Shown here in pieces: positions 1-64,000 of a DNA stretch of 64,000 bases. Made by a program: the position numbers and the translations under genes. The DNA comes from Microbacterium proteolyticum (lineage in GTDB: Bacteria; Actinomycetota; Actinomycetes; Actinomycetales; Microbacteriaceae), in assembly GCF_030818075.1 (NCBI RefSeq), contig NZ_JAUSZZ010000001.1, forward strand, positions 3,224,001 through 3,288,000, in the 5' to 3' direction. The notes beneath the pieces were generated by a model. The model was not told the DNA's origin, did not search any database, and saw only the letters and a list, made by a program, of their open reading frames with translations. Each line of letters opens with the position of its first letter. Within the stretch, counting starts at the first letter, position 1.

Positions 1-69
1 GACGACGCGGCGTCCGCGCGGCGTGATGCGCAGGCGCGTGGTGGGAGTGGAGATGGCGATGCTGCTCAT
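1..69 (-). CDS. N-terminus of a small protein divergent from lexA, probably LysM-domain (partial)
   Basis: Only the first 23 codons are inside the window; the gene runs off the left edge. ATG is at 67-69 on the minus strand, preceded by a purine-rich GAGGAG Shine-Dalgarno about 6 bases upstream. The visible peptide is Ser/Thr-rich and then Arg-rich ([10 protein letters not shown]), a short cytoplasmic stretch of the kind that precedes a membrane anchor. From synteny I infer the LysM peptidoglycan-binding protein that lies divergent to lexA in Microbacteriaceae, a position analogous to SOS-induced division inhibitors such as YneA. No LysM residues are visible, so the function is inferred from neighbours only. 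Confidence 0.5.
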
Positions 70-91
70 GGTGTGCTCCTCGAGTGGGGAG

Positions 92-135
92 AGATTCGCA
101 CTCCTCGCTCGGCCGGGAGGTCGGAGTGCGAATCT
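92..135. promoter_or_regulatory. 13-bp perfect inverted repeat between the LysM-like gene and lexA
   Basis: AGATTCGCACTCC at 92-104 is repeated in exact reverse complement at 123-135, with 18 bases between. It lies 23 bases upstream of the minus-strand start codon and about 190 bases upstream of lexA. It could be an operator for a dimeric regulator or a hairpin in the leader of the minus-strand gene. It does not resemble the SOS box. Confidence 0.55.
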
Positions 136-141
136 GTCTTC

Positions 142-155
142 CGAATGTATCTTCG
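142..155. promoter_or_regulatory. SOS-box-like site in the lexA/LysM divergent region
   Basis: CGAATGTATCTTCG matches the actinobacterial LexA site (CGAAC-N4-GTTCG) in length and outer half-sites; the innermost base of each half differs. Its place between lexA and the divergent gene fits autoregulation of lexA and SOS control of the neighbour. The match is imperfect, so binding is an inference. Confidence 0.5.
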
Positions 156-327
156 ATTGACTGGGGGTGTCAAGACCGCCGCTCTCGGAGACGAATCGAA
201 CGCGACACGCGCGAACTTCCCGGCGATTCGCCTCGTCGACCGGATACGGTTTCGACACGGAGACCTCATCACCAACCTCCGACATTCGAATTTCCGCCGC
301 CTTTCCGCGGCGCGAGGGGAGCATCAG

Positions 328-1014
328 ATGACCGACGCGACGACCGCCGGCCGCGACCGACCTCAGACGCGTCGGCGCAAGAGCCTGAGCGACAAGCAGC
401 TCGCGATCCTCGAGGTCATCCAGCGCTCCATCGCCCGCCACGGCTACCCGCCGAGCATGCGGGAGATCGGCGATGCCGTCGGCTTGAAGTCGCTGTCGAG
501 CGTCACCCACCAGCTCAACCAGCTCGAGCTGAGCGGGTATCTGCGCCGCGACCCGGGGAAGACCCGTGCGATGGAGGTGCTGATCGACCTTCCCGGCGCC
601 GCCGCCGAGAACCCCGCCGACACGGCCCCCGCTCTCGGGGACGCCGCCCTGGTGCCGCTCGTGGGCCGTATCGCCGCGGGTGTGCCCATCACCGCCGACC
701 AGCAGGTGGAGGAGATCTTCCCCCTCCCCCGCCAGCTGGTCGGGAAGGGCGAGCTGTTCATGCTGAAGGTGTCCGGCGACTCGATGATCGACGCGGCCAT
801 CTGCGACGGCGACTGGGTGGTCGTGCGATCGCAGGCGAACGCGGAGAACGGCGAGATCGTCGCCGCGATGCTCGACGGCGAAGCGACGGTGAAGACGTTC
901 CGCCGCCGCGACGGTCACACCTGGCTGCTCCCGCGCAACACGGCCTTCGAGCCCATCCTCGGCGACGAAGCAGTGGTGCTCGGCCGGGTGGTCGCGGTTC
1001 TGCGCGCGGTCTGA
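328..1014 (+). CDS. lexA: LexA SOS-response repressor
   Basis: 228 aa. Represses SOS genes until RecA nucleoprotein filaments trigger its self-cleavage. The N-terminal winged helix-turn-helix spans about residues 18-80 ([12 protein letters not shown], then a [13 protein letters not shown] recognition helix). The Ala-Gly cleavage site sits in GRIAAGVPI near residue 116. The S24-type catalytic dyad is Ser in GDSMID (about residue 152) and Lys in TVKTF (about residue 189). I chose the ATG at 328, preceded by GAGGGGAGCATCAG, because upstream in-frame codons would add a non-homologous Arg-rich leader. The divergent region contains an SOS-like box. recA, its partner, is in the same window. Confidence 0.96.
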
Positions 1015-1020
1015 GCGCAC

Positions 1021-1029
1021 TTATCCACA
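1021..1029 (+). other. DnaA-box consensus nonamer
   Basis: TTATCCACA is an exact match to the bacterial DnaA-box consensus, seven bases after the lexA stop. An AT-rich nonamer is uncommon by chance at about 70% GC. I see no second box or AT-rich unwinding region nearby, so this is not an origin. At most it is a lone DnaA-binding site. Confidence 0.35.
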
Positions 1030-1062
1030 GGCCGCGCCGGAGGAACGGTTCGCGCACCTACG

Positions 1063-2242
1063 ATGACAGCTCACGCAGAGAAAGCGAGAGTCGTGTCCCT
1101 TCCCACCCCGCCCGATGGCCCCTCCTCGACCGGCTCCGGCATCGAACCGGCCGGACCCGCCGACGTCCCTGCCGGCGCGGCGACCGGGCCCGTACCCGCG
1201 TCCGAATCGGTGGGTGCCGTCGGTTCTCCCGTGCTCCCAGGAACCGAGTCCGCATCCGCGACCGGGTCGGCCGCCCCCGTCGGCGTTCCCGTCCCCGCGG
1301 CAGAGCCGCAAGACGGCGGACTCCCCGAGACCGGCGCAGCACCGATGGCCGCTGCCCGACCACGGCGCACCACCGTCATCCTCGGCGCGGCGCTCGCGCT
1401 CACTGTGATCGCCGCGGGACTCGCCGCCTTCTGGCTCTCGGCGCAGCTCTCCGACTCGCGTGATCGCATCACCGAGCAGGAGCAGCAGATCCAGGATCAG
1501 CAGCGCGAGATCGAGGAACAGCGGGAGATGATCGAACAGAAAACAACAGTTCGGGGCCGCTATGGCCGATCTCTACGCCACGGTCGACCCCCTTGTCGGC
1601 CTCCCGTACGCCACCGTCGTCCCGTGGACCCAGATCGAAGCCTTCGCCGACCGCGCCTGGGGGCACCGGCGGAACCCCGCCGCACTGGAGCGCGACACCG
1701 GCGACGTGGAGGCGTTCACCGCCGGCCTGGCCGATCGGGTCGCGGTCGCTCGGACCCAGGCCGCCTCGAACGCCTCCGGCAGCCCGTGGGAGGCCGCACT
1801 CGACGATCTCGGGCGAGGATGGGTCACGACGACGTTCGACGAGACCAACCGCCCCTGCAACATGGACGTGATGGCGTGCGTCTCGGGGGCGGCCCCCTTC
1901 ATCGTCCATGTCAGCGCGGATACGCGCGACGACCCCCAGCTGACGGACTGGATCCGCACCGGCGTCGCCTATCACGAGTACGCCCACGTCCTGCAGTTCA
2001 CCAACCCCGAACCCACGGCGTCCGCCGTCACCGCCTTCGGCGGAGACGTCGAGACCATGGCCGACTGCTACGCCTTGACGGTTCTGGACGGATGGTCGCT
2101 GGAGCACGAGGTGCCCATCGACGAATACTCCTACTGGGAGGTCAGCGTGGGCTACGGCTACACGTGCAACGACGAGCAGAAGCAGGTCATCCGCGACTGG
2201 GTGGACGGTCTCGGCGTGCAGCTGCGTCCGGTCGGCGCCTGA
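1063..2242 (+). CDS. Membrane-anchored HExxH metallopeptidase-like protein, frameshifted
   Basis: Two reading frames together make one protein of about 392 aa. The first (from 1063) holds a Pro/Ala-rich cytoplasmic region, one transmembrane helix (about residues 105-128) and a Gln/Glu-rich coiled coil. The second (about 1545 to 2242) continues with a globular domain containing AYHEYAHVLQ (HExxH zinc motif) and, about 30 residues later, ETMADCYA, a typical position for the third ligand. Removing one A from AAAA at 1540-1543 fuses them seamlessly (EQKQQFGAAMADLYATV). An alternative start is the GTG at 1093, because the likely -10 (TACGAT, 1059-1064) overlaps the ATG at 1063. The frameshift may be a sequencing error or a real mutation. 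The substrate is unknown. Confidence 0.7.
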
Positions 2243-2261
2243 ATCCCCGACCTCCTCGTCG

Positions 2262-2284
2262 CTGTCGGGGGCTGTCCGTAGGGT
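2262..2284 (+). promoter_or_regulatory. RecA-NDp-like promoter of the S9 peptidase gene
   Basis: CTGTCGGGG at 2262-2270, 8 bases, then TAGGGT at 2279-2284, which ends 7 bases before the ATG. The layout matches TTGTCRGTG-N8-TANNNT, the PafBC-dependent damage promoter known from mycobacteria. The transcript would be essentially leaderless. Confidence 0.5.
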
Positions 2285-2291
2285 GGACCGC

Positions 2292-4184
2292 ATGGCAGAC
2301 ACCCTTCCGTACGGTTCCTGGCCGTCCCCCATCACGCCCGAGTCGGTGGCGAAGTCCTCTCCTCGAGTGGACGGCGCGCTGCTCGTCGGCGACGAGGTCT
2401 GGTGGGGCGAGTCCGTCCCCGCCGAAGCAGGTCGCGTCGCGGTCAAGCGCCGACGGGTCGACGGGGTCGTCGAGACCGTGCTCCCTGCCCCCGCGAACGC
2501 CCGCTCCGCCGTGCACGAATACGGCGGCGGCTCATGGACGGTATCGGACGACGGAGAGCTGTATTACGTCGAGAAGACCGACCAGCGGGTCTACGCGCTG
2601 CGCCCGGGAGAGGCGGCCCGCGCGCTGACGCCCGCCGACGAGGCTGTCCGACACGGTGGCCTGCGCTTCGAGCACGGCGTGCTGCTGGCCATCCGCGAGA
2701 TGCACGGCGCCGAGCGCCTCCCGGCGCGGGCGATCGTCCGAATCGCGACGGACGGCTCGCAAGCGGTCGACGTCCTCGCCGACGGCAGCGACTTCGTCGC
2801 TCAGCCCGCGCTGTCTCCCGACGGGCGCCGACTGGCGTGGATCGCGTGGAACCACCCGGACATGCCCTGGGATGCCACCATCTTGCGCGTCGCCGATCTC
2901 TCGACCGGTCTGGTCACCGACATCGCGAGCGGTGAGCGCCGTGCTCCCCTTCAGCCGATCTGGCTCGCCGACGACGAACTGCTCTACGCCGACGATCCCG
3001 AGGGTCGATGGAACCTGTTCCGCCGGCCCCTCGGCGGTGAGGCACAGCCGGTCGCCCCGGCGGACGCCGACACCGGCGGCGGACTCTGGGTGCTCGGTAC
3101 GCGCTGGTTCGCGGCCGCCACCGACGGTCGCATCGTGGCCGTCCGCACGAACGGGGGCGACGAGATCGTCGAGATCTCCCCGTCGGGTGTACGTCTCCTC
3201 GACGTTCCCGTGGTGGCCGGGGCCGCGGTGGACGACGCTCGAGGTTCGCGCCTGCTCGTCTCGGGCGCCGATGCCGGCGGACGCTCGGGGCTCTGGCTGG
3301 TCGATCTCGACACGGGCGCTGTCGATCTCGTCACCGGCGGCACGGGCTCGTGGGGTGATGAGTGGATGCCGTCGGCCCGCGCCATCGAGACCGACGGGCC
3401 GCACGGACCGGTGCACGCCTTTGCGTATTCCCCCACCCATCCCGGCGTCACCGGCCCCGCGGATGAGCGCCCGCCGTACATCGTGCTGGTCCACGGCGGC
3501 CCCACATCGCACGTCGGCCCGGCGCCCTCCGCCAAGACCGCGTTCTTCACCAGCCGCGGCATCGGCGTGCTCGACGTCAACTACGGCGGCTCCACGGGCT
3601 ACGGGCGCTCGTACCGTGACCGGCTGAAGGGCCAGTGGGGCGTCGTCGATGTCGACGACGTCGCCGCCGCGGCATCCGCTCTCGCGGAAGCGGGCGTCGC
3701 CGATCCCGGCCGCCTCGCCATCGCGGGCGGCTCGGCCGGCGGGTGGACGGTGCTGGCCGCCGTGACCAACACCGATGTGTTCTCCGCGGGCATCTCCCGC
3801 TATGGGGTCGGCGACGCCCGCGCCCTGGCCGAAGACACGCACGACTTCGAAGCGCGATACCTCGATGGTCTGATCGGGCCGCTGCCCGAGGCCGAGTCGG
3901 TGTACGTCGAGCGGTCGCCGCTCAGCCGTCCAGAGCGATTCCGGGTGCCGCTGCTCATCCTGCAAGGCAGTGAGGACCGTGTGGTGCCACCGTCGCAGGC
4001 CGAGGCGATCCGCGATGCCCTGGGCGCGCACGGAGTGCCCCACGCCTACGTGCTGTACGAGGGCGAGGGACACGGCTTCCGCCGCGGCGAGACGGTGGTG
4101 GACTCCCTGCAGCGCGAACTCGGGTTCCTGGGCGCGGTGTTCGGTTTCGAGACACCGGGCATCCCCGCCCTCGAGCTCGACTGA
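2292..4184 (+). CDS. S9 family prolyl oligopeptidase-like serine peptidase
   Basis: 630 aa. N-terminal beta-propeller (roughly residues 30-370) followed by an alpha/beta-hydrolase domain. The catalytic triad is visible: nucleophile Ser in GGSAGGW (about residue 480), Asp in GSEDRVVPP (about 560) and His in GEGHGFR (about 593). HGGP, the oxyanion-hole signature of the family, precedes the nucleophile. It has no signal peptide, so it is probably a cytoplasmic oligopeptidase or acylaminoacyl-peptidase-like enzyme. ATG 2292 is favoured over GTG 2283 because TAGGGT lies 7 bases upstream, as in other leaderless genes here. The exact substrate is not predictable. Confidence 0.92.
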   Translation: MADTLPYGSWPSPITPESVAKSSPRVDGALLVGDEVWWGESVPAEAGRVAVKRRRVDGVVETVLPAPANARSAVHEYGGGSWTVSDDGELYYVEKTDQRVYALRPGEAARALTPADEAVRHGGLRFEHGVLLAIREMHGAERLPARAIVRIATDGSQAVDVLADGSDFVAQPALSPDGRRLAWIAWNHPDMPWDATILRVADLSTGLVTDIASGERRAPLQPIWLADDELLYADDPEGRWNLFRRPLGGEAQPVAPADADTGGGLWVLGTRWFAAATDGRIVAVRTNGGDEIVEISPSGVRLLDVPVVAGAAVDDARGSRLLVSGADAGGRSGLWLVDLDTGAVDLVTGGTGSWGDEWMPSARAIETDGPHGPVHAFAYSPTHPGVTGPADERPPYIVLVHGGPTSHVGPAPSAKTAFFTSRGIGVLDVNYGGSTGYGRSYRDRLKGQWGVVDVDDVAAAASALAEAGVADPGRLAIAGGSAGGWTVLAAVTNTDVFSAGISRYGVGDARALAEDTHDFEARYLDGLIGPLPEAESVYVERSPLSRPERFRVPLLILQGSEDRVVPPSQAEAIRDALGAHGVPHAYVLYEGEGHGFRRGETVVDSLQRELGFLGAVFGFETPGIPALELD

Positions 4185-4320
4185 GCGACGGGCGGCGCGA
4201 CGACCGCCTGCCCGCATAGGCCCACAGCGCCGCCCGCGGCTTGCACCGGAACGTTCGGCATGCTGCCGACGGCCGGAGCGACACCCGAATGTTCGCCGCT
4301 GCGAAAGAACCCGGACATGG

Positions 4321-4354
4321 CGCGGGTCCCCGCGCCGCAGCGCGGGGACCCGCG
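4321..4354. terminator. Strong hairpin between the S9 peptidase gene and hflX
   Basis: A 14-bp perfect GC stem (4321-4334 with 4341-4354) closes a 6-base loop, 14 bases past the hflX stop codon. There is no T-run, as is common in high-GC actinobacteria. It separates two convergent genes. Confidence 0.8.
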
Positions 4355-4367
4355 ATCGGTCCGCCGG

Positions 4368-5885
4368 TCAGGCGGCGAACGGCTCCAACTCGGCCGCGAG
4401 ACGCGCGCCGACGTGGGCGTGCAGGAACGTGCCGGTCTCCCGGTGCTCCTGCGCCAGGATCAAGCCGCTCTCGTGCACCGCGGACACGAGGTCGCCCCGG
4501 TCGTAGGGCACGACGGCCTGGACCTCGACCGCCGGCAGGGGCAGCGCGTCCTCGATGGCCGCGCGCAGCTCCTCGATGCCCTCGCCCGTGCGCGACGACA
4601 CGAAGATCGCCTTCGGCGCGAGCCCGCGCAGCACGAGACGATCGTCGTCGCCGACCAGATCGGCCTTGTTGAAGACGACGATCTCCTGGCCGAAGTTCGC
4701 GTCGACATCGCCCATCACGTCGCGCACCGTCATCAGCTGCGCGGCCGGATCGGGGTGCGATGCATCCACGACGTGCAGGATGACGTCGGCGTCGCCGACC
4801 TCCTCCAGGGTCGAACGGAACGCCTCGACGAGCTGGTGCGGGAGGTTCCGCACGAAGCCCACCGTGTCGGTCAGCGTGTACACCCGGCCGTCGCTCGTCT
4901 CGGAGCGGCGGACCGTGGCATCCAGGGTCGCGAACAAGGCGTTCTCGACGAGCACGCCCGCGCTCGTCAGGCGGTTCAGCAGGCTCGACTTGCCGGCGTT
5001 GGTGTAGCCCGCGATCGCGACGGAGGGGATCGTGTGGCGCTTGCGCTCGGCGCGCTTGGCCTCCCGGGCCGGGGCGAAGTCGCGAAGCTGCTTGCGCAGC
5101 TGGGCCATGCGGGTGCGGATCCGACGGCGATCGAGTTCGATCTTCGTCTCACCGGGTCCACGCGAGCCCATACCGGCACCGCCCGCGCCGACCTGACCAC
5201 CGGCCTGTCGCGACATCGAATCACCCCACCCGCGCAGACGCGGGAGGAGGTACTCGAGCTGGGCGAGCTCGACCTGCGCCTTGCCCTCGCGGCTCTTGGC
5301 GTGCTGGCTGAAGATGTCGAGGATCACCGTCGTGCGGTCGATCACCTTCACCTTCACGACGTCTTCGAGCGCGCGGCGCTGGCTGGGGGCCAGCTCGGTG
5401 TCGGCGATGACGGTGTCGGCGCCGACGGCGGCGACGATGTCGCGCAGCTCGGCGGCCTTGCCGCGGCCGACGTAGGTCGCGGGGTCGGGGTGCGGACGAC
5501 GCTGCAGCACGCCGTCGAGGACGACGGCGCCGGCCGTCTCGGCCAGGGCCGACAGCTCGCGCAACGAGTTCTCGGCATCCGTCTGCTCACCCTGCGGGTG
5601 CACGCCGACGAGGACGACGTTCTCGAGGCGGAGCTGGCGATACTCGACCTCGGTGACGTCTTCGAGCTCGGTCGACAAGCCGACCACGCGGCGGAGCGCT
5701 GCGCGCTCCTCACGGTCCCACTGGTCGCCGTCGGCGTCACCGCCGTACGCGGTGGTGGCATCCTGGAGCGCTTGCGCGGCACCGAAGACCCGGACCCCGC
5801 GGTGCGCTTCGGCGCGCGAGAGCACGCGGTCCACCGGGTCCACCGGCGACGCGTCGATGCTCGGGGGTGTGGTCTGTTCGGTCAT
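4368..5885 (-). CDS. hflX: GTPase HflX
   Basis: 505 aa, a ribosome-associated TRAFAC GTPase that splits stalled or heat-damaged ribosomes. The N-terminal HflX domain contains the conserved YVGRGKAAEL and VELAQLEYLLPRLRGWG segments, then a coiled-coil linker. The G domain follows, with G1 GYTNAGKSS, G3 DTVGF and G4 NKAD. Length is normal for actinobacteria. The likely -10 is TAAAGT upstream of a 16-bp palindrome in the leader, and the RBS is GAAAGGAA. The gene is monocistronic, closed by the hairpin at 4321-4354. Confidence 0.95.
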   Translation of the reverse strand: MTEQTTPPSIDASPVDPVDRVLSRAEAHRGVRVFGAAQALQDATTAYGGDADGDQWDREERAALRRVVGLSTELEDVTEVEYRQLRLENVVLVGVHPQGEQTDAENSLRELSALAETAGAVVLDGVLQRRPHPDPATYVGRGKAAELRDIVAAVGADTVIADTELAPSQRRALEDVVKVKVIDRTTVILDIFSQHAKSREGKAQVELAQLEYLLPRLRGWGDSMSRQAGGQVGAGGAGMGSRGPGETKIELDRRRIRTRMAQLRKQLRDFAPAREAKRAERKRHTIPSVAIAGYTNAGKSSLLNRLTSAGVLVENALFATLDATVRRSETSDGRVYTLTDTVGFVRNLPHQLVEAFRSTLEEVGDADVILHVVDASHPDPAAQLMTVRDVMGDVDANFGQEIVVFNKADLVGDDDRLVLRGLAPKAIFVSSRTGEGIEELRAAIEDALPLPAVEVQAVVPYDRGDLVSAVHESGLILAQEHRETGTFLHAHVGARLAAELEPFAA

Positions 5886-5899
5886 GTGTTCCTTTCGTC

Positions 5900-5915
5900 T
5901 GCGGGACGTCCCGCA
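5900..5915. promoter_or_regulatory. 16-bp perfect palindrome in the hflX leader
   Basis: TGCGGGACGTCCCGCA is fully self-complementary and has no loop. It lies between the probable -10 (TAAAGT on the minus strand) and the hflX ribosome-binding site, just downstream of the expected transcription start. That is a classic operator position. The cognate regulator is unknown. Confidence 0.5.
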
Positions 5916-5972
5916 TGTTCTGGCACTTTATCCGCCCCGGCGTCGGGAGGGTCGGTCGGATACCCTGGTGTG

Positions 5973-6617
5973 ATGGGGAGCGAGCACTATTTCAGCGCGT
6001 CGCCGTCGAGTCCCGAGCACCTGCGTCGCATCCGCGTGACGCTCGCCGGTCGTGAACTCGAGGTCGTCACGGCGCGCGGCGTCTTCAGCCCCGATCACGT
6101 GGATGCCGGAACCTCCGTGCTGCTCGCCAACACGCCTCCCCCTCCCGCCGGCGGGCACTTCCTCGACCTGGGGTGCGGGTGGGGTCCGATCTCGCTGTCA
6201 CTGGCGCTCGCCTCGCCGCACGCGACCGTGTGGGCGGTCGACGTCAACGAGCGTGCTCTCGATCTCGTGAGGCGCAACGCACAGGAACTCGGCCTCACCA
6301 ATATCAACGCGGTCCGGCCGGAGGATGTTCCCGACGACGTCTCATTCCGCACCATCCGTTCCAATCCCCCGATCCGCGTGGGGAAGAACGAACTGCACGG
6401 GATGCTGGAGCACTGGATCCCCCGGCTGTCGGAGCGGTCCGACGGGTGGTTCGTGGTGCAGCGCAACCTGGGTTCCGACTCCCTGCAACGCTGGCTCGCG
6501 GCGACGTTCGACGACGGATACAGCGTCCAGCGCGCCGCGACCGGCCGGGGCTTCCGCGTGCTGCGGGTGCGTCGCCACGGCTCGCCGCCGAGCGAGCCGA
6601 TCGACGTCATCCCCTGA
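5973..6617 (+). CDS. RsmC-like class I SAM-dependent methyltransferase
   Basis: 214 aa. A methyltransferase-small domain: motif I LDLGCGWGP, the acidic residue after beta-2 in AVDVNE, and the NPP motif in SNPPIRVG, typical of enzymes that methylate exocyclic amines of nucleobases. It resembles the short RsmC/RlmG-type proteins that methylate rRNA guanine, but lacks the N-terminal duplicated domain of E. coli RsmC. The ATG at 5973 is 6 bases after TACCCT, so the transcript is probably leaderless. The exact target base is inferred from family only. Confidence 0.85.
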   Translation: MGSEHYFSASPSSPEHLRRIRVTLAGRELEVVTARGVFSPDHVDAGTSVLLANTPPPPAGGHFLDLGCGWGPISLSLALASPHATVWAVDVNERALDLVRRNAQELGLTNINAVRPEDVPDDVSFRTIRSNPPIRVGKNELHGMLEHWIPRLSERSDGWFVVQRNLGSDSLQRWLAATFDDGYSVQRAATGRGFRVLRVRRHGSPPSEPIDVIP

Positions 6618-6725
6618 CGCGCCCGCGGGGCGGGTTCCGTCGGGATGCCGACGTCTCGCGTTCCGCCGAGGATCACGCATCCCGGCGGCAGCGTTCGCCG
6701 AGCGACCGCGTCACCTCACGAGCAC

Positions 6726-6743
6726 CGCGGCGCCCCCGCCGCG
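6726..6743. terminator. Short GC hairpin after dapF
   Basis: A 7-bp stem (CGCGGCG/CGCCGCG) with a CCCC loop, 11 bases beyond the dapF stop. It lies between the convergent RsmC-like gene and dapF. Confidence 0.5.
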
Positions 6744-6754
6744 AAGCTCCGTCG

Positions 6755-7609
6755 TCACGCCAGGGCGACCTCGCCGGTGAAGACCAGCGACGCCGGGCCC
6801 GACAAGAACACCCGTCCGCCCGAGACCCGCACCCCCAGCGTGCCGCCGGGGGTGTCGACGATCCAGTGATCCGGGGCCGCCGCCCCCGCCCAATGTCGGA
6901 CGGCCAGCGCGGCCGCGGCGACGCCGGTCCCGCAACTCAGCGTCTCGCCGACCCCGCGCTCGAAGACGCGCAGCCGGATAGCGCCCACGCCGTCGCGCAC
7001 GAGCGGATCGGCAGGCACGACGAACTCCACGTTCGCCCCGTGGCGGGGTGCCGGGTCGAGCACGGGCTGATACACGAGGTCGAGGCCGTCGAGTTCGGCA
7101 TCCGAGGACAGCGCGACCACGACATGGGGGTTGCCCACGTCGATGCCGACGCCCGGACGCGCCACTGTCAGACCCTTCGCCCGGACGAGGGTCTCGTCCG
7201 CATCCACCGTGAAGACACCGAGATCGACCTCGAATCCGCGATCGCTGCGCGTGAGCGTCTTCACCCCGGCGCGCGTGCCGATGCGCAAACCGTCGTCGAT
7301 CGAGGCGAGGCCGGTGTCGGTGAGGTAGCGCGCGAAGACGCGCGTGCCGTTGCCGCACATCTCGGCCTTCGATCCGTCGGCGTTGCGGTAGTCCATGAAC
7401 CACTCCGCGCCGGATGCCGCGGCATCCGCGCCCTCGGGGATCGCGGCCGAGCGCACGACGCGGAGCAGGCCGTCGGCTCCGATACCGAAATGCCGATCGC
7501 ACAGCGCCGCGACCTGCGCGTCGGAGAGGTCGAGTTCCCCGTCGGGGTCGGCCACCACGACGAAGTCGTTGCCGGTGCCGTGCCCCTTGGTGAACGGAAG
7601 TGACGTCAT
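6755..7609 (-). CDS. dapF: Diaminopimelate epimerase
   Basis: 284 aa. Converts LL- to meso-diaminopimelate for lysine and peptidoglycan synthesis, by two-base catalysis with paired cysteines. Both are visible: Cys in [10 protein letters not shown] and Cys in [10 protein letters not shown]. The N-terminus ([13 protein letters not shown]) is canonical. TAGAAT ends 6 bases before the ATG, so the transcript is probably leaderless. dapA and dapB are elsewhere in the window, so most of the late DAP pathway is present but dispersed. Confidence 0.96.
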
Positions 7610-7648
7610 GCGTCCATTCTATGGAGCGGGCGGCGCTCCCCCGGGTGG

Positions 7649-8098
7649 TCAGCCGGCCGGAGGCGGTCCCCCCGGGCCATCGACGATCAGCCTCTTGCCG
7701 GTGGCCCACGTGTCGAAGGACTCGTATCCGAGCGCGTCGTAGAGGCCGCGGGCGCCGACGTTGTCAGGGCGGACCATCAGCTGCACCTTCGGGCAGCCCA
7801 TCCGCTCGAGCAGACGCTCGGCCTCGTCGACGAGGGCGCGGGCGATGCCACGGCCTCGGTGAGAGGGCGCAGTGGCGAGGTAGTACAGCCAGCCGCGGTG
7901 TCCGTCGTACCCGGCCATGACGCTGCCCACCACGGCGCCGCCATCGGTCGCGACGAGGAACAACTCCGGCTGCACGGTCAGCTTGCGGCGGATGTCGGCG
8001 TACGGGTCGTTCCAGGGGCGCGTCAGACCCGCCGCCTCCCAGAGCGTCACGACGTCCGTCTCTTCCCCGGGTTCGAATGCGCGGATGGCAACGCTCAC
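7649..8098 (-). CDS. GNAT family N-acetyltransferase (YpeA-like)
   Basis: 149 aa. Acetyl-CoA binding motif A is visible in [16 protein letters not shown], and the C-terminal [14 protein letters not shown] is typical of GNAT enzymes of the YpeA/RimI type. The GTG start at 8098 overlaps the miaA stop by four bases (GTGA), so translation is coupled to miaA. I reject a longer reading that extends into miaA. Substrate unknown. Confidence 0.88.
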
Positions 8099-9024
8099 GA
8101 TCGGTCCTCTTCTGCCGATGCGAGGGTCGCGGCATCCGTCGTCCTCGCGTCGAGCCATCGGGCGTCGGCGTAGCGCCGGAACCACGACACCTGCCGACGG
8201 GCGTAGCGGCGGGTGAGCGCCTGGGTCTCCGCGATCGCGTCGTCTCTCGTCACGTCGCCCCGCAGCTGTGCGAGGGCCTGCGCGTAGCCGATGGCGCGCC
8301 CGGCCGTGGCCCCCCGCTCGAGCCCTTCCTCCCGGAGAGCGGCGACCTCGTCGAGAAGTCCCGTCGCCCACATGTGCTCGACGCGAGCATCGAGAAGGGG
8401 AACCAGTTCATCCCGGTCGATCCGCGTGGCGAGGATGCGTGTGGACGGATGCCACAGCACCGGCGCCTCCGGGAGGGCTCCACCGTGCGTGTCCCCGCCT
8501 TGCGCCAGAACCTCGAGCGCGCGGACCACCCGCCGGCCGTTGCGGGGGTCGATCCGCTCGGCCGCGGCCGGGTCGGTCGCGCGGAGCCGCGCATACAGCG
8601 CGCCCGCCCCGTGGCTCTCCAGCTCCTCCTCCAGTCGTCTGCGCAGCTCCTCGTCGCGCGGAGGGAAGCGGAAGTCCCAGAGGACGCTGGAGACGTACAG
8701 GCCCGATCCCCCGACTAGAACCGCGTCGGCGCCCCGCGCATGGATCTCGGCGATGGCCGTGCGGGCGGCCTGTTGATACCAGGCCACCGCGGCCTCGTCG
8801 GTCACCGCGAGAACGTCGAAGAGGTGATGCGGGATGCCGCGCCGCTCGGCCACGGGGACCTTCGCCGTGCCGATGTCCATGCCGCGGTACACCTGCATGG
8901 CATCCGCGTTGACGATCTCGGCGGGCGTGCCCCGGGCCGCGAGGGCCTCGGCGAGATCGAGCGAGAGGCCGGTCTTCCCGGTCCCCGTGGCGCCGACGAC
9001 CGCCCAGAGACGGCGCGCGGTCAC
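8095..9024 (-). CDS. miaA: tRNA dimethylallyltransferase MiaA
   Basis: 309 aa. Transfers a dimethylallyl group to N6 of A37 in tRNAs reading UNN codons; MiaB then methylthiolates the product. The P-loop is [24 protein letters not shown] binds the substrate and includes the catalytic Asp-aligned region; the Ser/Thr segment LVGGSGLYV and the C-terminal [13 protein letters not shown] tRNA-contacting region are present. The GTG start at 9024 overlaps the expected miaB stop (TGA 9021-9023) as GTGA. In the sequence as given, miaA is open in frame with upstream miaB, which I interpret as the effect of a one-base insertion in miaB. Confidence 0.93.
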
Positions 9025-10569
9025 ACGCCGACGCGGAGGGTGGGGAAGCCCCAGCGAGACCGCGCGCGGCGCGCCCGCCTCGCCCGGGACTGCGGGCACA
9101 CCGCAGGACTCGGCCTGCGAACGGTCCCACGCGTCACCCGCGCGGGTGCGGCGGATGCGCAGCGGTGCCCCGTCGGGAGCGTCGGCCAGGAGATGGAAGG
9201 GGGCCGCGTGCGTCACCGTGACCGAGACGACGTCGCCCGGTCGCGGGCGCGGCGAGTCCTCGGGCAGCTCGAAGTGCACCAGCCGGTTGTCTTCGGCGCG
9301 ACCGGTGAGCCGGTGCGTCTCGGCGTCCTTCTTGCCCTCGCCGGTCGAGACGAGCACCTCGAGCGTGCGACCGAGCTGCTTCTGGTTCTCTTCGGCCGAG
9401 ATGCGGTCCTGCAGCGCCACGAGACGCTCGAAGCGCTCCTGGACGACCGCCTTGGGCACCTGGTCGGCCATCGTGGCCGCGGGCGTGCCCTCGCGGATGG
9501 AGTACTGGAAGGTGAAGGCGCTCGAGAAGCGGGACGCCTCCACGACGCGCATCGTCTCGAGGAAGTCCTCCTCGGTCTCGCCGGGGAAGCCGACGATGAT
9601 GTCGGTCGTGATGGCGGCGTTCGGAATGCGCTCGCGCACGCGGTCCAGGATGCCGAGGAACTTCTCGCTGCGGTACGAACGCCGCATGGCCTTGAGGATG
9701 CGGTCGGACCCGGACTGCAGGGGCATGTGCAGCTGGGGCATGACCGCCGGGGTCTCGGCCATGGCCGCGATGACGTCGTCGGTGAAAGCCGCCGGGTGGG
9801 GGCTGGTGAAGCGGATGCGTTCGAGACCCTCGATCTCGCCCGCGGCGCGCAGAAGCTTGCCGAAGGCGAGGCGGTCGCCGAACTCCACGCCGTAGGAGTT
9901 GACGTTCTGGCCGAGCAGGGTGACCTCGATTGCACCGTCCTCGACGAGCAGGCGGATCTCGTTCAGGATGTCGCCGGGACGCCGGTCCTTCTCCTTGCCG
10001 CGAAGGCTCGGGACGATGCAGAACGTGCAGGTGTTGTTGCACCCGACCGAGATGGACACCCAGCCGCTGTGGACCGAGTCGCGCTTCGTGGGAAGGGTGG
10101 AGGGGAAGATCTCCAGCGACTCGAGGATCTCGAGTTCGGCTTCGCCGTTGTGGCGGGCACGCTCGAGCATTCCTGGCAGCGAACCCATGTTGTGCGTGCC
10201 GAACACGACATCGACCCACGGCGCCTTCTGCTGCACGGCATCCTTGTCCATCTGGGCGAGGCACCCGCCGACGGCGATCTGCATACCCGCGTGGGCGTCT
10301 TTCCGGGACTTGAGATGACCGAGCGTGCCATACAGCTTGCCGGCCGCATTGTCGCGGACAGCGCAGGTGTTGATGACCACGACGTCGGCCTCGGTGCCGG
10401 CGTCGGCGCGCACGTACCCCGCGCTCTCGAGCGAGCCGGAGAGGCGCTCGGAGTCGTGGACGTTCATCTGGCAGCCGAAGGTGCGCACTTCGTAGGTACG
10501 CGGTCCCCGGTCGCCGTGCGCGGCGGGGGACGGCGCGATCAGCGTCGGGGTGGAAACGGGGGTGGTCAT
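9021..10569 (-). CDS. miaB: tRNA-2-methylthio-N6-dimethylallyladenosine synthase MiaB, one-base frameshift near the end
   Basis: About 515 aa when corrected. Radical-SAM methylthiotransferase. The N-terminal UPF0004 domain has cysteines in FGCQMN, NTCAV and GGCLA; the radical-SAM cluster is CNNTCTFC; the TRAM domain follows near residue 410. In the given sequence the frame runs into miaA because of an extra G among 9042-9045; removing it ends the protein in LPTLRVGV and places TGA over the miaA GTG. Start ATG 10569; a probable -10 (TAGACT) lies 10 bases before it, so the leader is very short. Confidence 0.9.
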
Positions 10570-10645
10570 GATGCCTGCCAGTCTAAACGGCGCGCTTCGG
10601 AGCCCGCGCGGGATGAGCCCGTCTCGAGAGCCCTCCTCGAGAGCC

Positions 10646-11601
10646 CTACTCGTCGGGGGTGAATCGCACCCCCGAGGCGGGGCGGGCGAACGAGCGCGCG
10701 CGCCCGATGCCGGCCTCATCCAGCGCCGTGCGCGCGGCCGTCAGGGCGACCGACGAGGGGTAGCCGCGGCGTCCGAGTTGTCCGGCGAGGCGACGCAGAG
10801 CCGTGTCGAAGTCCGCTCCCACGACACCGCGAACCTTCGAGCGAGCGAAGTCCAGCGCCCGATCGGCGTCGTCGTCGGGCAGCGCGGCGAGGGCGGCGTC
10901 CGCGATGTCACGGGGGATGCCCCGCTTGCGCAGCGTCTCCGCGACGGCGCGACGCCCCTCGCCCTTCTTCTCGACCGCCGACATCGCCAACTGCTCCGCG
11001 ACGGTCGCGTCGTCGAGGTAGCCGAGGTCGACGAACCGGTCGATGATCTCTTCGACGATGACGTCGTCGACGCCCTCGATTCCGCGCAGCACCCCGCGCG
11101 CTTCCGACAGCGACAACGATCGCGACCGGAGCTTACGCAGCAACACGGCCTCGGCCTGCTCCCGCGCCTCCGCCCAGGTCGCTTCATCTCCGGGAGCCGC
11201 CCCGTGATTCCCCTCATGGTGGCCGCGGACCGCGAAGCGGTCGTCGTCGTGAATCGAGGACCCCACTTCGCGCAGGGGACGCAGCCGAGGAGGTCGACCC
11301 GGGGGCCGACCCTCCACATCGACCGTGTCGCCGGCGGCGGCGCCACTGACGGGGGTCGCACGGTTGCGCCCGACCGACGGGGTCGTACGGTCGCGCCCGA
11401 CCGAAGGGTGTGCGGCGACGGATCGGTCGCGCGCACCGAAGAGCGGGATGACGGGGGCGAGCGCATCGCCCGCCCCCGCACGCGGAAGCCCGCGGATCAC
11501 CCGCTCCCCGTCGGCGGCACCCGACGATGAGCGGCCGACTCCGCCCCGGCCTCCGGATGCAGTGACCGGGCGACGGCCCGAATCGTTGTCGTCGTCGGTC
11601 A

Positions 11602-11602
<1 letters not shown>
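10646..11602 (-). CDS. recX: Regulatory protein RecX
   Basis: 318 aa. RecX binds RecA filaments and limits their activity. The three-helix-repeat RecX core occupies roughly residues 140-295 (for example [24 protein letters not shown] and [21 protein letters not shown] helices). The first 130 residues are a low-complexity Gly/Arg/Pro extension with near-repeated [18 protein letters not shown], longer than in most RecX proteins. Its ATG overlaps the recA stop by one base (TGATG), so the two are co-translated. The 3' end lies in a short direct repeat of CTCGAGAGCCCT. Confidence 0.92.
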
Positions 11603-12651
<1,049 letters not shown>

Positions 12652-12755
12652 GACATCTTCTTTCTGATCGCGTTCCGGTCGCCTATAGGCTGTCGCGCTC
12701 CCCACCGACGGTGGGCCGGCCCGACAAGGCGTTCAGGTGTCGTTCGACGTCTTCC

Positions 12756-12778
12756 ACGTTAGGGAGGGCCTCCGACAT
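12756..12778 (-). promoter_or_regulatory. recA RecA-NDp-type promoter (LexA-independent)
   Basis: Read on the minus strand: ATGTCGGAG (12778-12770), exactly 8 bases, then TAACGT (12761-12756). This matches TTGTCRGTG-N8-TANNNT, the PafBC-dependent damage promoter first defined at mycobacterial recA. It is the promoter nearer to recA, leaving a leader of about 100 bases. Confidence 0.72.
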
Positions 12779-12835
12779 TGGTGTCGGGAAGCCCCTCGAA
12801 TGGGGACGAACGCGTCACTTTCCCTGCTGTGTAGG

Positions 12836-12864
12836 AGCCTACGCCTGGATCGAACGTAGTTTCG
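12836..12864 (-). promoter_or_regulatory. recA SOS promoter with LexA box
   Basis: CGAAACTACGTTCG (minus strand, 12864-12851) matches the actinobacterial SOS box CGAAC-N4-GTTCG at all but one base. TAGGCT (12841-12836) is a good -10 and lies so that the box covers the -35 region. LexA binding would block this distal promoter only; the RecA-NDp promoter downstream is separate. Confidence 0.75.
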
Positions 12865-13121
12865 ATGACACGCCGGGAAGTTATGTACGAACGCCGTCGA
12901 AGGCCGCACGCGAGATCGACACTCACTCCCGGGGCCGCCGACGAACGGCACGCAGGCGGGGCAGGGGGAGACGCGACGTGATCACGGCCGCGCACCGCCC
13001 CGGTAGCGAGGAGGCGGCATCCGTCATGCCTGTTCGCAGAAAGCCAGCACGACCGCAGATTTCGAGGGTGATCCTGCGAGGATCGTCCCTCACTGCGTGC
13101 AGACGACATAGCCGACGGGGC

Positions 13122-13273
13122 GGTGCAGACGCAACGGAGCGGTACAGACGCGACGATGCGGTGCAGACGCGACGACGCGGTGCAGACGCGTCGGCATGGT
13201 GCAGACGCGACGGGGCAGTGCAGACGCGGCGGTACGGTGCAGACGCGGCGGTACGGTGCAGACGCGACGGTAG
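13122..13273. repeat. 19-bp minisatellite, 8 tandem copies
   Basis: Units start at 13122, 13141, 13160, 13179, 13198, 13217, 13236 and 13255 with an exact 19-base period. The shared core is GGTGCAGACGCGRCG, with a variable last four bases. A degenerate partial copy is at about 13097-13120. The period is not a multiple of three, and no reading frame here is a credible gene. The array lies upstream of both recA promoters, in a 775-base stretch (12652-13426) without coding genes. Confidence 0.9.
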
Positions 13274-13339
13274 GCGGGAGCCGCGTCCGTCGCCCTCGGT
13301 GGCATCGGGCGCGCGTCGACGAGGTGCGGGCCGCGCGCG

Positions 13340-13355
13340 GCGCCCCTCCGGGCGC
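13340..13355. terminator. Hairpin downstream of the DUF3046 gene
   Basis: GCGCCC-CTCC-GGGCGC, a 6-bp GC stem with a 4-base loop, 71 bases beyond the DUF3046 stop on its coding strand. It plausibly insulates this operon from the recA promoter region. No T-run. Confidence 0.4.
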
Positions 13356-13426
13356 ACAAGGCCCCACCGATCGAGGGGGCGGTGGCGGTCCGTTGAGCAG
13401 ACCGCAAGCGAGTCGTCGCTGCCGGC

Positions 13427-13651
13427 TCAGGACCGGCGGGGATCCAGACGACCCACGCCGTAGCGCCGGTTGTCGGGCACGTCGGTCTCTTCGCACAACG
13501 CCAGCCAGACCTCTCGCGGGTCGATCCCCGCAGCCAACGCATCGACGCTCGTCCGCCCGCCGACGGCGGAGAGGACGAGATCGGTCATCAAAGAACCCGC
13601 ACGCGCACCGAACTCGTCGGCGACGGCGCGATCGAACTCGCTACGACGCAT
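13427..13651 (-). CDS. DUF3046 domain-containing protein
   Basis: 74 aa. A small soluble protein conserved next to recA in actinobacteria (the Rv2738c position in M. tuberculosis). Recognisable features are the N-terminal MRRSEFDRAVADEFG and the central ALAAGIDPREVWLALCEE. The fold is a helical DUF of unknown function. It starts 12 bases after the ClgR-like gene stop, so it belongs to that operon. Its position between clgR and recA matches the usual order. Confidence 0.88.
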   Translation of the reverse strand: MRRSEFDRAVADEFGARAGSLMTDLVLSAVGGRTSVDALAAGIDPREVWLALCEETDVPDNRRYGVGRLDPRRS

Positions 13652-13663
13652 GCCCGCGCGCGC

Positions 13664-13972
13664 TCAGCGCAGCGAGAGCTCCGGCTCGACGGACGCCACC
13701 AGCTCGTCGGGAACGACGTCGGGGAAGGTCTGCAGACCCTCGAGCACCGACAGGCGGTCGCCGACCTGGCGCATGATGGTCGAGATGGGCACGTCGAGTG
13801 CCTCGGCCACCGACGCGAGGATCTCGCTCGAGGCCTCCTTCTGACCGCGCTCGACCTCGCTGAGGTAGCCGAGGGCGACGCTCGCGCGGCTGGCGACCTG
13901 GCGGAGGGTGCGCCCCTTCTGCTGGCGGAGGTCACGCAGGACTTCGCCGATCTCTTGACGAACCAGGATCAT
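13664..13972 (-). CDS. ClgR-like XRE-family transcriptional regulator
   Basis: 102 aa. A helix-turn-helix of about residues 8-65: RQQKGRTLRQVASRASVALGYLSEVERGQKEAS is nearly identical in pattern to ClgR, the activator of clp protease genes, which occupies the same position (between pgsA/cinA and recA) in mycobacteria. I chose ATG 13972 (MILVRQEIG), preceded by GAGGAGG at good spacing, over the longer reading. A -10 (TAGGGT) is visible about 75 bases further upstream. Direct control of clp genes cannot be seen here. Confidence 0.85.
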   Translation of the reverse strand: MILVRQEIGEVLRDLRQQKGRTLRQVASRASVALGYLSEVERGQKEASSEILASVAEALDVPISTIMRQVGDRLSVLEGLQTFPDVVPDELVASVEPELSLR

Positions 13973-14145
13973 TTCAGGGCCCTCCTCACTGCTGATTCCG
14001 TTGCCGCCCGTCGGGGCGACCATGAAATATCGTCTGTGGCCACCCTAATGCCGCGCGCTGTGCACCGGATGGGAATCGCTGGACGAAACCAGGATGTGCC
14101 ATGATTTGTTCCCGCTCTCGGGATCGGCTCCGCGCCGATCAATGG

Positions 14146-14673
14146 TCACAGGGCGGCCAGGGCACGACGGATCGCCAAGTGGGCGCTCTCGCGCCGGATG
14201 CGTTCCCGGTCACCGGCGATGACGAGCGAGTCCACTCTCGTGCCGAGAGGCGTGGAGACCGCGATGTGCACCGTTCCCACAGGTTGGCCGTCTTGCTCAT
14301 CGGGTCCGGCGACGCCGGTCGTGGCGATCCCGACGTCGGCGGCGACACCATCGCGGCCGAGGACATCGCGGACGCCGCGGGCCATCTGCCGTGCGACGCG
14401 GGGGTGGACGGCGCCGTGCGCTTCGAGCAGGGCGTGGTCCACGCCGAGCACACCGTGCTTCACGTCCGTCGCGTACGCCACCACTCCCCCGCGCACGACG
14501 CGCGAGGCTCCCGGCACGTCGACGAGGGAGGAGACGACGAGCCCGCCCGTCAGCGACTCGGCGACGGCGACGGTCCAGCCCAGCTCGGCGAGGCGATCCA
14601 GTAGAAGGCCCGCGCTCTCTCGAGGCGTGCGGACGACGGTCTCGTCGAAGTCGTCGGGAACGCTGTCGATCAT
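14146..14673 (-). CDS. CinA-family nicotinamide-nucleotide amidohydrolase (PncC type)
   Basis: 175 aa. Matches the C-terminal CinA/PncC domain only, without the N-terminal MoCF-like domain: LTVAVAESLTGG-type start (here WTVAVAESLTGGLVVSSL), catalytic Ser in that loop, GVVAYATDVKHGVLGV, and GIATTGVAGPDEQDG. It recycles nicotinamide mononucleotide to NaMN. The ATG overlaps the pgsA stop by four bases (ATGA), so it is translationally coupled. This order (ftsK-pgsA-cinA-clgR) is standard in actinobacteria. Confidence 0.92.
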   Translation of the reverse strand: MIDSVPDDFDETVVRTPRESAGLLLDRLAELGWTVAVAESLTGGLVVSSLVDVPGASRVVRGGVVAYATDVKHGVLGVDHALLEAHGAVHPRVARQMARGVRDVLGRDGVAADVGIATTGVAGPDEQDGQPVGTVHIAVSTPLGTRVDSLVIAGDRERIRRESAHLAIRRALAAL

Positions 14674-15257
14674 CGATCGCCGCGTGCTTTCCGCGCGGCG
14701 CGCGCCTCCGTGACGATGTAGTCGATACCCGAGGCGATGGTCAGGACCACCGCGATCGTCATCGTGACGACGCTCGCCCACCACACCGTCGCCTGCCAGG
14801 CTCCGGCATCCGAGAGGCTCGCGAGCGGGAGGAGGGCGATGGACAACGCCACCGCCTGGAAGACGGTCTTGAGCTTGCCCATCCAGGCGGCCGCAAGCAC
14901 ATGGTCGCTGACGACCACGAAACGATAGACGGTGATACCGATCTCGCGCACGAGGACGACGATCGTGACCCACCAGGGCAGCTCGGCGAGGATCGAGAGC
15001 CCGACGAAGGCGATGCCGGTGAGAGCCTTGTCGGCGATCGGATCGAGGAGCTTCCCGAGGTCGCTGACGATGTTGTAGCGACGCGCGAGGTAACCGTCGA
15101 CACCGTCCGTGGCGATCGCCACGATGAACAGCACCGCGGCCGCCCACCGCAGCCCTCCGCCCGCTCCCCCGTCGGCCAGGAGCAGCCACAGGAAGAGCGG
15201 TGCGCACAGGATGCGCACGATCGTGATGGCGTTGGGCAGCTGGGGGTGCACGCTCAT
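14670..15257 (-). CDS. pgsA: CDP-diacylglycerol-glycerol-3-phosphate 3-phosphatidyltransferase
   Basis: 195 aa integral membrane enzyme that makes phosphatidylglycerol phosphate. The CDP-alcohol phosphotransferase signature D-G-x2-A-R-x8-G-x3-D-x3-D is visible as DGYLARR, then GKLLDPIADK. Four to five hydrophobic segments are present. It overlaps ftsK by one base (TGATG) and cinA by four. An actinobacterial paralogue could instead make another phospholipid, but the ftsK/cinA context is that of pgsA. Confidence 0.92.
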   Translation of the reverse strand: MSVHPQLPNAITIVRILCAPLFLWLLLADGGAGGGLRWAAAVLFIVAIATDGVDGYLARRYNIVSDLGKLLDPIADKALTGIAFVGLSILAELPWWVTIVVLVREIGITVYRFVVVSDHVLAAAWMGKLKTVFQAVALSIALLPLASLSDAGAWQATVWWASVVTMTIAVVLTIASGIDYIVTEARAARKARGDR

Positions 15258-17968
15258 CAGTCGCGTCCCGTCAGCTGCCAGGCGTCTTCCGATCCCTCGT
15301 CGTCGTCGGCGTTCACGACCGGCAGACCGTCGAACTGCGCCTCGATGGGGTCTTGGGCGTAGCGGTCGTCATCGCCCGCCGGCGCGGCGGCGGCCGGTGC
15401 CTCGTCGCCGCGCAGGCGCGCCATCACCGCCGGCAGTTGCTCGTTCGTGACGAGCACGTCGCGTGCCTTCGAGCCCTCGGAAGGGCCGACGATCTCGCGC
15501 GATTCCAGCAGGTCCATGAGGCGCCCGGCCTTGGCGAAGCCGACACGGAGCTTTCGCTGCAGCATCGACGTCGAACCGAACTGCGTCGACACCACCAGCT
15601 CGGCGGCGGCGAGGAGCAGCTCGAGGTCGTCTCCGATGTCGGCGTCGATCTCCTTCTTCTCCGCCGCCGCCTGGACGTCGGCGCGGTACTCGGGGCGTGC
15701 CTGCTGCGTGACGTGCGCGACGACTTTCTCGATCTCCTGCTCGCTCACCCACGCGCCCTGCACACGGAGCGCCTTCGATGCTCCCATCGGCAGGAACAAC
15801 CCGTCGCCCTGACCGATCAGACGGTCGGCACCCGGCTGGTCGAGGATGACGCGGGAATCGGTGACACTGGTGACCGCGAACGCGAGACGAGAGGGGACGT
15901 TGGCCTTGATGAGGCCGGTCACCACGTCGACGGAGGGCCGCTGCGTGGCCAGGACGAGGTGGATGCCGCTGGCGCGGGCCAGCTGCGTGATGCGCACGAT
16001 CGAGTCCTCGACGTCGCGCGGCGCGACCATCATGAGGTCGGCGAGCTCGTCGACGACGACCAGCAGGTACGGGTACGGCTTGAGGACCCGCTCGCTCCCC
16101 GCCGGGAGCTGCAGCTCCCCGGCGACCACGGCACGGTTGAAGTCGTCGATGTGGCGGAAGCCGAACGACGCCAGGTCGTCGTACCGCATGTCCATCTCCT
16201 TCACGACCCACTGCAGCGCCTCGGCGGCCTTCTTGGGGTTCGTGATGATGGGCGTGATGAGGTGCGGAACGCCCGCGTAGGAGGTCAGTTCGACGCGCTT
16301 GGGGTCGATGAGCACCATTCGCACGTCCGACGGCTTCGCCCGCATCAGCAGGCTCGTGATCATCGAGTTCACGAAGCTCGACTTGCCCGAGCCGGTGGAG
16401 CCGGCCACCAGCAGGTGGGGCATCTTGGCGAGGTTGGCCACGACGAACCCGCCACCGACGTCCTTGCCGACGCCGATGGTCATGGGGTGGGTGGAGGTGG
16501 TCGCCGCATCCGACCGGAGGATGTCTCCCAGCGTCACGATCTCGCGGTCGGCGTTCGGGATCTCGACACCGATCGCGCTCTTGCCCGGAATCGGCGCGAG
16601 GATGCGCACCTCGTTGGAGGCCACGGCGTACGCGATGTTGTTGGTCAACGCGGTGATGCGCTCGACCTTGACGCCGTGTCCGACCTCGATCTCGTATTGC
16701 GTCACCGTCGGTCCGCGGGAGAACCCGGTGACCCGGGCGTCGACCTTGAACTGCTCCATGACGCTCTCGATGGCGGCCACGACGGCGTCGTTGGCCGCCG
16801 AACGCGCCTTCGGCGGGGTGCCGCTCGCGAGCGCCGCGACGGAGGGGAGCCGGTAATTGGCGGCCGGCGGCGCTCCGGCGTTGTCACCGCCCAGCCCCGA
16901 GATCCCGGGCAGATCGTCGTCGCCGCCGTCGTCGACGACGGGCGAATCGTCGTGCAGCCCGCGGCCCGACACCGCCTGCTGCAGCACGCGCGGGTCGATG
17001 ACCTCGGTCAACGCGTCCGGCGCCGGCGGGCGCGGAGGCGTCGGCGCGGGCGGCGCGACGGGTTCGGGCGCGACGACGGGCGACTCGAAGCCGCCCTGCG
17101 GCGTTCCCGGAGACAGCAACGCGGTGAGGTCGTCGGACCCGAGGGATCCATCGGCATCCTCTTCGCGCCCTGACTTGTTGCGACGCCACCAGGGGAGGGA
17201 CTTCTCGGCCGGCTCGTCGTCGTCGTCGACGGGTAGCGCCTTCGTCGACGGATCGGGACGCTCGGTGCGTTCGACGCCGAACATCCAGGCGTACAGGTCG
17301 CCCAGACGGCGACCGATGCGGTTCGGCGGCGTCTTGGTGAGGATGAGGATGCTCAGCACGGCGAGCAGCGACAACGCGATGTACGCACCGACATCGCTCA
17401 GCAGGAGGGCGAGCGGCTCGCCGACGATCCACCCGGAGATCCCGCCCGCGGGGCTCAACGCCGGGAGGCCGCCCTGGTTGGGCACCGGTCGGTCACCCGC
17501 GACGTGGAGGAATCCGGCGAGGGCGACGACCAGAAGGCCGAAGCCGATGCCCACTCGACCGTTGTCGTGGACCGAGGCGGGGTGACGGAACAGCCATCCG
17601 GCGAGCAGGAGCAGCAGGACGGGAAGCACGAACGCGACGCGCCCGAAGAGGGCGCCGAAGCTGTACGCGCTGATGAGCGCCGCGGCATCCGTCCCGATGA
17701 AGAACCACTCGACGACCGCACCGATGACGGCGAGCACGACGAGGAAGAACGGGAACCCGTCGCGGCGCTGGTCGCGCTCGAGGCTCTCGGGTCCGAACGC
17801 GCGGAACATTCCGCCTACGCCGTGGGCCACAGCCATCCACGCGCGAACGGCCAGCGCGGGCTTCTCGGGCTCGTCGACGTAGCGCTTGGGCGCGGGAGCG
17901 GGGGCCTTGGACCGCGACGACCCCTTCGCGGGGGCGCGGCCGCCGGACGGGGACGAGGTGCGAGCCAT
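15257..17968 (-). CDS. ftsK: DNA translocase FtsK
   Basis: 903 aa. Septum-anchored motor that pumps DNA and resolves chromosome dimers. Four transmembrane helices lie in about residues 60-205, then an acidic/Pro-rich linker. The RecA-like motor has Walker [10 protein letters not shown] (about residue 522) and Walker [13 protein letters not shown] (about 640). The C-terminal gamma winged helix ([20 protein letters not shown]) that reads KOPS is intact. Start ATG 17968 lies 6 bases after TACCGT, so the transcript is leaderless; a RecA-NDp-like element precedes it. First gene of the ftsK-pgsA-cinA run. Confidence 0.97.
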
Positions 17969-17974
17969 TCCTCC

Positions 17975-17997
17975 ACGGTAGGCGGGACCTCCGACAT
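17975..17997 (-). promoter_or_regulatory. RecA-NDp-like leaderless promoter of ftsK
   Basis: Minus strand: ATGTCGGAG (17997-17989), 8 bases, TACCGT (17980-17975), 6 bases, ATG. Same layout as the recA element. FtsK is needed after DNA damage, which makes a damage-responsive promoter plausible. Confidence 0.6.
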
Positions 17998-18018
17998 TCG
18001 CCCGCACCGACGCGGGCT

Positions 18019-18510
18019 TCAGCTCAGACGCTTGACCATGACGTCGCGCCCGATCCCCCGGCGCACCACCGCGAACCCCTCCGTGCGGTACAGCGAGACC
18101 GCGTAGTTGTCGCGCTCGACGCTGAGGCTGATGCGCGCGTAACCCTGGCCGCGCGCGTGATCGACCAGTCGCCTCAGCAGCGCCCGCCCGGTCCCGTGCG
18201 CACGCCACACCGGCCGCACGCCGATGATGAGCTCGGGCACCCCGGTGCCCACCCACCCGAACCCCGGTTCGTCGCGCGGGAACATGCGGTACCAGGCCGC
18301 TCCCACCGGCTCTCCGCCGGGCGACTCGGCGATGAAGCCGGCGTCGCCCGGGCGGAGCCACCCGGCGATGTACCGGCGGTAGTCGGGACTGCTGATGATC
18401 TCGTGCCGCGGTCGTGCCCCGCCGGCGCGCCAGTTAGCGGCCTCGACGGCCATATCGGCGAGGAAGACGCCGTCGGACCGGAGCGCCGCGCGGATCGGGA
18501 GAGCGGGCAT
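18019..18510 (-). CDS. GNAT family N-acetyltransferase
   Basis: 163 aa. N-terminal [19 protein letters not shown]; acetyl-CoA loop degenerate but recognisable in [23 protein letters not shown]-terminal [20 protein letters not shown] is typical of GNAT. ATG 18510 is 6 bases after TATCAT, so probably leaderless. It stands alone between RNase J and ftsK. Substrate unknown. Confidence 0.85.
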
Positions 18511-18605
18511 GCCCGCATGATATCGACAGCACCGCTCGCCCGAGAACGGCGCCACCCGGCGACCGCGGTCGCCACGTTCCGCCGCGTGAGATGGCCCGCG
18601 AACCG

Positions 18606-18637
18606 CGAAGCGCCGCGGGCGGACCCGCGGCGCTTCG
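18606..18637. terminator. Terminator of the dapA-RNase J operon
   Basis: 14-bp perfect GC stem (18606-18619 with 18624-18637) and a CGGA loop, starting 8 bases past the RNase J stop. Confidence 0.85.
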
Positions 18638-18644
18638 GAAGTTC

Positions 18645-20322
18645 TCAGGCCTCGATGACCAGCGGCACGATCATGGGCCGGCGACGCAGCGACTGGTTCA
18701 CCCAGCGGCCGATCGTGCGGCGCACGACCTGCGAGAGGGCGTGATTGTCGCGCACGCCCGACTTGGCGGCCTCGGTGAGCGCTGCCGCGATCTTCGGCTT
18801 GACGCTGTCGAAGACCTTGTCGTCTTCCGCGACACCGCGGGCATGGATGTCGGGGCCCGACACGATCTTGCCCGTCGCCGAGTCGACCACGACGATCACC
18901 GAGATGAAGCCCTCCTCGCCGAGGATCCGGCGGTCCTTGAGGTCGGCATCCGTGATCTCGCCCACCGAGGAGCCGTCGACGTAGACGAAGCCGATGTCGA
19001 TCTGGCCGACGACCTCGGCGACGCCGTCGCGCAGGTCGACGACGGGTGCCGTTCTCGCCGAGGATCGTGTTCTTCTCGGGGATCCCGGTCTCGCGCGCGA
19101 GCTTGGCGTTGGCCATGAGATGGCGGTACTCGCCGTGCACGGGGAGGACGTTCTTGGGCTTGAGGATGTTGTAGCAGTAGAGCAGCTCCCCGGCGGCGGC
19201 GTGACCCGAGACGTGCACCTTCGCGTTGCCCTTGTGCACGACGGTCGCGCCGAGCTTGGTCAGCCCGTCGATCACGCGGTAGATCGCGTTCTCATTACCG
19301 GGGATCTGACTGGATGCCAGGATGATCGTGTCACCCTCGCCCGGTTCGATCGCGTGGTCGAGGTTGGCCATGCGGCTGAGCACCGCCATGGGCTCGCCCT
19401 GCGACCCGGTCGACATGTAGACGATCCGGTCGTCGGGCAGATCGCGGGCCTTCTTGTAGTCGATGAGCACACCCTCGGGCACGTTGAGGTACCCCAGGTC
19501 GGCCGCGATCCCCATGTTGCGCACCATGCTGCGTCCCAGCAGCGCCACGCGGCGCCCGTTGGCGTGCGCGGCGTCGAGCACCTGCTGAACGCGGTGGACG
19601 TGGCTCGAGAAGCTCGCGACGACCACCCGCCGCGGAGCCCGCGCGATGACCTGGTCCAGCACGGGGCCGATCGCCCGTTCGGTGGCCGTGAAGCCGGGGA
19701 CGTCGGCGTTGGTCGAGTCGACCAGGAACAGGTCGACGCCCTCTTCGCCGAGCCGGGCGAACGCGCGCAGGTCGGTGATGCGGCCGTCGAGGGGCAGCTG
19801 GTCCATCTTGAAGTCGCCGGTGGCGAGGACGAGACCCGCGGGCGTGCGGATCGCCACGGCGAGGGCGTCGGGGATGGAGTGGTTGACCGCGACGAACTCG
19901 AGGTCGAACGGGCCGACCTGCTCGCGCTGGTCTTCCTTGACGGTGAGCGTGTACGGACGGATGCGGTGCTCTTTGAGCTTCGCCTCGATGAGGGCGAGCG
20001 TGAGCCCCGACCCGATGAGGGGGATGTCGTTCTTGAGCTTGAGCAGGTACGGCACCGCGCCGATGTGGTCTTCGTGGCCGTGGGTGAGCACGACGCCGAC
20101 GATGTCGTCGAGACGGTGACGGATCGGCTCGAAGTCGGGCAGGATCAGGTCGACGCCCGGCTGGTGCTCCTCGGGGAACAGCACGCCGCAGTCCACGACG
20201 AGCAGCTTGCCCTCGTACTCGAACACCGTCATGTTGCGGCCGACCTCGCCGAGGCCGCCGAGCGGGATGACGCGCAGGGTTCCGGGGGCGAGCGCGGGGG
20301 GATCGTAAACGGTCGTGGGCAT
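18645..20322 (-). CDS. rnj: Ribonuclease J, one-base frameshift
   Basis: About 558 aa when corrected. Metallo-beta-lactamase/beta-CASP exo- and endoribonuclease for mRNA decay and rRNA maturation. Zinc motif HGHEDHIG (about residue 80), DSTNAD, the beta-CASP helix region STGSQGEPMAVLSRM, and VSGHAAAGEL are seen. Translation in the first frame breaks after ILGENGT; the correct continuation (VVDLRDG...) is in another frame through to the stop at 18645. Deleting one G from GGG at 19044-19046 repairs it. As this enzyme is highly conserved, an assembly error is likelier than a pseudogene. ATG 20322 has GAGGAGG immediately upstream. Downstream of dapA in one operon. Confidence 0.92.
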
Positions 20323-20334
20323 ATGTGCCTCCTC

Positions 20335-20355
20335 GGATGCCACCTCGTGGCATCC
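20335..20355 (-). promoter_or_regulatory. Hairpin directly before the RNase J ribosome-binding site
   Basis: GGATGCCAC and its exact complement flank a 3-base loop; the stem ends 12 bases upstream of the RNase J ATG and touches GAGGAGG. It may be a processing or translational-control site between dapA and the nuclease gene, possibly used by RNase J itself. This is inference from position. Confidence 0.45.
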
Positions 20356-20398
20356 CTTCGTGTGGCGTCCTTGGCCGCGGATCGGCGGACGCCGATGT

Positions 20399-21376
20399 CT
20401 ATCGCGTGGTGCCGTGCACCTTCGGCAGGGCACCGCCGGCGGCCGCGTTGCGGTCGGGGCGGAAGTTGGAGAAGTCGGCGCCGGCCACGTTCTTGACGAG
20501 CGCGAGCTCGTCTTCGATCACGGCGGCCTCCCACTCTTCGGGGCCGACCAGGGGCAGGCGCACGCGCGGGCTGCCGATGCGCCCCAGGCCGTGCAGGATG
20601 TACTTCGCCGCGACCGTACCCGGCACATGCGTCATGACGGCGCGCACGAGCGGCTCGAGGCTCTTGTGGGCGGCGGTGGCCGAAGCGAGATCGCCGGCGT
20701 TCACGGCATCCACGATCGTGCGGTAGGGAGCTGCGGCGATGTTCGCCGTCACTCCGATGAGGCCCGAGGCGCCGATCGACAGGTGCGGGAGCACATTCGC
20801 ATCGTCGCCCGAGAAGTACATCAGGTCGGTCTGGTTGAGCACGCGGCTGACCTCGCTGAAGTCGCCCTTGGCGTCTTTGATCGCGAGGATGTTGGGGTGC
20901 TTGGCCAGGCGCAGGATCGTCTCGTACTTGATCGGCACGCCGGTGCGGCCGGGGATGTCGTAGAGGATCACCGGCAGGTCGGTCGCGTCGGCGACGAGCC
21001 GGAAGTGCGTCAGGATGCCGGCCTGCGTGGGCTTGTTGTAGTACGGCGTGACGATCATGATGCCGTCGGCGCCGGCCTTCTCGCTGGCCTTGTACAGCTC
21101 GATGGCATGGGCGGTCTCGTTCGACCCGCCGCCCGTGATGATCTTGGCGCGTCCGGCAGAGACGCTCTTGCCGACCTCGACCAGGCGCAGCTTCTCGGGG
21201 TCGGTGAGCGTGGAGGTCTCCCCCGTCGTCCCGGTGACGACGATTCCGTCCGCACCGGCGGTGATGACGTCGTCGATGTGCTTCTCGGTGGCCGCCCAAT
21301 CGACTTCGCCGTCGGCGGTCATCGGAGTGATGAGCGCGACGAGCACCTGACCGAAGGGATTGGCGGAGTGCGTCAT
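20399..21376 (-). CDS. dapA: 4-hydroxy-tetrahydrodipicolinate synthase
   Basis: 325 aa. Condenses pyruvate with aspartate semialdehyde at the start of the DAP branch. The (beta/alpha)8 aldolase signatures are present: GTTGETSTL (Thr pair), YYNKP with the catalytic Tyr, YDIPGRTGV, and the Schiff-base Lys in AIKDAKGD. ATG 21376 lies 6 bases after TAGCCT, indicating a leaderless transcript. It shares an operon with RNase J, as in many actinobacteria. Confidence 0.96.
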   Translation of the reverse strand: MTHSANPFGQVLVALITPMTADGEVDWAATEKHIDDVITAGADGIVVTGTTGETSTLTDPEKLRLVEVGKSVSAGRAKIITGGGSNETAHAIELYKASEKAGADGIMIVTPYYNKPTQAGILTHFRLVADATDLPVILYDIPGRTGVPIKYETILRLAKHPNILAIKDAKGDFSEVSRVLNQTDLMYFSGDDANVLPHLSIGASGLIGVTANIAAAPYRTIVDAVNAGDLASATAAHKSLEPLVRAVMTHVPGTVAAKYILHGLGRIGSPRVRLPLVGPEEWEAAVIEDELALVKNVAGADFSNFRPDRNAAAGGALPKVHGTTR

Positions 21377-21469
21377 GCCTCCAGGCTATCGGTTCGGCGC
21401 CGTCCCTCCCCCGGCAGGCCCGCCCTGTGGGTGAACATTCGGCGACCTCGGCGCCCCTAGGGTGGCGGC

Positions 21470-22006
21470 ATGACCTGGACCACCCGCGCGACGCGCACCG
21501 TCTACGAGAACCGCTGGATCCACGTGCGCGAAGACGACGTCACCGGTCCGCACGGCGACGGGATCTACGGCGTCGTGCGGATGCAGCACCCCGCGGTCTT
21601 CGTCGTCGCGCTGGACGATCACGACCGCGTGTGCTTCGTCGACCTGGAGCGCTACACCACCGGGCGCTCGCTCGAGGTCCCGGCGGGCGGGACCGACGGG
21701 GAGGACCCGCTCGCCGCCGCACAGCGCGAATTGCGCGAGGAGACCGGGGTCACAGCATCCGAATGGCACTCGCTCGGCCGCATGAACGCCCTCAACGGCA
21801 TCGCCGACGCCCCCGAACACGTCTTCCTCGCGCGGGGCCTGACGATTGCGGATGCCACGGCGTCGCAGCACGAGGAGGGCATCGACGCCGTGCGGTGGGT
21901 GCCGTTCTCCGAGGCTCTCGCCCTCGTCGCCGACGGGACCATCAGCGACGGGGAGACGATCGCGGCGCTGGCATTCGCGGGCATCCGGATGGGGCGGTTC
22001 CGGTAG
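21470..22006 (+). CDS. NUDIX hydrolase (ADP-ribose pyrophosphatase-like)
   Basis: 178 aa. The Nudix box reads GGTDGEDPLAAAQREL followed by REETGV; the helix REL-x-EE-x-G is intact, and the loop before it is one residue shorter than GX5E. The preceding LEVPAG is characteristic of ADP-sugar pyrophosphatases. ATG 21470 is 6 bases after TAGGGT, so leaderless. Divergent from dapA. ADP-ribose is the family-level guess for the substrate. Confidence 0.88.
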   Translation: MTWTTRATRTVYENRWIHVREDDVTGPHGDGIYGVVRMQHPAVFVVALDDHDRVCFVDLERYTTGRSLEVPAGGTDGEDPLAAAQRELREETGVTASEWHSLGRMNALNGIADAPEHVFLARGLTIADATASQHEEGIDAVRWVPFSEALALVADGTISDGETIAALAFAGIRMGRFR

Positions 22007-22103
22007 AGCGCGGGCTCCCGCTCTACGGCTCGGATCTCGCTCCGGGAGCGGTACTCCCCGGAGCCCCGCTCCCGCGGCCACGGCCGTTCGCCCGGAGCGT
22101 GAC

Positions 22104-22853
22104 TCAGCGGCCCCGGGCGGCCGCTCGCACGACCACGGCATCCGGGAGGAGGCGGGAGACCGCGACGAGTAGGGTGTAGCGCACCGACGGCACGCTGACG
22201 CTTCGTCCGCGAGCGGCCGCCCGCAGGCCCGCACGCACGACCGCCGACGCGTCGAGCCACAGCCCGGGCGTCACCCCCTCCTGTCCGGGTGGGAGACCGA
22301 GCCGCTCGTGGAAGTTCGTGTGCACGAAACCCGGGCACACGGCCGTGACGGTGACGCCGCGCGGACGGTAGACCACGTTCGCCCAGCGGCTGAAGGAGAT
22401 CAGCCAGCCCTTCGCCGCACCGTAAGTGCCACGGGGCACGAACCCGGCGACCGACGCCACGTTCACGATGCGCCCGCGCCCGCGCGCGAGCATCGGACCG
22501 AGGGCGGCGTGGGTCAACCGCATGGCCGCCTCGACGTGCAGCCGCAGGTGACGTACCTCGTCGTCGATCGCGTTCCTCTCGAAACCCAGATCGAGACCGA
22601 ACCCCGCGTTGTTGACGAGCACGTCGACGCCCTCGCCGAGCCGTGCCTCCACCCGGGCGAGCCCGTCGGCGTCGAGCAGATCGGCGACCAGCACCTCCGT
22701 ACGCACCGCCTCACGAGCGGCCAGTTCGTCGGCGAGCGCATCGAGCGCGGCTCCGTCGCGGGCCACCATCACCAGGTCGGCTCCGCGAGCGGCGAGTTGC
22801 CGCGCGAATTCGGCGCCGAGTCCGCTGCTCGCGCCGGTGATGAGCGCGGTCAC
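22104..22853 (-). CDS. Short-chain dehydrogenase/reductase
   Basis: 249 aa. Classical SDR: NADP-binding TGASSGLG at the N-terminus, NNAGFG, catalytic Ser in VNVASVAG, and Y-x-x-x-K as YGAAKG, followed by CPGFVHTNF. Start GTG 22853 (an alternative GTG is at 22856), immediately after the folA stop, so it is the third gene of a thyA-folA-SDR operon. Substrate unknown; the C-terminal hydrophobic stretch resembles SDRs acting on lipophilic substrates. Confidence 0.88.
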   Translation of the reverse strand: MTALITGASSGLGAEFARQLAARGADLVMVARDGAALDALADELAAREAVRTEVLVADLLDADGLARVEARLGEGVDVLVNNAGFGLDLGFERNAIDDEVRHLRLHVEAAMRLTHAALGPMLARGRGRIVNVASVAGFVPRGTYGAAKGWLISFSRWANVVYRPRGVTVTAVCPGFVHTNFHERLGLPPGQEGVTPGLWLDASAVVRAGLRAAARGRSVSVPSVRYTLLVAVSRLLPDAVVVRAAARGR

Positions 22854-22857
22854 CACG

Positions 22858-23355
22858 TCAGCGCGCCGACCGGTAGGTCTCGAAGCGGTACCGGATGCCG
22901 CTGGACGAGGTGTGCCAGCCCTCGGCGGGGTCGGCGGCATCCCGCTCCCATCCGTCGATCGCGGGGGCGTAGGTGTCGCCGTCGACCGCGAGGTCGAGGC
23001 GAGTGAGTTCGATGACGTCGGCTCGATGCACCGCCTCCGCATACAGCCGTCCCCCGCCGATGATCCAGACGGTGTCCCCCCGGGCGAGGGCGAGGGCGGC
23101 GTCGAGCGATGCCGCGGGTTCCGCGCCGTCGGCGTTCCAGTCCGGCGAGCGGGTCACCACGATGTTCCGGCGGCCGGGCAGCGGCCGGAATCGGGGCGGC
23201 AACGACTCCCACGTGCGGCGGCCCATGATGACGTCGGACGCACCGGTGACCTGACGGAAGTGGGCGAGGTCTTCCGGCACGTGCCAGGGCATGCCGCCAT
23301 CGGCACCGATGACGCCGCCGTCCGCCTGGGCCCAGACGAGACCGACGGTGGTCAT
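22858..23355 (-). CDS. folA: Dihydrofolate reductase
   Basis: 165 aa. Reduces dihydrofolate, replenishing the folate oxidised by ThyA. Recognised by [27 protein letters not shown] (substrate/NADPH pocket, catalytic Asp-equivalent in PEDL), [12 protein letters not shown], and [14 protein letters not shown] 23355 overlaps the thyA stop as ATGA, so it is translated together with thyA. Length is normal. Confidence 0.95.
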
Positions 23356-24161
23356 ACTGCGACGGCTCCGCGGATGGCGGGATGGTGCTGGTAGTCCTCG
23401 ACGACGATGTCGTCGTACGTGTAGTCGAAGATCGACTCCGGCTTCCGGGCGAAGCGAAGCGCGGGGGACGGGAACGGGTCGCGACCGAGTTGCTCCTGCA
23501 CCTGATCGCGGTGGTTGTCGTAGATGTGGCAATCGCCGCCCGTCCACACGAATTCGCCGGGCTCGAGGCCCGTCTGCTGCGCGACCATGAGCGTCAGCAG
23601 CGCGTACGAGGCGATGTTGAAGGGGACGCCGAGGAACATGTCGGCGCTGCGCTGGTAGAGCTGGCACGACAGCTTGCCGTCGGCGACGTAGAACTGGAAG
23701 AGCGCGTGGCAGGGGGCGAGCGCCATGTCGGGGATGTCGGCGGGGTTCCAGGCCGACACGATGAGGCGCCGGGAGTCGGGGTCTCGACGGATCTGTTCGA
23801 TCACCTGCGCGATCTGGTCGATTGTGCCGCCGTCGGCGGTGGGCCAGGAGCGCCACTGCACCCCGTAGACCGGGCCGAGCTCGCCCTCGCCGTCGGCCCA
23901 CTCGTCCCAGATGGTCACGCCGTTGTCCTGCAGCCACGCCACATTCGACTCGCCGCGAAGGAACCAGAGCAGTTCGTAGACGATCGACTTCACGTGCACG
24001 CGCTTCGTCGTGATGAGAGGGAACCCCTGCGCGAGGTCGAAGCGGATCTGCCGACCGAACACGCTCGTGGTGCCGGTGCCGGTGCGATCGGACTTGTGCA
24101 CGCCCGTGGCGAGCACATCGCGGAGCAGATCTTCGTACGGTGTCGGGATGGAGGCGGTCAC
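23352..24161 (-). CDS. thyA: Thymidylate synthase
   Basis: 269 aa. Methylates dUMP with methylenetetrahydrofolate. DRTGTGT phosphate loop, RGESNVAWL, catalytic Cys in [10 protein letters not shown] (about residue 148), [21 protein letters not shown], and the C-terminal AV. The start is GTG 24161, not the upstream ATG, because TATCGT lies 7 bases before it and the homology begins at [10 protein letters not shown]. The first gene of the operon with folA and the SDR. Confidence 0.96.
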
Positions 24162-24311
24162 GCACTTCACGATACCCGCGGGCCCCGACGGCACGCCGTT
24201 CACGCACACCGCCGGGCGATGAGATCGCCTGGGGAGGAACGGCACCGCCGCCGGTCGTCACGCGGCGACTCATCGGCCCGAGGCCGGCGCCCACGAGCTA
24301 GCGTTGCCGAC

Positions 24312-24749
24312 GTGGATCCGACTCTCGCGCTCATCGCCGCCGCGGCGCTGGTCGTGGTGACGACCGTCGCCGGATTCGTGCTGCGCCGGCGGCAGGGACG
24401 CGCGCGCGTCGTCGACTCCAGCGACGTCGTCGACCCCGAACGCCTGGACGCCGGCGCGCTGGGCGAAGATGCCACCCTTCTGCAGTTCAGCACCGAGATG
24501 TGCTCACGGTGCCCCGGCGTGCACCGGATGCTGTCCGAGATCGCGGACGCCCGGCCAGGCGTGCGCCACCTCGACGTCGACCTCACCCACCGCCCCGACC
24601 TCGCGCGGCACTTCCAGGTGCTGCAGACCCCGACGACTTTCGTCCTGGACCGTCGGGGCATGATCCGCACCCGCTTCGGCGGCATCCCCGGCCGGGCCGT
24701 CGTCGAGCTCGAGCTGACCCGCCTCGTGAAGGAGGACTCCCATGGCTGA
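24312..24749 (+). CDS. Thioredoxin-fold membrane-anchored protein
   Basis: 145 aa. An N-terminal transmembrane helix (about residues 3-22) and a thioredoxin-like domain with the redox motif CSRCPG (about residue 60) and the cis-Pro segment QTPTTFVLD. It should sit on the membrane; orientation is not certain. GTG 24312 is 7 bases after TAGCGT, leaderless. It overlaps the next gene by 8 bases; thioredoxin/DUF4395 pairs recur in actinobacteria and suggest a disulfide- or sulfur-handling unit. Confidence 0.85.
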   Translation: MDPTLALIAAAALVVVTTVAGFVLRRRQGRARVVDSSDVVDPERLDAGALGEDATLLQFSTEMCSRCPGVHRMLSEIADARPGVRHLDVDLTHRPDLARHFQVLQTPTTFVLDRRGMIRTRFGGIPGRAVVELELTRLVKEDSHG

Positions 24750-25305
24750 CACCTCGCGCATCGACGCCCGCGGCCCGCGCTTCGCGGCATCCCTCACCGC
24801 CGCTCTGCTGCTCATCGCGACGGTGCTGAGCCTCGTCGGCATCTCGACGCAGCGCGGCGTCGTCGCCTTCCCCCTCTCGGGCGGCGCGGAGGTGGCCCCC
24901 GATGCGTGGGCTCTGCCCGCCTCGTCCCTGGCCGCTCGGGCGACCGATCCGGGCTTCCTGCTCCTGCTCGTGATCGCCCTGCTGTTCGCCTGGGGCGTCG
25001 CCGCCCCCCGCACCGCCCCCTGGGGTGTGCTCTACCGCCGTCTCGTGCAGCCCCGCCTCGCGCCGCCCACCGAGTTCGAAGACCCGCGCCCGCCGCGTTT
25101 CGCGCAAGGTGTCGGTCTTTTCGTCACGGCCGTCGGCCTGCTCCTGCACCTGGCGGGCGTCCCCTGGGCTCTGCCGGTGGCCGCGGCGATGGCGTTCGTG
25201 GCGGCGTTCCTCAACGCCGTCTTCGGACTGTGCCTCGGATGCCAGCTCTACCTCGTGCTGCAGCGCGCGGGCCTCGTCGGGCGCCGCGGAGCAGCTCCGG
25301 CCTGA
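24742..25305 (+). CDS. DUF4395 membrane protein
   Basis: 187 aa, with four hydrophobic segments (about residues 17-38, 68-87, 118-140, 142-165). The last helix ends in FGLCLGCQLY, and the paired cysteines (CxxC) are characteristic of DUF4395. The N-terminal DARGPRFAASLTA also fits. Its overlap with the thioredoxin-like gene suggests electron or thiol exchange between the two. Biochemical function is not established. Confidence 0.85.
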   Translation: MADTSRIDARGPRFAASLTAALLLIATVLSLVGISTQRGVVAFPLSGGAEVAPDAWALPASSLAARATDPGFLLLLVIALLFAWGVAAPRTAPWGVLYRRLVQPRLAPPTEFEDPRPPRFAQGVGLFVTAVGLLLHLAGVPWALPVAAAMAFVAAFLNAVFGLCLGCQLYLVLQRAGLVGRRGAAPA

Positions 25306-25409
25306 CCGGATCGCGTACGGGGTGTCAAGACCCCGACGGTGTCGCACGCCCTCGTTAGGCTTGCCGCGTCGCGGTCATCCCGGGCCGCGCCGAGACTATG
25401 GAGGTTCCC

Positions 25410-25835
25410 ATGGCCGTCACGAGCGAAGCCACCACCGCCTGGAAGGGCAGCCTGTTCGAGGGATCGGGTGAGGTCACGTTCACCTCTTCGGGCATCGGCA
25501 CGTTCGATGTGAACTGGAAGGCCCGGAGCGAGGGGTCGAGCTCGGTCACGACGCCCGAGGAGCTTCTCGCGGGGGCGCACTCGTCGTGCTTCAGCATGGC
25601 GCTGTCCAACGCCCTGGCCGACAACGGCACCCCGCCGGAGTCGGTCGACGCGACCGCCTCGGTGACGTTCAAGCCCGGCACCGGCATCACCGGCAGCCAC
25701 CTCAACGTCAACGCGGTCGTCCCCGGCATCGACGACGAGACGTTCCAGAAGATCGCCGCCGACGCCAAGGCGAACTGCCCGGTGTCGCAGGCGCTCACGG
25801 GTATCGAGATCACGCTCGAGGCGACGCTTGCCTGA
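25410..25835 (+). CDS. OsmC family peroxiredoxin
   Basis: 141 aa. Thiol peroxidase for organic hydroperoxides. The two reactive cysteines are in HSSCFSMAL (about residue 58) and KANCPVSQAL (about 121), the OsmC rather than Ohr arrangement. Start ATG 25410 has GGAGG 6 bases upstream. A possible -10 (TAGGCT) is near 25357. The stop overlaps the next gene. Confidence 0.92.
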   Translation: MAVTSEATTAWKGSLFEGSGEVTFTSSGIGTFDVNWKARSEGSSSVTTPEELLAGAHSSCFSMALSNALADNGTPPESVDATASVTFKPGTGITGSHLNVNAVVPGIDDETFQKIAADAKANCPVSQALTGIEITLEATLA

Positions 25836-26748
25836 GACTCCCGCCCGACGCGTCGTCATCGCCGGCGCGTCGGGCCTCATCGGCTCGGCGCTGACGGACT
25901 CCCTGCGCGCCGACGGCGTCGAGGTCATCTCCCTGGTGCGGCACGAGCCCACCGCTCCGCATGAGAAGCAGTGGCTGCAGGATGCCGCCCCGCTCGACCC
26001 GGATGCGATCGCCGGTGCCGACGCGGTGGTGTGCCTGAACGGTGCATCGATCGGGCGGTTCCCCTGGACGCCGTCGTACAAGAGCACCCTCCTGTGGTCT
26101 CGTCTCACGCCTACGCGCACGCTCGCGACCGCCGTGCGCGCCCTGGGCGACGACGCCCCCGCGCTGATCAACGCCAGCGCGACGGGCTTCTACGGCTCTC
26201 AGCCGGGCACCGTCCTCACCGAGGCGTCATCCCGCGGCAACGGACTCCTCGCCGACATCTGCGTCGAGTGGGAGGAGGCGGCTGCGACCGCCGGCGACCG
26301 CGCTCGGGTGGCGCTGTTGCGCACCGCTCCCATCGTCCATGAGCAGGGCGTGCTGAAACCCCTGCTGCTGCTGACCAAGCTCGGCATCTCGGGTCCCATC
26401 GGCCGGGGCACCCAGGTGTGGCCCTGGATCACCCTCGACGACGAGATCCGAGCCATCCGGCACGTCATCGACTCCGACCTCGACGGACCCGTCAACCTGA
26501 CCGGTCCGACGCGTGCGACGGCGAACGACCTCGGTTTCGCGCTGGCGCGGCGCATGAACCGGCCCTACGTGCTGCGGGCTCCCGTGTGGGGCGTGAAGCT
26601 CGCGCTCGGCGCGGATGCCACCGAGGCCCTGCTGACGTCGGATGCCGACGTCCGTCCGGCCGTTCTGGAAGACTCCGGCTTCACGTTCACGCACCGGACG
26701 GTGCAAGAGGCGGTGGCATCCGCGGTCCCCGCTCACGACGCGGCGTGA
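25828..26748 (+). CDS. TIGR01777 family NAD(P)-dependent epimerase/dehydratase-like protein
   Basis: 306 aa. N-terminal Rossmann fold VVIAGASGLIGSALTDSL, VCLNGASIG, and the ATGFYG segment where SDR Tyr would be; the C-terminal DUF1731-like tail follows (RMNRPYVLRAPVWGVKLALG). The family includes YfcH, of uncertain physiological role, sometimes linked to cell division. The start is TTG 25828 within TTGCCTGA, overlapping the OsmC stop by 8 bases. No better start is visible at the conserved N-terminus. Confidence 0.87.
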   Translation: MPETPARRVVIAGASGLIGSALTDSLRADGVEVISLVRHEPTAPHEKQWLQDAAPLDPDAIAGADAVVCLNGASIGRFPWTPSYKSTLLWSRLTPTRTLATAVRALGDDAPALINASATGFYGSQPGTVLTEASSRGNGLLADICVEWEEAAATAGDRARVALLRTAPIVHEQGVLKPLLLLTKLGISGPIGRGTQVWPWITLDDEIRAIRHVIDSDLDGPVNLTGPTRATANDLGFALARRMNRPYVLRAPVWGVKLALGADATEALLTSDADVRPAVLEDSGFTFTHRTVQEAVASAVPAHDAA

Positions 26749-26842
26749 CGCGGCGCAGGAGCACGGCGGGCCTTCTCGCCGCGTCCGCCGGCAGAGGTGC
26801 TCGCGCACGACACTCGCGGCAATCGCCGCGACCGACGTCGGC

Positions 26843-27295
26843 TCAGGATGCGCGCCGCTCCGCGCCCTCGAGCCGGATCGCGGTGCGCACCGCCGCCCGC
26901 GCCCGTCGGCGATCGCCGGCGGCGTCGTAAGCCAGTGCCAGCCGGTAACGTGCGCGCCAGTCGTCGGGGTGCTCCTCGACGTCCGCGCGGTAGCGCGGGA
27001 ACAGTGCGTCGCCGTCCTCCCGTTCGATGCGCCCGCTCGGCCGCACCGGAAGGTCTTCGTCGGGGAGACCCCCCTCGGCATCCAGTCGCTCCCCCAGCTG
27101 CTGCGCCCGGACGCCGAACCACAGTTCCCGCCCGATCGCCCACAGCGCCAGCAGCGGCAGGACGAGCAACGCGACGCCCATGGCCACGGCGACGGGCTCC
27201 GCGCTGGTGAGCAGGACCAGCGCGCGCTGGCCGGCCAGCACGACGTAGAGCAGCAGCAGCACCGTCATCACAGCGACGGCGACGCGGACTCTCAT
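26843..27295 (-). CDS. Small membrane protein with TPR-like C-terminus
   Basis: 150 aa, family not recognised with certainty. Two transmembrane helices (about residues 5-22 and 35-57) and a cytoplasmic part with HPDDWRARYRLALAYDAAGDRRRARAAVRTA, which looks like one tetratricopeptide repeat. Its ATG overlaps the dapB stop as ATGA, so it is expressed with dapB. A protein-binding role is the most that can be inferred. Confidence 0.75.
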   Translation of the reverse strand: MRVRVAVAVMTVLLLLYVVLAGQRALVLLTSAEPVAVAMGVALLVLPLLALWAIGRELWFGVRAQQLGERLDAEGGLPDEDLPVRPSGRIEREDGDALFPRYRADVEEHPDDWRARYRLALAYDAAGDRRRARAAVRTAIRLEGAERRAS

Positions 27296-28104
27296 GCGCT
27301 GGTGGCGCCGGCGACCTGACCCGACACGTCACCGTCGGCGACAGGCGCTCCGGGTGTCTCGGGACGCGTGCGCACCCCGATGTCGATGAAGCTGTCGAGA
27401 CCGACCACGACGCCCTTCGCCTCTCGTGCGGCGGCGAGGGCGATGCGGATGCCCGGCGCATAGGCCGTGGCGGGGTCGATGGTGTCGTGAACGATGGTCA
27501 GCGACTCCCCCGCGCCGGAGAGGATCGTCTCCTGCCGCGCGACGACGCCGGGGCGCCGCAGCGAGTGGATGGGCACGGATGCCACACGCTGGCCTCGCGC
27601 ACGCTGGTCGACGTGGGGCGACTCGACGGGCCCGACATCGGCGCGCGCAGCGGCGATCAGCTCGGCGGTGCGCACGGCGGTACCGCTGGGCGAGTCGATC
27701 TTGGTCTCGCGATGCGCCTCGATGATCTCGATCGAGGGGAAGAACGGTGCGGCGGCCGCCGCGAGCGCGCTGCCGATCACGGAGCCGAGCGAGAAGTTGG
27801 GGATGAACACCACCCCGGTTCCGCTCGCCTCGACGAGCGGACGAACGAGCGCGATCCGCTCGTTCGACCACCCCGAGGTACCGACGAGGACATTGACACC
27901 GCGCTCGATGGCGGCGCGTACGACGTCGATGGAGACGGCCGGGGTGGAGGCGTCGACGACGAGGTCGGCACCGTCGAGCTCGGCGAGGTCGGACCGCGAG
28001 CCCAGCACCGCGGCGACCTCGTACCCGTCTTCGGCCTCGATCACCTCGCGGATCACTCCGCCGAGCTTGCCTGTTCCGCCCACGATGGCCACGCGTGTCG
28101 TCAT
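27292..28104 (-). CDS. dapB: 4-hydroxy-tetrahydrodipicolinate reductase
   Basis: 270 aa. NAD(P)H-dependent reductase of the DAP pathway. N-terminal nucleotide fold VAIVGGTGKLGGVI, DASTP, GTSGW, and the catalytic HRETKIDSPSGTA segment, close to the E(L/A)HHxxKxDAPSGTA motif but with EAHRETK in place of the double His; this is also seen in other actinobacteria. ATG 28104 is 7 bases after TAGGCT with a RecA-NDp-like element upstream. The actinobacterial TPR protein is coupled downstream. Confidence 0.93.
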   Translation of the reverse strand: MTTRVAIVGGTGKLGGVIREVIEAEDGYEVAAVLGSRSDLAELDGADLVVDASTPAVSIDVVRAAIERGVNVLVGTSGWSNERIALVRPLVEASGTGVVFIPNFSLGSVIGSALAAAAAPFFPSIEIIEAHRETKIDSPSGTAVRTAELIAAARADVGPVESPHVDQRARGQRVASVPIHSLRRPGVVARQETILSGAGESLTIVHDTIDPATAYAPGIRIALAAAREAKGVVVGLDSFIDIGVRTRPETPGAPVADGDVSGQVAGATSA

Positions 28105-28111
28105 GCCTTCC

Positions 28112-28134
28112 AGCCTAGGCGGGACGTCCGACAC
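28112..28134 (-). promoter_or_regulatory. RecA-NDp-like leaderless promoter of dapB
   Basis: Minus strand: GTGTCGGAC (28134-28126), 8 bases, TAGGCT (28117-28112), then 7 bases to the ATG. Same geometry as at recA and ftsK. Confidence 0.5.
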
Positions 28135-28181
28135 AGGCGGGCGTTGCGCACAGACGCGCCGCGAGGTCGGCGCAGCGGGAC

Positions 28182-28784
28182 TCAGACCGGCAGCGGATCG
28201 ATGAGACCCGTACGCAGTTCCACCGGGAGGTGGGCGAGGTCGTTGTGCGACAGCAGGGTCCAGGGGCGGCCCTTCTTCTGCGCGATCACGGTCAAGCCGC
28301 AGTAGGCCTGGTTGATCGTCATCCACCGCCACTCGGGAGCCTGCAGCACCTCGCGGACGAACCATGAGATGACGAAGTTGTGCGTGATGATCAGCTCGTG
28401 CGTCTCGCCGCCCTTGCGGGCGAGGAACTCCGCCGTCGCGTCCGCCATCTGCGCGCGGCCCGCATCGATCTCGGCCTCGCTGATCGAACCGAAGAACGGC
28501 TCGTACGCCGCGGGGGTCTCGGGCGTCATCCCCGTCGGAACGCAGTCGAACAGCAGGGCCGACGACACCGGCGAGACCGACGGCAGGCGATCGGCCACCG
28601 CGCGGGCGGTCTGCGCGGCCCGCTCGAGCGGTGAGTGCCAGACGGCGTCGAGCGGGAGCCCTGACAGGCGATCGGCGAGCAGCGCAGCCTGCCGGTGGCC
28701 ACGCGGTGAGAGGGGACCGTCGGTGAGTCCGTGCTCGGCATCCTGATGTTCGCCGTGGCGCACCAGGTAGATATAGTGCGTCAC
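28182..28784 (-). CDS. Histidine phosphatase family protein
   Basis: 200 aa. Phosphoglycerate-mutase-like fold: catalytic His in LVRHGEH, Arg in HSPLERAAQTA, and the second His in ITHNFVISWF. Start GTG 28784 with GGAG about 11 bases upstream; a -10 (TAGGCT) lies about 48 bases further up. The substrate could be any small phosphomonoester. It precedes dapB by 77 bases on the same strand but dapB has its own promoter. Confidence 0.88.
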   Translation of the reverse strand: MTHYIYLVRHGEHQDAEHGLTDGPLSPRGHRQAALLADRLSGLPLDAVWHSPLERAAQTARAVADRLPSVSPVSSALLFDCVPTGMTPETPAAYEPFFGSISEAEIDAGRAQMADATAEFLARKGGETHELIITHNFVISWFVREVLQAPEWRWMTINQAYCGLTVIAQKKGRPWTLLSHNDLAHLPVELRTGLIDPLPV

Positions 28785-28862
28785 GTCAGCTCACTCCGTC
28801 GTCGATCTGCCGTCCCCCGGCCGGTCCTCCCAGCCTACGTCACGCCCTCGACGACGGGCCCC

Positions 28863-29888
28863 TCACACGGCCGCGCGCGCGATATCCGCCAGATGGGCGC
28901 GGCTGAGGCGCACACCGACGGCGCGCATGCATTCGACGACGTGACGCGGCGCGAAGGCGTTCACGATGGGGGCCGTGACGATCTTCTGTGCGAGCAGCCA
29001 GGCCACCGCCACGGCGGCATCCGGGATGCCGAGTTCGTTCCCGACCGCATCGAGGGCACGCAGCACCCGCGAGCCGCGGCGGTTCAGGTTCGCGGCGACC
29101 TGTGTCCCTCGCACCGACGTCGCCGACTGACCGCGCGTGCGCATCTCGCCCGCGAGGAAGCCGTGCGCGAGTGGGTGCGAAGGGGTGACGGCCATGTTCT
29201 GCGCCGACGCGATGAGGCGCACGTCGCCGTCGAACTCCGTCCGGCGCAGCACGTTGTACGGCACGTCGAGCACCGTGATGCGCGGGTAGCCGGCCGAGGA
29301 GAGGATGCGCGCCTCGACGAGCTGCGCGGCGGAATAGCCATGGGCGCCGATGGCGCGGACCTTGCCCGACTCCACCAGCCATTCGCTGGTGGCGAGGGTG
29401 TCTTCGAGCACGGCGCGCCCGCCGTGCGCGGCATCGAGGGACAACACGTCGATGCGGTCGGTGCCGAGACGGGTGAGCGACGCCTCCACGGCCCGCACGA
29501 GATTGACGGAGTCCAGGCCCGGGTGATCGGGGTGGCCGCCGATCCGGACGGTCACGACAGCCTCGTCGCGCATGCGGCGCGTGCGGAGCCACTCCCCGAT
29601 GATGAATTCGCTGCGGCCTGCGGCGTAGCTGTCGGCGGTGTGCAGGGCGTTGCCGCCGAGTTCGGCGTACGCATCGAGGATCTCGTGGCTCGTGCGGGTA
29701 TCGACGTTCCACCCGAACTCTCCACCGCCGAGGAAGAGAGGGAAGACGTCGAAGCCGGTCTCACCGAGCGGCACCCGCACGTGCGAGCCGAGCCCCGGAC
29801 CCTGCAGAGTGATGGGCGCGGAGGGATGGGCCGAGCGGTCGCGACGCAGGCGCGGCGTGGCCGTCTCGTCGACGCCCGAGCCGCTCAT
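28863..29888 (-). CDS. Aldo/keto reductase
   Basis: 341 aa. (beta/alpha)8 AKR: PLFLGGGEFGWNVD start, catalytic Asp in LHTADSYAAGRSE and its Tyr in the same loop, Lys-equivalent in ESGKVRAIGAHGYS, and C-terminal IVNAFAPRHV that binds the cofactor. It resembles AKR13/ YajO-like types. ATG 29888 is chosen (GGGAGGA 6 bases upstream) over the longer reading from 29939. A perfect inverted repeat 27 bases upstream may regulate it. Confidence 0.88.
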   Translation of the reverse strand: MSGSGVDETATPRLRRDRSAHPSAPITLQGPGLGSHVRVPLGETGFDVFPLFLGGGEFGWNVDTRTSHEILDAYAELGGNALHTADSYAAGRSEFIIGEWLRTRRMRDEAVVTVRIGGHPDHPGLDSVNLVRAVEASLTRLGTDRIDVLSLDAAHGGRAVLEDTLATSEWLVESGKVRAIGAHGYSAAQLVEARILSSAGYPRITVLDVPYNVLRRTEFDGDVRLIASAQNMAVTPSHPLAHGFLAGEMRTRGQSATSVRGTQVAANLNRRGSRVLRALDAVGNELGIPDAAVAVAWLLAQKIVTAPIVNAFAPRHVVECMRAVGVRLSRAHLADIARAAV

Positions 29889-29914
29889 GGGGTCCTCCCA
29901 GGTGCCGGGCGACG

Positions 29915-29933
29915 GTACGGTCGAACACCGTAC
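29915..29933. promoter_or_regulatory. Palindromic operator candidate upstream of the aldo/keto reductase gene
   Basis: GTACGGT-CGAAC-ACCGTAC: 7-bp perfect arms around a 5-base centre, 27-45 bases before the start codon. Its size suits a TetR or LacI-type dimer. No matching regulator gene is adjacent. Confidence 0.5.
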
Positions 29934-30072
29934 GAGCACGCCCCCCGACGTACTTCGAGATTAGGGGCTCACCCGAGCCCGACCCGCGTTTCACCCGGCT
30001 CGGCGATAAACATTGGATAACGCTTCCGCGCGGCGTCGCCACAGCGGTCCCATCGGTCACAACCGCCACACG

Positions 30073-30109
30073 CCGGATGCCCGCCCCGCGAAGCGGGACG
30101 GGCATCCGG
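30073..30109. terminator. Terminator after pnp
   Basis: A 17-bp stem with one C-A mismatch and a GAA loop, starting 12 bases past the pnp stop. It includes the frequent GGATGCC/GGCATCC heptamers as stem halves. Confidence 0.8.
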
Positions 30110-30121
30110 TGACGAAGAGGA

Positions 30122-32419
30122 TCAGCCTTCGGCGGGAGCCTCGGGGCCGTCGCTCGCGGCGGCCGAGCTCTGCGTGTCGGCAGGCTCGGGCGTCGTGACC
30201 TCGTCGTCGATCACGGGCTCGAGCGACAGCTTGCCGCGGTCGTCGATCTTCGTGATGCGCACGAGGAGCTTCTTGCCGACCGAGAGCACGTCCTCGACGT
30301 TCTCGACGCGCTTGCCACCGGCGAGCTTGCGGACCTCGCTGACGTGCAGCAGGCCGTCCTTGCCGGGAAGCAGCGAGACGAACGCGCCGAAGGTCGCGAT
30401 CTTCACGACGGTTCCGAGGAACTGCTCGCCCACCTCGGGGTTGGTCGGGTTGGCGATCGCGTTCACCTGGGCGCGGGCGGCCTCGGCCGAGGGGCCGTCG
30501 GTCGCGCCGATGTAGACGGTGCCGTCCTCCTCGATGGAGATCTGCGCGCCGGTCTCGTCCTGGATGGCGTTGATCGTCTTGCCCTTGGGGCCGATGAGCT
30601 CACCGATCTTGTCGACCGGGATCTGCACGCTGATGACGCGGGGCGCGGTGGGCGCCATCTCGTCGGGCGCGTCGATCGCGGCGTTGAGGACGTTGAGGAT
30701 CGTCAGACGAGCCTCCTTCGCCTGGGTGAGGGCGGCGGCCAGCACCGACGACGGGATGCCGTCGAGCTTGGTGTCGAGCTGGATCGCGGTGATGAATTCC
30801 GAGGTACCGGCGACCTTGAAGTCCATGTCGCCGAGGGCGTCCTCGGCACCGAGGATGTCGGTCAGCGCGGCGTAGCGCGTCTGGCCGTCGACCTCGTCGG
30901 TGACAAGGCCCATGGCGATACCGGCGACGGGGGCGCGAAGGGGCACACCCGCGTTCAGCAGCGACAGGGTCGAGGCGCACACGGAGCCCATCGACGTCGA
31001 GCCGTTGGAGCCGAGCGCCTCGGACACCTGACGGATCGCGTACGGGAACTCCTCGCGGCTGGGCAGCACCGGCACGAGCGCGCGCTCGGCGAGGAAGCCG
31101 TGCCCGATCTCGCGACGCTTCGGGCTGCCGACACGGCCGGTCTCACCGGTCGAGTACGGCGGGAAGTTGTAGTGGTGCATGTAGCGCTTGCTCGTGATGG
31201 GCGAGAGCGAGTCGATCTGCTGCTCCATCTTGAGCATGTTCAGCGTGGTGACGCCCAGGATCTGGGTCTCGCCGCGCTGGAAGATCGCCGAGCCGTGGAC
31301 GCGCGGGATGACCTGCACCTCGGCGTCGAGGGGACGGATGTCGGCCAAGCCGCGACCGTCCATCCGCACGCCCTCGGCGAGGATGCGGCCGCGCACGATC
31401 GTCTTGGTGACCGACTTGTAGGCGGCGGCGAACTCGAGGGTCGCGACGGCGGGCAGCTCGCCCGACTCGACGGCGGCGAGAAGCTGCTCCTTGACGGAGG
31501 ACTTGACCTCGTCGTCGGCGTTCTGACGCTCCTGCTTGTCGGCGATCTGGTACACGGGCACCAGGCGGTCGTAGGCGCGACCGGCGACGAAGTCGTAGGT
31601 CTGCTGGCTGTAAGCCGGGAAGACCGGGTAGGACTGGACTTCCTTCGCCGCGGTGCGGGCGACCTCGTTCTGCGCGTCGACGAGCTGACGCAGGAACGGC
31701 TTGGCGGCCTCGAGGCCCTCGGCGACGACCTGCTCGTTGGGCTTGGTCGCGCCGCCCTTGATCATGTTCCAGCTGCCCTCGGTGGCCTCGGCCTCCACCA
31801 TCATGATGGCGACGTCGCCGTCGTCGAGCACGCGGCCCGCGACGATGAGGTCGAAGACGGCATCCTCGAGCTGCTCGGCCTTGGGGAACGCGACCCACTG
31901 GTCGGCGTGCTCGCCCTGGCCGGGGATGAGCGCCAGGCGCACGCCCGCGATGGGACCCGAGAAGGGCAGACCCGAGATCTGGGTCGACATGGATGCCGCG
32001 TTGATGGCGAGGGCGTCGTAGAACTCGCCCGGCGCGATCGACAGCACGGTGACGACGATCTGGACCTCGTTGCGCAGGCCGTCGACGAACGACGGACGCA
32101 GCGGCCGGTCGATGAGACGGCACACGAGGATGGCCTCGGTCGAGGGGCGACCCTCACGGCGGAAGAACGAGCCGGGGATCTTGCCGGCGGCGTACGAACG
32201 CTCTTCGACGTCGACGGTCAGCGGGAAGAAGTCGAACCCTTCACGCGGGTGCTTGCCGGCGCTGGTGGCCGACAGAAGCATGGTCTCCTCGTCGAGGTAG
32301 GCGGCGACAGCGCCCTGAGCCTGCTGCGCGAGGCGTCCGGTCTCGAACCGGACGGTGCGGGTGCCGAAACGACCGTTGTCGAGAACGGCCTCTGCGGCGG
32401 TGATTTCTGGACCTTCCAA
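30122..32419 (-). CDS. pnp: Polyribonucleotide nucleotidyltransferase
   Basis: 765 aa. Phosphorolytic 3'-5' exoribonuclease of the RNA degradosome. Two RNase PH domains (about residues 15-240 and 330-570), the second with the [23 protein letters not shown] active-site region; KH domain with [13 protein letters not shown]1 domain from [18 protein letters not shown]; an acidic/Ala-rich tail. The start is TTG 32419, the only initiator at the conserved N-terminus, with AAGGAGGG at suitable spacing. In most bacteria pnp follows rpsO directly; here rpsO is about 17.6 kb away. Confidence 0.96.
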
Positions 32420-32667
32420 GAGGTCCCTCCTTCTTTGTTTAGGCTCGCCGCCCCGTGTGGGCGACGAGCTGACATGCGAAGGAGCAGGAACAGGCAGAAA
32501 GGGCTCGTCGGCGATTCGACGAGGGATTCCCGGCGACTGGCCACCAGTGGAAAACCACCCGGCGACCATGACGGGGAGTCCACCACAGGGGACCAGCGTC
32601 TGCCGGCCTGCTCCGTGAGCTCATATGTAATTGAGCGGATGCCAAGACGGCATTCCGGTCCACCCTA
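32420..32667 (-). promoter_or_regulatory. pnp promoter and structured leader
   Basis: A good -10 (TAGGGT, minus strand) at 32667-32662 would give a pnp leader of about 235 bases. It contains a hairpin at 32504-32523 (CTCGTCG stem, 6-base loop) and other short inverted repeats. Such leaders are where PNPase/RNase III autoregulation acts in other bacteria. No gene is visible in this stretch or in the remainder up to 32724. Confidence 0.5.
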
Positions 32668-32724
32668 TCAGCGACCTCGCTTCAGGGCTGGGCAGGACAC
32701 GGGCGCGTGCTCTACCGTGACCTC

Positions 32725-34098
32725 ATGGGTCCCATTCGTCGCAGCAGTCACACGCTCCTCGCGTGCGCGATCCTGATGGTGGCCCTCCTCCCCGCGCCGG
32801 CCACGGCAACGACTCTGCCGCCGCGGCCGGTGACGCCGCTGACCCCGCCGCGGGCGGCGGTCGATGACGCAGCGGTCGCGCAGGTGAAGCAGCAACTGGA
32901 TGCCGCTGAGGCCGACGCCGCGAAGGCCTCGCGCCGAGCCCTCGACGCCTCGAGCGCCGCGGAACGCACCCGTGCGCTCGCCGAGTCGACGGCGGCACGG
33001 GCCGACGCCCTGTCCGCCCGCAGCGCCGCCGCCGCCGCTGACCTCGCGGACCGCAGCGAGCGCGCCGGCGCGAGCGCCGTCCGCCTGTACCGCACGGTCG
33101 GCGGGGGGCCGCTCTTCGCGCAACTGCTGACCGACGCCGATCCGGACTCGCTGCTCGAGCGCCTCGGCATCCTGGACCGCGTCGCGACCTCGGCCGCGCG
33201 CACGGCCGGGCAGGCCCGCAGTGCCGCCGACATCGCCACCTCGTTGAGCGATCAGGCGGACGCGGCGCGCGCTGAGGCCGCGCGTCTCGCCGACGAAGCC
33301 CGGGCCGCCGCGGATGCGGCGCAGGTGGAGGCGGAAGCCGAATCGGCCAGCGTCGCCGCGGCGCAGGCACGACTCGACGACCTGTACGAGCAGCTTGCGG
33401 CGCTGAAGGCGTCGACCGCTACGGCGGAGAAAGCGGCCCGGGAGCGCGAGAAAGTGCAGCAGGATGCCGCGGCACCCGGCGGCGCGGCGGGCGGGGGGTC
33501 GGCGGTCGGCGGCGCGTCTCGGGGCGGCTCCGGCGGGTCGGAATCTGGCGGATCGAGTTCCGGCGGGTCCGGCTCGGGCGGTGGGTCCAGCACCGGCGGG
33601 TCCAGCTCCGGCGGGTCCGGCTCCGGCGGAGGGTCCAGCTCTGGCGGCTCCAGCTCGGGCGGCGGGTCCGGCTCCGGCGGCTCCAGCTCGGGCGGCGGGT
33701 CCGGCTCCGGCAGCGGAGGCGGCGGGTCCGGCTCCGGCAGCGGGTCGAGCTCCGGCGGCGGGACCGCACCGCCGCCCGCGACCTCGATCATGACGCCCGA
33801 CGAAGCCCGCGCCAACGCGCGCGTGCAGATGGTCGGCTACGGGTGGGGCGACGACCAGTTCACCTGCCTGAACTCCCTCTGGAACCGCGAGTCGGGGTGG
33901 CGCGTGCTGGCGGAGAACCCCTGGAGCGGTGCCTACGGCATCCCGCAGGCGCTGCCGGGCGAGAAGATGGCATCCGCAGGACTGGACTGGCGCACAAACG
34001 GGGCGACGCAGATCTCCTGGGGCCTGTCGTACATCGACCAGCGGTACGGGAACCCGTGCGGCGCGTGGGACCACTCCGAGCGCACCGGCTGGTACTGA
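32725..34098 (+). CDS. Secreted coiled-coil protein with C-terminal lytic-transglycosylase-like domain
   Basis: 457 aa. Signal peptide (about residues 1-30, cleavage near PATATT). An Ala/Glu-rich coiled coil follows (about 45-245). A Gly/Ser linker of about 90 residues built from GGSSSGGSGSGG-like repeats leads to a C-terminal domain (about 365-457) with SLWNRESGWRV, in which the Glu is in the catalytic position of Rpf/SLT-type muralytic enzymes, and YGIPQALPG. Layout is like PcsB/RipA hydrolases. ATG 32725 is 6 bases after TACCGT, leaderless. A cell-wall remodelling role is inferred. Confidence 0.85.
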   Translation: MGPIRRSSHTLLACAILMVALLPAPATATTLPPRPVTPLTPPRAAVDDAAVAQVKQQLDAAEADAAKASRRALDASSAAERTRALAESTAARADALSARSAAAAADLADRSERAGASAVRLYRTVGGGPLFAQLLTDADPDSLLERLGILDRVATSAARTAGQARSAADIATSLSDQADAARAEAARLADEARAAADAAQVEAEAESASVAAAQARLDDLYEQLAALKASTATAEKAAREREKVQQDAAAPGGAAGGGSAVGGASRGGSGGSESGGSSSGGSGSGGGSSTGGSSSGGSGSGGGSSSGGSSSGGGSGSGGSSSGGGSGSGSGGGGSGSGSGSSSGGGTAPPPATSIMTPDEARANARVQMVGYGWGDDQFTCLNSLWNRESGWRVLAENPWSGAYGIPQALPGEKMASAGLDWRTNGATQISWGLSYIDQRYGNPCGAWDHSERTGWY

Positions 34099-34195
34099 GC
34101 ACCGCGGCGCGGGGCGGAGCACGCCGGCCGACCGGAACCGCCGCGCTCGGGGAGCGCCTCGCGAGCACGACGCCCGGCGGCGCGCCCGAGGGACC

Positions 34196-36163
34196 TCACG
34201 GGGTGCGCGCGCGTTCCCGGTCGCCGCGCGTCGGCAGTTCGACGTAGGCGCTGTGCTTCGCCCGCATCCCGTCGCCGGCGGTGCGACCGCGCAGGCGTCG
34301 CCACACCCACGGCAGGGCATCGCGGGTGAGCCACGTGCCGGCGGGCGCATCGTCGCCGTCGGCGTGCAGCGCCTCATCGAGGTCGAGCAGGGCGCTCGCG
34401 TCGGGAACTCCGAGCGCCTCGGCCGCACGGTAGGCGATCAGGCGGTGCCCCGACGACCGGAGGTGCACGAGATCGTCCGACCACAGCGGGAGCTCACCGA
34501 GCTCGGACTCGGCCTCGAGATCGAGCAGGATGGCGCCCTGCTCCCGGGCGATCCGGCGCAACTCCACGTTGTACGCCGCGAACCGCCGCGCGAACAGACG
34601 GGCCGCGGGACGACGCGGCAGGAAGGTCGTGACCAGCAGCACATCGGCGCCCGTGCGCCGTACGGCGCGGACGGCCGACTCGACCTCGGCGACGATGGCC
34701 GGCATCACGGGGGCCGGGGCGAGAAGGTCGTTCGCGCCCATGAGGATGGACACGAGGTCGGGCCGGAGCGCCAGGGCGTCGGGCACCTGTTCGTCGATCA
34801 GGTGGCGCACGCGCCGGCTGCGCACCGCGAGGTTGGCGTAGCGGAAAGGACCGGCCTCGCTCGTGTGGGCCAGCAGTTCGGCCAGCCGGTCCGCCCACCC
34901 GCGGAACTGCCCCGCGGGCATCCGGGAGGAGTCGCACAACCCCTCCGTGAGCGAGTCGCCGAGGGCGATGTACCTCGTCCACCGCCCTCGGAGGCGGGAT
35001 GCCGCGGGCGCTGCCGGACGGGGGCCGCCGCGCACCAGCAGGCTGTCGTCGATGCGGCGCAGCGCCACGGCATCCTCGTAATGACCGACGAGGTCGCGGG
35101 TCAGCGCATCCCAGGTGCGTCCGCGCACGGCGTCGCGGGCGGCGCGGGCGAAGGCACGGCGTTTCGCCTCGTCGCCCACCAGATCGCTCACGCGGGCACG
35201 GAGGTCGTCGAGGTCGCCCGGCTTGTAGAGCCAGCCGTCGACGCTGGATCGGACGAGATCGAGCGGCCCGCCCACGCCCGTCGCCACGACGGGGACGCCA
35301 CTGGCGAGGGCTTCCTGGATCGTCTGCCCGAACGTCTCGCTCTCCCCCGGGTGCACGAACACGTCGAAGCCCGCCATCGCCCGCGCCAGCGCCGCGCCGG
35401 CCAGGTGGCCGGTGAACACGGCATCCGGGATCGCCTTCTCCAGAGCCGGGCGGGAGGGTCCGTCGCCCACGATGACCAACCGGGTTCCGGGAAGGTCCGC
35501 GAGCGCGCGGAGGTCGTCGACCTGCTTCTCCGGCGCCAGGCGTCCGACGTAGCCGATAATGCGCTCGCCGTTCGGCGCGATGTCGGCCCGCCACGCGGCG
35601 TCGCGGTGTTCGGGGGCGAAGCGCTCGGCATCCACTCCCCTGCCCCACCGGCGGATGCGGTCGACACCGAGACCCTCGAGCTGCCGCGTCGAGGCGGACG
35701 AGGGCGCGAGGGTCAGGGTCGCCCGGCGGTGCAGGCGCGCGACGTGACCGGCCACCAGGGCGGTGGCGTGCGGCACCCCGTACTTCTGCGCGTAGGCGAC
35801 AACGTCGGTCTGGTAGATCGCGACCGACGGGATCTTCAAGGCGTCGGCGGCGGCCAGCCCCTGCCATCCGAGGACGAAGGGGGATGCCAGGTGCACGACG
35901 TCGGGGTCGAAGTCGCGCAGCAGCGCCCCCAGGCGGGCGGCGCGGGCGAAGACGACACGCACCTCGGGGTAGGACGGAAGCGGCACCGAGCGCAGCAGCT
36001 CGGTGCGGGCGCCATGCAGATCGGCGGTGACGTCACCCGACTTGGGGGCGATGACCAGCGTCTCGTGCCCCGCCTCGGCGAGGTGGCGGAGGACGTGGAG
36101 AACGGAACCGGTGACCCCGTTCATGTGCGGGAGGAAGGACTCGGCCAGCAGCGCGACTCTCAC
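34196..36163 (-). CDS. Fusion: GT4 glycosyltransferase + SGNH/GDSL hydrolase
   Basis: 655 aa. Residues 1-375 form a GT-B glycosyltransferase: N-terminal ESFLPHMNGVTGSV, VGRLAPEKQVDDL, and the E-x7-E motif in GESETFGQTIQEA, closest to actinobacterial mannosyltransferases (MgtA/PimB-like). Residues about 390-585 form an SGNH hydrolase with block I YIALGDSLTEG (Ser about 400), block III ILMGANDL, and block V DDLVHLRSSGH with the catalytic Asp/His. No stop or shifted start is seen at the junction, so the fusion seems genuine. Start GTG 36163. A joint role in glycolipid or lipoglycan synthesis and deacylation is inferred. Confidence 0.87.
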   Translation of the reverse strand: MRVALLAESFLPHMNGVTGSVLHVLRHLAEAGHETLVIAPKSGDVTADLHGARTELLRSVPLPSYPEVRVVFARAARLGALLRDFDPDVVHLASPFVLGWQGLAAADALKIPSVAIYQTDVVAYAQKYGVPHATALVAGHVARLHRRATLTLAPSSASTRQLEGLGVDRIRRWGRGVDAERFAPEHRDAAWRADIAPNGERIIGYVGRLAPEKQVDDLRALADLPGTRLVIVGDGPSRPALEKAIPDAVFTGHLAGAALARAMAGFDVFVHPGESETFGQTIQEALASGVPVVATGVGGPLDLVRSSVDGWLYKPGDLDDLRARVSDLVGDEAKRRAFARAARDAVRGRTWDALTRDLVGHYEDAVALRRIDDSLLVRGGPRPAAPAASRLRGRWTRYIALGDSLTEGLCDSSRMPAGQFRGWADRLAELLAHTSEAGPFRYANLAVRSRRVRHLIDEQVPDALALRPDLVSILMGANDLLAPAPVMPAIVAEVESAVRAVRRTGADVLLVTTFLPRRPAARLFARRFAAYNVELRRIAREQGAILLDLEAESELGELPLWSDDLVHLRSSGHRLIAYRAAEALGVPDASALLDLDEALHADGDDAPAGTWLTRDALPWVWRRLRGRTAGDGMRAKHSAYVELPTRGDRERARTP

Positions 36164-36285
36164 GAGTCCAGGGTGGGGCGCAGCGCGGCGCTTCTCGCGC
36201 GACGTTCGCGATGTTCACCGGATGCTCCGCCGGGCGTCACCACCCGGTCGGCCGGGCGTCTCGATCCGAGGCGGAGAGTGACCGG

Positions 36286-36897
36286 ATGGACGGTGTCGAC
36301 ACGTGGCTGCAGGCGATCGCGGCGAGCCCGTGGGCCCTGGTCGGCATGGCGGCGCTGGTGTTCGCGGATGCGTTCCTCGTCGTCGTCCCGGGCGAGGCGG
36401 CGGTCACCGCCTTCGGTGCCCTCGCGGTGTCGCACGAGGCGTTCCCCCTGGCATCCGTGGTTCTCGTCTCGGCCGCCGCGGCCTTCGCCGGAGACGCGTG
36501 CTGCTACGTCGTCGGACGCACCGTCGGGGTGGAACGCTGGGCGTGGATGCGCGGACCCCGCGTACGCGGTGCCCTGGAGTGGGCGGGGGCCCGGCTGGAG
36601 CGGAACGCCGCGGTCGTGCTGTTCACGGCCCGATTCGTGCCGTTCGCCCGGCTCGCGGTGAACCTGGCGGCGGGGGCCGCGCGGGTGAACCCGGTGCGCT
36701 ACCTCGGCGTCGCGGCGCTGGCCGCGCTGGCGTGGGCGGCCTACCAGGCCGTGGTCGGGGCGGTCGTGGCCGCGGTGGTGCCCGGCGGACCGGTGGTGGC
36801 GGTGGTCGTGTCGATCGTCGTGGCGGTGGGGATCGGCGTGGGGATCGACCTCATGCTCGCCCGTCACGCGCGGCGGCGGGCTGCGGCGCAACGCTGA
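36286..36897 (+). CDS. DedA family membrane protein
   Basis: 203 aa. SNARE-associated/VTT-domain integral membrane protein, thought to act in membrane lipid flipping (undecaprenyl phosphate or phosphatidylethanolamine in characterised members). The re-entrant loop signatures are FADAFLVVVPGEA (E in place of the usual P-x-P-x-E) and FTARFVPFARLAVNLAAG. Four to five helices are predicted. ATG 36286 with GGAG about 11 bases upstream. Convergent with the VWA gene. Confidence 0.87.
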   Translation: MDGVDTWLQAIAASPWALVGMAALVFADAFLVVVPGEAAVTAFGALAVSHEAFPLASVVLVSAAAAFAGDACCYVVGRTVGVERWAWMRGPRVRGALEWAGARLERNAAVVLFTARFVPFARLAVNLAAGAARVNPVRYLGVAALAALAWAAYQAVVGAVVAAVVPGGPVVAVVVSIVVAVGIGVGIDLMLARHARRRAAAQR

Positions 36898-36963
36898 CCC
36901 CCGGACGGGGTGCGCCGGCCCGCTCGAATCGCGGACTCCTCCGCCTGCCGCCGGCGTCGCCTC

Positions 36964-38913
36964 TCAGTCGGCGGAGATCTCGACGCCGGCGGCGCGGAAC
37001 GGCGCGAGAGTGCGCTCCAGCGGCGACCAGCCGCGCGGATCGAGCGGAACGAGCACGCAACGTCCGGCCCGGGCCGCGGCGCGCTCGAGCTGAGTGCGCA
37101 GGTCCCCCGTCGCTGTTCGCGGGTCGGCACGGCCGGCGAGATCGACCGTGGGCTGGCCGTCGCTGACGATCACGAGACGGCAGCGCTCGCGCGGGGCGTC
37201 GGCGAACTCCTCGAGGGCCCGGCGCACGGCATCCGCGAGGGGCGTTCCTCCCCCGCCCTCGGCGCTCGCGCGCTGCAGCGCGGCGCGGGCGCGCGAGACG
37301 CGCGGCGTGCGCTCCTGCACGAGGCGGGCGTAGGCACCGGCGGCGAGGATCACGCTCACGTCTCCCCGGTCGCGGTAGACGTGTCCGAGGGCGACATCGG
37401 CGACGCGCCGCGCGTGGGCGGCTCCGGCGGCGCCCATCGACGACGACCCGTCGACCACGACGACCGTGTGCGTCGCCGTGGGCTGCGCGCGCAGCCGACC
37501 GCGCAGGTCGTCGCGACGGACGACGAGCTCTCCCCGCGCCCCCGCGGCCGCGTGCCGGTGCACGGCACGCTGGAGGGAGGGCAGCATCGAGATGCGGCCA
37601 TCGGCGCGTTCCGGTGCGACGATGCGTCCCGGGCGGCCGCGGCCGCTGCCCGCCCGTGTCGCACCGCGGCGGGCGGAGCGCCCCGACCGCACCGTCGCGC
37701 GCGCGGGCGGATCCGTGAGGACCGGCACGGCGAGGGCGGCCGCGCGGACGGAGGGCATCGCGTCGGGGTCGCCGTCGACCGCGGTTCCGGCCTCGGGGGC
37801 GGCAGCGCCGGCATCGCCGCGATCGGGCGCCGAAGAGCCGTGACCGCGCGGTCCATGCGACGTGTGAGGCGGCGCATCAGCGTCGGCGTCCGGTCCGCAG
37901 GCATCGCCGGCACCGGGCTCATCGGGCGCCGCGGTGCCGTCGGACGCGTCGTCGCCCGTTTTGTCGGCGCGTGTCTCGTCGGCGGGGTCGCCGCTGCCGT
38001 CGGATCCGCCGGGCTCGGCTGCGTCGACGGCATCGGGCGCGTCCGCGTCGTCGCCCCCTGCACCGGGCGGCTCCGGGCCCGTGGTGGCTTCGTCGCCGCC
38101 CTGGTCTCCTCCGACGCCGCCGCCGACCGGCTCGTCGGGGTCATCGGCATCCGATTCGGGGACGTCGTCGTCCACGGTGGCGGGGCCGGGGTCCTCGCCC
38201 GCGCCCGTGAGCCCCCGCCCGTGCGGTACCGCCACCCACGCGCGTACGACGGCGACCGGGTCGCCGTCGTAGCCCGTGTCGACGAGGGCGGATGCCAGCG
38301 CGCAGGCCGCGACGTCGAGAGCGCCGTCGTGCACGCCGTGGGCGGCGAGGGCGGCGATGACGCGACGCCAGAGTCCCGCCTCGCCCTCGCCCGGGGGCCG
38401 ACGCCCCGGCGGAACGACCGCGTCGACGTCGACGACGGCCGTGCAGCGGCGGCGGACGGCGGCGGGCAGCGTCGCCGCATCCGCGCACAGGGCGAGGGTG
38501 CGATCGGCCCGGGGCGGCGACTGGTGGGTATCCGCGAGGCGGAGGACCCCGTCGGCGTGCGGGCGCAGCTGACGGAAGAGTGTCTCGGCGCGATGCGCGT
38601 CACCCGCGAGCGCGAGCCCGAACGGCGCACCCGAGCACCACGCCTCGATCGTCGCGTGGACCGCGGCCGGCAGGACGATCTCGCCACCGAGACGAGCCCG
38701 CAGGTCGGCTGCGCGCGGCGAGGCGCTCTCGCCACCGACACGAGCCCGCGCGTCGGCTGCGCGGTCCACGCGCGGCGAGGCGCTCTCGCCACCGACACGG
38801 CCCCGCACCTCGGCTGCGCGGTCCGTGCGCGGCGAAGCGCTCTCGCCACCGACACGGGTCCGCACCTCGGCTGCGCGGGCCGCGGGGGTGGCCTCGCGCG
38901 AGCGCGTCGTCAC
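36964..38913 (-). CDS. VWA-domain protein, magnesium/cobalto-chelatase subunit D-like
   Basis: 649 aa. Partner of the AAA+ protein upstream. An N-terminal ChlD-like, degenerate ATPase region follows three 19-residue repeats (about residues 8-65). A long acidic Asp/Pro/Gly linker comes next (about 230-360). The C-terminal von Willebrand A domain has the MIDAS motif DGSSSMG (about residue 489), Thr in GGGTPLADAV, and Asp in VSDGQPT. The GTG start overlaps the preceding stop (GTGA). There is no large chelatase subunit (ChlH/CobN) in the window, so a general MoxR-like or metal-insertion remodelling role is possible. Confidence 0.85.
   Translation of the reverse strand: MTTRSREATPAARAAEVRTRVGGESASPRTDRAAEVRGRVGGESASPRVDRAADARARVGGESASPRAADLRARLGGEIVLPAAVHATIEAWCSGAPFGLALAGDAHRAETLFRQLRPHADGVLRLADTHQSPPRADRTLALCADAATLPAAVRRRCTAVVDVDAVVPPGRRPPGEGEAGLWRRVIAALAAHGVHDGALDVAACALASALVDTGYDGDPVAVVRAWVAVPHGRGLTGAGEDPGPATVDDDVPESDADDPDEPVGGGVGGDQGGDEATTGPEPPGAGGDDADAPDAVDAAEPGGSDGSGDPADETRADKTGDDASDGTAAPDEPGAGDACGPDADADAPPHTSHGPRGHGSSAPDRGDAGAAAPEAGTAVDGDPDAMPSVRAAALAVPVLTDPPARATVRSGRSARRGATRAGSGRGRPGRIVAPERADGRISMLPSLQRAVHRHAAAGARGELVVRRDDLRGRLRAQPTATHTVVVVDGSSSMGAAGAAHARRVADVALGHVYRDRGDVSVILAAGAYARLVQERTPRVSRARAALQRASAEGGGGTPLADAVRRALEEFADAPRERCRLVIVSDGQPTVDLAGRADPRTATGDLRTQLERAAARAGRCVLVPLDPRGWSPLERTLAPFRAAGVEISAD
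38720..38890. repeat. 57-bp tandem repeat, 3 copies, inside the VWA gene
   Basis: Copies begin at 38720, 38777 and 38834, each with GAGGCGCTCTCGCCACCGAC (third with one change). In the protein this is a 19-residue unit containing VGGESASPR, repeated three times near the N-terminus. A diverged related stretch, coding for the conserved LRARLGGEIVLP, lies at about 38672-38719 and looks like the source of the expansion. Confidence 0.85.
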
Positions 38914-39845
38914 GCGACGCGCCGCCCGAGCACGGACGCCGCCGCGACCCGCACGCGGGCGGCCGCCGCCGTGACCGGCTCGAGGGCCGTCCGCGGCGCG
39001 CGGTGCTGCAGGGCGGGAACCGCGACGGCCGCGAGATCGTGCACGGTCACGGCCGGCCGACCCGCCAGCGCGGCCGCCGCGCGAGCCGCCCGCACGAGCA
39101 CGAGCTCGGCGCGGTGCCCCACCGCCCGCGCATCGACGCAGATGCGAACGGCCGCCTCGAGCACGTCGTCGCCGAGGTCGACGGCGGCGCACCGTTCGCG
39201 TGCGAGGCGGATGCGCGCGGCCAGCCGCTCCTCCCGCTCCGCCCACTCGAGCGTGAAGGCCCCGGGATCCCGCTCGAACGCCACACGGCGGCGCACGATC
39301 TCCCACCGCTGCTCGACGTCGCGGATCGTCGCGACCGGCGTCGACAGGCCGAAGCGGTCTTCGAGCTGCGGGCGCAGTTCGCCCTCCTCGGGATTGCCGC
39401 TGCCGACCAGCACGAACCGGGCGGGGTGCGTGTGGCTGAGACCGTCGCGCTCCACGGTGTTCACGCCCGACGCCGCGACATCGAGCAGCAGGTCGACGAG
39501 GTAGTCGTCGAGCAGGTTGACTTCGTCGATGTACAGGATGCCGCCGTGCGCCGCCGCGAGCAGCCCCGGCGCGTAGGCGATCTCACCGCGGAGCGCGCGG
39601 TCGATGTCGAGCGATCCGAGTACGCGGTCCTCGCTCGCCCCGAGCGGCAGGTCGACCACGGGCATGTCCAGTCCCTCGCGAGCGAGCAGCTGCCCGAGGC
39701 CGCGCACGGTGGTCGACTTCCCCGTCCCCCGATCGCCGAGCGCCAGCACCCCGCCGACCGCGGGGTCCACCGCGCAGAGGGTGAGGGCGTGGCGCAGCTC
39801 GTCCTGACCGATGACGGCGGTGAACGGGAAGACGGGTGAGGTCAT
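38910..39845 (-). CDS. AAA+ ATPase, magnesium-chelatase subunit I-like (ChlI/BchI family)
   Basis: 311 aa. P-loop GDRGTGKST (about residue 39), Walker B ILYIDEVNLLDDYLVDLLLDVAASG with the ChlI-specific insertion, sensor 1 VLVGSGNPEEGELRPQLLDRF-type sequence, and Arg-rich lid. Such proteins pair with VWA subunits to load metals or remodel partner proteins. ATG 39845 is 7 bases after a TACAAT -10; the alternative ATG at 39854 would sit within that promoter. A 21-bp Fur-family palindrome overlaps the -10, so the operon should be metal-regulated. Confidence 0.9.
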   Translation of the reverse strand: MTSPVFPFTAVIGQDELRHALTLCAVDPAVGGVLALGDRGTGKSTTVRGLGQLLAREGLDMPVVDLPLGASEDRVLGSLDIDRALRGEIAYAPGLLAAAHGGILYIDEVNLLDDYLVDLLLDVAASGVNTVERDGLSHTHPARFVLVGSGNPEEGELRPQLEDRFGLSTPVATIRDVEQRWEIVRRRVAFERDPGAFTLEWAEREERLAARIRLARERCAAVDLGDDVLEAAVRICVDARAVGHRAELVLVRAARAAAALAGRPAVTVHDLAAVAVPALQHRAPRTALEPVTAAAARVRVAAASVLGRRVA

Positions 39846-39852
39846 GGCATCC

Positions 39853-39877
39853 ATTGTATTGAGAACGCTTCTCAATA
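39853..39877 (-). promoter_or_regulatory. Promoter of the chelatase-like operon with Fur/Zur-type operator
   Basis: The -10 TACAAT (minus strand, 39858-39853) overlaps by two bases a 21-bp perfect palindrome (39857-39877): arms TATTGAGAA and TTCTCAATA with a 3-base centre. The core TTGAGAA-N3-TTCTCAA is characteristic of Fur-family (Fur, Zur, Mur) operators. A bound repressor would occlude the -10 directly. Which family member binds is not decidable from sequence; Zur is my first guess. Confidence 0.75.
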
Positions 39878-39894
39878 GATGGACGCCTCGATGC

Positions 39895-40656
39895 TCACCT
39901 CAGCGCGAGCGTCCGCTCCGCAGCGCTCACGAGCGCGCGTCCGTAGGAGGGGCCGTGACCTGCCGCGTGCACCGCCAGCGGGTGGAGCTGATGGAGGGGC
40001 ACGCGGGCGCGCCATCCCTCCCGCAGGGGGTGAGCCGCGTCGTAGGAGGCGACGATCTCTTCGAGGAACGGGCACCCGAACAGGGCCAGCATCGCCAGGT
40101 CGGTCTCGCGATGGCCGCCGTGCGCCGCGGGATCGATGAGCACGACACCCTCGTTCGACCAGAGGACGTTCCCCGCCCACAGGTCGCCGTGCAGGCGGGC
40201 AGGAGACTCGTCGTCGTCGAACGCGCCGTCGGCGATGAGGGCGCACGCGCGGCGCACCAGCGCTGCCCCGGATGCCGAGAGGTTGCCGGCGGCGACGGCG
40301 ACGGCGAGGAACGGCTCGACGCGCTGGGCGGCGTAGAACGCTCCCCAGGTGGGGGTGGGGCGCGCGGGTTGAGAGCGCCGGCCGATGAAGATGTCGCCGC
40401 GCCAGCCGGGCGGCGGCGAACCGAACGCGTCGGCACCGGCCGCGTGCGTCGTGGCGAGCGCGGCGCCGAAGGCACGGGCGGCGTCCGCCGTGGGTCGCGC
40501 TTCACCGACGCGTTCGAGGGTGATGCGTCCCTCGACCACCTCGACGACCCGGGCGATGCGCGCACCGCGCGCCTCAGCGAGCCAGCTCAGTCCCGCGGCC
40601 TCGGCGGCGAAGAAGCCGGCGGGCGCATCGGACCGGGTCTTCACGTGCTGTTCCAT
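39895..40656 (-). CDS. Fructosamine kinase family protein
   Basis: 253 aa. FN3K/APH-like kinase that phosphorylates fructosamines or ribulosamines, repairing glycated amines. Catalytic loop LHGDLWAGNVLW and the Mg-binding LIDPAAHGGHRETDLAML are clear; GAFYAAQRVEPFL matches the family. ATG 40656. It ends 17 bases before the Fur-type operator of the next operon, so it is separate from the chelatase-like genes. Confidence 0.9.
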   Translation of the reverse strand: MEQHVKTRSDAPAGFFAAEAAGLSWLAEARGARIARVVEVVEGRITLERVGEARPTADAARAFGAALATTHAAGADAFGSPPPGWRGDIFIGRRSQPARPTPTWGAFYAAQRVEPFLAVAVAAGNLSASGAALVRRACALIADGAFDDDESPARLHGDLWAGNVLWSNEGVVLIDPAAHGGHRETDLAMLALFGCPFLEEIVASYDAAHPLREGWRARVPLHQLHPLAVHAAGHGPSYGRALVSAAERTLALR

Positions 40657-40673
40657 CGCTCCAGTCTGTCGCG

Positions 40674-40696
40674 ATGTCGGAGGTCACCGGCACGAT
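40674..40696 (+). promoter_or_regulatory. RecA-NDp-like element of the endonuclease gene (weak -10)
   Basis: ATGTCGGAG at 40674-40682, 8 bases, then CACGAT at 40691-40696, 6 bases before ATG. Spacing is exact but the -10 starts with CA instead of TA. Confidence 0.4.
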
Positions 40697-40702
40697 GGAC
40701 GC

Positions 40703-41485
40703 ATGAGCGACGGTTACGACTCCGACTTCCTCGGCATCCCCCTCCCCCTCCCCGAGCCCGAGCGGGCGACCACGCGACTGGACTACCCGCGGTTCTCGGT
40801 GCTGCTCGATGAAGAGCGGCGTTTCGCCGCGGTCACCGGCGTCGTCATCGACGGGGCGAGCCTGCGCGACCAGCCGCGCACCGGCGAATGGCGCCTCGAC
40901 CCGCGTGTCGACGACGAGGCGCAAGCCGGTCCCGAGGTGTACAGCCGCAACGACCTCGACCGCGGCCACCTCGTGCGTCGACGCGATCCGGGGTGGGGCT
41001 CGGCCTCCGAGGCCCAGGATGCCACCGAGGCGACGTTCTTCTACACGAACGCCGCCCCGCAGGCCGCCGGGTTCAACCAGTCGAAGGAGCTGTGGCTCGG
41101 TCTCGAGGACCACGTGTTGGCGTATGCCGAGACCACCGACCAGCGGATCGCGGTGTTCACCGCCCCGGTGCTCGATGAGGACGACCCGCCGTACCGCGGG
41201 ATCCGGGTGCCGCTGCGGTTTTGGAAGATCGCTGCCTGGCGCAGCAGCGACGCTCTGGCCGCCGCCGGATTCATCCTCGATCAGACCCATCTGGTCGACA
41301 CGCGACAAGGGCTCGTGGTGACTCCGCTCGGCGCCTTCCGCACGTTCCAGGCGCCGATCGCCGACATCGCGGCCGAGGCCGGCATCGACGTGGGCCCGCT
41401 CGCCATCGCCGACACGTTCGTGCGTCGAGGTCTGCGGCCCGTCGCGGCGCGCGAGCTGCAGGGCGTCGACGACATCGTGCTGTGA
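40703..41485 (+). CDS. DNA/RNA non-specific endonuclease (NucA/EndoG family)
   Basis: 260 aa. The beta-beta-alpha-Me signature DRGH is in NDLDRGHLVRRRD (about residue 90), with the metal-binding Asn in FYTNAAPQAAGFNQ about 30 residues later. There is no signal peptide, which is unusual because many family members are secreted; here it may be intracellular or released by lysis. Converges with a methyltransferase gene, 7 bases between stops. Start ATG 40703. Confidence 0.88.
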   Translation: MSDGYDSDFLGIPLPLPEPERATTRLDYPRFSVLLDEERRFAAVTGVVIDGASLRDQPRTGEWRLDPRVDDEAQAGPEVYSRNDLDRGHLVRRRDPGWGSASEAQDATEATFFYTNAAPQAAGFNQSKELWLGLEDHVLAYAETTDQRIAVFTAPVLDEDDPPYRGIRVPLRFWKIAAWRSSDALAAAGFILDQTHLVDTRQGLVVTPLGAFRTFQAPIADIAAEAGIDVGPLAIADTFVRRGLRPVAARELQGVDDIVL

Positions 41486-41492
41486 GACCCGC

Positions 41493-42095
41493 TCAGCGCA
41501 CCCGCACCGCGTGCAGCAGCGTGTCGATGGCGGCCGCCGCGTGTCCGTCGCGCAGTTCGGCATCCGCGCTGGTTCGCACGATCCGCTCGCACCGTTCGAC
41601 GCGGAAACGATCGTCGAGGGCGCCGCGTAGGAGTTCCGGGGTGTACAGGATCGCGGGGTCGGACGGACCGTGCCCGCCCGCCGCGATGTTCTCGACATCG
41701 TGGCCGATGACGAGGAGCGTTCCCCCGGGAGCGACCCACTCCGCGATCCGCGCGACGGCCGCCGCGCTGTCGGCGAGGTGCAGATAGCACGAGACGACGA
41801 GGTCAATCGGCGCCGCGGGCTCCCACTCGTGCACGTCGGCGTGAACCCAGGTCACGGCGTCGCCGCCGGGCCGCGCCGCTGCGAGTGCGAGCCCCGCTTC
41901 CGAGAAGTCCACGCCGGTGCAGCGCCAGCCGCGCTCGGCCAGCCAGACGGCTGTGCGTCCGTCGCCGGTGGCGACATCGATCGCGGCTCCCGGCGCGAGA
42001 GCCGCCGCGATCTCCCGCACGACAGCGGGCGGTTGAGTCGCCCAGACTCCCCCGGCTGATGCGCGGTATCGCTCGTCCCACTGCGTGGCATCCAT
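41493..42095 (-). CDS. Class I SAM-dependent methyltransferase
   Basis: 200 aa. Motif I AIDVATGDGRTAVWLAERGW, acidic loop GVDFSEAGL, motif II-like LVVSCYLHL, and VAPGGTLLVIGHD after it: a small-molecule or TehB-like methyltransferase. N-terminal WDERYRASAGGVWATQPP is typical of the family. ATG 42095; TAGGGT is visible 24-29 bases upstream with a GAGGGAG ribosome-binding site. Substrate unknown. Confidence 0.87.
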   Translation of the reverse strand: MDATQWDERYRASAGGVWATQPPAVVREIAAALAPGAAIDVATGDGRTAVWLAERGWRCTGVDFSEAGLALAAARPGGDAVTWVHADVHEWEPAAPIDLVVSCYLHLADSAAAVARIAEWVAPGGTLLVIGHDVENIAAGGHGPSDPAILYTPELLRGALDDRFRVERCERIVRTSADAELRDGHAAAAIDTLLHAVRVR

Positions 42096-42308
42096 TCGAC
42101 TCCCTCTCGTCGTTGCCACCCTAGGCGCGTCGCGTATTCGCACCGATCCGCGCGGGCCCGACCGTAGCCTCAGCGATCCGCACGACCCCAGCCCCGCCAC
42201 CGCGATCACGACGGAGGTTGCGCCAGCGCCGTGCGCCCAGCCGCCCCCTGCGACACAGGTCGCGCAGATCGCTGAGACAGCGCCTGCGACCCGCCGCCGG
42301 CACGACGA

Positions 42309-42338
42309 AGCCCCGCCGCCCACACGGGCGACGGGGCT
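42309..42338. terminator. Terminator of the luciferase-like/FMN reductase operon
   Basis: A 13-bp stem with a single C-A mismatch and an ACAC loop, 12 bases past the FMN reductase stop. Confidence 0.75.
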
Positions 42339-42350
42339 CTGCGACAGGGC

Positions 42351-42995
42351 TCACTCCCCCGACAGACCGCCCAGCAGGTGACCGAACGAGCGGCCCTCGC
42401 CGAGGTATGACGACGGGTCGAACGGATCGGCATCCTGGACGGGTTCGCGGGCCGCGATGGCGTCCGCGAACTCCCGGGCGCCGCGCTCGACGCGCGAGCC
42501 GAGAGGGGCGACCTCGTCGGCGTTCGCGCCCCAGTCGCTGGATGCCGCGAACACACCCGTCGGCACGGGGTTGGCGTGCAGGTAGGTGAAGAGCGGACGG
42601 ATCGCGTAGTCGATCGCGAGCGAGTGGCGGGCCGTGCCGGCGTTGGCGCCGATGAGCACCGGGGTGCCGCCGAGCGCTTGCGGGTCGAGCACGTCGATGA
42701 ACGACTTGAACAGACCCGAGTAACTCGTCGAGAAGATCGGCGTGACGGCGATGATGCCGTCGGCCGAGACGACCGTGTTGATCATCTGCTCGAGCGGGGC
42801 CGGGGCGAAACCGGTGAGCAGGTTGTCGGTGAGGTCGTGCGCGTAGTCGCGCAGCTCGAAGACGTCGCTCGTGGCGTCGATCCCGCGGGCGCGCAGCTCG
42901 GCGAGCGCGGCGTGGGCCAGCCGGTCACCCAGCATGCGCGTCGACGACGGGGTCGACAGCCCCGCGGTCACGACCGCGATGCGGCGGGCGGCCAT
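42351..42995 (-). CDS. NADPH-dependent FMN reductase (CE1759 family)
   Basis: 214 aa. Flavodoxin-like: VVTAGLSTPSSTRML phosphate-binding loop, then TPIFSTSYSGLFKSFIDVL. It supplies reduced FMN to the luciferase-like monooxygenase upstream, from which it is separated by one base. The pair corresponds to the CE1758/CE1759 families seen together in actinobacteria. Start ATG 42995. Confidence 0.88.
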   Translation of the reverse strand: MAARRIAVVTAGLSTPSSTRMLGDRLAHAALAELRARGIDATSDVFELRDYAHDLTDNLLTGFAPAPLEQMINTVVSADGIIAVTPIFSTSYSGLFKSFIDVLDPQALGGTPVLIGANAGTARHSLAIDYAIRPLFTYLHANPVPTGVFAASSDWGANADEVAPLGSRVERGAREFADAIAAREPVQDADPFDPSSYLGEGRSFGHLLGGLSGE

Positions 42996-42996
42996 C

Positions 42997-44226
42997 TCAG
43001 GCACCCACCTTGGTCGCTGCCGCACCGAAGGCGCTGCCCGAACGGGGGGCGGCATCCTGGTACGGGCTGCCCGCGGTGAGGTTGTCGCCGCGGTTCGCAC
43101 CGGGCACGGCCTGGCGCGGGGCGGCGCCGGCGTAGATCTTCTCGACCAGGTTGGCGTGCGTGGGCGCGTCGGGCACCTCGGCCGGACGGTTCACCTGAAG
43201 CTCCTTGCGCAGCACGGGCACGACCTCGGAGCCGAGGATGTCGAGCTGCTCCAGCACGGTCTTGGTCGGCAGGCCCGCGTGGTCGATGAGGAAGAGCTGG
43301 CGCTGGTAGTCGCCGAAGGTCTCGCGCATCGCGGCGTAGCGGTCGATGACCTGCTGCGGCGAGCCGACGGTCAGCGGGGTCATCTGGCTGAAGTCCTCGA
43401 GGCTCGGGCCGTGGCCGTAGACCGGCGCATTGTCGAAGTACGGGCGGAACTCCCGCACCGCGTCCTGCGAGTTCGCGCGCATGAACACCTGGCCGCCGAG
43501 GCCGACGATCGCCTGCTGGGGCGTGCCGTGGCCGTAGTGGGCGAAGCGCTCGCGGTACAGCGTGATGAGGCGCTGGTAGTGCTCCTTGGGCCAGAAGATG
43601 TTGTTGGCGAAGAAACCGTTGCCGTAGTACGCGGCCTGCTCGGCGATCTCGGGCGTGCGGATCGAGCCGTGCCACACGAAGGGGGGTACACCGTCGAGCG
43701 GGCGCGGAGTCGAGGTGAAGCCCTGCAGCGAGCTGCGGAACTTGCCCTCCCAGTCGACGACGTCTTCGCGCCACAGCTTGTGCAGCAGGTCGTAGTTCTC
43801 GATGGTGAGCGGCAGGCCCTGGCGAATGTCCTTGCCGAACCACGGGTACACGGGGCCGGTGTTGCCGCGGCCGAGCATGAGGTCGGCGCGACCGCCCGAC
43901 ACGTGCTGCAGCATCGCGAAGTCTTCGGCGATCTTCACCGGGTCGTTCGTGGTGATGAGCGTCGTCGAGGTCGTGAGGATGAGGCGCTCGGTCTGCGCGG
44001 CGATGTACGCCAGCGTCGTCGTGGGCGACGACGACCAGAACGGCGGGTTGTGGTGCTCGCCGAGGGCGAAGACGTCGAGGCCGACCTCTTCGGTGTGCTT
44101 GGCGATCGTGAGCGTGTCCTTGACGCGCTGGGCTTCGCTCGGGGTCTTGCCGGTGGTCGGGTCCTGGGTGATGTCGCTCACCGTCATGACGCCGAACTGC
44201 ATGCCGGGCCAGTTGCTCTCACTCAT
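42997..44226 (-). CDS. FMN-dependent luciferase-like monooxygenase (CE1758 family)
   Basis: 409 aa. LLM-class flavin enzyme: FALGEHHNPPFWSSSPT near the N-terminus, TTSTTLITTNDPVKIAEDFAMLQHVSGGRADLMLGRG, and the long C-terminal arm of this subfamily. Uses FMNH2 delivered by the reductase encoded next. The substrate is unknown. ATG 44226 is preceded by GGAGG with 8-base spacing. An AT-rich inverted repeat 16 bases upstream is a likely operator. Confidence 0.9.
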   Translation of the reverse strand: MSESNWPGMQFGVMTVSDITQDPTTGKTPSEAQRVKDTLTIAKHTEEVGLDVFALGEHHNPPFWSSSPTTTLAYIAAQTERLILTTSTTLITTNDPVKIAEDFAMLQHVSGGRADLMLGRGNTGPVYPWFGKDIRQGLPLTIENYDLLHKLWREDVVDWEGKFRSSLQGFTSTPRPLDGVPPFVWHGSIRTPEIAEQAAYYGNGFFANNIFWPKEHYQRLITLYRERFAHYGHGTPQQAIVGLGGQVFMRANSQDAVREFRPYFDNAPVYGHGPSLEDFSQMTPLTVGSPQQVIDRYAAMRETFGDYQRQLFLIDHAGLPTKTVLEQLDILGSEVVPVLRKELQVNRPAEVPDAPTHANLVEKIYAGAAPRQAVPGANRGDNLTAGSPYQDAAPRSGSAFGAAATKVGA

Positions 44227-44241
44227 GATGCGCCTCCTACT

Positions 44242-44261
44242 TGTATGCATCTGAATATACA
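44242..44261. promoter_or_regulatory. AT-rich inverted repeat before the luciferase-like gene
   Basis: TGTAT and ATACA arms flank a 10-base centre, in an unusually AT-rich 20-base segment for this genome. Position and form suit a MarR-type operator. No regulator gene is adjacent. Confidence 0.5.
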
Positions 44262-44335
44262 TGGTGGAACGCATCGCGCCGAGGTTTATTCCCGGCCCCC
44301 GGCCCCGCGACCGCGCGGCCGGGAGCAAGGCCGCC

Positions 44336-44412
44336 GAAGTCGCACGATCCGCGCGAGATCACACGCTCGACGGCGACCCGAATGCGTCGTTTCGCGCGGA
44401 TCGTGTGACTTC
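44336..44412. terminator. Long inverted repeat downstream of efeB
   Basis: Arms 44336-44356 and 44392-44412 are complementary at 20 of 21 positions, with a 35-base spacer. It lies 56-132 bases past the efeB stop and before the luciferase-like gene promoter. It may end the efe transcript; the long spacer also allows a regulatory or mobile-element origin. Confidence 0.5.
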
Positions 44413-44467
44413 GCGGCTGCGCGGGCGGCGCGGGCACAGGGCGCGACCACGACGGGCACCCGCGGCG

Positions 44468-45784
44468 TCACGCGCTGAGCAGCCCTGCCCCCACCGATGC
44501 TCCCGCCGCCGGCGCGGGCGGAACGGCCCACAGCCCCGACCCGACGTGGCGGAGGTATTCGCCCATGGCATCCGTCGACAACGCCTTCTGCAGCGTGATG
44601 AAGCTGGCGGGACTCTTCTGGAACGACAGGAAGAACAGCCCCGCGTTCAGCCGCCCGAGGTCGGTCGTGCCGTCGACGAAGTTGTAGCCGCGGCGGAGGA
44701 TCCGGATGCCGCCGTTGTTGTCGGGGTGCGCGAGGCGCACGTGACTGCGGGCGTCGATCGCCGGCTTCCCCGAGCTGCCGACGGCCGCGAAGTCCGGGGC
44801 CGTGAACTCGTCGCCGCCCGAGAGCGGCGCCCCCTTCGCCTTGTCGCGGCCCACGACGCGGTCCTGCTCGGCGAGGCGCGTGCGGTCCCACGTCTCGATG
44901 AGCATCGCAATCCGCCGCGCGACCAGGTACGACCCGCCCGCGAGCCACGCCGGACCCTCGGATGCCGAGACCCATACGTTCGCGTCGAGAGCGGCCGTGT
45001 CGTCGGCGAGGATGTTGGCCGTTCCGTCCTTGAACCCGAAGAGGTTGCGGGGCGTTGCCTGGTCGGACGTGGTCTTGGACGTGCGACCGAAGCCGAGCTG
45101 CGACCACCGGATGGTCGCGCGCCCGAAGGCGATGCGGCTGAGATTGCGGATGGCGTGCACCGCGACCTGCGGGTCATCGGCGCACGCCTGGATGCACAGG
45201 TCGCCGTCGGAGCGCAGCGGGTCGAGGTCGTCGCCGAGGAACGCCGGAAGACGCTCGAGCCCCGCCGGACGCTGGCCTTCGAGCCCGAAACGGGAGTCGA
45301 AGAGCGACGGCCCGAAGCCGAACGTGATGGTGAGGTTGCTCGCGGGCAGCCCCAGCGCCTCGCCCGTGTCGTCCGGCGGCGCCTCCGGCGATCCGCCGAC
45401 CGCGCCGGTCGCGCTGACGTCGAGCCCCTGCATCATCCGCGTCGCCGCGTACGTCCAGTCCGCGAGCAGCTCGGCGAGATCGTCGCGGGTGGTCCGCGCC
45501 ATCATGTCGTACGCCGCGAAGTGCAGGTGGTCCTGCACCGGCGTCGTGATCCCGGGCTGATGGATGCCGGATGCCGAGGCAACGGCATCCGTCGCCGCCT
45601 GCGCCTGGTCACGGCCGAGGGCCATGCCCCCCAACACCCCGCCACCGGCACCCAGGGCGACGCCGGCCGCACCCGCGCCGAGGGCCAGGCCCATCAGGCC
45701 ACGGCGCGACAGGCCGCGCTCCTGCGGCGACTCTGCGATCGTCGGGGCCGTGGCATCCGGAGTCTGCTGGTCGTTCACACTCAC
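44468..45784 (-). CDS. efeB: Deferrochelatase/Dyp-type peroxidase EfeB
   Basis: 438 aa. Haem-containing periplasm/exterior peroxidase of the EfeUOB ferrous-iron importer. A Tat signal is visible (LSRRGLMGLALG at about residues 22-33). The Dyp signature GFKDGT (about residue 250) has the catalytic Asp; a His haem ligand is expected near IDARSHVRLAHPDNNG. The GTG at 45784 overlaps the efeO stop (GTGA); another GTG is at 45778. Last gene of the operon. Confidence 0.92.
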   Translation of the reverse strand: MSVNDQQTPDATAPTIAESPQERGLSRRGLMGLALGAGAAGVALGAGGGVLGGMALGRDQAQAATDAVASASGIHQPGITTPVQDHLHFAAYDMMARTTRDDLAELLADWTYAATRMMQGLDVSATGAVGGSPEAPPDDTGEALGLPASNLTITFGFGPSLFDSRFGLEGQRPAGLERLPAFLGDDLDPLRSDGDLCIQACADDPQVAVHAIRNLSRIAFGRATIRWSQLGFGRTSKTTSDQATPRNLFGFKDGTANILADDTAALDANVWVSASEGPAWLAGGSYLVARRIAMLIETWDRTRLAEQDRVVGRDKAKGAPLSGGDEFTAPDFAAVGSSGKPAIDARSHVRLAHPDNNGGIRILRRGYNFVDGTTDLGRLNAGLFFLSFQKSPASFITLQKALSTDAMGEYLRHVGSGLWAVPPAPAAGASVGAGLLSA

Positions 45785-47010
45785 TCCAGGATGGTGACCG
45801 TCAGCTGCGACAGCGGCTCGGCGAGGGCGTTGATGAGGTCGGTGAACTGCCGCTTGTCGGCTTCGGTGAGCTGGGCGTACGGCACGAAGCCGGCGTCGGC
45901 CGACCCGTGCGCGGCCAGTGCCGCCTCGAGGTCGGCGTATCCCGAGTCGATGCGCGTGACGAGCTCGGCGCCCTTGTCGCCCTTCGACTCCGCGAAGTCG
46001 CGTACGAGCGAGAAGGCCATCTTCGACCCCTCGACGTTGGCGGCGAAGTCGTAGAGGTCGGTGCCCGACCACCAGTCCTCCTCGCCGCTGATCTTGCCGG
46101 TGGCCACCTCGTCGAGCAGCGCGATGGCGCCGTTCGAGATGCCCGCGACACCCTGCGCGTCGAGGGCCTGCGTGAACTCCTCGCCGTGCACGTAGTCGTA
46201 GAGCTCCTGCGTGTCGGCGATCAGCTTGTCGCCGTAGGTGGCGCGCTCCGCGGTGGTGGAGGGAGCCCAGTCCTTCCACGCCGGGGTCTCGCCGTCGGCG
46301 TTCAACGCATCTTGCGCGGGGACCCACAGGTCTTTCTCGATGCGGTGGAAGCCGGTCCAGTCGAGACCCTCCGCCACGGCGTCGACCTCGCGATAGTCGA
46401 TGCGGGGGTCGAGGTCGCCGAGCGCCTCGGCGATGGGCTCGATGCGCTCGTAGTACGCGCGCACGCGCGGGAACTGCTCGCGCGCGGCGGCGTCGTCGCC
46501 CGACTCGTAGGCGGCGGCGAAGGTCTGCACGGCGGGCAGCAACTGGCCCACCTGGTCCTTCACGAAGGCGGCGTAGAGGCCGACCGCCTGCTGCTTCTGC
46601 TCGGCATCCGGACCCTCCACCGCGACCGCGTCGCCGGTGACCGAGAAGCTCGCCTTGCCGACACCGTCGCCGACCATGCCGGGCTTGCACAGCGTGTAGT
46701 AGTCGCCGGGCTGCGCGACGACGGTGAGGCTGCGCGAGGCGCCGGGGGCGATGTTCTCGACCTCGCCGACGATGCGCAGCCCATCGGATGCCAGCAGGTA
46801 GAACTCCGTGGTCTGGTCGCTCTCGTTGCTCACGTCGAAGGCGACGGTTCCGCTCGGTGCCGATGCGGCCGACACGGCGCATCCGTCGGCGGTCGAGGTC
46901 ACGGTGAGGGCTCCGCCGGCGGCCGCGTCGGTCTTGGCGACGCAGCCCGACAGGGCGAGGGCGGCGACGCCGGCGACGGCCGTGGCGGCAAGGAGGCGTG
47001 TCGAGGTCAT
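45781..47010 (-). CDS. efeO: Iron uptake lipoprotein EfeO
   Basis: 409 aa. Lipoprotein signal with lipobox ALSGC (Cys about residue 24). An N-terminal cupredoxin-like domain (VTSTADGCAVS to about residue 135, with DYYTLCKPGM) and the C-terminal M75 peptidase-like imelysin domain (GLDWTGFHRIEKDLW, with HxxE as HRIEK) follow. It binds iron and hands it to EfeU. ATG 47010 is 61 bases after the efeU stop. Confidence 0.93.
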   Translation of the reverse strand: MTSTRLLAATAVAGVAALALSGCVAKTDAAAGGALTVTSTADGCAVSAASAPSGTVAFDVSNESDQTTEFYLLASDGLRIVGEVENIAPGASRSLTVVAQPGDYYTLCKPGMVGDGVGKASFSVTGDAVAVEGPDAEQKQQAVGLYAAFVKDQVGQLLPAVQTFAAAYESGDDAAAREQFPRVRAYYERIEPIAEALGDLDPRIDYREVDAVAEGLDWTGFHRIEKDLWVPAQDALNADGETPAWKDWAPSTTAERATYGDKLIADTQELYDYVHGEEFTQALDAQGVAGISNGAIALLDEVATGKISGEEDWWSGTDLYDFAANVEGSKMAFSLVRDFAESKGDKGAELVTRIDSGYADLEAALAAHGSADAGFVPYAQLTEADKRQFTDLINALAEPLSQLTVTILE

Positions 47011-47071
47011 GATGCTCCGATCGGTGAGGGACGGATGCCGCGGCTTCGGGTGCGCGCGGACAGCCGGGGTC

Positions 47072-48085
47072 TTAGGAGGCGGCGGGGGCCGTGCTGGTGA
47101 CCGCCCCGGGGGCGGCAGGTGCGGCATCCGCGAGGGGAGCTGGGGATGCGGCATCGGCGACCGAAGCCGTGGGTGTGGCGGAAGGCTCCGTTTCACGCGG
47201 GCGGCGGGGGCCGCGTACGCCGCGCACGAAGAGCGGAGCGACGACGGCGACGTAGACCGCCCAGGCGATCACCTGCAACCAGGTCATCTGCGGCATGAAT
47301 CCGACCGTGGCCTGCAGGAGCACCGCCAGAGCGCTGTCGGGGGCGATGACCGACGACACGTCGAACGCCCAGCCGAAGGGGAAGCCCGCCCAGCCGGTCA
47401 GCACGAGTCCTGTGGCCGGGTCGACCGGGGCTCCCGCGCCGAAGGGGCCGGGAAGCGCGCCGGCTTCCTGCAGGTCGTGGAAGGCGTAGGCGAGCACACC
47501 CGCCGCCACGATCACCAGGAATCCCCCGGTCCAGGTGAAGAAGCGTCCCAGGTTCAGCCGCAACATGCCGCGGGCGATGAGCCAACCCAGCACGGCGGCG
47601 ACGACGAGACCCACGACCGCGCCGAGAAGCGCGTCCGCCTGGTCTTCGATGGACTGCACCATCGCCCACAGGAAGAGCGTCGTCTCGACGCCTTCGCGCG
47701 CAACCGACACGAACCCGACCGCCACGAGCGCCCACACGCCCCCGCGCAGGGCCCGGTCGACACCGCTCTCGAGCCCTGCCTTCAGGGTGCGGCCGGCCTT
47801 CTGCATCCAGAAGATCATCCACGTGACCATCGCGACGGCCAGGAGCGACAGCCCCCCGCCGAGCAGCTCCTGCGCCTGGAAGGTCAGCATGTAGGCGCTG
47901 AAGGTGAACGCCGCGCCCACCCCCAGCGCCAGCGCGATCGCGAGTCCGACGCCCGTCCGCAGCTTCGGCAGCGCGTCTCGGCGACCCAAGCGCGTGAGAT
48001 AGGCGACGAGGATGCCGACGACGAGCGCGGCCTCGAGACCTTCGCGGAGGCCGATGAGGAAGGTGGCGAAGAAGCTGGCTAGCAC
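47072..48085 (-). CDS. efeU: Iron permease EfeU (FTR1 family)
   Basis: 337 aa. Seven-helix iron permease related to yeast Ftr1. Both REGLE-type motifs are present: REGLEAAL in helix 1 and REGVETTL in helix 4. The C-terminal 35 residues are a low-complexity Ala/Pro tail. GTG 48085 is the only start at the conserved N-terminus (LASFFATFLIGLREG). First gene of efeUOB, with a DtxR/IdeR-like box about 55-75 bases upstream. Confidence 0.94.
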   Translation of the reverse strand: MLASFFATFLIGLREGLEAALVVGILVAYLTRLGRRDALPKLRTGVGLAIALALGVGAAFTFSAYMLTFQAQELLGGGLSLLAVAMVTWMIFWMQKAGRTLKAGLESGVDRALRGGVWALVAVGFVSVAREGVETTLFLWAMVQSIEDQADALLGAVVGLVVAAVLGWLIARGMLRLNLGRFFTWTGGFLVIVAAGVLAYAFHDLQEAGALPGPFGAGAPVDPATGLVLTGWAGFPFGWAFDVSSVIAPDSALAVLLQATVGFMPQMTWLQVIAWAVYVAVVAPLFVRGVRGPRRPRETEPSATPTASVADAASPAPLADAAPAAPGAVTSTAPAAS

Positions 48086-48139
48086 GGGCGGGTGTTCCGA
48101 CTTTCACGAGGAGGAAGGACCGCGACGCTGCGGGTCGGG

Positions 48140-48158
48140 TAAGGGCAGCCTCACCTGA
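48140..48158. promoter_or_regulatory. DtxR/IdeR-type iron box upstream of efeU
   Basis: TAAGGGCAGCCTCACCTGA agrees with the consensus TTAGGTTAGSCTAACCTAA at about 14 of 19 positions. It sits beside a possible -10 (CATAGT, minus strand). Iron-loaded DtxR would repress efeUOB when iron is plentiful. Confidence 0.65.
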
Positions 48159-48271
48159 CTATGACACATTACGCACTTTCGTCGGTTCGCGCACCCCTGC
48201 ATCACCCGGGGGCGACGGTAATCGGCGGCAACAATCGCCCCGGCGACCCGCGATCGACCTAGCCTCGTCGC

Positions 48272-49288
48272 ATGTCCGACCTCGATCTCCCCGTTCTCGA
48301 CCTCTCGCTCCTCGACGAGGGCCCGGATGCCGCCGCCCGCTTCCGCGACGACCTGCGCGCCGCGACGCACGACGTGGGCTTCTTCTACCTGACCGGCACC
48401 GGGGTCAGCCCCGAGCTGGAGGCGCGGCTGCTGCAGGCCGCGAAAGACTTCTTCGCGCTCCCCGAGGCCGACAAGCTCGCGATCGAGAACGTCACGAGCC
48501 CGCACTTCCGCGGGTACACGCGCGTCGGCGGCGAGCGCACGCAGGGCCGTGTCGACTGGCGCGAGCAAATCGACATCGGGCCCGAGCGCGCGGCGATCGA
48601 CGACCCCGACACTCCCGGCTACAACCGTCTGATCGGGCCCAACCTCTGGCCGGCCGCGCAGCCCGAACTCAAGGACGTCGTCACCGAGTGGCACGATCAC
48701 CTCACCGGTGTCGCCCGCAAGCTCCTGCGCGCGTGGGCCCTCGCCCTCGGGGCGGAGGAGCAGTACTTCGACCGCCACTTCGGCGACCCGCAGACCCTCA
48801 TCAAGATCGTGCGCTACCCCGGCAAGGACGACCCGACGCCCCAACAGGGCGTCGGCGCGCACAAGGACTCGGGCGTGCTCACCCTGCTGTGGGTGGAGCC
48901 GGGCAAGGGGGGCCTGCAGGTCGAGCGCGACGGCGAGTGGGTCGATGCTCCCCCGGTTCCCGGGGCCTTCGTCGTCAACATCGGCGAGCTGCTCGAGTAC
49001 GCCACGCAGGGCTACCTCCGCGCCACGAACCATCGCGTCATCTCGCCGCGCTTCCCCGACGAGCGCATCTCGGTACCGTTCTTCTTCAATCCCGCCCTCG
49101 ACGCTCGTCTGCCGATCATCGATCTGCCCGCCGAGCTCGCCGCCGACGCCCGCGGCGTCTCCGACGACCCCACGAACCCCATCCATGCGACCTACGGCGA
49201 GAACGCCCTCAAGTCGCGGCTGCGCGCCCACCCCGACGTGGCGGAGCGCTGGCATCCCGACCTGCTGGCCGCGCGCGCGGCATCCTGA
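48272..49288 (+). CDS. 2-oxoglutarate/Fe(II) oxygenase (isopenicillin N synthase-like family)
   Basis: 338 aa. DIOX_N-type start (VGFFYLTGTGV), then the double-stranded beta-helix with the metal triad H-x-D in GAHKDSG (about residue 196) and distal His in TNHRVISPR (about 252), plus Arg/Ser in DERISVPF for 2-oxoglutarate. Substrate unknown. ATG 48272 is 6 bases after TAGCCT, leaderless. The last 24 codons belong to the first unit of a 226-bp tandem triplication. Proximity to efeUOB may link it to iron status. Confidence 0.9.
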   Translation: MSDLDLPVLDLSLLDEGPDAAARFRDDLRAATHDVGFFYLTGTGVSPELEARLLQAAKDFFALPEADKLAIENVTSPHFRGYTRVGGERTQGRVDWREQIDIGPERAAIDDPDTPGYNRLIGPNLWPAAQPELKDVVTEWHDHLTGVARKLLRAWALALGAEEQYFDRHFGDPQTLIKIVRYPGKDDPTPQQGVGAHKDSGVLTLLWVEPGKGGLQVERDGEWVDAPPVPGAFVVNIGELLEYATQGYLRATNHRVISPRFPDERISVPFFFNPALDARLPIIDLPAELAADARGVSDDPTNPIHATYGENALKSRLRAHPDVAERWHPDLLAARAAS

Positions 49289-49336
49289 CCTCGCCGTCCG
49301 ATCGCCGGCCAGCGAGCGGCACTCGGCGTGCGCTCA

Positions 49337-49405
49337 CGCATAAACACGATCGGTGCGCGTAAACACGACGACAGCGTGTTTCTGCGCACGAATCGCGTTT
49401 ATGCG
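49337..49405. repeat. Palindromic element, copy 1
   Basis: 69 bases from CGCATAAAC to GTTTATGCG. It folds into a near-continuous stem of about 30 bp (perfect 9-bp ends, a few mismatches and single-base bulges within) with an ACGACAG loop. Reminiscent of REP/MITE-like units or a rho-independent terminator. The AT-rich ends contrast with surrounding GC-rich DNA. Confidence 0.8.
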
Positions 49406-49562
49406 GAGGTTCGCGGGGCTCGGGGAGGCACGACTCCCCGCGCGGCTGCGCGCCCACCCCGACATGACTGAGCGCCGGCATCCCGACCTGCTGGCCGCCC
49501 GCGCGGCATCCTGACCTCGCCCCCCGATCGCCGGCCAGCGAGCGGCACTCGGCGTGCGCTCA

Positions 49563-49631
49563 CGCATAAACACGATCGGTGCGCGTAAACACGACGACAG
49601 CGTGTTTCTGCGCACGAATCGCGTTTATGCG
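49563..49631. repeat. Palindromic element, copy 2
   Basis: Identical in layout to the copy 226 bases upstream; the 69 bases appear unchanged. Confidence 0.8.
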
Positions 49632-49789
49632 GGAGTTCGCGGGGCTCGGACACGCACGACTCCCCGCGCGGCTGCGCGCCCACCCCGACATGACTGAGCG
49701 CCAGCATCCCCACCTGCTGGCTGCGCGCCGCGGCATCGTGACGTCGCCGTCCGATCGCCGGCCAGCGAGCGGCACTCGGCGTGAGCTCA

Positions 49790-49858
49790 CGCATAAACAC
49801 GATCGGTGCGCGTAAACACGACGACAGCGTGTTTCTGCGCACGAATCGCGTTTATGCG
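49790..49858. repeat. Palindromic element, copy 3
   Basis: Third copy, 227 bases after the second. The sequence flanking it on the right diverges from the other units after about 49892. Confidence 0.8.
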
Positions 49859-49937
49859 GGAGTTCGCGGGGCTCGGGGAGGCACGACTCCCCCGACGCGG
49901 CGACGCGGCGATCGATTCCCGGCATCCGGGAACGCCG

Positions 49938-49966
49938 AAGGCCGCCCCACACCGTGGGGCGGCCTT
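49938..49966. terminator. Terminator of rpsO
   Basis: 13-bp perfect stem (49938-49950 with 49954-49966) and an ACC loop, 36 bases beyond the rpsO stop. Confidence 0.8.
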
Positions 49967-50001
49967 CCAAGAATGTTTTGCGCGATAGAACGCTGGCGCG
50001 A

Positions 50002-50271
50002 TTAGCGACGCAGACCGAGACGCTCGATGAGCGAGCGGTAACGGTTGATGTCGACGTCCTGCAGGTAACCCAGCAGGCGACGGCGCTGACCGACGAGCAG
50101 GAACAGGCCACGGCGCGAGTGGTGGTCGTGCTTGTGTGCCTTGAGGTGCTCGGTGAGGTCCTTGATGCGCTGCGTCAGCATCGCGACCTGCACCTCGGGG
50201 GATCCGGTGTCACCGGGGTGCGTCGCGTACTCTTCGATGATCGCCTTCTTGACGTCTGCTTCGAGTGCCAT
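50002..50271 (-). CDS. rpsO: 30S ribosomal protein S15
   Basis: 89 aa, the usual length. Primary binder of the central domain of 16S r[30 protein letters not shown] and [23 protein letters not shown] are diagnostic. ATG 50271 with AAGGAAGGGG upstream. rpsO is normally followed by pnp; here the next genes are unrelated and pnp lies 17.6 kb away on the same strand. Confidence 0.98.
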
Positions 50272-50518
50272 AGATGGGATCCCCTTCCTTCTCATTGCGC
50301 GGCGCCCGTCACACGATGTGCGAGCTCTCTTTATCCGCGGCCGATCGAACGGCAACCGCATGAGTCTACCAGCATCCGGATGCCATCACCGCACCGCGGC
50401 ACATCGGGCACCGCCGTCGGGTACCCGGCGCGCATCCGACTGACGGCGAGGGGCCGCAGCCCCGACAGCGCCTCGTGTCGGCATCAGCGCCACGCGTCGG
50501 GCGGCGGGAGCGTCATCG

Positions 50519-50541
50519 ATGTCGGAACCCTGGCGTAGCCT
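50519..50541 (+). promoter_or_regulatory. RecA-NDp-like leaderless promoter of the DUF167/MFS operon
   Basis: ATGTCGGAA at 50519-50527, 8 bases, TAGCCT at 50536-50541, 6 bases, GTG. Closely matches the ftsK and recA elements. Confidence 0.6.
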
Positions 50542-50547
50542 CGGTCC

Positions 50548-50769
50548 GTGCAGCTCACCGTCCGCGTCAAGCCCGGAAGCCGCCGCGGTCCGCTCGTCGA
50601 AGACACCGCCGACGGTCTCGTCGTCCATGTGCGCGAACGCGCCGTCGACGGGGCCGCCAACGCGGGCGTCGTCCGAGCCGTCGCGGCGCACTTCGATGTG
50701 GCGCCCCGCGACGTGCAGATCCTCCGCGGGCACGCCGCGCGCATCAAGCGCCTGGAGGTCGACGCATGA
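50548..50769 (+). CDS. DUF167 (YggU-like) family protein
   Basis: 73 aa. A compact alpha/beta fold: LTVRVKPGSRRGPLV at the start, VHVRERAVDGAANAGVV in the middle and HFDVAPRDVQILRGHAARIKRLEV at the end, all typical. Function unknown. GTG 50548 follows TAGCCT by 6 bases, so the transcript is leaderless. Its stop overlaps the MFS start by four bases (ATGA). Confidence 0.9.
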   Translation: MQLTVRVKPGSRRGPLVEDTADGLVVHVRERAVDGAANAGVVRAVAAHFDVAPRDVQILRGHAARIKRLEVDA

Positions 50770-52070
50770 CGGTGAGCCGGAGCGCCTTCATCGACCTGCG
50801 CCCGCTCACCACCTCCCCGGCCTTCGCGCGCCTGTGGATCGGGTCGACACTGGCCGGACTCGGCGGACAGCTGACGGTCGTCGCGGTCATGCTGCACGTG
50901 TTCGAGCTGACCCAGAGCACGTTCGCGGTGTCGATGATCGCGGTGGCGGGGCTCCTGCCGATGATCGCCGCGGGCCTGTACGGCGGCATGCTCGCCGACG
51001 CCTTCGACCGGCGCACGGTCGCACTGCTGGCGGCGGTGGTGACCTTCGCCTCGACCGCCTTACTGGCGATCCTGGCCTGGTCGGGACTCGAGACGGTCGG
51101 GTGGCTCTTCGCCCTGAGCGTGATCAACTCCGCCGCCAACTCCATCGTCATGGCGACGAAATCGGCCATCACCCCGCGGCTGCTCCCCCGCGACCTCCTG
51201 CCGGCAGCCGCCGCTCTCCAGGGCGTCACGGTCGGCGTCATGGTCATGGCCGGCCCCGCCCTCGCCGGTGTCCTCGTCGCGTTCGCGGGGTACGCCTGGA
51301 CCTACTCGCTCGACGTCGTGCTCATGACCTCGCTGTTCCTGGGACTGTGGTCGCTGCCGAAGCTCCGCCCCGAAGGAGAGGTGGTCCGCCCCGGTCTGGA
51401 GTCGCTGCGCGACGGCGTCCGGTTCCTCCGCCGAGCGCCGAACATCCGCCTGCAGTACCTCCTCGACATCGTCGCGATGACCTTCGGGCAGCCCGTGGCG
51501 CTGTTCCCCGCCATCGGCGCGGTGCTCCTGGGCGGTGGCGCGATCACCACGGGGGTGCTGACGGCCGCGGTGGCGGCGGGCGCCTTCCTCTCGAGCCTGT
51601 TCTCGGGCCCGATCGGACGCGTGCGCCGCCAGGGCCTCGGCATCGAACGGGCGATCCAGGTGTACGGGCTGTCCATCGGCGCTTTCGGGCTCGTCCTGCT
51701 CGCCGCCGGCCTCGGCTGGCTGCGCCCCGACGTCGTCGACGAGTCGCACGCCGCCGTCGCGCTCATCGCCCTCGCCGCGATGGTCCTCGCCGTCTCCGGC
51801 GCGGCCGACAACGTCAGCGCGATCTACCGCTCCACCATGATGCAGGCGGCGGTTCCGGATGCCATGCGCGGGCGCCTGCAGGGGATCTTCGTCGTCGTGG
51901 TGGCCGGCGGTCCCCGCGTCGGCGCTCTCTATGCCGGCACGCTGGCCACGATCGCCGCCCTGTGGGTGCCGCCCCTGTTCGGCGGCATCCTGATCCTCGC
52001 CCTCGTGGGCACGCTCGTTCGATTCTCCCCCCGCTTCCGCCACTACGACGCCCTGAACCCTCAGCCCTGA
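50766..52070 (+). CDS. MFS transporter
   Basis: 434 aa, about 12 transmembrane helices. The conserved loop 2-3 motif is seen as GGMLADAFDRRTVALLAA. N-terminal FARLWIGSTLAGLGGQLTVVAVMLHVFELTQS matches the DHA3-type (enterobactin/macrolide exporter-like) group. The likely cargo is a drug or siderophore, but sequence alone does not say. Translationally coupled to DUF167 and under the RecA-NDp-like promoter. Confidence 0.9.
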   Translation: MTVSRSAFIDLRPLTTSPAFARLWIGSTLAGLGGQLTVVAVMLHVFELTQSTFAVSMIAVAGLLPMIAAGLYGGMLADAFDRRTVALLAAVVTFASTALLAILAWSGLETVGWLFALSVINSAANSIVMATKSAITPRLLPRDLLPAAAALQGVTVGVMVMAGPALAGVLVAFAGYAWTYSLDVVLMTSLFLGLWSLPKLRPEGEVVRPGLESLRDGVRFLRRAPNIRLQYLLDIVAMTFGQPVALFPAIGAVLLGGGAITTGVLTAAVAAGAFLSSLFSGPIGRVRRQGLGIERAIQVYGLSIGAFGLVLLAAGLGWLRPDVVDESHAAVALIALAAMVLAVSGAADNVSAIYRSTMMQAAVPDAMRGRLQGIFVVVVAGGPRVGALYAGTLATIAALWVPPLFGGILILALVGTLVRFSPRFRHYDALNPQP

Positions 52071-52248
52071 ACCCGGCCCCGACCCGCCCGCGCCCCTCGC
52101 GCGCCCGCGCCGCCCGAAACTCACGCCCCCGGAGCTCACCGCGGACCACCGCCCCCTCGGCCTCACACCCTCCGACCCCGCCCACCCACTGTGACGCCGC
52201 GTTGCACGACACCGGCTCGCACCACCACGACGACGAGAGCATGGCGAG

Positions 52249-54708
52249 ATGACGCGGACGCAGGAGAGCAGCGCCCACTGGGGCACCTTCCAGGTCGATG
52301 TGTCCGACGACGGTCGCACCGTCGTCGACACGCGCCCCTATGCGGACGATCCCGATGCCTCGCCGGCGATCGCGGGCGTGGCGGAGGGCCAGCATCATCC
52401 GCTGCGGGTCGTGCGCCCCGCCGTGCGGCGCCGCTGGCTCGAGCGAGGCCCCGGCCCCGACGACCACCGGGGCGACCCCGACGACGAGTACGTCGAGGTC
52501 GAGTGGGACGAGGTCCTCGACCTGCTCGCCGCCGAGCTGGACCGGGTGCGCTCGGCCCACGGGAATCGGGCGATCTTCGGCGGCTCGTACGGGTGGGGAA
52601 GCGCCGGGCGTCTGCACCATGCGCAGGGGCAGTTGCACCGGTTCCTGAACGCGATCGGCGGCTACACCTCGTCGAAGAACGACTACAGCCGCGGCGCGAG
52701 CCTCGTGCTGCTTCCCCACCTCATCGGGGCGGACGGGATGGAGCAGCTGCGCACGCGCCCACCCTCGTGGCCTCAGATCGCCGCGCACACCGATCTCCTG
52801 CTGTGCTTCGGCGGCATGCGCCTGTCGAACACGTCGGTGATCCCCGGCGGCCACGATCGCCAGGTCGTCGGCGGCCTCTCGCGCGACGCCGCCCGCACCA
52901 CGAGGATCGTGACGGTCTCCGCGCAGCGCGACGACATCGGAGCCGACCTGGATGCCGAGTGGCTCGGGATCGTGCCCGGCACGGACACCGCCCTCCTGCT
53001 CGCGCTCACGCACACGCTCGTCGTCGAAGCACTCGCGGACGAGACGTTCCTCGCCTCCCACACGCACGGCGCCGATCGGGTGCGCGCGTACCTGCGCGGG
53101 GACACCGACGGCGTGGCGAAGACGCCGGAATGGGCAGCGCGCATCACCGGCGTTCCCGCCGCGACCATCCGCGACCTCGCGCGACGCGCCGCGGCCGGGC
53201 GCACCCTCGTCAACGTGACGTACTCGCTCCAGCGCGCCGAACACGGCGAGCAGGCCGTGTTCGCCGCCCTGACGTTCGCCGCCTTCCTCGGCCAGATCGG
53301 CCTGCCGGGCGGCGGTCTCTCGCACGGGTACGGATCGATGGGCGACCACGGGCTCGGAGTCGAGCGGGTGAAGCTGCCGACCTTCCCCCAGGGCCGCAAT
53401 CCCGTCGACGACTTCATCCCCTGCGCCCGCATCAGCGATCTGCTCCTGCACCCGGACGAAGACCTGCCCTACGACGGTGGAACGCTGCGGCTACCCGACA
53501 TCCGCCTCGTCTACTGGGCCGGAGGCAACCCGTTCCATCACCATCAGGATCTCCGGCGGCTGCGCCGCGGGCTGGCGCGCCTCCACACCCTCGTGGTCAA
53601 CGAGTTCCACTGGACACCGACCGCCCGTCACGCGGACATCGTGCTGCCCGCCGCCACGCCCCTCGAGCGCGACGACCTCGCCGCCGGTCCCGGCGACTCC
53701 CGCCTGCGCACGATGCCGCGCGCGGTGGCGCCCGTCGGAGAGGCACGCGAGGAGTTCTGGATCTACGACCGACTCGCGGAGCGCCTGGGCGCGGACTACT
53801 CCGAGGGTCTGGACTCCCACGGCTGGCTCGAGCGCATCTACGAGACGTGGCGTCGCGCGAACACGGATGCGCCGCCGTTCGCCGAGTTCTGGCGCGCGGG
53901 CGGGACGCCACTCCCCCAGCGGCCGTATCGGGACGGGGCCTTCTCCGCGTTCCGTGCCGACCCCGCTGCGCACCCCCTCGACACCCCCAGCGGTCTGATC
54001 GAGGTGTTCTCCCCCACCCTCGCCGGCTTCGGGCTGTCGGATACCGCGGGGCACGCGCTCTGGATCGAGCCGCCCGTCGAGCCCGACTCGCCCTACGACC
54101 TGCAGCTGCTGTGCAACCAGCCGTCGCACCGCCTGCACAGCCAGCTCGACATGGCGGGGCCGAGCCGGTCCACCAAGGTCGCCGGTCGTGAGCCGGTGCG
54201 CCTGAACCCCGTGGATGCCACGGCCCGAGGCCTGAGAGACGGCGACGTCGCGATCGTCCGCAGCCCGCAGGGGAGCCTCCTGGCCGGTGTCGTGACCACC
54301 GACGCCCTGCTGCCCGGCGTCGCGCAGATGCACACGGGGTCGTGGTACGACCCCAGCGCACCGCATGTCGCGGACTGCGTGAACGGCAACGTCAACGTGC
54401 TGACGAAAGACGTGGGCACATCGTCCCTCACCCAGGCATCCAGCGGCGCGCGCGTCGCGGTCTCGATCTCCCGATACGACGGTCCCGTGCCCCCGGTCCG
54501 GGCGTACGAGCCGCCCCACCTCGAACACCGCCCCGGCGCCGGGCGCGCTGAGCGCAGACCGTCGGAGCGTCGGACACCGGCGCGCGGGCGAGGGAACGAC
54601 CGCGCCCGCGCCCGCCCGTCGCCCCCGACCTCGCACCCCGGACGGGCGCCGAGTCCGAACGGCCAGCCCGCGGCGGATTCCGGCCATCGCACTCCCCCGC
54701 ACCGGTGA
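52249..54708 (+). CDS. Molybdopterin-dependent oxidoreductase (biotin sulfoxide/TMAO reductase-like)
   Basis: 819 aa. DMSO-reductase family, BisC/TorA branch: GGSYGWGSAGRLHHAQGQLHRF, the Mo-ligand Ser in NDYSRGASL, YWAGGNPFHHHQDL, NEFHWTPTARHADIVLPAATPLERDDL, and the C-terminal HSQLDMAGPSR/GDVAIVRSPQG pterin-binding fold. No Tat signal, so cytoplasmic as for BisC; there is also no Fe-S cysteine motif. A substrate such as biotin or methionine sulfoxide is plausible. The last 70 or so residues are Arg/Pro/Gly-rich and unlike the family, perhaps read-through of a lost stop. Confidence 0.9.
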   Translation: MTRTQESSAHWGTFQVDVSDDGRTVVDTRPYADDPDASPAIAGVAEGQHHPLRVVRPAVRRRWLERGPGPDDHRGDPDDEYVEVEWDEVLDLLAAELDRVRSAHGNRAIFGGSYGWGSAGRLHHAQGQLHRFLNAIGGYTSSKNDYSRGASLVLLPHLIGADGMEQLRTRPPSWPQIAAHTDLLLCFGGMRLSNTSVIPGGHDRQVVGGLSRDAARTTRIVTVSAQRDDIGADLDAEWLGIVPGTDTALLLALTHTLVVEALADETFLASHTHGADRVRAYLRGDTDGVAKTPEWAARITGVPAATIRDLARRAAAGRTLVNVTYSLQRAEHGEQAVFAALTFAAFLGQIGLPGGGLSHGYGSMGDHGLGVERVKLPTFPQGRNPVDDFIPCARISDLLLHPDEDLPYDGGTLRLPDIRLVYWAGGNPFHHHQDLRRLRRGLARLHTLVVNEFHWTPTARHADIVLPAATPLERDDLAAGPGDSRLRTMPRAVAPVGEAREEFWIYDRLAERLGADYSEGLDSHGWLERIYETWRRANTDAPPFAEFWRAGGTPLPQRPYRDGAFSAFRADPAAHPLDTPSGLIEVFSPTLAGFGLSDTAGHALWIEPPVEPDSPYDLQLLCNQPSHRLHSQLDMAGPSRSTKVAGREPVRLNPVDATARGLRDGDVAIVRSPQGSLLAGVVTTDALLPGVAQMHTGSWYDPSAPHVADCVNGNVNVLTKDVGTSSLTQASSGARVAVSISRYDGPVPPVRAYEPPHLEHRPGAGRAERRPSERRTPARGRGNDRARARPSPPTSHPGRAPSPNGQPAADSGHRTPPHR

Positions 54709-54731
54709 ATGTCGGAACCCGGTCATAGCAT
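54709..54731 (+). promoter_or_regulatory. RecA-NDp-like leaderless promoter of the EamA gene
   Basis: ATGTCGGAA at 54709-54717, 8 bases, TAGCAT at 54726-54731, 7 bases, GTG. It begins directly after the molybdoenzyme stop codon. Confidence 0.6.
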
Positions 54732-54738
54732 CGGGACC

Positions 54739-55662
54739 GTGGCATCCGGTTCCTCTTCGTCCCCCGTCTCCATCGCCGTGCAGTTCGTACTCACCGGCAT
54801 CGTGTGGGGGTCGAGCTTCCTGTTCATCGCGATCGCGCTCGGCGGAATGACTCCGGCGCAGGTCGCGGGCGGTCGCCTGCTCTTCGGCGCCCTCGCGCTC
54901 GCGGCGATCGTGGCGATCCGTCGGGAGCCGCTCCCCCGCGGGCGACGCATCTGGGGTCATCTGTGCGTGCTCGCCGCATCCTTCTGCGTCGGGCCGTTCC
55001 TGCTCTTCGCGTGGGCCGAGCAGCACGTGTCGTCGGGACTGGCGAGCATCTTCAACGCGACGACGCCGATCATGACCGCGGTCATGGCGTGGGCGGTGTT
55101 CCGGGTCGAGAAGCTCCGCCCCGGGCAGCTCGTCGGGATCGCGATCGGGATCGCCGGCGTCGTCGTGATCATCGCCCCGGGGGCCGTGTCCGACATCGGC
55201 GACAGCACCGTCGCGCAGCTCGCCCTGCTGGGCGCGACCGCGTGCTACGGCTTCAGCCTCGCCTACATGCGGCGGTTCCTCGGCGACAGCGGGCTGTCCG
55301 GCGTCGCCTTCGCGTTCGGCTACATCGCCCCTGCGGCGGCATTCATGGTGCTGCTGTCGCCGGTGATCCTGGCCGAACCGATGCGGCTGAGCACGCCCGT
55401 CGCGCTCAGCATCGTGGCGCTGGGAGTTCTCGGCACCGGCGTGGCCTACGTGTGGAACCAGAACACCCTGCGCGCGTGGGGGCCGACCCGCGCCTCGACC
55501 GTCACGTACATCACCCCGGTGGTCGGGGTGGCGCTCGGCATCCTGGTGCTCGGCGAACGCATCTCGTGGAACGAGCCGGTCGGAGCCGCGGTGGTCTTCC
55601 TCGGGATCCTGCTCGTCCAGCAGCGGCTGCGCCTGCCGCGGCGCGCACACGCGACCCCGTAG
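54739..55662 (+). CDS. EamA family (DMT superfamily) transporter
   Basis: 307 aa. Two EamA repeats, ten transmembrane helices: first repeat from GIVWGSSFLFIAIALGGMTP, second from GATACYGFSLAYMRRFLG; AGVVVIIAPG and YVWNQNTLRAWGPTRASTVTYITPVVGVALGILVLGE are family hallmarks. Probable metabolite exporter. GTG 54739 is chosen over ATG 54709 because TAGCAT lies 7 bases before it and the ATG would place 10 non-conserved residues in front. Confidence 0.9.
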   Translation: MASGSSSSPVSIAVQFVLTGIVWGSSFLFIAIALGGMTPAQVAGGRLLFGALALAAIVAIRREPLPRGRRIWGHLCVLAASFCVGPFLLFAWAEQHVSSGLASIFNATTPIMTAVMAWAVFRVEKLRPGQLVGIAIGIAGVVVIIAPGAVSDIGDSTVAQLALLGATACYGFSLAYMRRFLGDSGLSGVAFAFGYIAPAAAFMVLLSPVILAEPMRLSTPVALSIVALGVLGTGVAYVWNQNTLRAWGPTRASTVTYITPVVGVALGILVLGERISWNEPVGAAVVFLGILLVQQRLRLPRRAHATP

Positions 55663-55761
55663 CGCGGCGAGATCGGCGAGGTCAGGATCCCCGCGCCGGC
55701 GCACCCGATGCTCGCGTGTTCCCGACCTCCGCAGTCTTCACGCGCGACGCGTCGAGGACGA

Positions 55762-55797
55762 CGAAGGTCCCGGATGCCGTGGCATCCGGGACCTTCG
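55762..55797. terminator. Bidirectional terminator between EamA and YceI genes
   Basis: 17-bp perfect stem (55762-55778 with 55781-55797) with a 2-base nominal loop. It separates convergent genes and should act both ways. Confidence 0.88.
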
Positions 55798-55832
55798 GGG
55801 GGATGATCACCGCAGCGTGAGCTGCGGCGAGG

Positions 55833-56393
55833 TCACGCCTGGTGGGCGAACTGCAGGTCGAGCTCGATGGTGACGTCCTTGCCGACGAGCACACCACCGG
55901 TCTCGAGCGCGGCGTTCCAGGTCAGGCCGTAGTCTTCGCGGTTGATGACCGTCTTGGCGGTCGCGCCGGCCTTGTAGTTGCCCCACGGGTCGGTGCCGAA
56001 GCCGCCGAAGTCGATCGAGAAGGTGGCGGGCTTGCTGACGCCGCGGATGGTGAGCTCGCCGTCGACGAGGAAGTCGCCGTCCTCGATGCGGACACCGGTG
56101 GAGCGGAAGTCCATCGTGGGGTAGGTCTCGACGTCGAAGAACTCGGCCGAACGCAGGTGCTGGTCACGACCCTCATCCTTGGTGTCGACCGAGGTGACGT
56201 CGACGGAGGCCTCGACGGTCGCCTCGAGCGGGTTCTCCGGCGCGACGAGGGTGGCGCTCTTCATGCCGAAGGTGCCGCGCACCTTGGAGATCATCATGTG
56301 GCGCACGGTGAAGGTGACCTCGCTGTGGGCGGGGTCGAGAACCCAGGTGCCCGCCTTGTAACCGGGGATGTCGAGGGCGGTGGTGTCGGTCAT
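55833..56393 (-). CDS. YceI family protein
   Basis: 186 aa. Lipocalin-like isoprenoid-binding barrel: WVLDPAHSEVTFTVRHMMISKVRGTF start, then SVDVTSVDTKDEGRDQHLRSAEFFDVETYPTMDF. No signal peptide, so cytoplasmic, as for most actinobacterial members. ATG 56393 has AAGGAG at ideal spacing. An AT-rich inverted repeat about 55-68 bases upstream may control it. Often induced by osmotic or base stress in other bacteria. Confidence 0.92.
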   Translation of the reverse strand: MTDTTALDIPGYKAGTWVLDPAHSEVTFTVRHMMISKVRGTFGMKSATLVAPENPLEATVEASVDVTSVDTKDEGRDQHLRSAEFFDVETYPTMDFRSTGVRIEDGDFLVDGELTIRGVSKPATFSIDFGGFGTDPWGNYKAGATAKTVINREDYGLTWNAALETGGVLVGKDVTIELDLQFAHQA

Positions 56394-56447
56394 GTCACTC
56401 CTTGAGGTCTGGGGAGCCGTGTCGGCGTCCTGGGAAGGCCAAACTCC

Positions 56448-56461
56448 CATTCATACGAATG
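56448..56461. promoter_or_regulatory. Inverted repeat upstream of the YceI gene
   Basis: CATTC-ATAC-GAATG, 5-bp arms in a locally AT-rich stretch between the FKBP terminator and the YceI gene. A MarR/TetR-type half-site layout is possible. Confidence 0.35.
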
Positions 56462-56480
56462 TATTCCACGAACGAGGAAA

Positions 56481-56522
56481 ACGACGAACCCGAGGGTGCC
56501 GGAGCCCCCTCGGGTTCGTCGT
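56481..56522. terminator. Terminator of the FKBP gene
   Basis: 16-bp perfect stem (56481-56496 with 56507-56522) and a 10-base loop, 17 bases beyond the stop. Confidence 0.85.
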
Positions 56523-56539
56523 CGTCAGGTGTACGGAAC

Positions 56540-56905
56540 TCAGCCGACCTTGAGCAGATCGATGATGAAGATGAGGGTCTTGCCGCCGAGGAAGTGACCA
56601 CCGGCGGGACCGTAGGCCAGGTGCGGCGGGATGACGAGTTCACGGCGTCCGCCGACCTTCATGCCCGGGATGCCGTCCTGCCAGCCCTGGATGAGGCCGC
56701 GGAGGGGGAACTGGATGCTCTCACCCCGGCCCCACGACGAGTCGAACTCCTCGCCCGACTCGTACTCGACACCGGCGTAGTGCACGGTGACCGTGTCGCC
56801 GGGCTTGGCCTCGTCACCGTCGCCGACGATGATGTCGCGGATGACGAGGTCGGAGGGGGCGGGGCCGGTGGGAGCGTCGAACTCCGGCTTGGTGCGATCA
56901 GTCAT
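56540..56905 (-). CDS. FKBP-type peptidyl-prolyl cis-trans isomerase
   Basis: 121 aa, a single FKBP domain: VTVHYAGVEYESGEEFDSSWGRGE, FPLRGLIQGWQDGIPGMKVGGRRELVIPPHLAYGPAG, and TLIFIIDLLKV. Aromatic pocket residues (Tyr, Phe, Trp) are conserved. No signal peptide; cytoplasmic folding factor. ATG 56905 chosen (TDRTKPE start); TTGGAT is 6 bases before it. Confidence 0.94.
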   Translation of the reverse strand: MTDRTKPEFDAPTGPAPSDLVIRDIIVGDGDEAKPGDTVTVHYAGVEYESGEEFDSSWGRGESIQFPLRGLIQGWQDGIPGMKVGGRRELVIPPHLAYGPAGGHFLGGKTLIFIIDLLKVG

Positions 56906-56953
56906 GTCTCCATCCAAGCACGCCCGAACCGACCGGCAAGCCCCTGGACAAAG

Positions 56954-57004
56954 ACTCAGCGCCCGGTGCCGCGGCGATGCCTGCGTGTCTCCCGGGCGCT
57001 GAGT
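56954..57004. terminator. 13-bp inverted repeat between PrsW and FKBP genes
   Basis: ACTCAGCGCCCGG at 56954-56966 and its exact complement at 56992-57004, spacer 25 bases. It lies 67-117 bases past the PrsW stop and 49 bases upstream of the FKBP start, so it could end the PrsW transcript or regulate the FKBP gene. Confidence 0.45.
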
Positions 57005-57070
57005 TGGCCTACATCGATGGTGCTCTCACGCTCGCGGGCTGTCAAGACCCTCCGCGAGGCGACTCGCTCC

Positions 57071-58231
57071 TCAAGGTCCCAGCAGGGCCGCGCGAGCCGC
57101 CATCGTCCGCTCCAGCAGATACCGCTCCGTGGCCGGTGCGTGCGGATCGCGTCCCGACAGCGAGCGCTGCCGGGCGGCGGCGAGCGCCGTGGCATCCGTG
57201 ATGAAGGTTTTCATCACCGTCGACCGGTCTCCCGGAAGCGTGCGCGACCACGCCACCGCCGAGCGGCGACCGGGGCCCGTCGCGAGCATGTCGACCTCCT
57301 GCGGGGTGAACCACCCCGCAGCCGCGTACTCGCCCAGTCGCGCGCGGGTCAGACGCGTCTCCTCGCGACGGAGGGCCAGGATGCCGAGGATGAACAGCAG
57401 GAACAGCGGCACCTGAAGCGCCGCGTACAGCTCGAAGAAGTCGAAGAACGTGGCCGAGCCGTTCCACAACGCGTGCAGGACGATCGCGCCGATCACCCCC
57501 GGGATGCCGTACCGCAGCGCCGCCCCCGCGCCCAGGCCCCGCCGGGCCGCGAGGCCGAAGGCGAAGCCCGTCAGGCACGTGAACATCACGTGCGCGAACG
57601 GCGACAGCACCGCGCGGAGGAAGAAGGTGCTCGCCACCTGGGCGGGTCCGCCCTCGAGGTAGCTGATGGCGAAGTACTGCACGTTCTCGGTGAGGGCGAA
57701 CCCCGCCCCGATAAGGGCGCCGTACACGATGCCGTCGACCGGCCCATCGAAGGCCCGTCGCGCGAACGCGAAGATGAGGAGCACGCCGAGGCCCTTGGCG
57801 AGCTCCTCGACGATCGGCGCCTGCACGACCGCGCTGAGCGCGGGGGGAACGCCTCCCGTCACCAGCGTCACCACCAGATCGACGCCGAGCGCGATGACGA
57901 TCGACGCGATGGCTCCCCACGCCACGGCGAAGACAAGCAGTCGACGCGGCTCGGGCTCCCAGCGGTCGATAGCGCGCACCGCGAACCACACGATGACGAA
58001 CGGGATCGCCGCCAGGAGGAGTCCGATGAACGACGCCGCCGTTCCCAGGAACCCCGTGAAGTACCGCACCAGAAGCGCCAGCAGGGGGACGAGCAGCACC
58101 GCGACGACCCACAGCGCCACCCCGCCCCGTCGCGACCGCGGTGGGGCGGCGGAGGCGGCCGCCTGCGGCGCGGTGGCGATGCGGGTGGCTTCGCCCGATC
58201 CGAGTCGGGAGAACGGCGAGGGTGAGCTCAT
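57071..58231 (-). CDS. PrsW family intramembrane metalloprotease
   Basis: 386 aa. Multi-pass (about 8 helices). The EExxK motif is IVEELAKG (about residue 137), with FALTENVQYF and the distal His in LHALWNGS, the metal-binding trio of the CPBP/PrsW superfamily. It may release an anti-sigma factor by cleavage, as PrsW does in B. subtilis; no anti-sigma gene is here. ATG 58231 is 6 bases after TAGGCT. The C-terminal 100 residues are soluble. Confidence 0.9.
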   Translation of the reverse strand: MSSPSPFSRLGSGEATRIATAPQAAASAAPPRSRRGGVALWVVAVLLVPLLALLVRYFTGFLGTAASFIGLLLAAIPFVIVWFAVRAIDRWEPEPRRLLVFAVAWGAIASIVIALGVDLVVTLVTGGVPPALSAVVQAPIVEELAKGLGVLLIFAFARRAFDGPVDGIVYGALIGAGFALTENVQYFAISYLEGGPAQVASTFFLRAVLSPFAHVMFTCLTGFAFGLAARRGLGAGAALRYGIPGVIGAIVLHALWNGSATFFDFFELYAALQVPLFLLFILGILALRREETRLTRARLGEYAAAGWFTPQEVDMLATGPGRRSAVAWSRTLPGDRSTVMKTFITDATALAAARQRSLSGRDPHAPATERYLLERTMAARAALLGP

Positions 58232-58315
58232 GCGCACAGCCTAGGCGGGGCCTGCGGCCCGGCATCCGGGGGTTGCGAGCCTCCGCCACGGCGCGCCTCC
58301 GGGTAGCGTGGACGT

Positions 58316-59182
58316 ATGCGCTTCGCCCACGTCCAGTCCTCGGAAGGGGCCGAAGCCCCCCGTCTCGTGTCGGTCCACGGCGAGGAGTACGTCGTCGTCG
58401 ACGAGCTCTTCGACGGCGCCCCCGCCACGCTCGAGCAGCTGATCGCCGGCGGCGACGCTCTGCTCGACCGCGTCCGTGAGGCCGCGGCCTCGGCACCGCG
58501 GCATCCCCTCTCCGGCATCCGGTTCGCGTCCGCCGTCCTCACTCCCCCGTCGATCCTCGCGGTGGGCCTGAACTACGCCGCCCACTCCGGCGAACTCGGG
58601 CTCAAGACCGATGCCGGCCCGACGGTCTTCGTGCTCTGGCCGAACTCCCTCACTGCGCACGAGGCGACCACATCGTGGCCGCGGGCACTCAGCGAGGCCG
58701 TCGATTATGAGGCCGAGCTCGGCGTGATCATCGGTCGTCCCGGTCGCGATATCGCCGAGTCCGACGCCCTGCAGCACGTGTGGGGTTACACCGTCGTGAA
58801 CGACATCACGGCCCGCAACATCCAGTTCTCCGAGGCGCAGTGGTCGCGCTGCAAGTCCTTCGACGGCTTCACCCCGACGGGGCCGTTCGTCGTCACGGCC
58901 GACGAGATCCCCGACCCGCAAGACCTGCACATCTGGACCGTCGTCGACGGACACACCGTGCAGGATGCCAGCACCGGCCAGATGGTGCGATCGGTGGCGA
59001 CGCTCATCCACAAGCTGTCGGAGTCGGTGACGCTGCTGCCCGGCACCCTCATCTCGACCGGCAGCCCCGGCGGGGCCGGCTACTCGCGCGACCCGCAGAT
59101 CTTCTTGCGCGACCGTTCCACCGTCACCGTCGGCATCGACGGCATCGGCGAACTGACGACCCACTGCCGCATCCTCGACTGA
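58316..59182 (+). CDS. Fumarylacetoacetate hydrolase family protein
   Basis: 288 aa. FAH-fold hydrolase or decarboxylase of 2-oxo acid type: LAVGLNYAAHSGELG, metal-ligand Glu residues in DYEAELGVIIG, VWGYTVVNDITARNIQ, KSFDGFTPTGPFVV and STGSPGGAGYSRDP. Likely acts in catabolism of aromatic compounds (2-hydroxyhepta-2,4-diene-dioate isomerase-like); exact substrate unknown. ATG 58316 is 6 bases after TAGCGT, leaderless. Confidence 0.9.
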   Translation: MRFAHVQSSEGAEAPRLVSVHGEEYVVVDELFDGAPATLEQLIAGGDALLDRVREAAASAPRHPLSGIRFASAVLTPPSILAVGLNYAAHSGELGLKTDAGPTVFVLWPNSLTAHEATTSWPRALSEAVDYEAELGVIIGRPGRDIAESDALQHVWGYTVVNDITARNIQFSEAQWSRCKSFDGFTPTGPFVVTADEIPDPQDLHIWTVVDGHTVQDASTGQMVRSVATLIHKLSESVTLLPGTLISTGSPGGAGYSRDPQIFLRDRSTVTVGIDGIGELTTHCRILD

Positions 59183-59245
59183 CACGGCGCCTGTGCAGCG
59201 GCGAACCGACGGCGCTGTGCCGCATCCTCCATCGACACGGCGCCC
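59165..59245. repeat. Imperfect 54-bp direct repeat at the end of the FAH gene
   Basis: CCGCATCCTC followed within a few bases by GACACGGCGCC occurs at about 59168-59191 (covering the gene's last codons and stop) and again at about 59220-59244. Looks like a duplicated gene end. Confidence 0.55.
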
Positions 59246-59249
59246 CTTG

Positions 59250-59284
59250 CCGACGGGCCGGAACGCGTCATCCCGGCCCGTCGG
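59250..59284. terminator. Terminator between the FAH gene and aspA
   Basis: 12-bp perfect stem (59250-59261 with 59273-59284) and an 11-base loop, 10 bases past the aspA stop; convergent genes. Confidence 0.8.
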
Positions 59285-59293
59285 ATCCGGGTG

Positions 59294-60757
59294 TCACTCC
59301 TCGACGACGCTGTCGGCGGAACGGATGACGGGGATCGCCGCCGTGACGGTCTGCAGGCCCGAGAGCCGCGCGGGCGAGATCTGCTTCGTGACCTCGTCGC
59401 GCGTCATGAGGCCCGCCTCCACGACGAGGTCGGCGACGTTGCGGTGCGTCAGCAGCGCCGTCTTGGCGAGGGCCGCCGCCGCGGCGTAGCCGATGAAGGG
59501 TGTGAGCGCCGTGACGACGCCGACGGACGAACCCACCATGGCCCCCAGCCGTTCCCGGTTCGCGGTGATGCCGTCGACGCAGTTGACGCGGAGGGTCCAC
59601 ATCGCCTGGCGCATCCAGGTGATCGACTGGTAGATCGAATGCGCGATGACCGGCTCGAAGGCGTTGAGCTGGAGCTGCCCGCCCTCGACCGCCATCGTCA
59701 CGGTCATGTCGGCGCCGACGACCGAGAAGGCCACCTGGTTCACGACCTCGGGGATCACCGGATTCACCTTGCCAGGCATGATGCTCGACCCCGCCTGCCG
59801 CGCCGGGAGGTTGATCTCGCCGAGCCCCGCCTGCGGACCGCTGGAGAGCAGGCGCAGGTCGTTGCAGATCTTCGAGAGCTTGACCGCGTTGCGCTTGAGC
59901 GACGACGAGAACGACATGAACGCGCCGGTGTCGCTCGTGGACTCGACGAGATCGCTCGCGGTCTCGAGGTCCAGACCCGTGATGGCACGCAGATGCCGGA
60001 GCACGGCACCCCCGTAGCCGGCGTGAGCGGTGATCCCCGTGCCGATCGCCGTGGCGCCCATGTTGATCTCGTACATCAGGTACGCGTTCTCGGTGAGACG
60101 GTTGTAGTCCTCGCCGAGGGTCGTCGCGAAGCCGTGGAACTCCTGCCCCAGGGTCATGGGAACGGCATCCTGAAGCTGCGTGCGTCCGACCTTGAGGACG
60201 TCGTGGAACTCCTCCGCCTTCGCCAAGAACGACTGCCGCAGCAGCGCGAGCTCCTCGAGCAGGCTCTGCAGCGTCAGCGACAGGCCGATCTTGATCGCGG
60301 TGGGGTACACGTCGTTGGTGGACTGGCTGCGGTTGGTGTCGTCGATCGGCGACAGGAAGGCGTAGTCGCCCTTCTCGCGGCCCGCCATCTCGAGGGCGAT
60401 GTTGGTGATGACCTCGTTGGCGTTCATGTTCGTCGAGGTGCCGGCCCCGCCCTGGATGACACCGACCGTGAACTCGTCGTGGAACTCGCCGTCGATGACG
60501 CGCTGGGCCGCGCGGTCGATGAGGTCGGCCTTGGCCGGGTCGAGCACGCCGATCTCGGCGTTCGCGCGCGCCGAGGCCTGCTTGACCATCGCGAGACCCC
60601 GCACGAGGTCGGGATAGACCGAGATGGGGCGCTTGGCGATCGGGAAGTTCTCCAGCGCGCGAGCGGTGTGGATGCCCCAGTACGCGTCGGCGGGGATCTC
60701 GAGGGATCCCAGGGAGTCGTTCTCGATACGGGTGCGGGGCAACGCGTCCAAAGCCAT
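59294..60757 (-). CDS. aspA: Aspartate ammonia-lyase
   Basis: 487 aa. Fumarase/aspartase superfamily: GGAGTSTNMNANEVI, the TNDVYPTA segment, GRTQLQDAVPMTLGQEF, and the catalytic flexible loop GSSIMPGKVNPV (about residue 322). The NMNANEV and length favour aspartase over class II fumarase, though fumarase activity cannot be excluded. ATG 60757 has GAGGAC upstream and TAGGCT as a -10 about 45 bases before it. Confidence 0.9.
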   Translation of the reverse strand: MALDALPRTRIENDSLGSLEIPADAYWGIHTARALENFPIAKRPISVYPDLVRGLAMVKQASARANAEIGVLDPAKADLIDRAAQRVIDGEFHDEFTVGVIQGGAGTSTNMNANEVITNIALEMAGREKGDYAFLSPIDDTNRSQSTNDVYPTAIKIGLSLTLQSLLEELALLRQSFLAKAEEFHDVLKVGRTQLQDAVPMTLGQEFHGFATTLGEDYNRLTENAYLMYEINMGATAIGTGITAHAGYGGAVLRHLRAITGLDLETASDLVESTSDTGAFMSFSSSLKRNAVKLSKICNDLRLLSSGPQAGLGEINLPARQAGSSIMPGKVNPVIPEVVNQVAFSVVGADMTVTMAVEGGQLQLNAFEPVIAHSIYQSITWMRQAMWTLRVNCVDGITANRERLGAMVGSSVGVVTALTPFIGYAAAAALAKTALLTHRNVADLVVEAGLMTRDEVTKQISPARLSGLQTVTAAIPVIRSADSVVEE

Positions 60758-60933
60758 GGGTACGTCCTCGTGGGTGTCACGGCGAGCAGGGATGATTCGA
60801 GCCTAACGACCGGCGTTCCGGCGGGGACTGGACACGACGGCCTCCTGACGCATCGGTACCGTCCCGTGCGTCGCTTGCGTGCGCAGCGCGTCCGTGCTCC
60901 GCGCGTGCGCGCTCAGCGCGTCCGTGCTCGCTC

Positions 60934-61833
60934 TCACCGCTTGCGTGAGAACGCGTCGAGTCGCTCCTGCGGGCTCAGCGCGGCCATCCGCGCCGTCCAT
61001 TCAGCGGTGAAGTATCCCGACGTCTCGGCGTCGACCACGGGAACGACGGCGTGCGTGATCGTGTCGTCCCACACGTGCACGAGGTGGAACGAGCGCCCGG
61101 CATCCATCCCGTTGACCTCCTCGGCGGGACGGGCGAGATCCATCGTGTAGCAGGATGCCGCCGCGACGCTCACCGGGACCCCGGCGAACGTGCCCGAGGT
61201 GGAGTAGTGCAGGTGACCGGCGAGGATGGCCCGCACGTCGCTCCCCCGCACGACGTCGGCCAGTGCGGACTGGTCGCGGAGCTCGAGGATGTCGAAGAAC
61301 GGGATGTGCGTGGGAAGCGGGGGGTGGTGCAGCGCCAGGATCGTCCCGAGCGGGGCGGGCTCGGCGAGTTCGGCGCGGAGCCACTCCCGCTGGGCGTCAT
61401 CGAGATCACCGTGATGCCACCCCGGCACCGTGGAGTCGAGCGCGATGAGGCGGAGCCCGCCGAGGTCCCAGACGCCGGTGACGGGCTCCTGCGTCGGCTC
61501 GGCGTCGAGCAGGCCCTCCCGCAGGGCGGGCCGTTCGTCGTGGTTGCCCGCGACCCAGACCACCGGGGCCCCGAGACGCGCGGCCCAGGGCTCGACGGCG
61601 TCGCGCAGGGCGCGGTAGGCCTCGGGTTCGCCGAGGTCGGTGAGGTCGCCGGTGAACACCACGGCATCCGGCCTCACGCCCGTCGCCTCCGCGGCATCCA
61701 GCGTGCGGCGCAGGTGACGCGCCGTGTCGTAGCGATCGCCGAGCAGGCGATCGCCGCCGAGCAGGTGCGTGTCGCTGAGGTGGAGGATCACGCGCGCGGC
61801 GGGCGCGTGCTGACCGAACTGCACGGATGCCAT
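60934..61833 (-). CDS. Metallophosphoesterase, CpdA-like
   Basis: 299 aa. Calcineurin-like fold with the five metal motifs: HLSDTHLLGG, FTGDLTDLGEP, VAGNHDERPA, LALHHPPLP and LAGHLHYS. Closest to class III cyclic-nucleotide phosphodiesterases (CpdA, Rv0805). A 3',5'-cAMP substrate is plausible but some members cleave other phosphodiesters. ATG 61833 is 6 bases after TAGGCT; a RecA-NDp-like element precedes it. Confidence 0.9.
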   Translation of the reverse strand: MASVQFGQHAPAARVILHLSDTHLLGGDRLLGDRYDTARHLRRTLDAAEATGVRPDAVVFTGDLTDLGEPEAYRALRDAVEPWAARLGAPVVWVAGNHDERPALREGLLDAEPTQEPVTGVWDLGGLRLIALDSTVPGWHHGDLDDAQREWLRAELAEPAPLGTILALHHPPLPTHIPFFDILELRDQSALADVVRGSDVRAILAGHLHYSTSGTFAGVPVSVAAASCYTMDLARPAEEVNGMDAGRSFHLVHVWDDTITHAVVPVVDAETSGYFTAEWTARMAALSPQERLDAFSRKR

Positions 61834-61839
61834 GACCTC

Positions 61840-61862
61840 AGCCTAGGAGGAGGGTCCGACAT
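61840..61862 (-). promoter_or_regulatory. RecA-NDp-like leaderless promoter of the phosphoesterase gene
   Basis: Minus strand: ATGTCGGAC (61862-61854), 8 bases, TAGGCT (61845-61840), 6 bases, ATG. Confidence 0.55.
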
Positions 61863-61873
61863 CGCCGGCCGCC

Positions 61874-63268
61874 TCAGTGCACCGCGACGCTGTCCCGCAC
61901 CGTCGCGAGGGTGACGAGGGCGTCGGCCGCCTGTCGCTCCGAGGTGGCGCTGAAGCTGAGGCGAATGCGGGCGTCGGCGGGCTCGCCGGCGAAGTAGGCA
62001 TCGCCGTCGCCGATCGTGATCCCGGCGCGCTGCGCGTCTCGGGCGAGCGGCCCCGGCTCGACGCCCCGGGGACACCTCAGCCACAGGTGGAAGCCGGCGC
62101 GCGGCGGGGTGACATCGCCGTCGGGCCACACGCGCCGCACCTGCGCGAGCAGGGCATCTCGTCGGGCGACGAGGGCGCGGCTGAGACGACCGGTGTGACG
62201 CGGCCAGTCCGCGGAGGTGAGGAACTCGAGAGCGATCTCTTGCAGGGGGCGGGCGACGAACAGCTGGTTCGTGACGACCGCGGTGTGCAGCCGTGCCAGG
62301 ACCGGTCCCCGCGCGGCGAGGAAGCCGACCCGCAGACTCGGCGCGACGGGCTTGGCCAGCGAGGAGATGTGGATGACGTGCCCGTGGACGTCGTCGGCGA
62401 TGAGCGGCGGGGGCACGGGCGCGTCGAGGCGGATGTGGCGCGCCCAGTCGTCGTCGATGACGAGCGCGCGATGCCGGCGCGCGACCTCCAGCAGGGGCCG
62501 TCGTCGTTCCGGATGCAATGACAGGCCCGTGGGGTTGTTCACGGCGCTCTGCAGGTACGCCAGACGCGCACCGGTGCGCGCGAACGCGGCATCCATGTCG
62601 CCCGGGTCGACGCCGCGGGCATCGGTGGGGACCGGAATCGGGCGCAGGCCCGCGGCCCGCAGCGCGGCGAGGGCCCCGGGGTAGGTCGGGCTCTCCACGA
62701 TCACGGCGTCTCCCGGCGCGCCGACGGCCTGCGCGATGAGGGCGATGGCCGACTGCGAGCCGTTCGTGACGAGGACCTCGCTCTCGTCGACGGTCGCCTG
62801 GTGGGCGAAGACCGCGCGCAAGGCGCTGAGGCCGGCAGCGGGTGCCGGCTCCCAGACGCTGCCACGACGGATGCTGCGCGAGGCGGCGGCCTGCAGAGCC
62901 GCGCGGGGATGCAGATCGGCACCGAGGTAGCCGCTGGAGAGCGGGACCGTGTCGGCGAGCACTCCGACGGGATCGAGAAAGCGGACGGCCGCGCCGTCGA
63001 CGCGGGAGGGAGCGAGCGCGAGAGACTGCCAGCCGGTGGAGGCCGCCTCGGTGCGCGGTCCGGCCGCGATGAAGACGCCCCGCCCCGGCTCGCTGCGCAC
63101 TCTGCCCCGCGCAGCCAGGGCCGCGACGGCGCGACCGACGGTCACCGGGCTGGTCGACAGCTCCCGGCACAACGCCCGCGTGGAGGGAAGCGCGTCGCCC
63201 GGCGCACCCCGCTCGATCAGCCGTTCCAGATGGGCGACCACGACCGCGACCCTGCTATCGTTTTCCAT
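61874..63268 (-). CDS. MocR-family regulator (GntR-type HTH + aminotransferase-like domain)
   Basis: 464 aa. N-terminal GntR winged helix (about residues 5-70; LPSTRALCRELSTSPVTVGRAVAALAARG). The rest is a fold-type I aminotransferase domain with TNGSQSAIALIAQ, NNPTG, and PLP Lys in SSLAKPVAPSLRVGF. Such regulators sense PLP or an amino compound and often control a divergent gene, here the BenE transporter. ATG 63268 overlaps the divergent start codon in CATG, and an inverted repeat spans both. Confidence 0.92.
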   Translation of the reverse strand: MENDSRVAVVVAHLERLIERGAPGDALPSTRALCRELSTSPVTVGRAVAALAARGRVRSEPGRGVFIAAGPRTEAASTGWQSLALAPSRVDGAAVRFLDPVGVLADTVPLSSGYLGADLHPRAALQAAASRSIRRGSVWEPAPAAGLSALRAVFAHQATVDESEVLVTNGSQSAIALIAQAVGAPGDAVIVESPTYPGALAALRAAGLRPIPVPTDARGVDPGDMDAAFARTGARLAYLQSAVNNPTGLSLHPERRRPLLEVARRHRALVIDDDWARHIRLDAPVPPPLIADDVHGHVIHISSLAKPVAPSLRVGFLAARGPVLARLHTAVVTNQLFVARPLQEIALEFLTSADWPRHTGRLSRALVARRDALLAQVRRVWPDGDVTPPRAGFHLWLRCPRGVEPGPLARDAQRAGITIGDGDAYFAGEPADARIRLSFSATSERQAADALVTLATVRDSVAVH

Positions 63269-63283
63269 GACAGATAATGATAG
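63255..63283. promoter_or_regulatory. Shared operator over the overlapping divergent start codons
   Basis: CTATCGTT (63255-63262) and AATGATAG (63276-63283) form an 8-bp inverted repeat with one mismatch and a 13-base spacer. CATG at 63266-63269 contains both start codons. A -10-like TATCGT (plus strand) and TATCAT (minus strand) are part of the repeat halves, so a bound MocR dimer could block both promoters. Confidence 0.6.
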
Positions 63284-64000
63284 CGTTACACCTCTTCGAC
63301 CCGTACCGTTACATCGCTCCTGGTCCGTGACCGCGACGGTCGCCGGGCTCGTGGCCGCCCTGGTCTCCTTCGCGGGCCCCTTCGCGGTCGTGCTGCAAGC
63401 CACCCGGGCCGCGCACCTCGACGAGGCCCACACCGCGTCGTGGGTCTGGGCGATCGCCGTCGGCAGCGGCCTCAGCGGCCTGATGCTCAGCCTGCTGACC
63501 CGCATGCCGATCATCGTGGCGTGGTCCACACCGGGCGCAGCTCTGCTGATCGCCGCGATCGGCGGATTCTCGTTCTCGGATGCCGTGGGCGCGTTCCTGG
63601 TATCGAGCGTCTGCGCATGCATCCTCGGCTTCACCGGATGGTTCGGCCGCCTGCTGGCCCTCATCCCCGGCTCCCTCACCTCGGCGCTGCTCGCGGGGAT
63701 CCTGCTGCCGTTCGTCATCTCGGGCAGCTCCGCCGTCGTGACAGCCCCGGCCGTCGCGGGAGCGGTCGTGGTCGCCTTCATCGTCGCGAAGAGATTCCTC
63801 GAGCGATACGCCGTCGTCATCGCTCTCGCCGTCGGCGTATGCGCGACCATCGCGACCGGCGCCGGAGAGCGTGTCGCGCTCGATCTGCAGCTCACCGCGC
63901 CGGCGCTGACGATACCCACCTTCGACCCGGAGGCCCTCCTGTCGATCGGGCTGCCACTCCTGCTGATCACCATGGCCGCACAGAACGCCCCCGGACTCAC
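63267..64000 (+). CDS. benE: Benzoate/H+ symporter BenE family transporter (partial)
   Basis: At least 244 aa, open at the right edge. Hydrophobic throughout: about seven helices within the window. SVTATVAGLVAALVSFAGPFAVVLQA, the WAIAVGSGLSGL loop, MPIIVAWSTPGAALL and FGRLLALIPGSLTSALLAGILLPF are typical BenE. ATG 63267 is the best start, with TATCGT 5 bases before it, so leaderless. Benzoate as substrate is family knowledge; no benzoate catabolic genes are seen. Confidence 0.9.
   Translation, partial: MTDNDSVTPLRPVPLHRSWSVTATVAGLVAALVSFAGPFAVVLQATRAAHLDEAHTASWVWAIAVGSGLSGLMLSLLTRMPIIVAWSTPGAALLIAAIGGFSFSDAVGAFLVSSVCACILGFTGWFGRLLALIPGSLTSALLAGILLPFVISGSSAVVTAPAVAGAVVVAFIVAKRFLERYAVVIALAVGVCATIATGAGERVALDLQLTAPALTIPTFDPEALLSIGLPLLLITMAAQNAPGL

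Follow-up and report, generated by a model that had tools for sequence, protein, structure and literature searches.

A predicted Zur-controlled ChlI/ChlD-like AAA+/VWA gene pair of Microbacterium and its place in an actinobacterial branch of class I chelatase motors

The AAA+ and VWA proteins encoded by the gene pair

The window, a 64,000-nucleotide stretch of Microbacterium proteolyticum DNA, codes on its minus strand for an AAA+ ATPase and a VWA protein in adjacent genes. The first of these (38910..39845) encodes a ChlI/BchI-like protein of 311 aa, which is recognized by the Pfam models PF01078, PF07728 and PF17863, and whose closest solved relative is BchI (PDB 1g8p, E 7e-88). Its Walker A (GDRGTGKS) and Walker B (LYIDEVN) motifs are intact, as are those that we take to be the sensor and arginine-finger motifs. 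It matches ChlI and cobaltochelatase models, including TIGR02030 and TIGR02442, all below their cut-offs; TIGR02442 is the best NCBIfam match, with scores of 378.6 for the AAA protein and 84.5 for the VWA protein against a cut-off of 779.45.

The second gene (36964..38913) encodes a ChlD/BchD-like protein of 649 aa (P0121), matched by PF13519 and PF00092 and, in the PDB, by BchD (2x31, E 9.7e-8). Its GTG start overlaps the stop codon of the AAA gene (GTGA); therefore, the two genes are probably translationally coupled. The N-terminal domain of the VWA protein (residues about 66-227; 38233..38718, minus strand; AlphaFold pLDDT about 60-85) is, to judge from motif comparison, probably a degenerate AAA domain without a Walker A motif. 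It is followed by an acidic disordered linker (residues about 228-428; 37630..38232, minus strand; pLDDT under 50) and by a VWA domain with an intact MIDAS (DGSSS, T, D; residues about 476-649; 36967..37488, minus strand). Since the mean pLDDT of the AlphaFold model is 59.5, confidence in it is limited to the VWA domain, and the listed matches of a structure search are taken up by VWA domains. By eye, the start of the VWA gene (window positions 38680-38890) shows near-repeats about 60 bp apart (CTCTCGCCACCGACACG...), and the N-terminus is longer than that of most relatives.

In a comparison of six Microbacterium species, pN/pS was 0.10 for the AAA gene, as compared with 0.22 in the neighboring fructosamine-kinase-like gene and 0.17 in the DedA neighbor. 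Within the VWA protein it ranged from 0.22-0.39 in the blocks of the VWA domain (0.22-0.24 in the core of the domain), through 0.45-0.53 in the N-terminal domain, to 0.6-0.9 in the linker. These values point to a working pair rather than a relic.

The operator and promoter of the gene pair

Upstream of the AAA gene, at 39857-39877, lies TATTGAGAACGCTTCTCAATA, a perfect 9-3-9 palindrome of 21 bp (TATTGAGAA-CGC-TTCTCAATA) with the core TTGAGAA-N3-TTCTCAA, which we predict to be a Zur operator from its sequence, its sister sites, its conservation and its rank in a matrix search. It shares 2 bp with the -10 element TACAAT (39853..39858, minus strand), which has the form TANNAT across six carriers. 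The first-pass annotation had described both this palindrome and its overlap with the -10 element, over a span (39853-39877) that includes the latter, and both descriptions hold. The probable start codon is the third ATG (39843..39845, minus strand), 7 nt past the -10 element, and this spacing is identical in the alignment of the six species. A leaderless gene would be expected to show such a 7-nt gap between the -10 element and the ATG; the earlier prediction of a leaderless ChlI-like gene accordingly agrees with the alignment, from which we regard such a start as probable. Across the operator, the -10 element and the start, the minus strand reads TATTGAGAAGCGTTCTCAATACAATGGATGCCATGACC. As a strict sigma-70 scan gives no promoter at the operator site, the AAA promoter lacks a consensus -35. 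The upstream neighbor on the same strand, the fructosamine-kinase-like gene (39895-40656), ends 17 bp from the palindrome.

When up to 3 mismatches are allowed, TTGAGAA-N3-TTCTCAA has a single match in the window (shuffle mean 0.29). Its only exact match in the genome (3,767,688 bases) is the AAA operator; within 2 mismatches it is found at five places, with none for the reversed control. A looser pattern, TGANAANNNTTNTCA, is found exactly at seven places in the genome and with one mismatch at six, the control again giving none. Scored with a matrix built from five further sites of the same genome, the AAA operator ranks first among 63,982 window positions.

Sister sites and the likely regulator

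The genome encodes two Fur-family proteins. One is the last gene of a znuA-znuC-znuB cluster (L007; znuC assigned by eye), the start of which has a site; the znuABC genes had been named beforehand as an expected target of a genome search with the palindrome, and the site at znuA-znuC-znuB-zur bears this out. The closest PDB sequences to this Zur are 3mwm (Streptomyces coelicolor Zur, E 3e-37) and 2o03 (Mycobacterium tuberculosis FurB, E 2e-33); 7vo0 (E 7e-37) is by alignment the same protein as 3mwm, and the next PDB sequence follows at 1e-15. The gene for the second Fur-family protein precedes that of a KatG-like peroxidase by about 0.1 kb.

Of the further sister sites, one separates aztA from aztB in a gene set for an aztABCD-like zinc transporter, in which AztB and AztC score above the NCBIfam cut-offs and AztD far under its own. 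Another lies in the gap that divides a FecCD-type importer from a pair of ABC exporter genes, and two more precede, respectively, a COG0523-type GTPase with a CobW_C domain and a weak ZigA match, and a secreted-looking protein that carries a pro-kumamolisin domain. The matrix was trained on these five own-genome sites, with the AAA operator kept apart: three belong to zinc-type genes (znu-zur, azt, COG0523) and a fourth to the FecCD importer, all chosen by their neighbors, while the site before the pro-kumamolisin protein (L149) was chosen by motif alone. For want of a visible zinc gene beside it, one TGANAANNNTTNTCA place, at 561658 (L146), was excluded from the Zur set, and the six one-mismatch places were left aside. 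The efeUOB-like iron operon (named by eye, about 44-48 kb of the window) has no site within 3 mismatches. Nor is there such a site in the surroundings of the KatG-like gene (L011), where the best score was 2.0 with an earlier matrix that included some of the tested sites and was used only for this value.

In the excerpted accounts, the actinobacterial Zur box is a 21-bp palindrome (PMC2823685) with the core tGaNNatSatNNtCa (PMC5472717). The AAA operator, TGAGAA-CGC-TTCTCA, fits this core, differing at two of its lower-case positions. Because most sister sites belong to zinc genes and none is found at the efeUOB-like operon, zinc is the likeliest metal. From these sequence comparisons, Zur control of the AAA-VWA operon is well supported, and we hold it highly probable that the operator is read by Zur with zinc as the metal. 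The metal control proposed earlier, by zinc, manganese or iron, can thus be narrowed to zinc; control by iron or manganese was judged unlikely from the genes at the sister sites.

Distribution and conservation among Microbacteriaceae

The AAA gene was found in 6 of 366 Microbacterium genomes and, in a sample of the family, in 2 of 299, namely this genome and one from another genus (G764). A sample of the order gave three matches among 297 genomes: this genome and two partial matches in long frames. Among the best 30 of 31 matches of a plasmid search, identity was at most 65.1%, coverage was partial and no Microbacteriaceae were named.

The fructosamine-kinase-like and DedA genes flank the AAA-VWA pair in all six Microbacterium carriers, each of which has the operator before the AAA gene in the form TTGAGAA-N3-TT[CA]TCAA with a variable center. 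The spacer before the operator drifts across these carriers; the operator itself is nearly invariant. Four of the six carry the 21-bp palindrome in its full, perfect form; in G1020 one arm is altered, and in G986 the outermost pairs are missing. At the equivalent place before its AAA gene, G764 has a variant site, TTAATGAGAACCCATATCATTAA. In all seven Microbacteriaceae carriers the best matrix site is that at the AAA start, with scores of 15.6 to 21.8 that none of 3000 shuffles reach. In G764 the pair is seen by eye amid amidohydrolase-like, XdhC-like and molybdenum-cofactor-like genes (L125; G764:C1:1019000-1038900).

The large subunit and complete operons in other actinobacteria

Of the three components of a class I chelatase, the pair supplies the ChlI-like AAA+ protein and the ChlD-like protein with a C-terminal VWA domain and MIDAS; the large subunit (ChlH/CobN, PF02514) was not found with them. 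The first-pass annotation had noted that the window codes for no chelatase large subunit, and the same is true of the whole genome: PF02514 gives no match at E <= 0.001 in any of the seven Microbacteriaceae carriers, this genome included, the seven being 94-99.95% complete. The same model does find matches in other genomes, namely 5 of the 14 controls and all four carriers from outside the Microbacteriaceae. Hence, in the Microbacteriaceae carriers the pair cannot act as a known class I chelatase, and an ordinary cobaltochelatase or Mg-chelatase was rejected for them on this ground.

In three of the four other carriers a second PF02514 protein adjoins the AAA-VWA pair. The gene for this second protein stands immediately before the AAA gene in Phytoactinopolyspora (G250), Nonomuraea (G457) and Corynebacterium parakroppenstedtii (L015); in Hoyosella no PF02514 gene adjoins the pair. 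The large subunit of the three operons is ChlH-like, having the motif THGALEFMPG at the position occupied by KHG[NT][LM]EWLPGK in the canonical CobN of the four genomes, and showing 31-41% identity to six BchH-like proteins (six of the nine long BchH-like rows were included) versus 26-32% to canonical CobN. In Phytoactinopolyspora and Nonomuraea, genes for a FecCD protein, an ATPase (recognized by eye in Nonomuraea) and a binding protein precede the ChlH-like gene.

The best Zur-like site in Phytoactinopolyspora is at the start of the FecCD operon (19.5; 0/3000 shuffles), as is that of Nonomuraea (14.2; 1/3000), and in Hoyosella the best site stands directly before the AAA gene (12.4; 4/3000). 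The C. parakroppenstedtii operon has no clear box, its candidate scoring 7.5, ranking fifth and being reached by 61 of 3000 shuffles, and the internal AAA starts of the three ChlH-like operons have no Zur-like site (0.7, 0.0 and 0.5). Among 27 distant, mostly fused ChlI-type loci from a class sample (L096-L122) scores peak at 10.5, and the best chance score in 78 unrelated loci (1.27 Mb) is 15.9; the scores of Hoyosella (12.4), Nonomuraea (14.2) and G986 (15.6) are below the latter, so that these weaker sites draw their weight from their position.

In a tree of 44 AAA sequences the branch in question forms one clade of 30 rows with support of 100/99, distinct from both BchI and the mycobacterial fused ChlID, and its named rows are all actinobacterial except for one Bacillota MAG. 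A search of the class sample gave matches in 36 of 394 genomes, mostly fused genes of one family, the short kind being confined to Phytoactinopolyspora and Nonomuraea. In the order of Nonomuraea the single match among 297 genomes at E <= 1e-90 is the query genome itself. A scan of genome contigs recovered mostly BchI-type loci of other phyla, with 2 of 80 being kin (L014 and L015); the remaining loci served as outgroups and background. A search with the ChlH-like protein missed the Nonomuraea protein, which is 57% identical, and its silence on Gordonia, Mycobacterium and Nesterenkonia is uninformative.

The importers were also compared. Those of the two complete operons are consistent (56% and 41%), and the FecCD protein of our genome is 39% identical to that of the Phytoactinopolyspora operon. 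The Microbacterium FecB aligns with the binding protein of the complete operons at 25% over 215 aa (E 0.002) and is not an orthologue; an importer shared by Microbacterium and the complete operons was therefore set aside, and the same substrate is not claimed. The Phytoactinopolyspora binding protein (L126:3700-5541) contains two tandem units, each aligning to the single Nonomuraea unit.

Proposed function and alternative explanations

We posit that the pair forms a Zur-repressed, probably leaderless two-gene operon for the ATP motor of a class I chelatase or de-chelatase of zinc starvation, the ChlH-like subunit of which was lost or replaced, a reading that we consider somewhat more probable than not. 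With zinc plentiful, Zn-Zur would sit on the palindrome and cover the -10 element; with zinc short, Zur would leave it and the motor, a ChlI-like ring with a ChlD-like adaptor, would be made. The complete form of the branch would join a FecCD-type importer to ChlH-like, ChlI-like and ChlD-like proteins behind a Zur-like box, and would take up a metal complex from which the metal is then removed or exchanged using ATP. The simplest guess for the substrate would be a tetrapyrrole such as zinc coproporphyrin. Given that the Microbacteriaceae kept the motor without the ChlH-like subunit, it would have to drive a different metal-holding partner, for which the COG0523 GTPase of the Zur regulon is the first candidate. 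We infer from the sequences the binding of Zur, the leaderless transcript, the direction in which the metal moves, the substrate, the loss of H as against its late gain, and the replacement partner.

According to the excerpted text of one report, an actinobacterium makes a zinc-binding coproporphyrin III (PMC6104308), which would make a zinc porphyrin a plausible substrate; that report gave no match for Zur, zincophore or zinc acquisition. The more specific proposal, that an actinobacterial zinc-starvation chelatase (importer, ChlH-like, ChlI and ChlD proteins under Zur) uses ATP-driven de-chelation to harvest zinc from porphyrin-type zincophores, for example zinc coproporphyrin III, and that the Microbacteriaceae freed its motor from the ChlH subunit and put it to use on a protein or GTPase partner in moving zinc, is in our estimate improbable as a whole.

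The foremost alternative to a chelatase-derived motor, unlikely in our view but of real weight, is a protein-remodelling motor that, under zinc starvation, would open up a client protein and insert, remove or swap its metal with no tetrapyrrole involved. NorQ-NorD and RavA-ViaA are two-part AAA+/VWA machines without a porphyrin subunit, and in this the Microbacteriaceae pair resembles them. However, the AAA protein is of the ChlI type and not of the MoxR type, the sole MoxR model matched, bpMoxR, scoring 21.5 against a 27-bit cut-off, and a ChlH-like subunit is present in the three sister operons. The metal-loading or remodelling role that had been suggested for the pair from the window is possible, and no likelier than descent from a de-chelatase.

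Purifying selection and the intact ATPase and MIDAS motifs, as expected of a complete enzyme, would also agree with a pair that serves a large subunit encoded elsewhere in the genome and too divergent for PF02514. This we hold to be distinctly improbable, given that the model works in 5 of 14 controls and in 4 of 4 other carriers, yet finds nothing in any of the seven Microbacteriaceae carriers. Still less probable is a decaying remnant of an H-I-D operon after the loss of H: the rare and patchy distribution, the fast evolution of the VWA protein and the lack of a detectable large subunit would suit it, but of the three genes compared the AAA gene is under the tightest constraint (pN/pS 0.10), the core of the VWA domain is constrained as well (0.22-0.24), and the operator is near-invariant beside a drifting spacer. 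Finally, the presence of a second Fur-family protein near a KatG-like gene might suggest a regulator of the FurA/PerR type in place of Zur, but the lack of a site around that gene or at efeUOB and the mostly zinc-type sister sites make this very improbable.

Relationship to known chelatases

Relative to magnesium chelatase (BchHID/ChlHID), the chelatase-derived motor that we favor has the same AAA+ I subunit, with BchI (1g8p) as its best PDB match, a D subunit with a Walker A-less N-domain, an acidic linker and a VWA domain (2x31), and a ChlH-like subunit in three sister operons. It differs in that the Microbacteriaceae carriers have no H match, in its Zur-type operator and in a clade separate from BchI; moreover, Microbacterium is not known for bacteriochlorophyll. 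The aerobic cobaltochelatase with fused ChlID (the TIGR02442 type of mycobacteria) is likewise close in being the best NCBIfam match, though far under the cut-off; in contrast to it, there are here two separate genes without CobN, in a different clade, and the 27 distant, mostly fused loci show no comparable site (best 10.5).

A link between zinc shortage and a chelatase has precedent in Pseudomonas aeruginosa, where, according to the portions available of three reports, PA1921-PA1925 are Zur-controlled and the CobN-like PA1923 is derepressed by zinc depletion (PMC4542158, PMC11761036, PMC8531726). In the excerpt of one of them, PA1923 is up 122-fold in a zinc-depleted znuA mutant and its role is described as undetermined (PMC4542158). 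As far as these excerpts go, both systems place part of a class I chelatase under Zur, but there it is the large subunit and a TonB receptor that are so controlled, whereas here it is the motor subunits alone. HmuS of Bacteroidota, a relative of CobN and ChlH, takes iron out of heme (PMC12583661, in excerpt); as described there, it is a large subunit, membrane-bound and NADH-dependent, in contrast to the motor subunits that the Microbacteriaceae carriers have alone.

A literature search, with most subscription journals outside its scope, found no Zur-controlled ChlI/ChlD pair. The earlier view of the locus as an undescribed system must accordingly be qualified: the pair is an offshoot of a known family, the ChlI/ChlD motor of class I chelatases, and in some other actinobacteria it comes with a ChlH-like subunit; what appears to be new is that an actinobacterial branch is linked to Zur and that it has a form reduced to the motor. 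The new observation is the AAA-VWA pair behind a ChlH-like subunit in three distant actinobacteria, two of them with FecCD genes and a Zur-like site at the start. At the level of sequence, the loci suggest that the PA1923-type link is found in actinobacteria in two states, complete and motor-only. The latter would be unusual in retaining a ChlI/ChlD pair without its large subunit, and a comparison of the two makes it testable whether zinc is removed from a porphyrin or the motor has a client of its own.

Other genes at predicted Zur sites

The ABC exporter-type gene pair noted above (L009:5822-9415; G000:C1 about 852,800-856,400) is a divergent one and has a Zur box in common with the FecCD importer; an exporter and an importer that are both controlled by Zur could handle a metallophore. 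A box with a perfect core lies about 50 bp before the gene for the secreted-looking protein with the pro-kumamolisin activation domain (L149:1490-3015; G000:C1 about 1,576,200); zinc regulons would not usually be expected to include a protease. Divergent to the COG0523 gene we observed by eye genes for an ArsR-like regulator and a small His-rich repeat protein (L010:5322-6200; G000:C1 about 3,736,300-3,737,200), the latter being possibly a zinc store or buffer.
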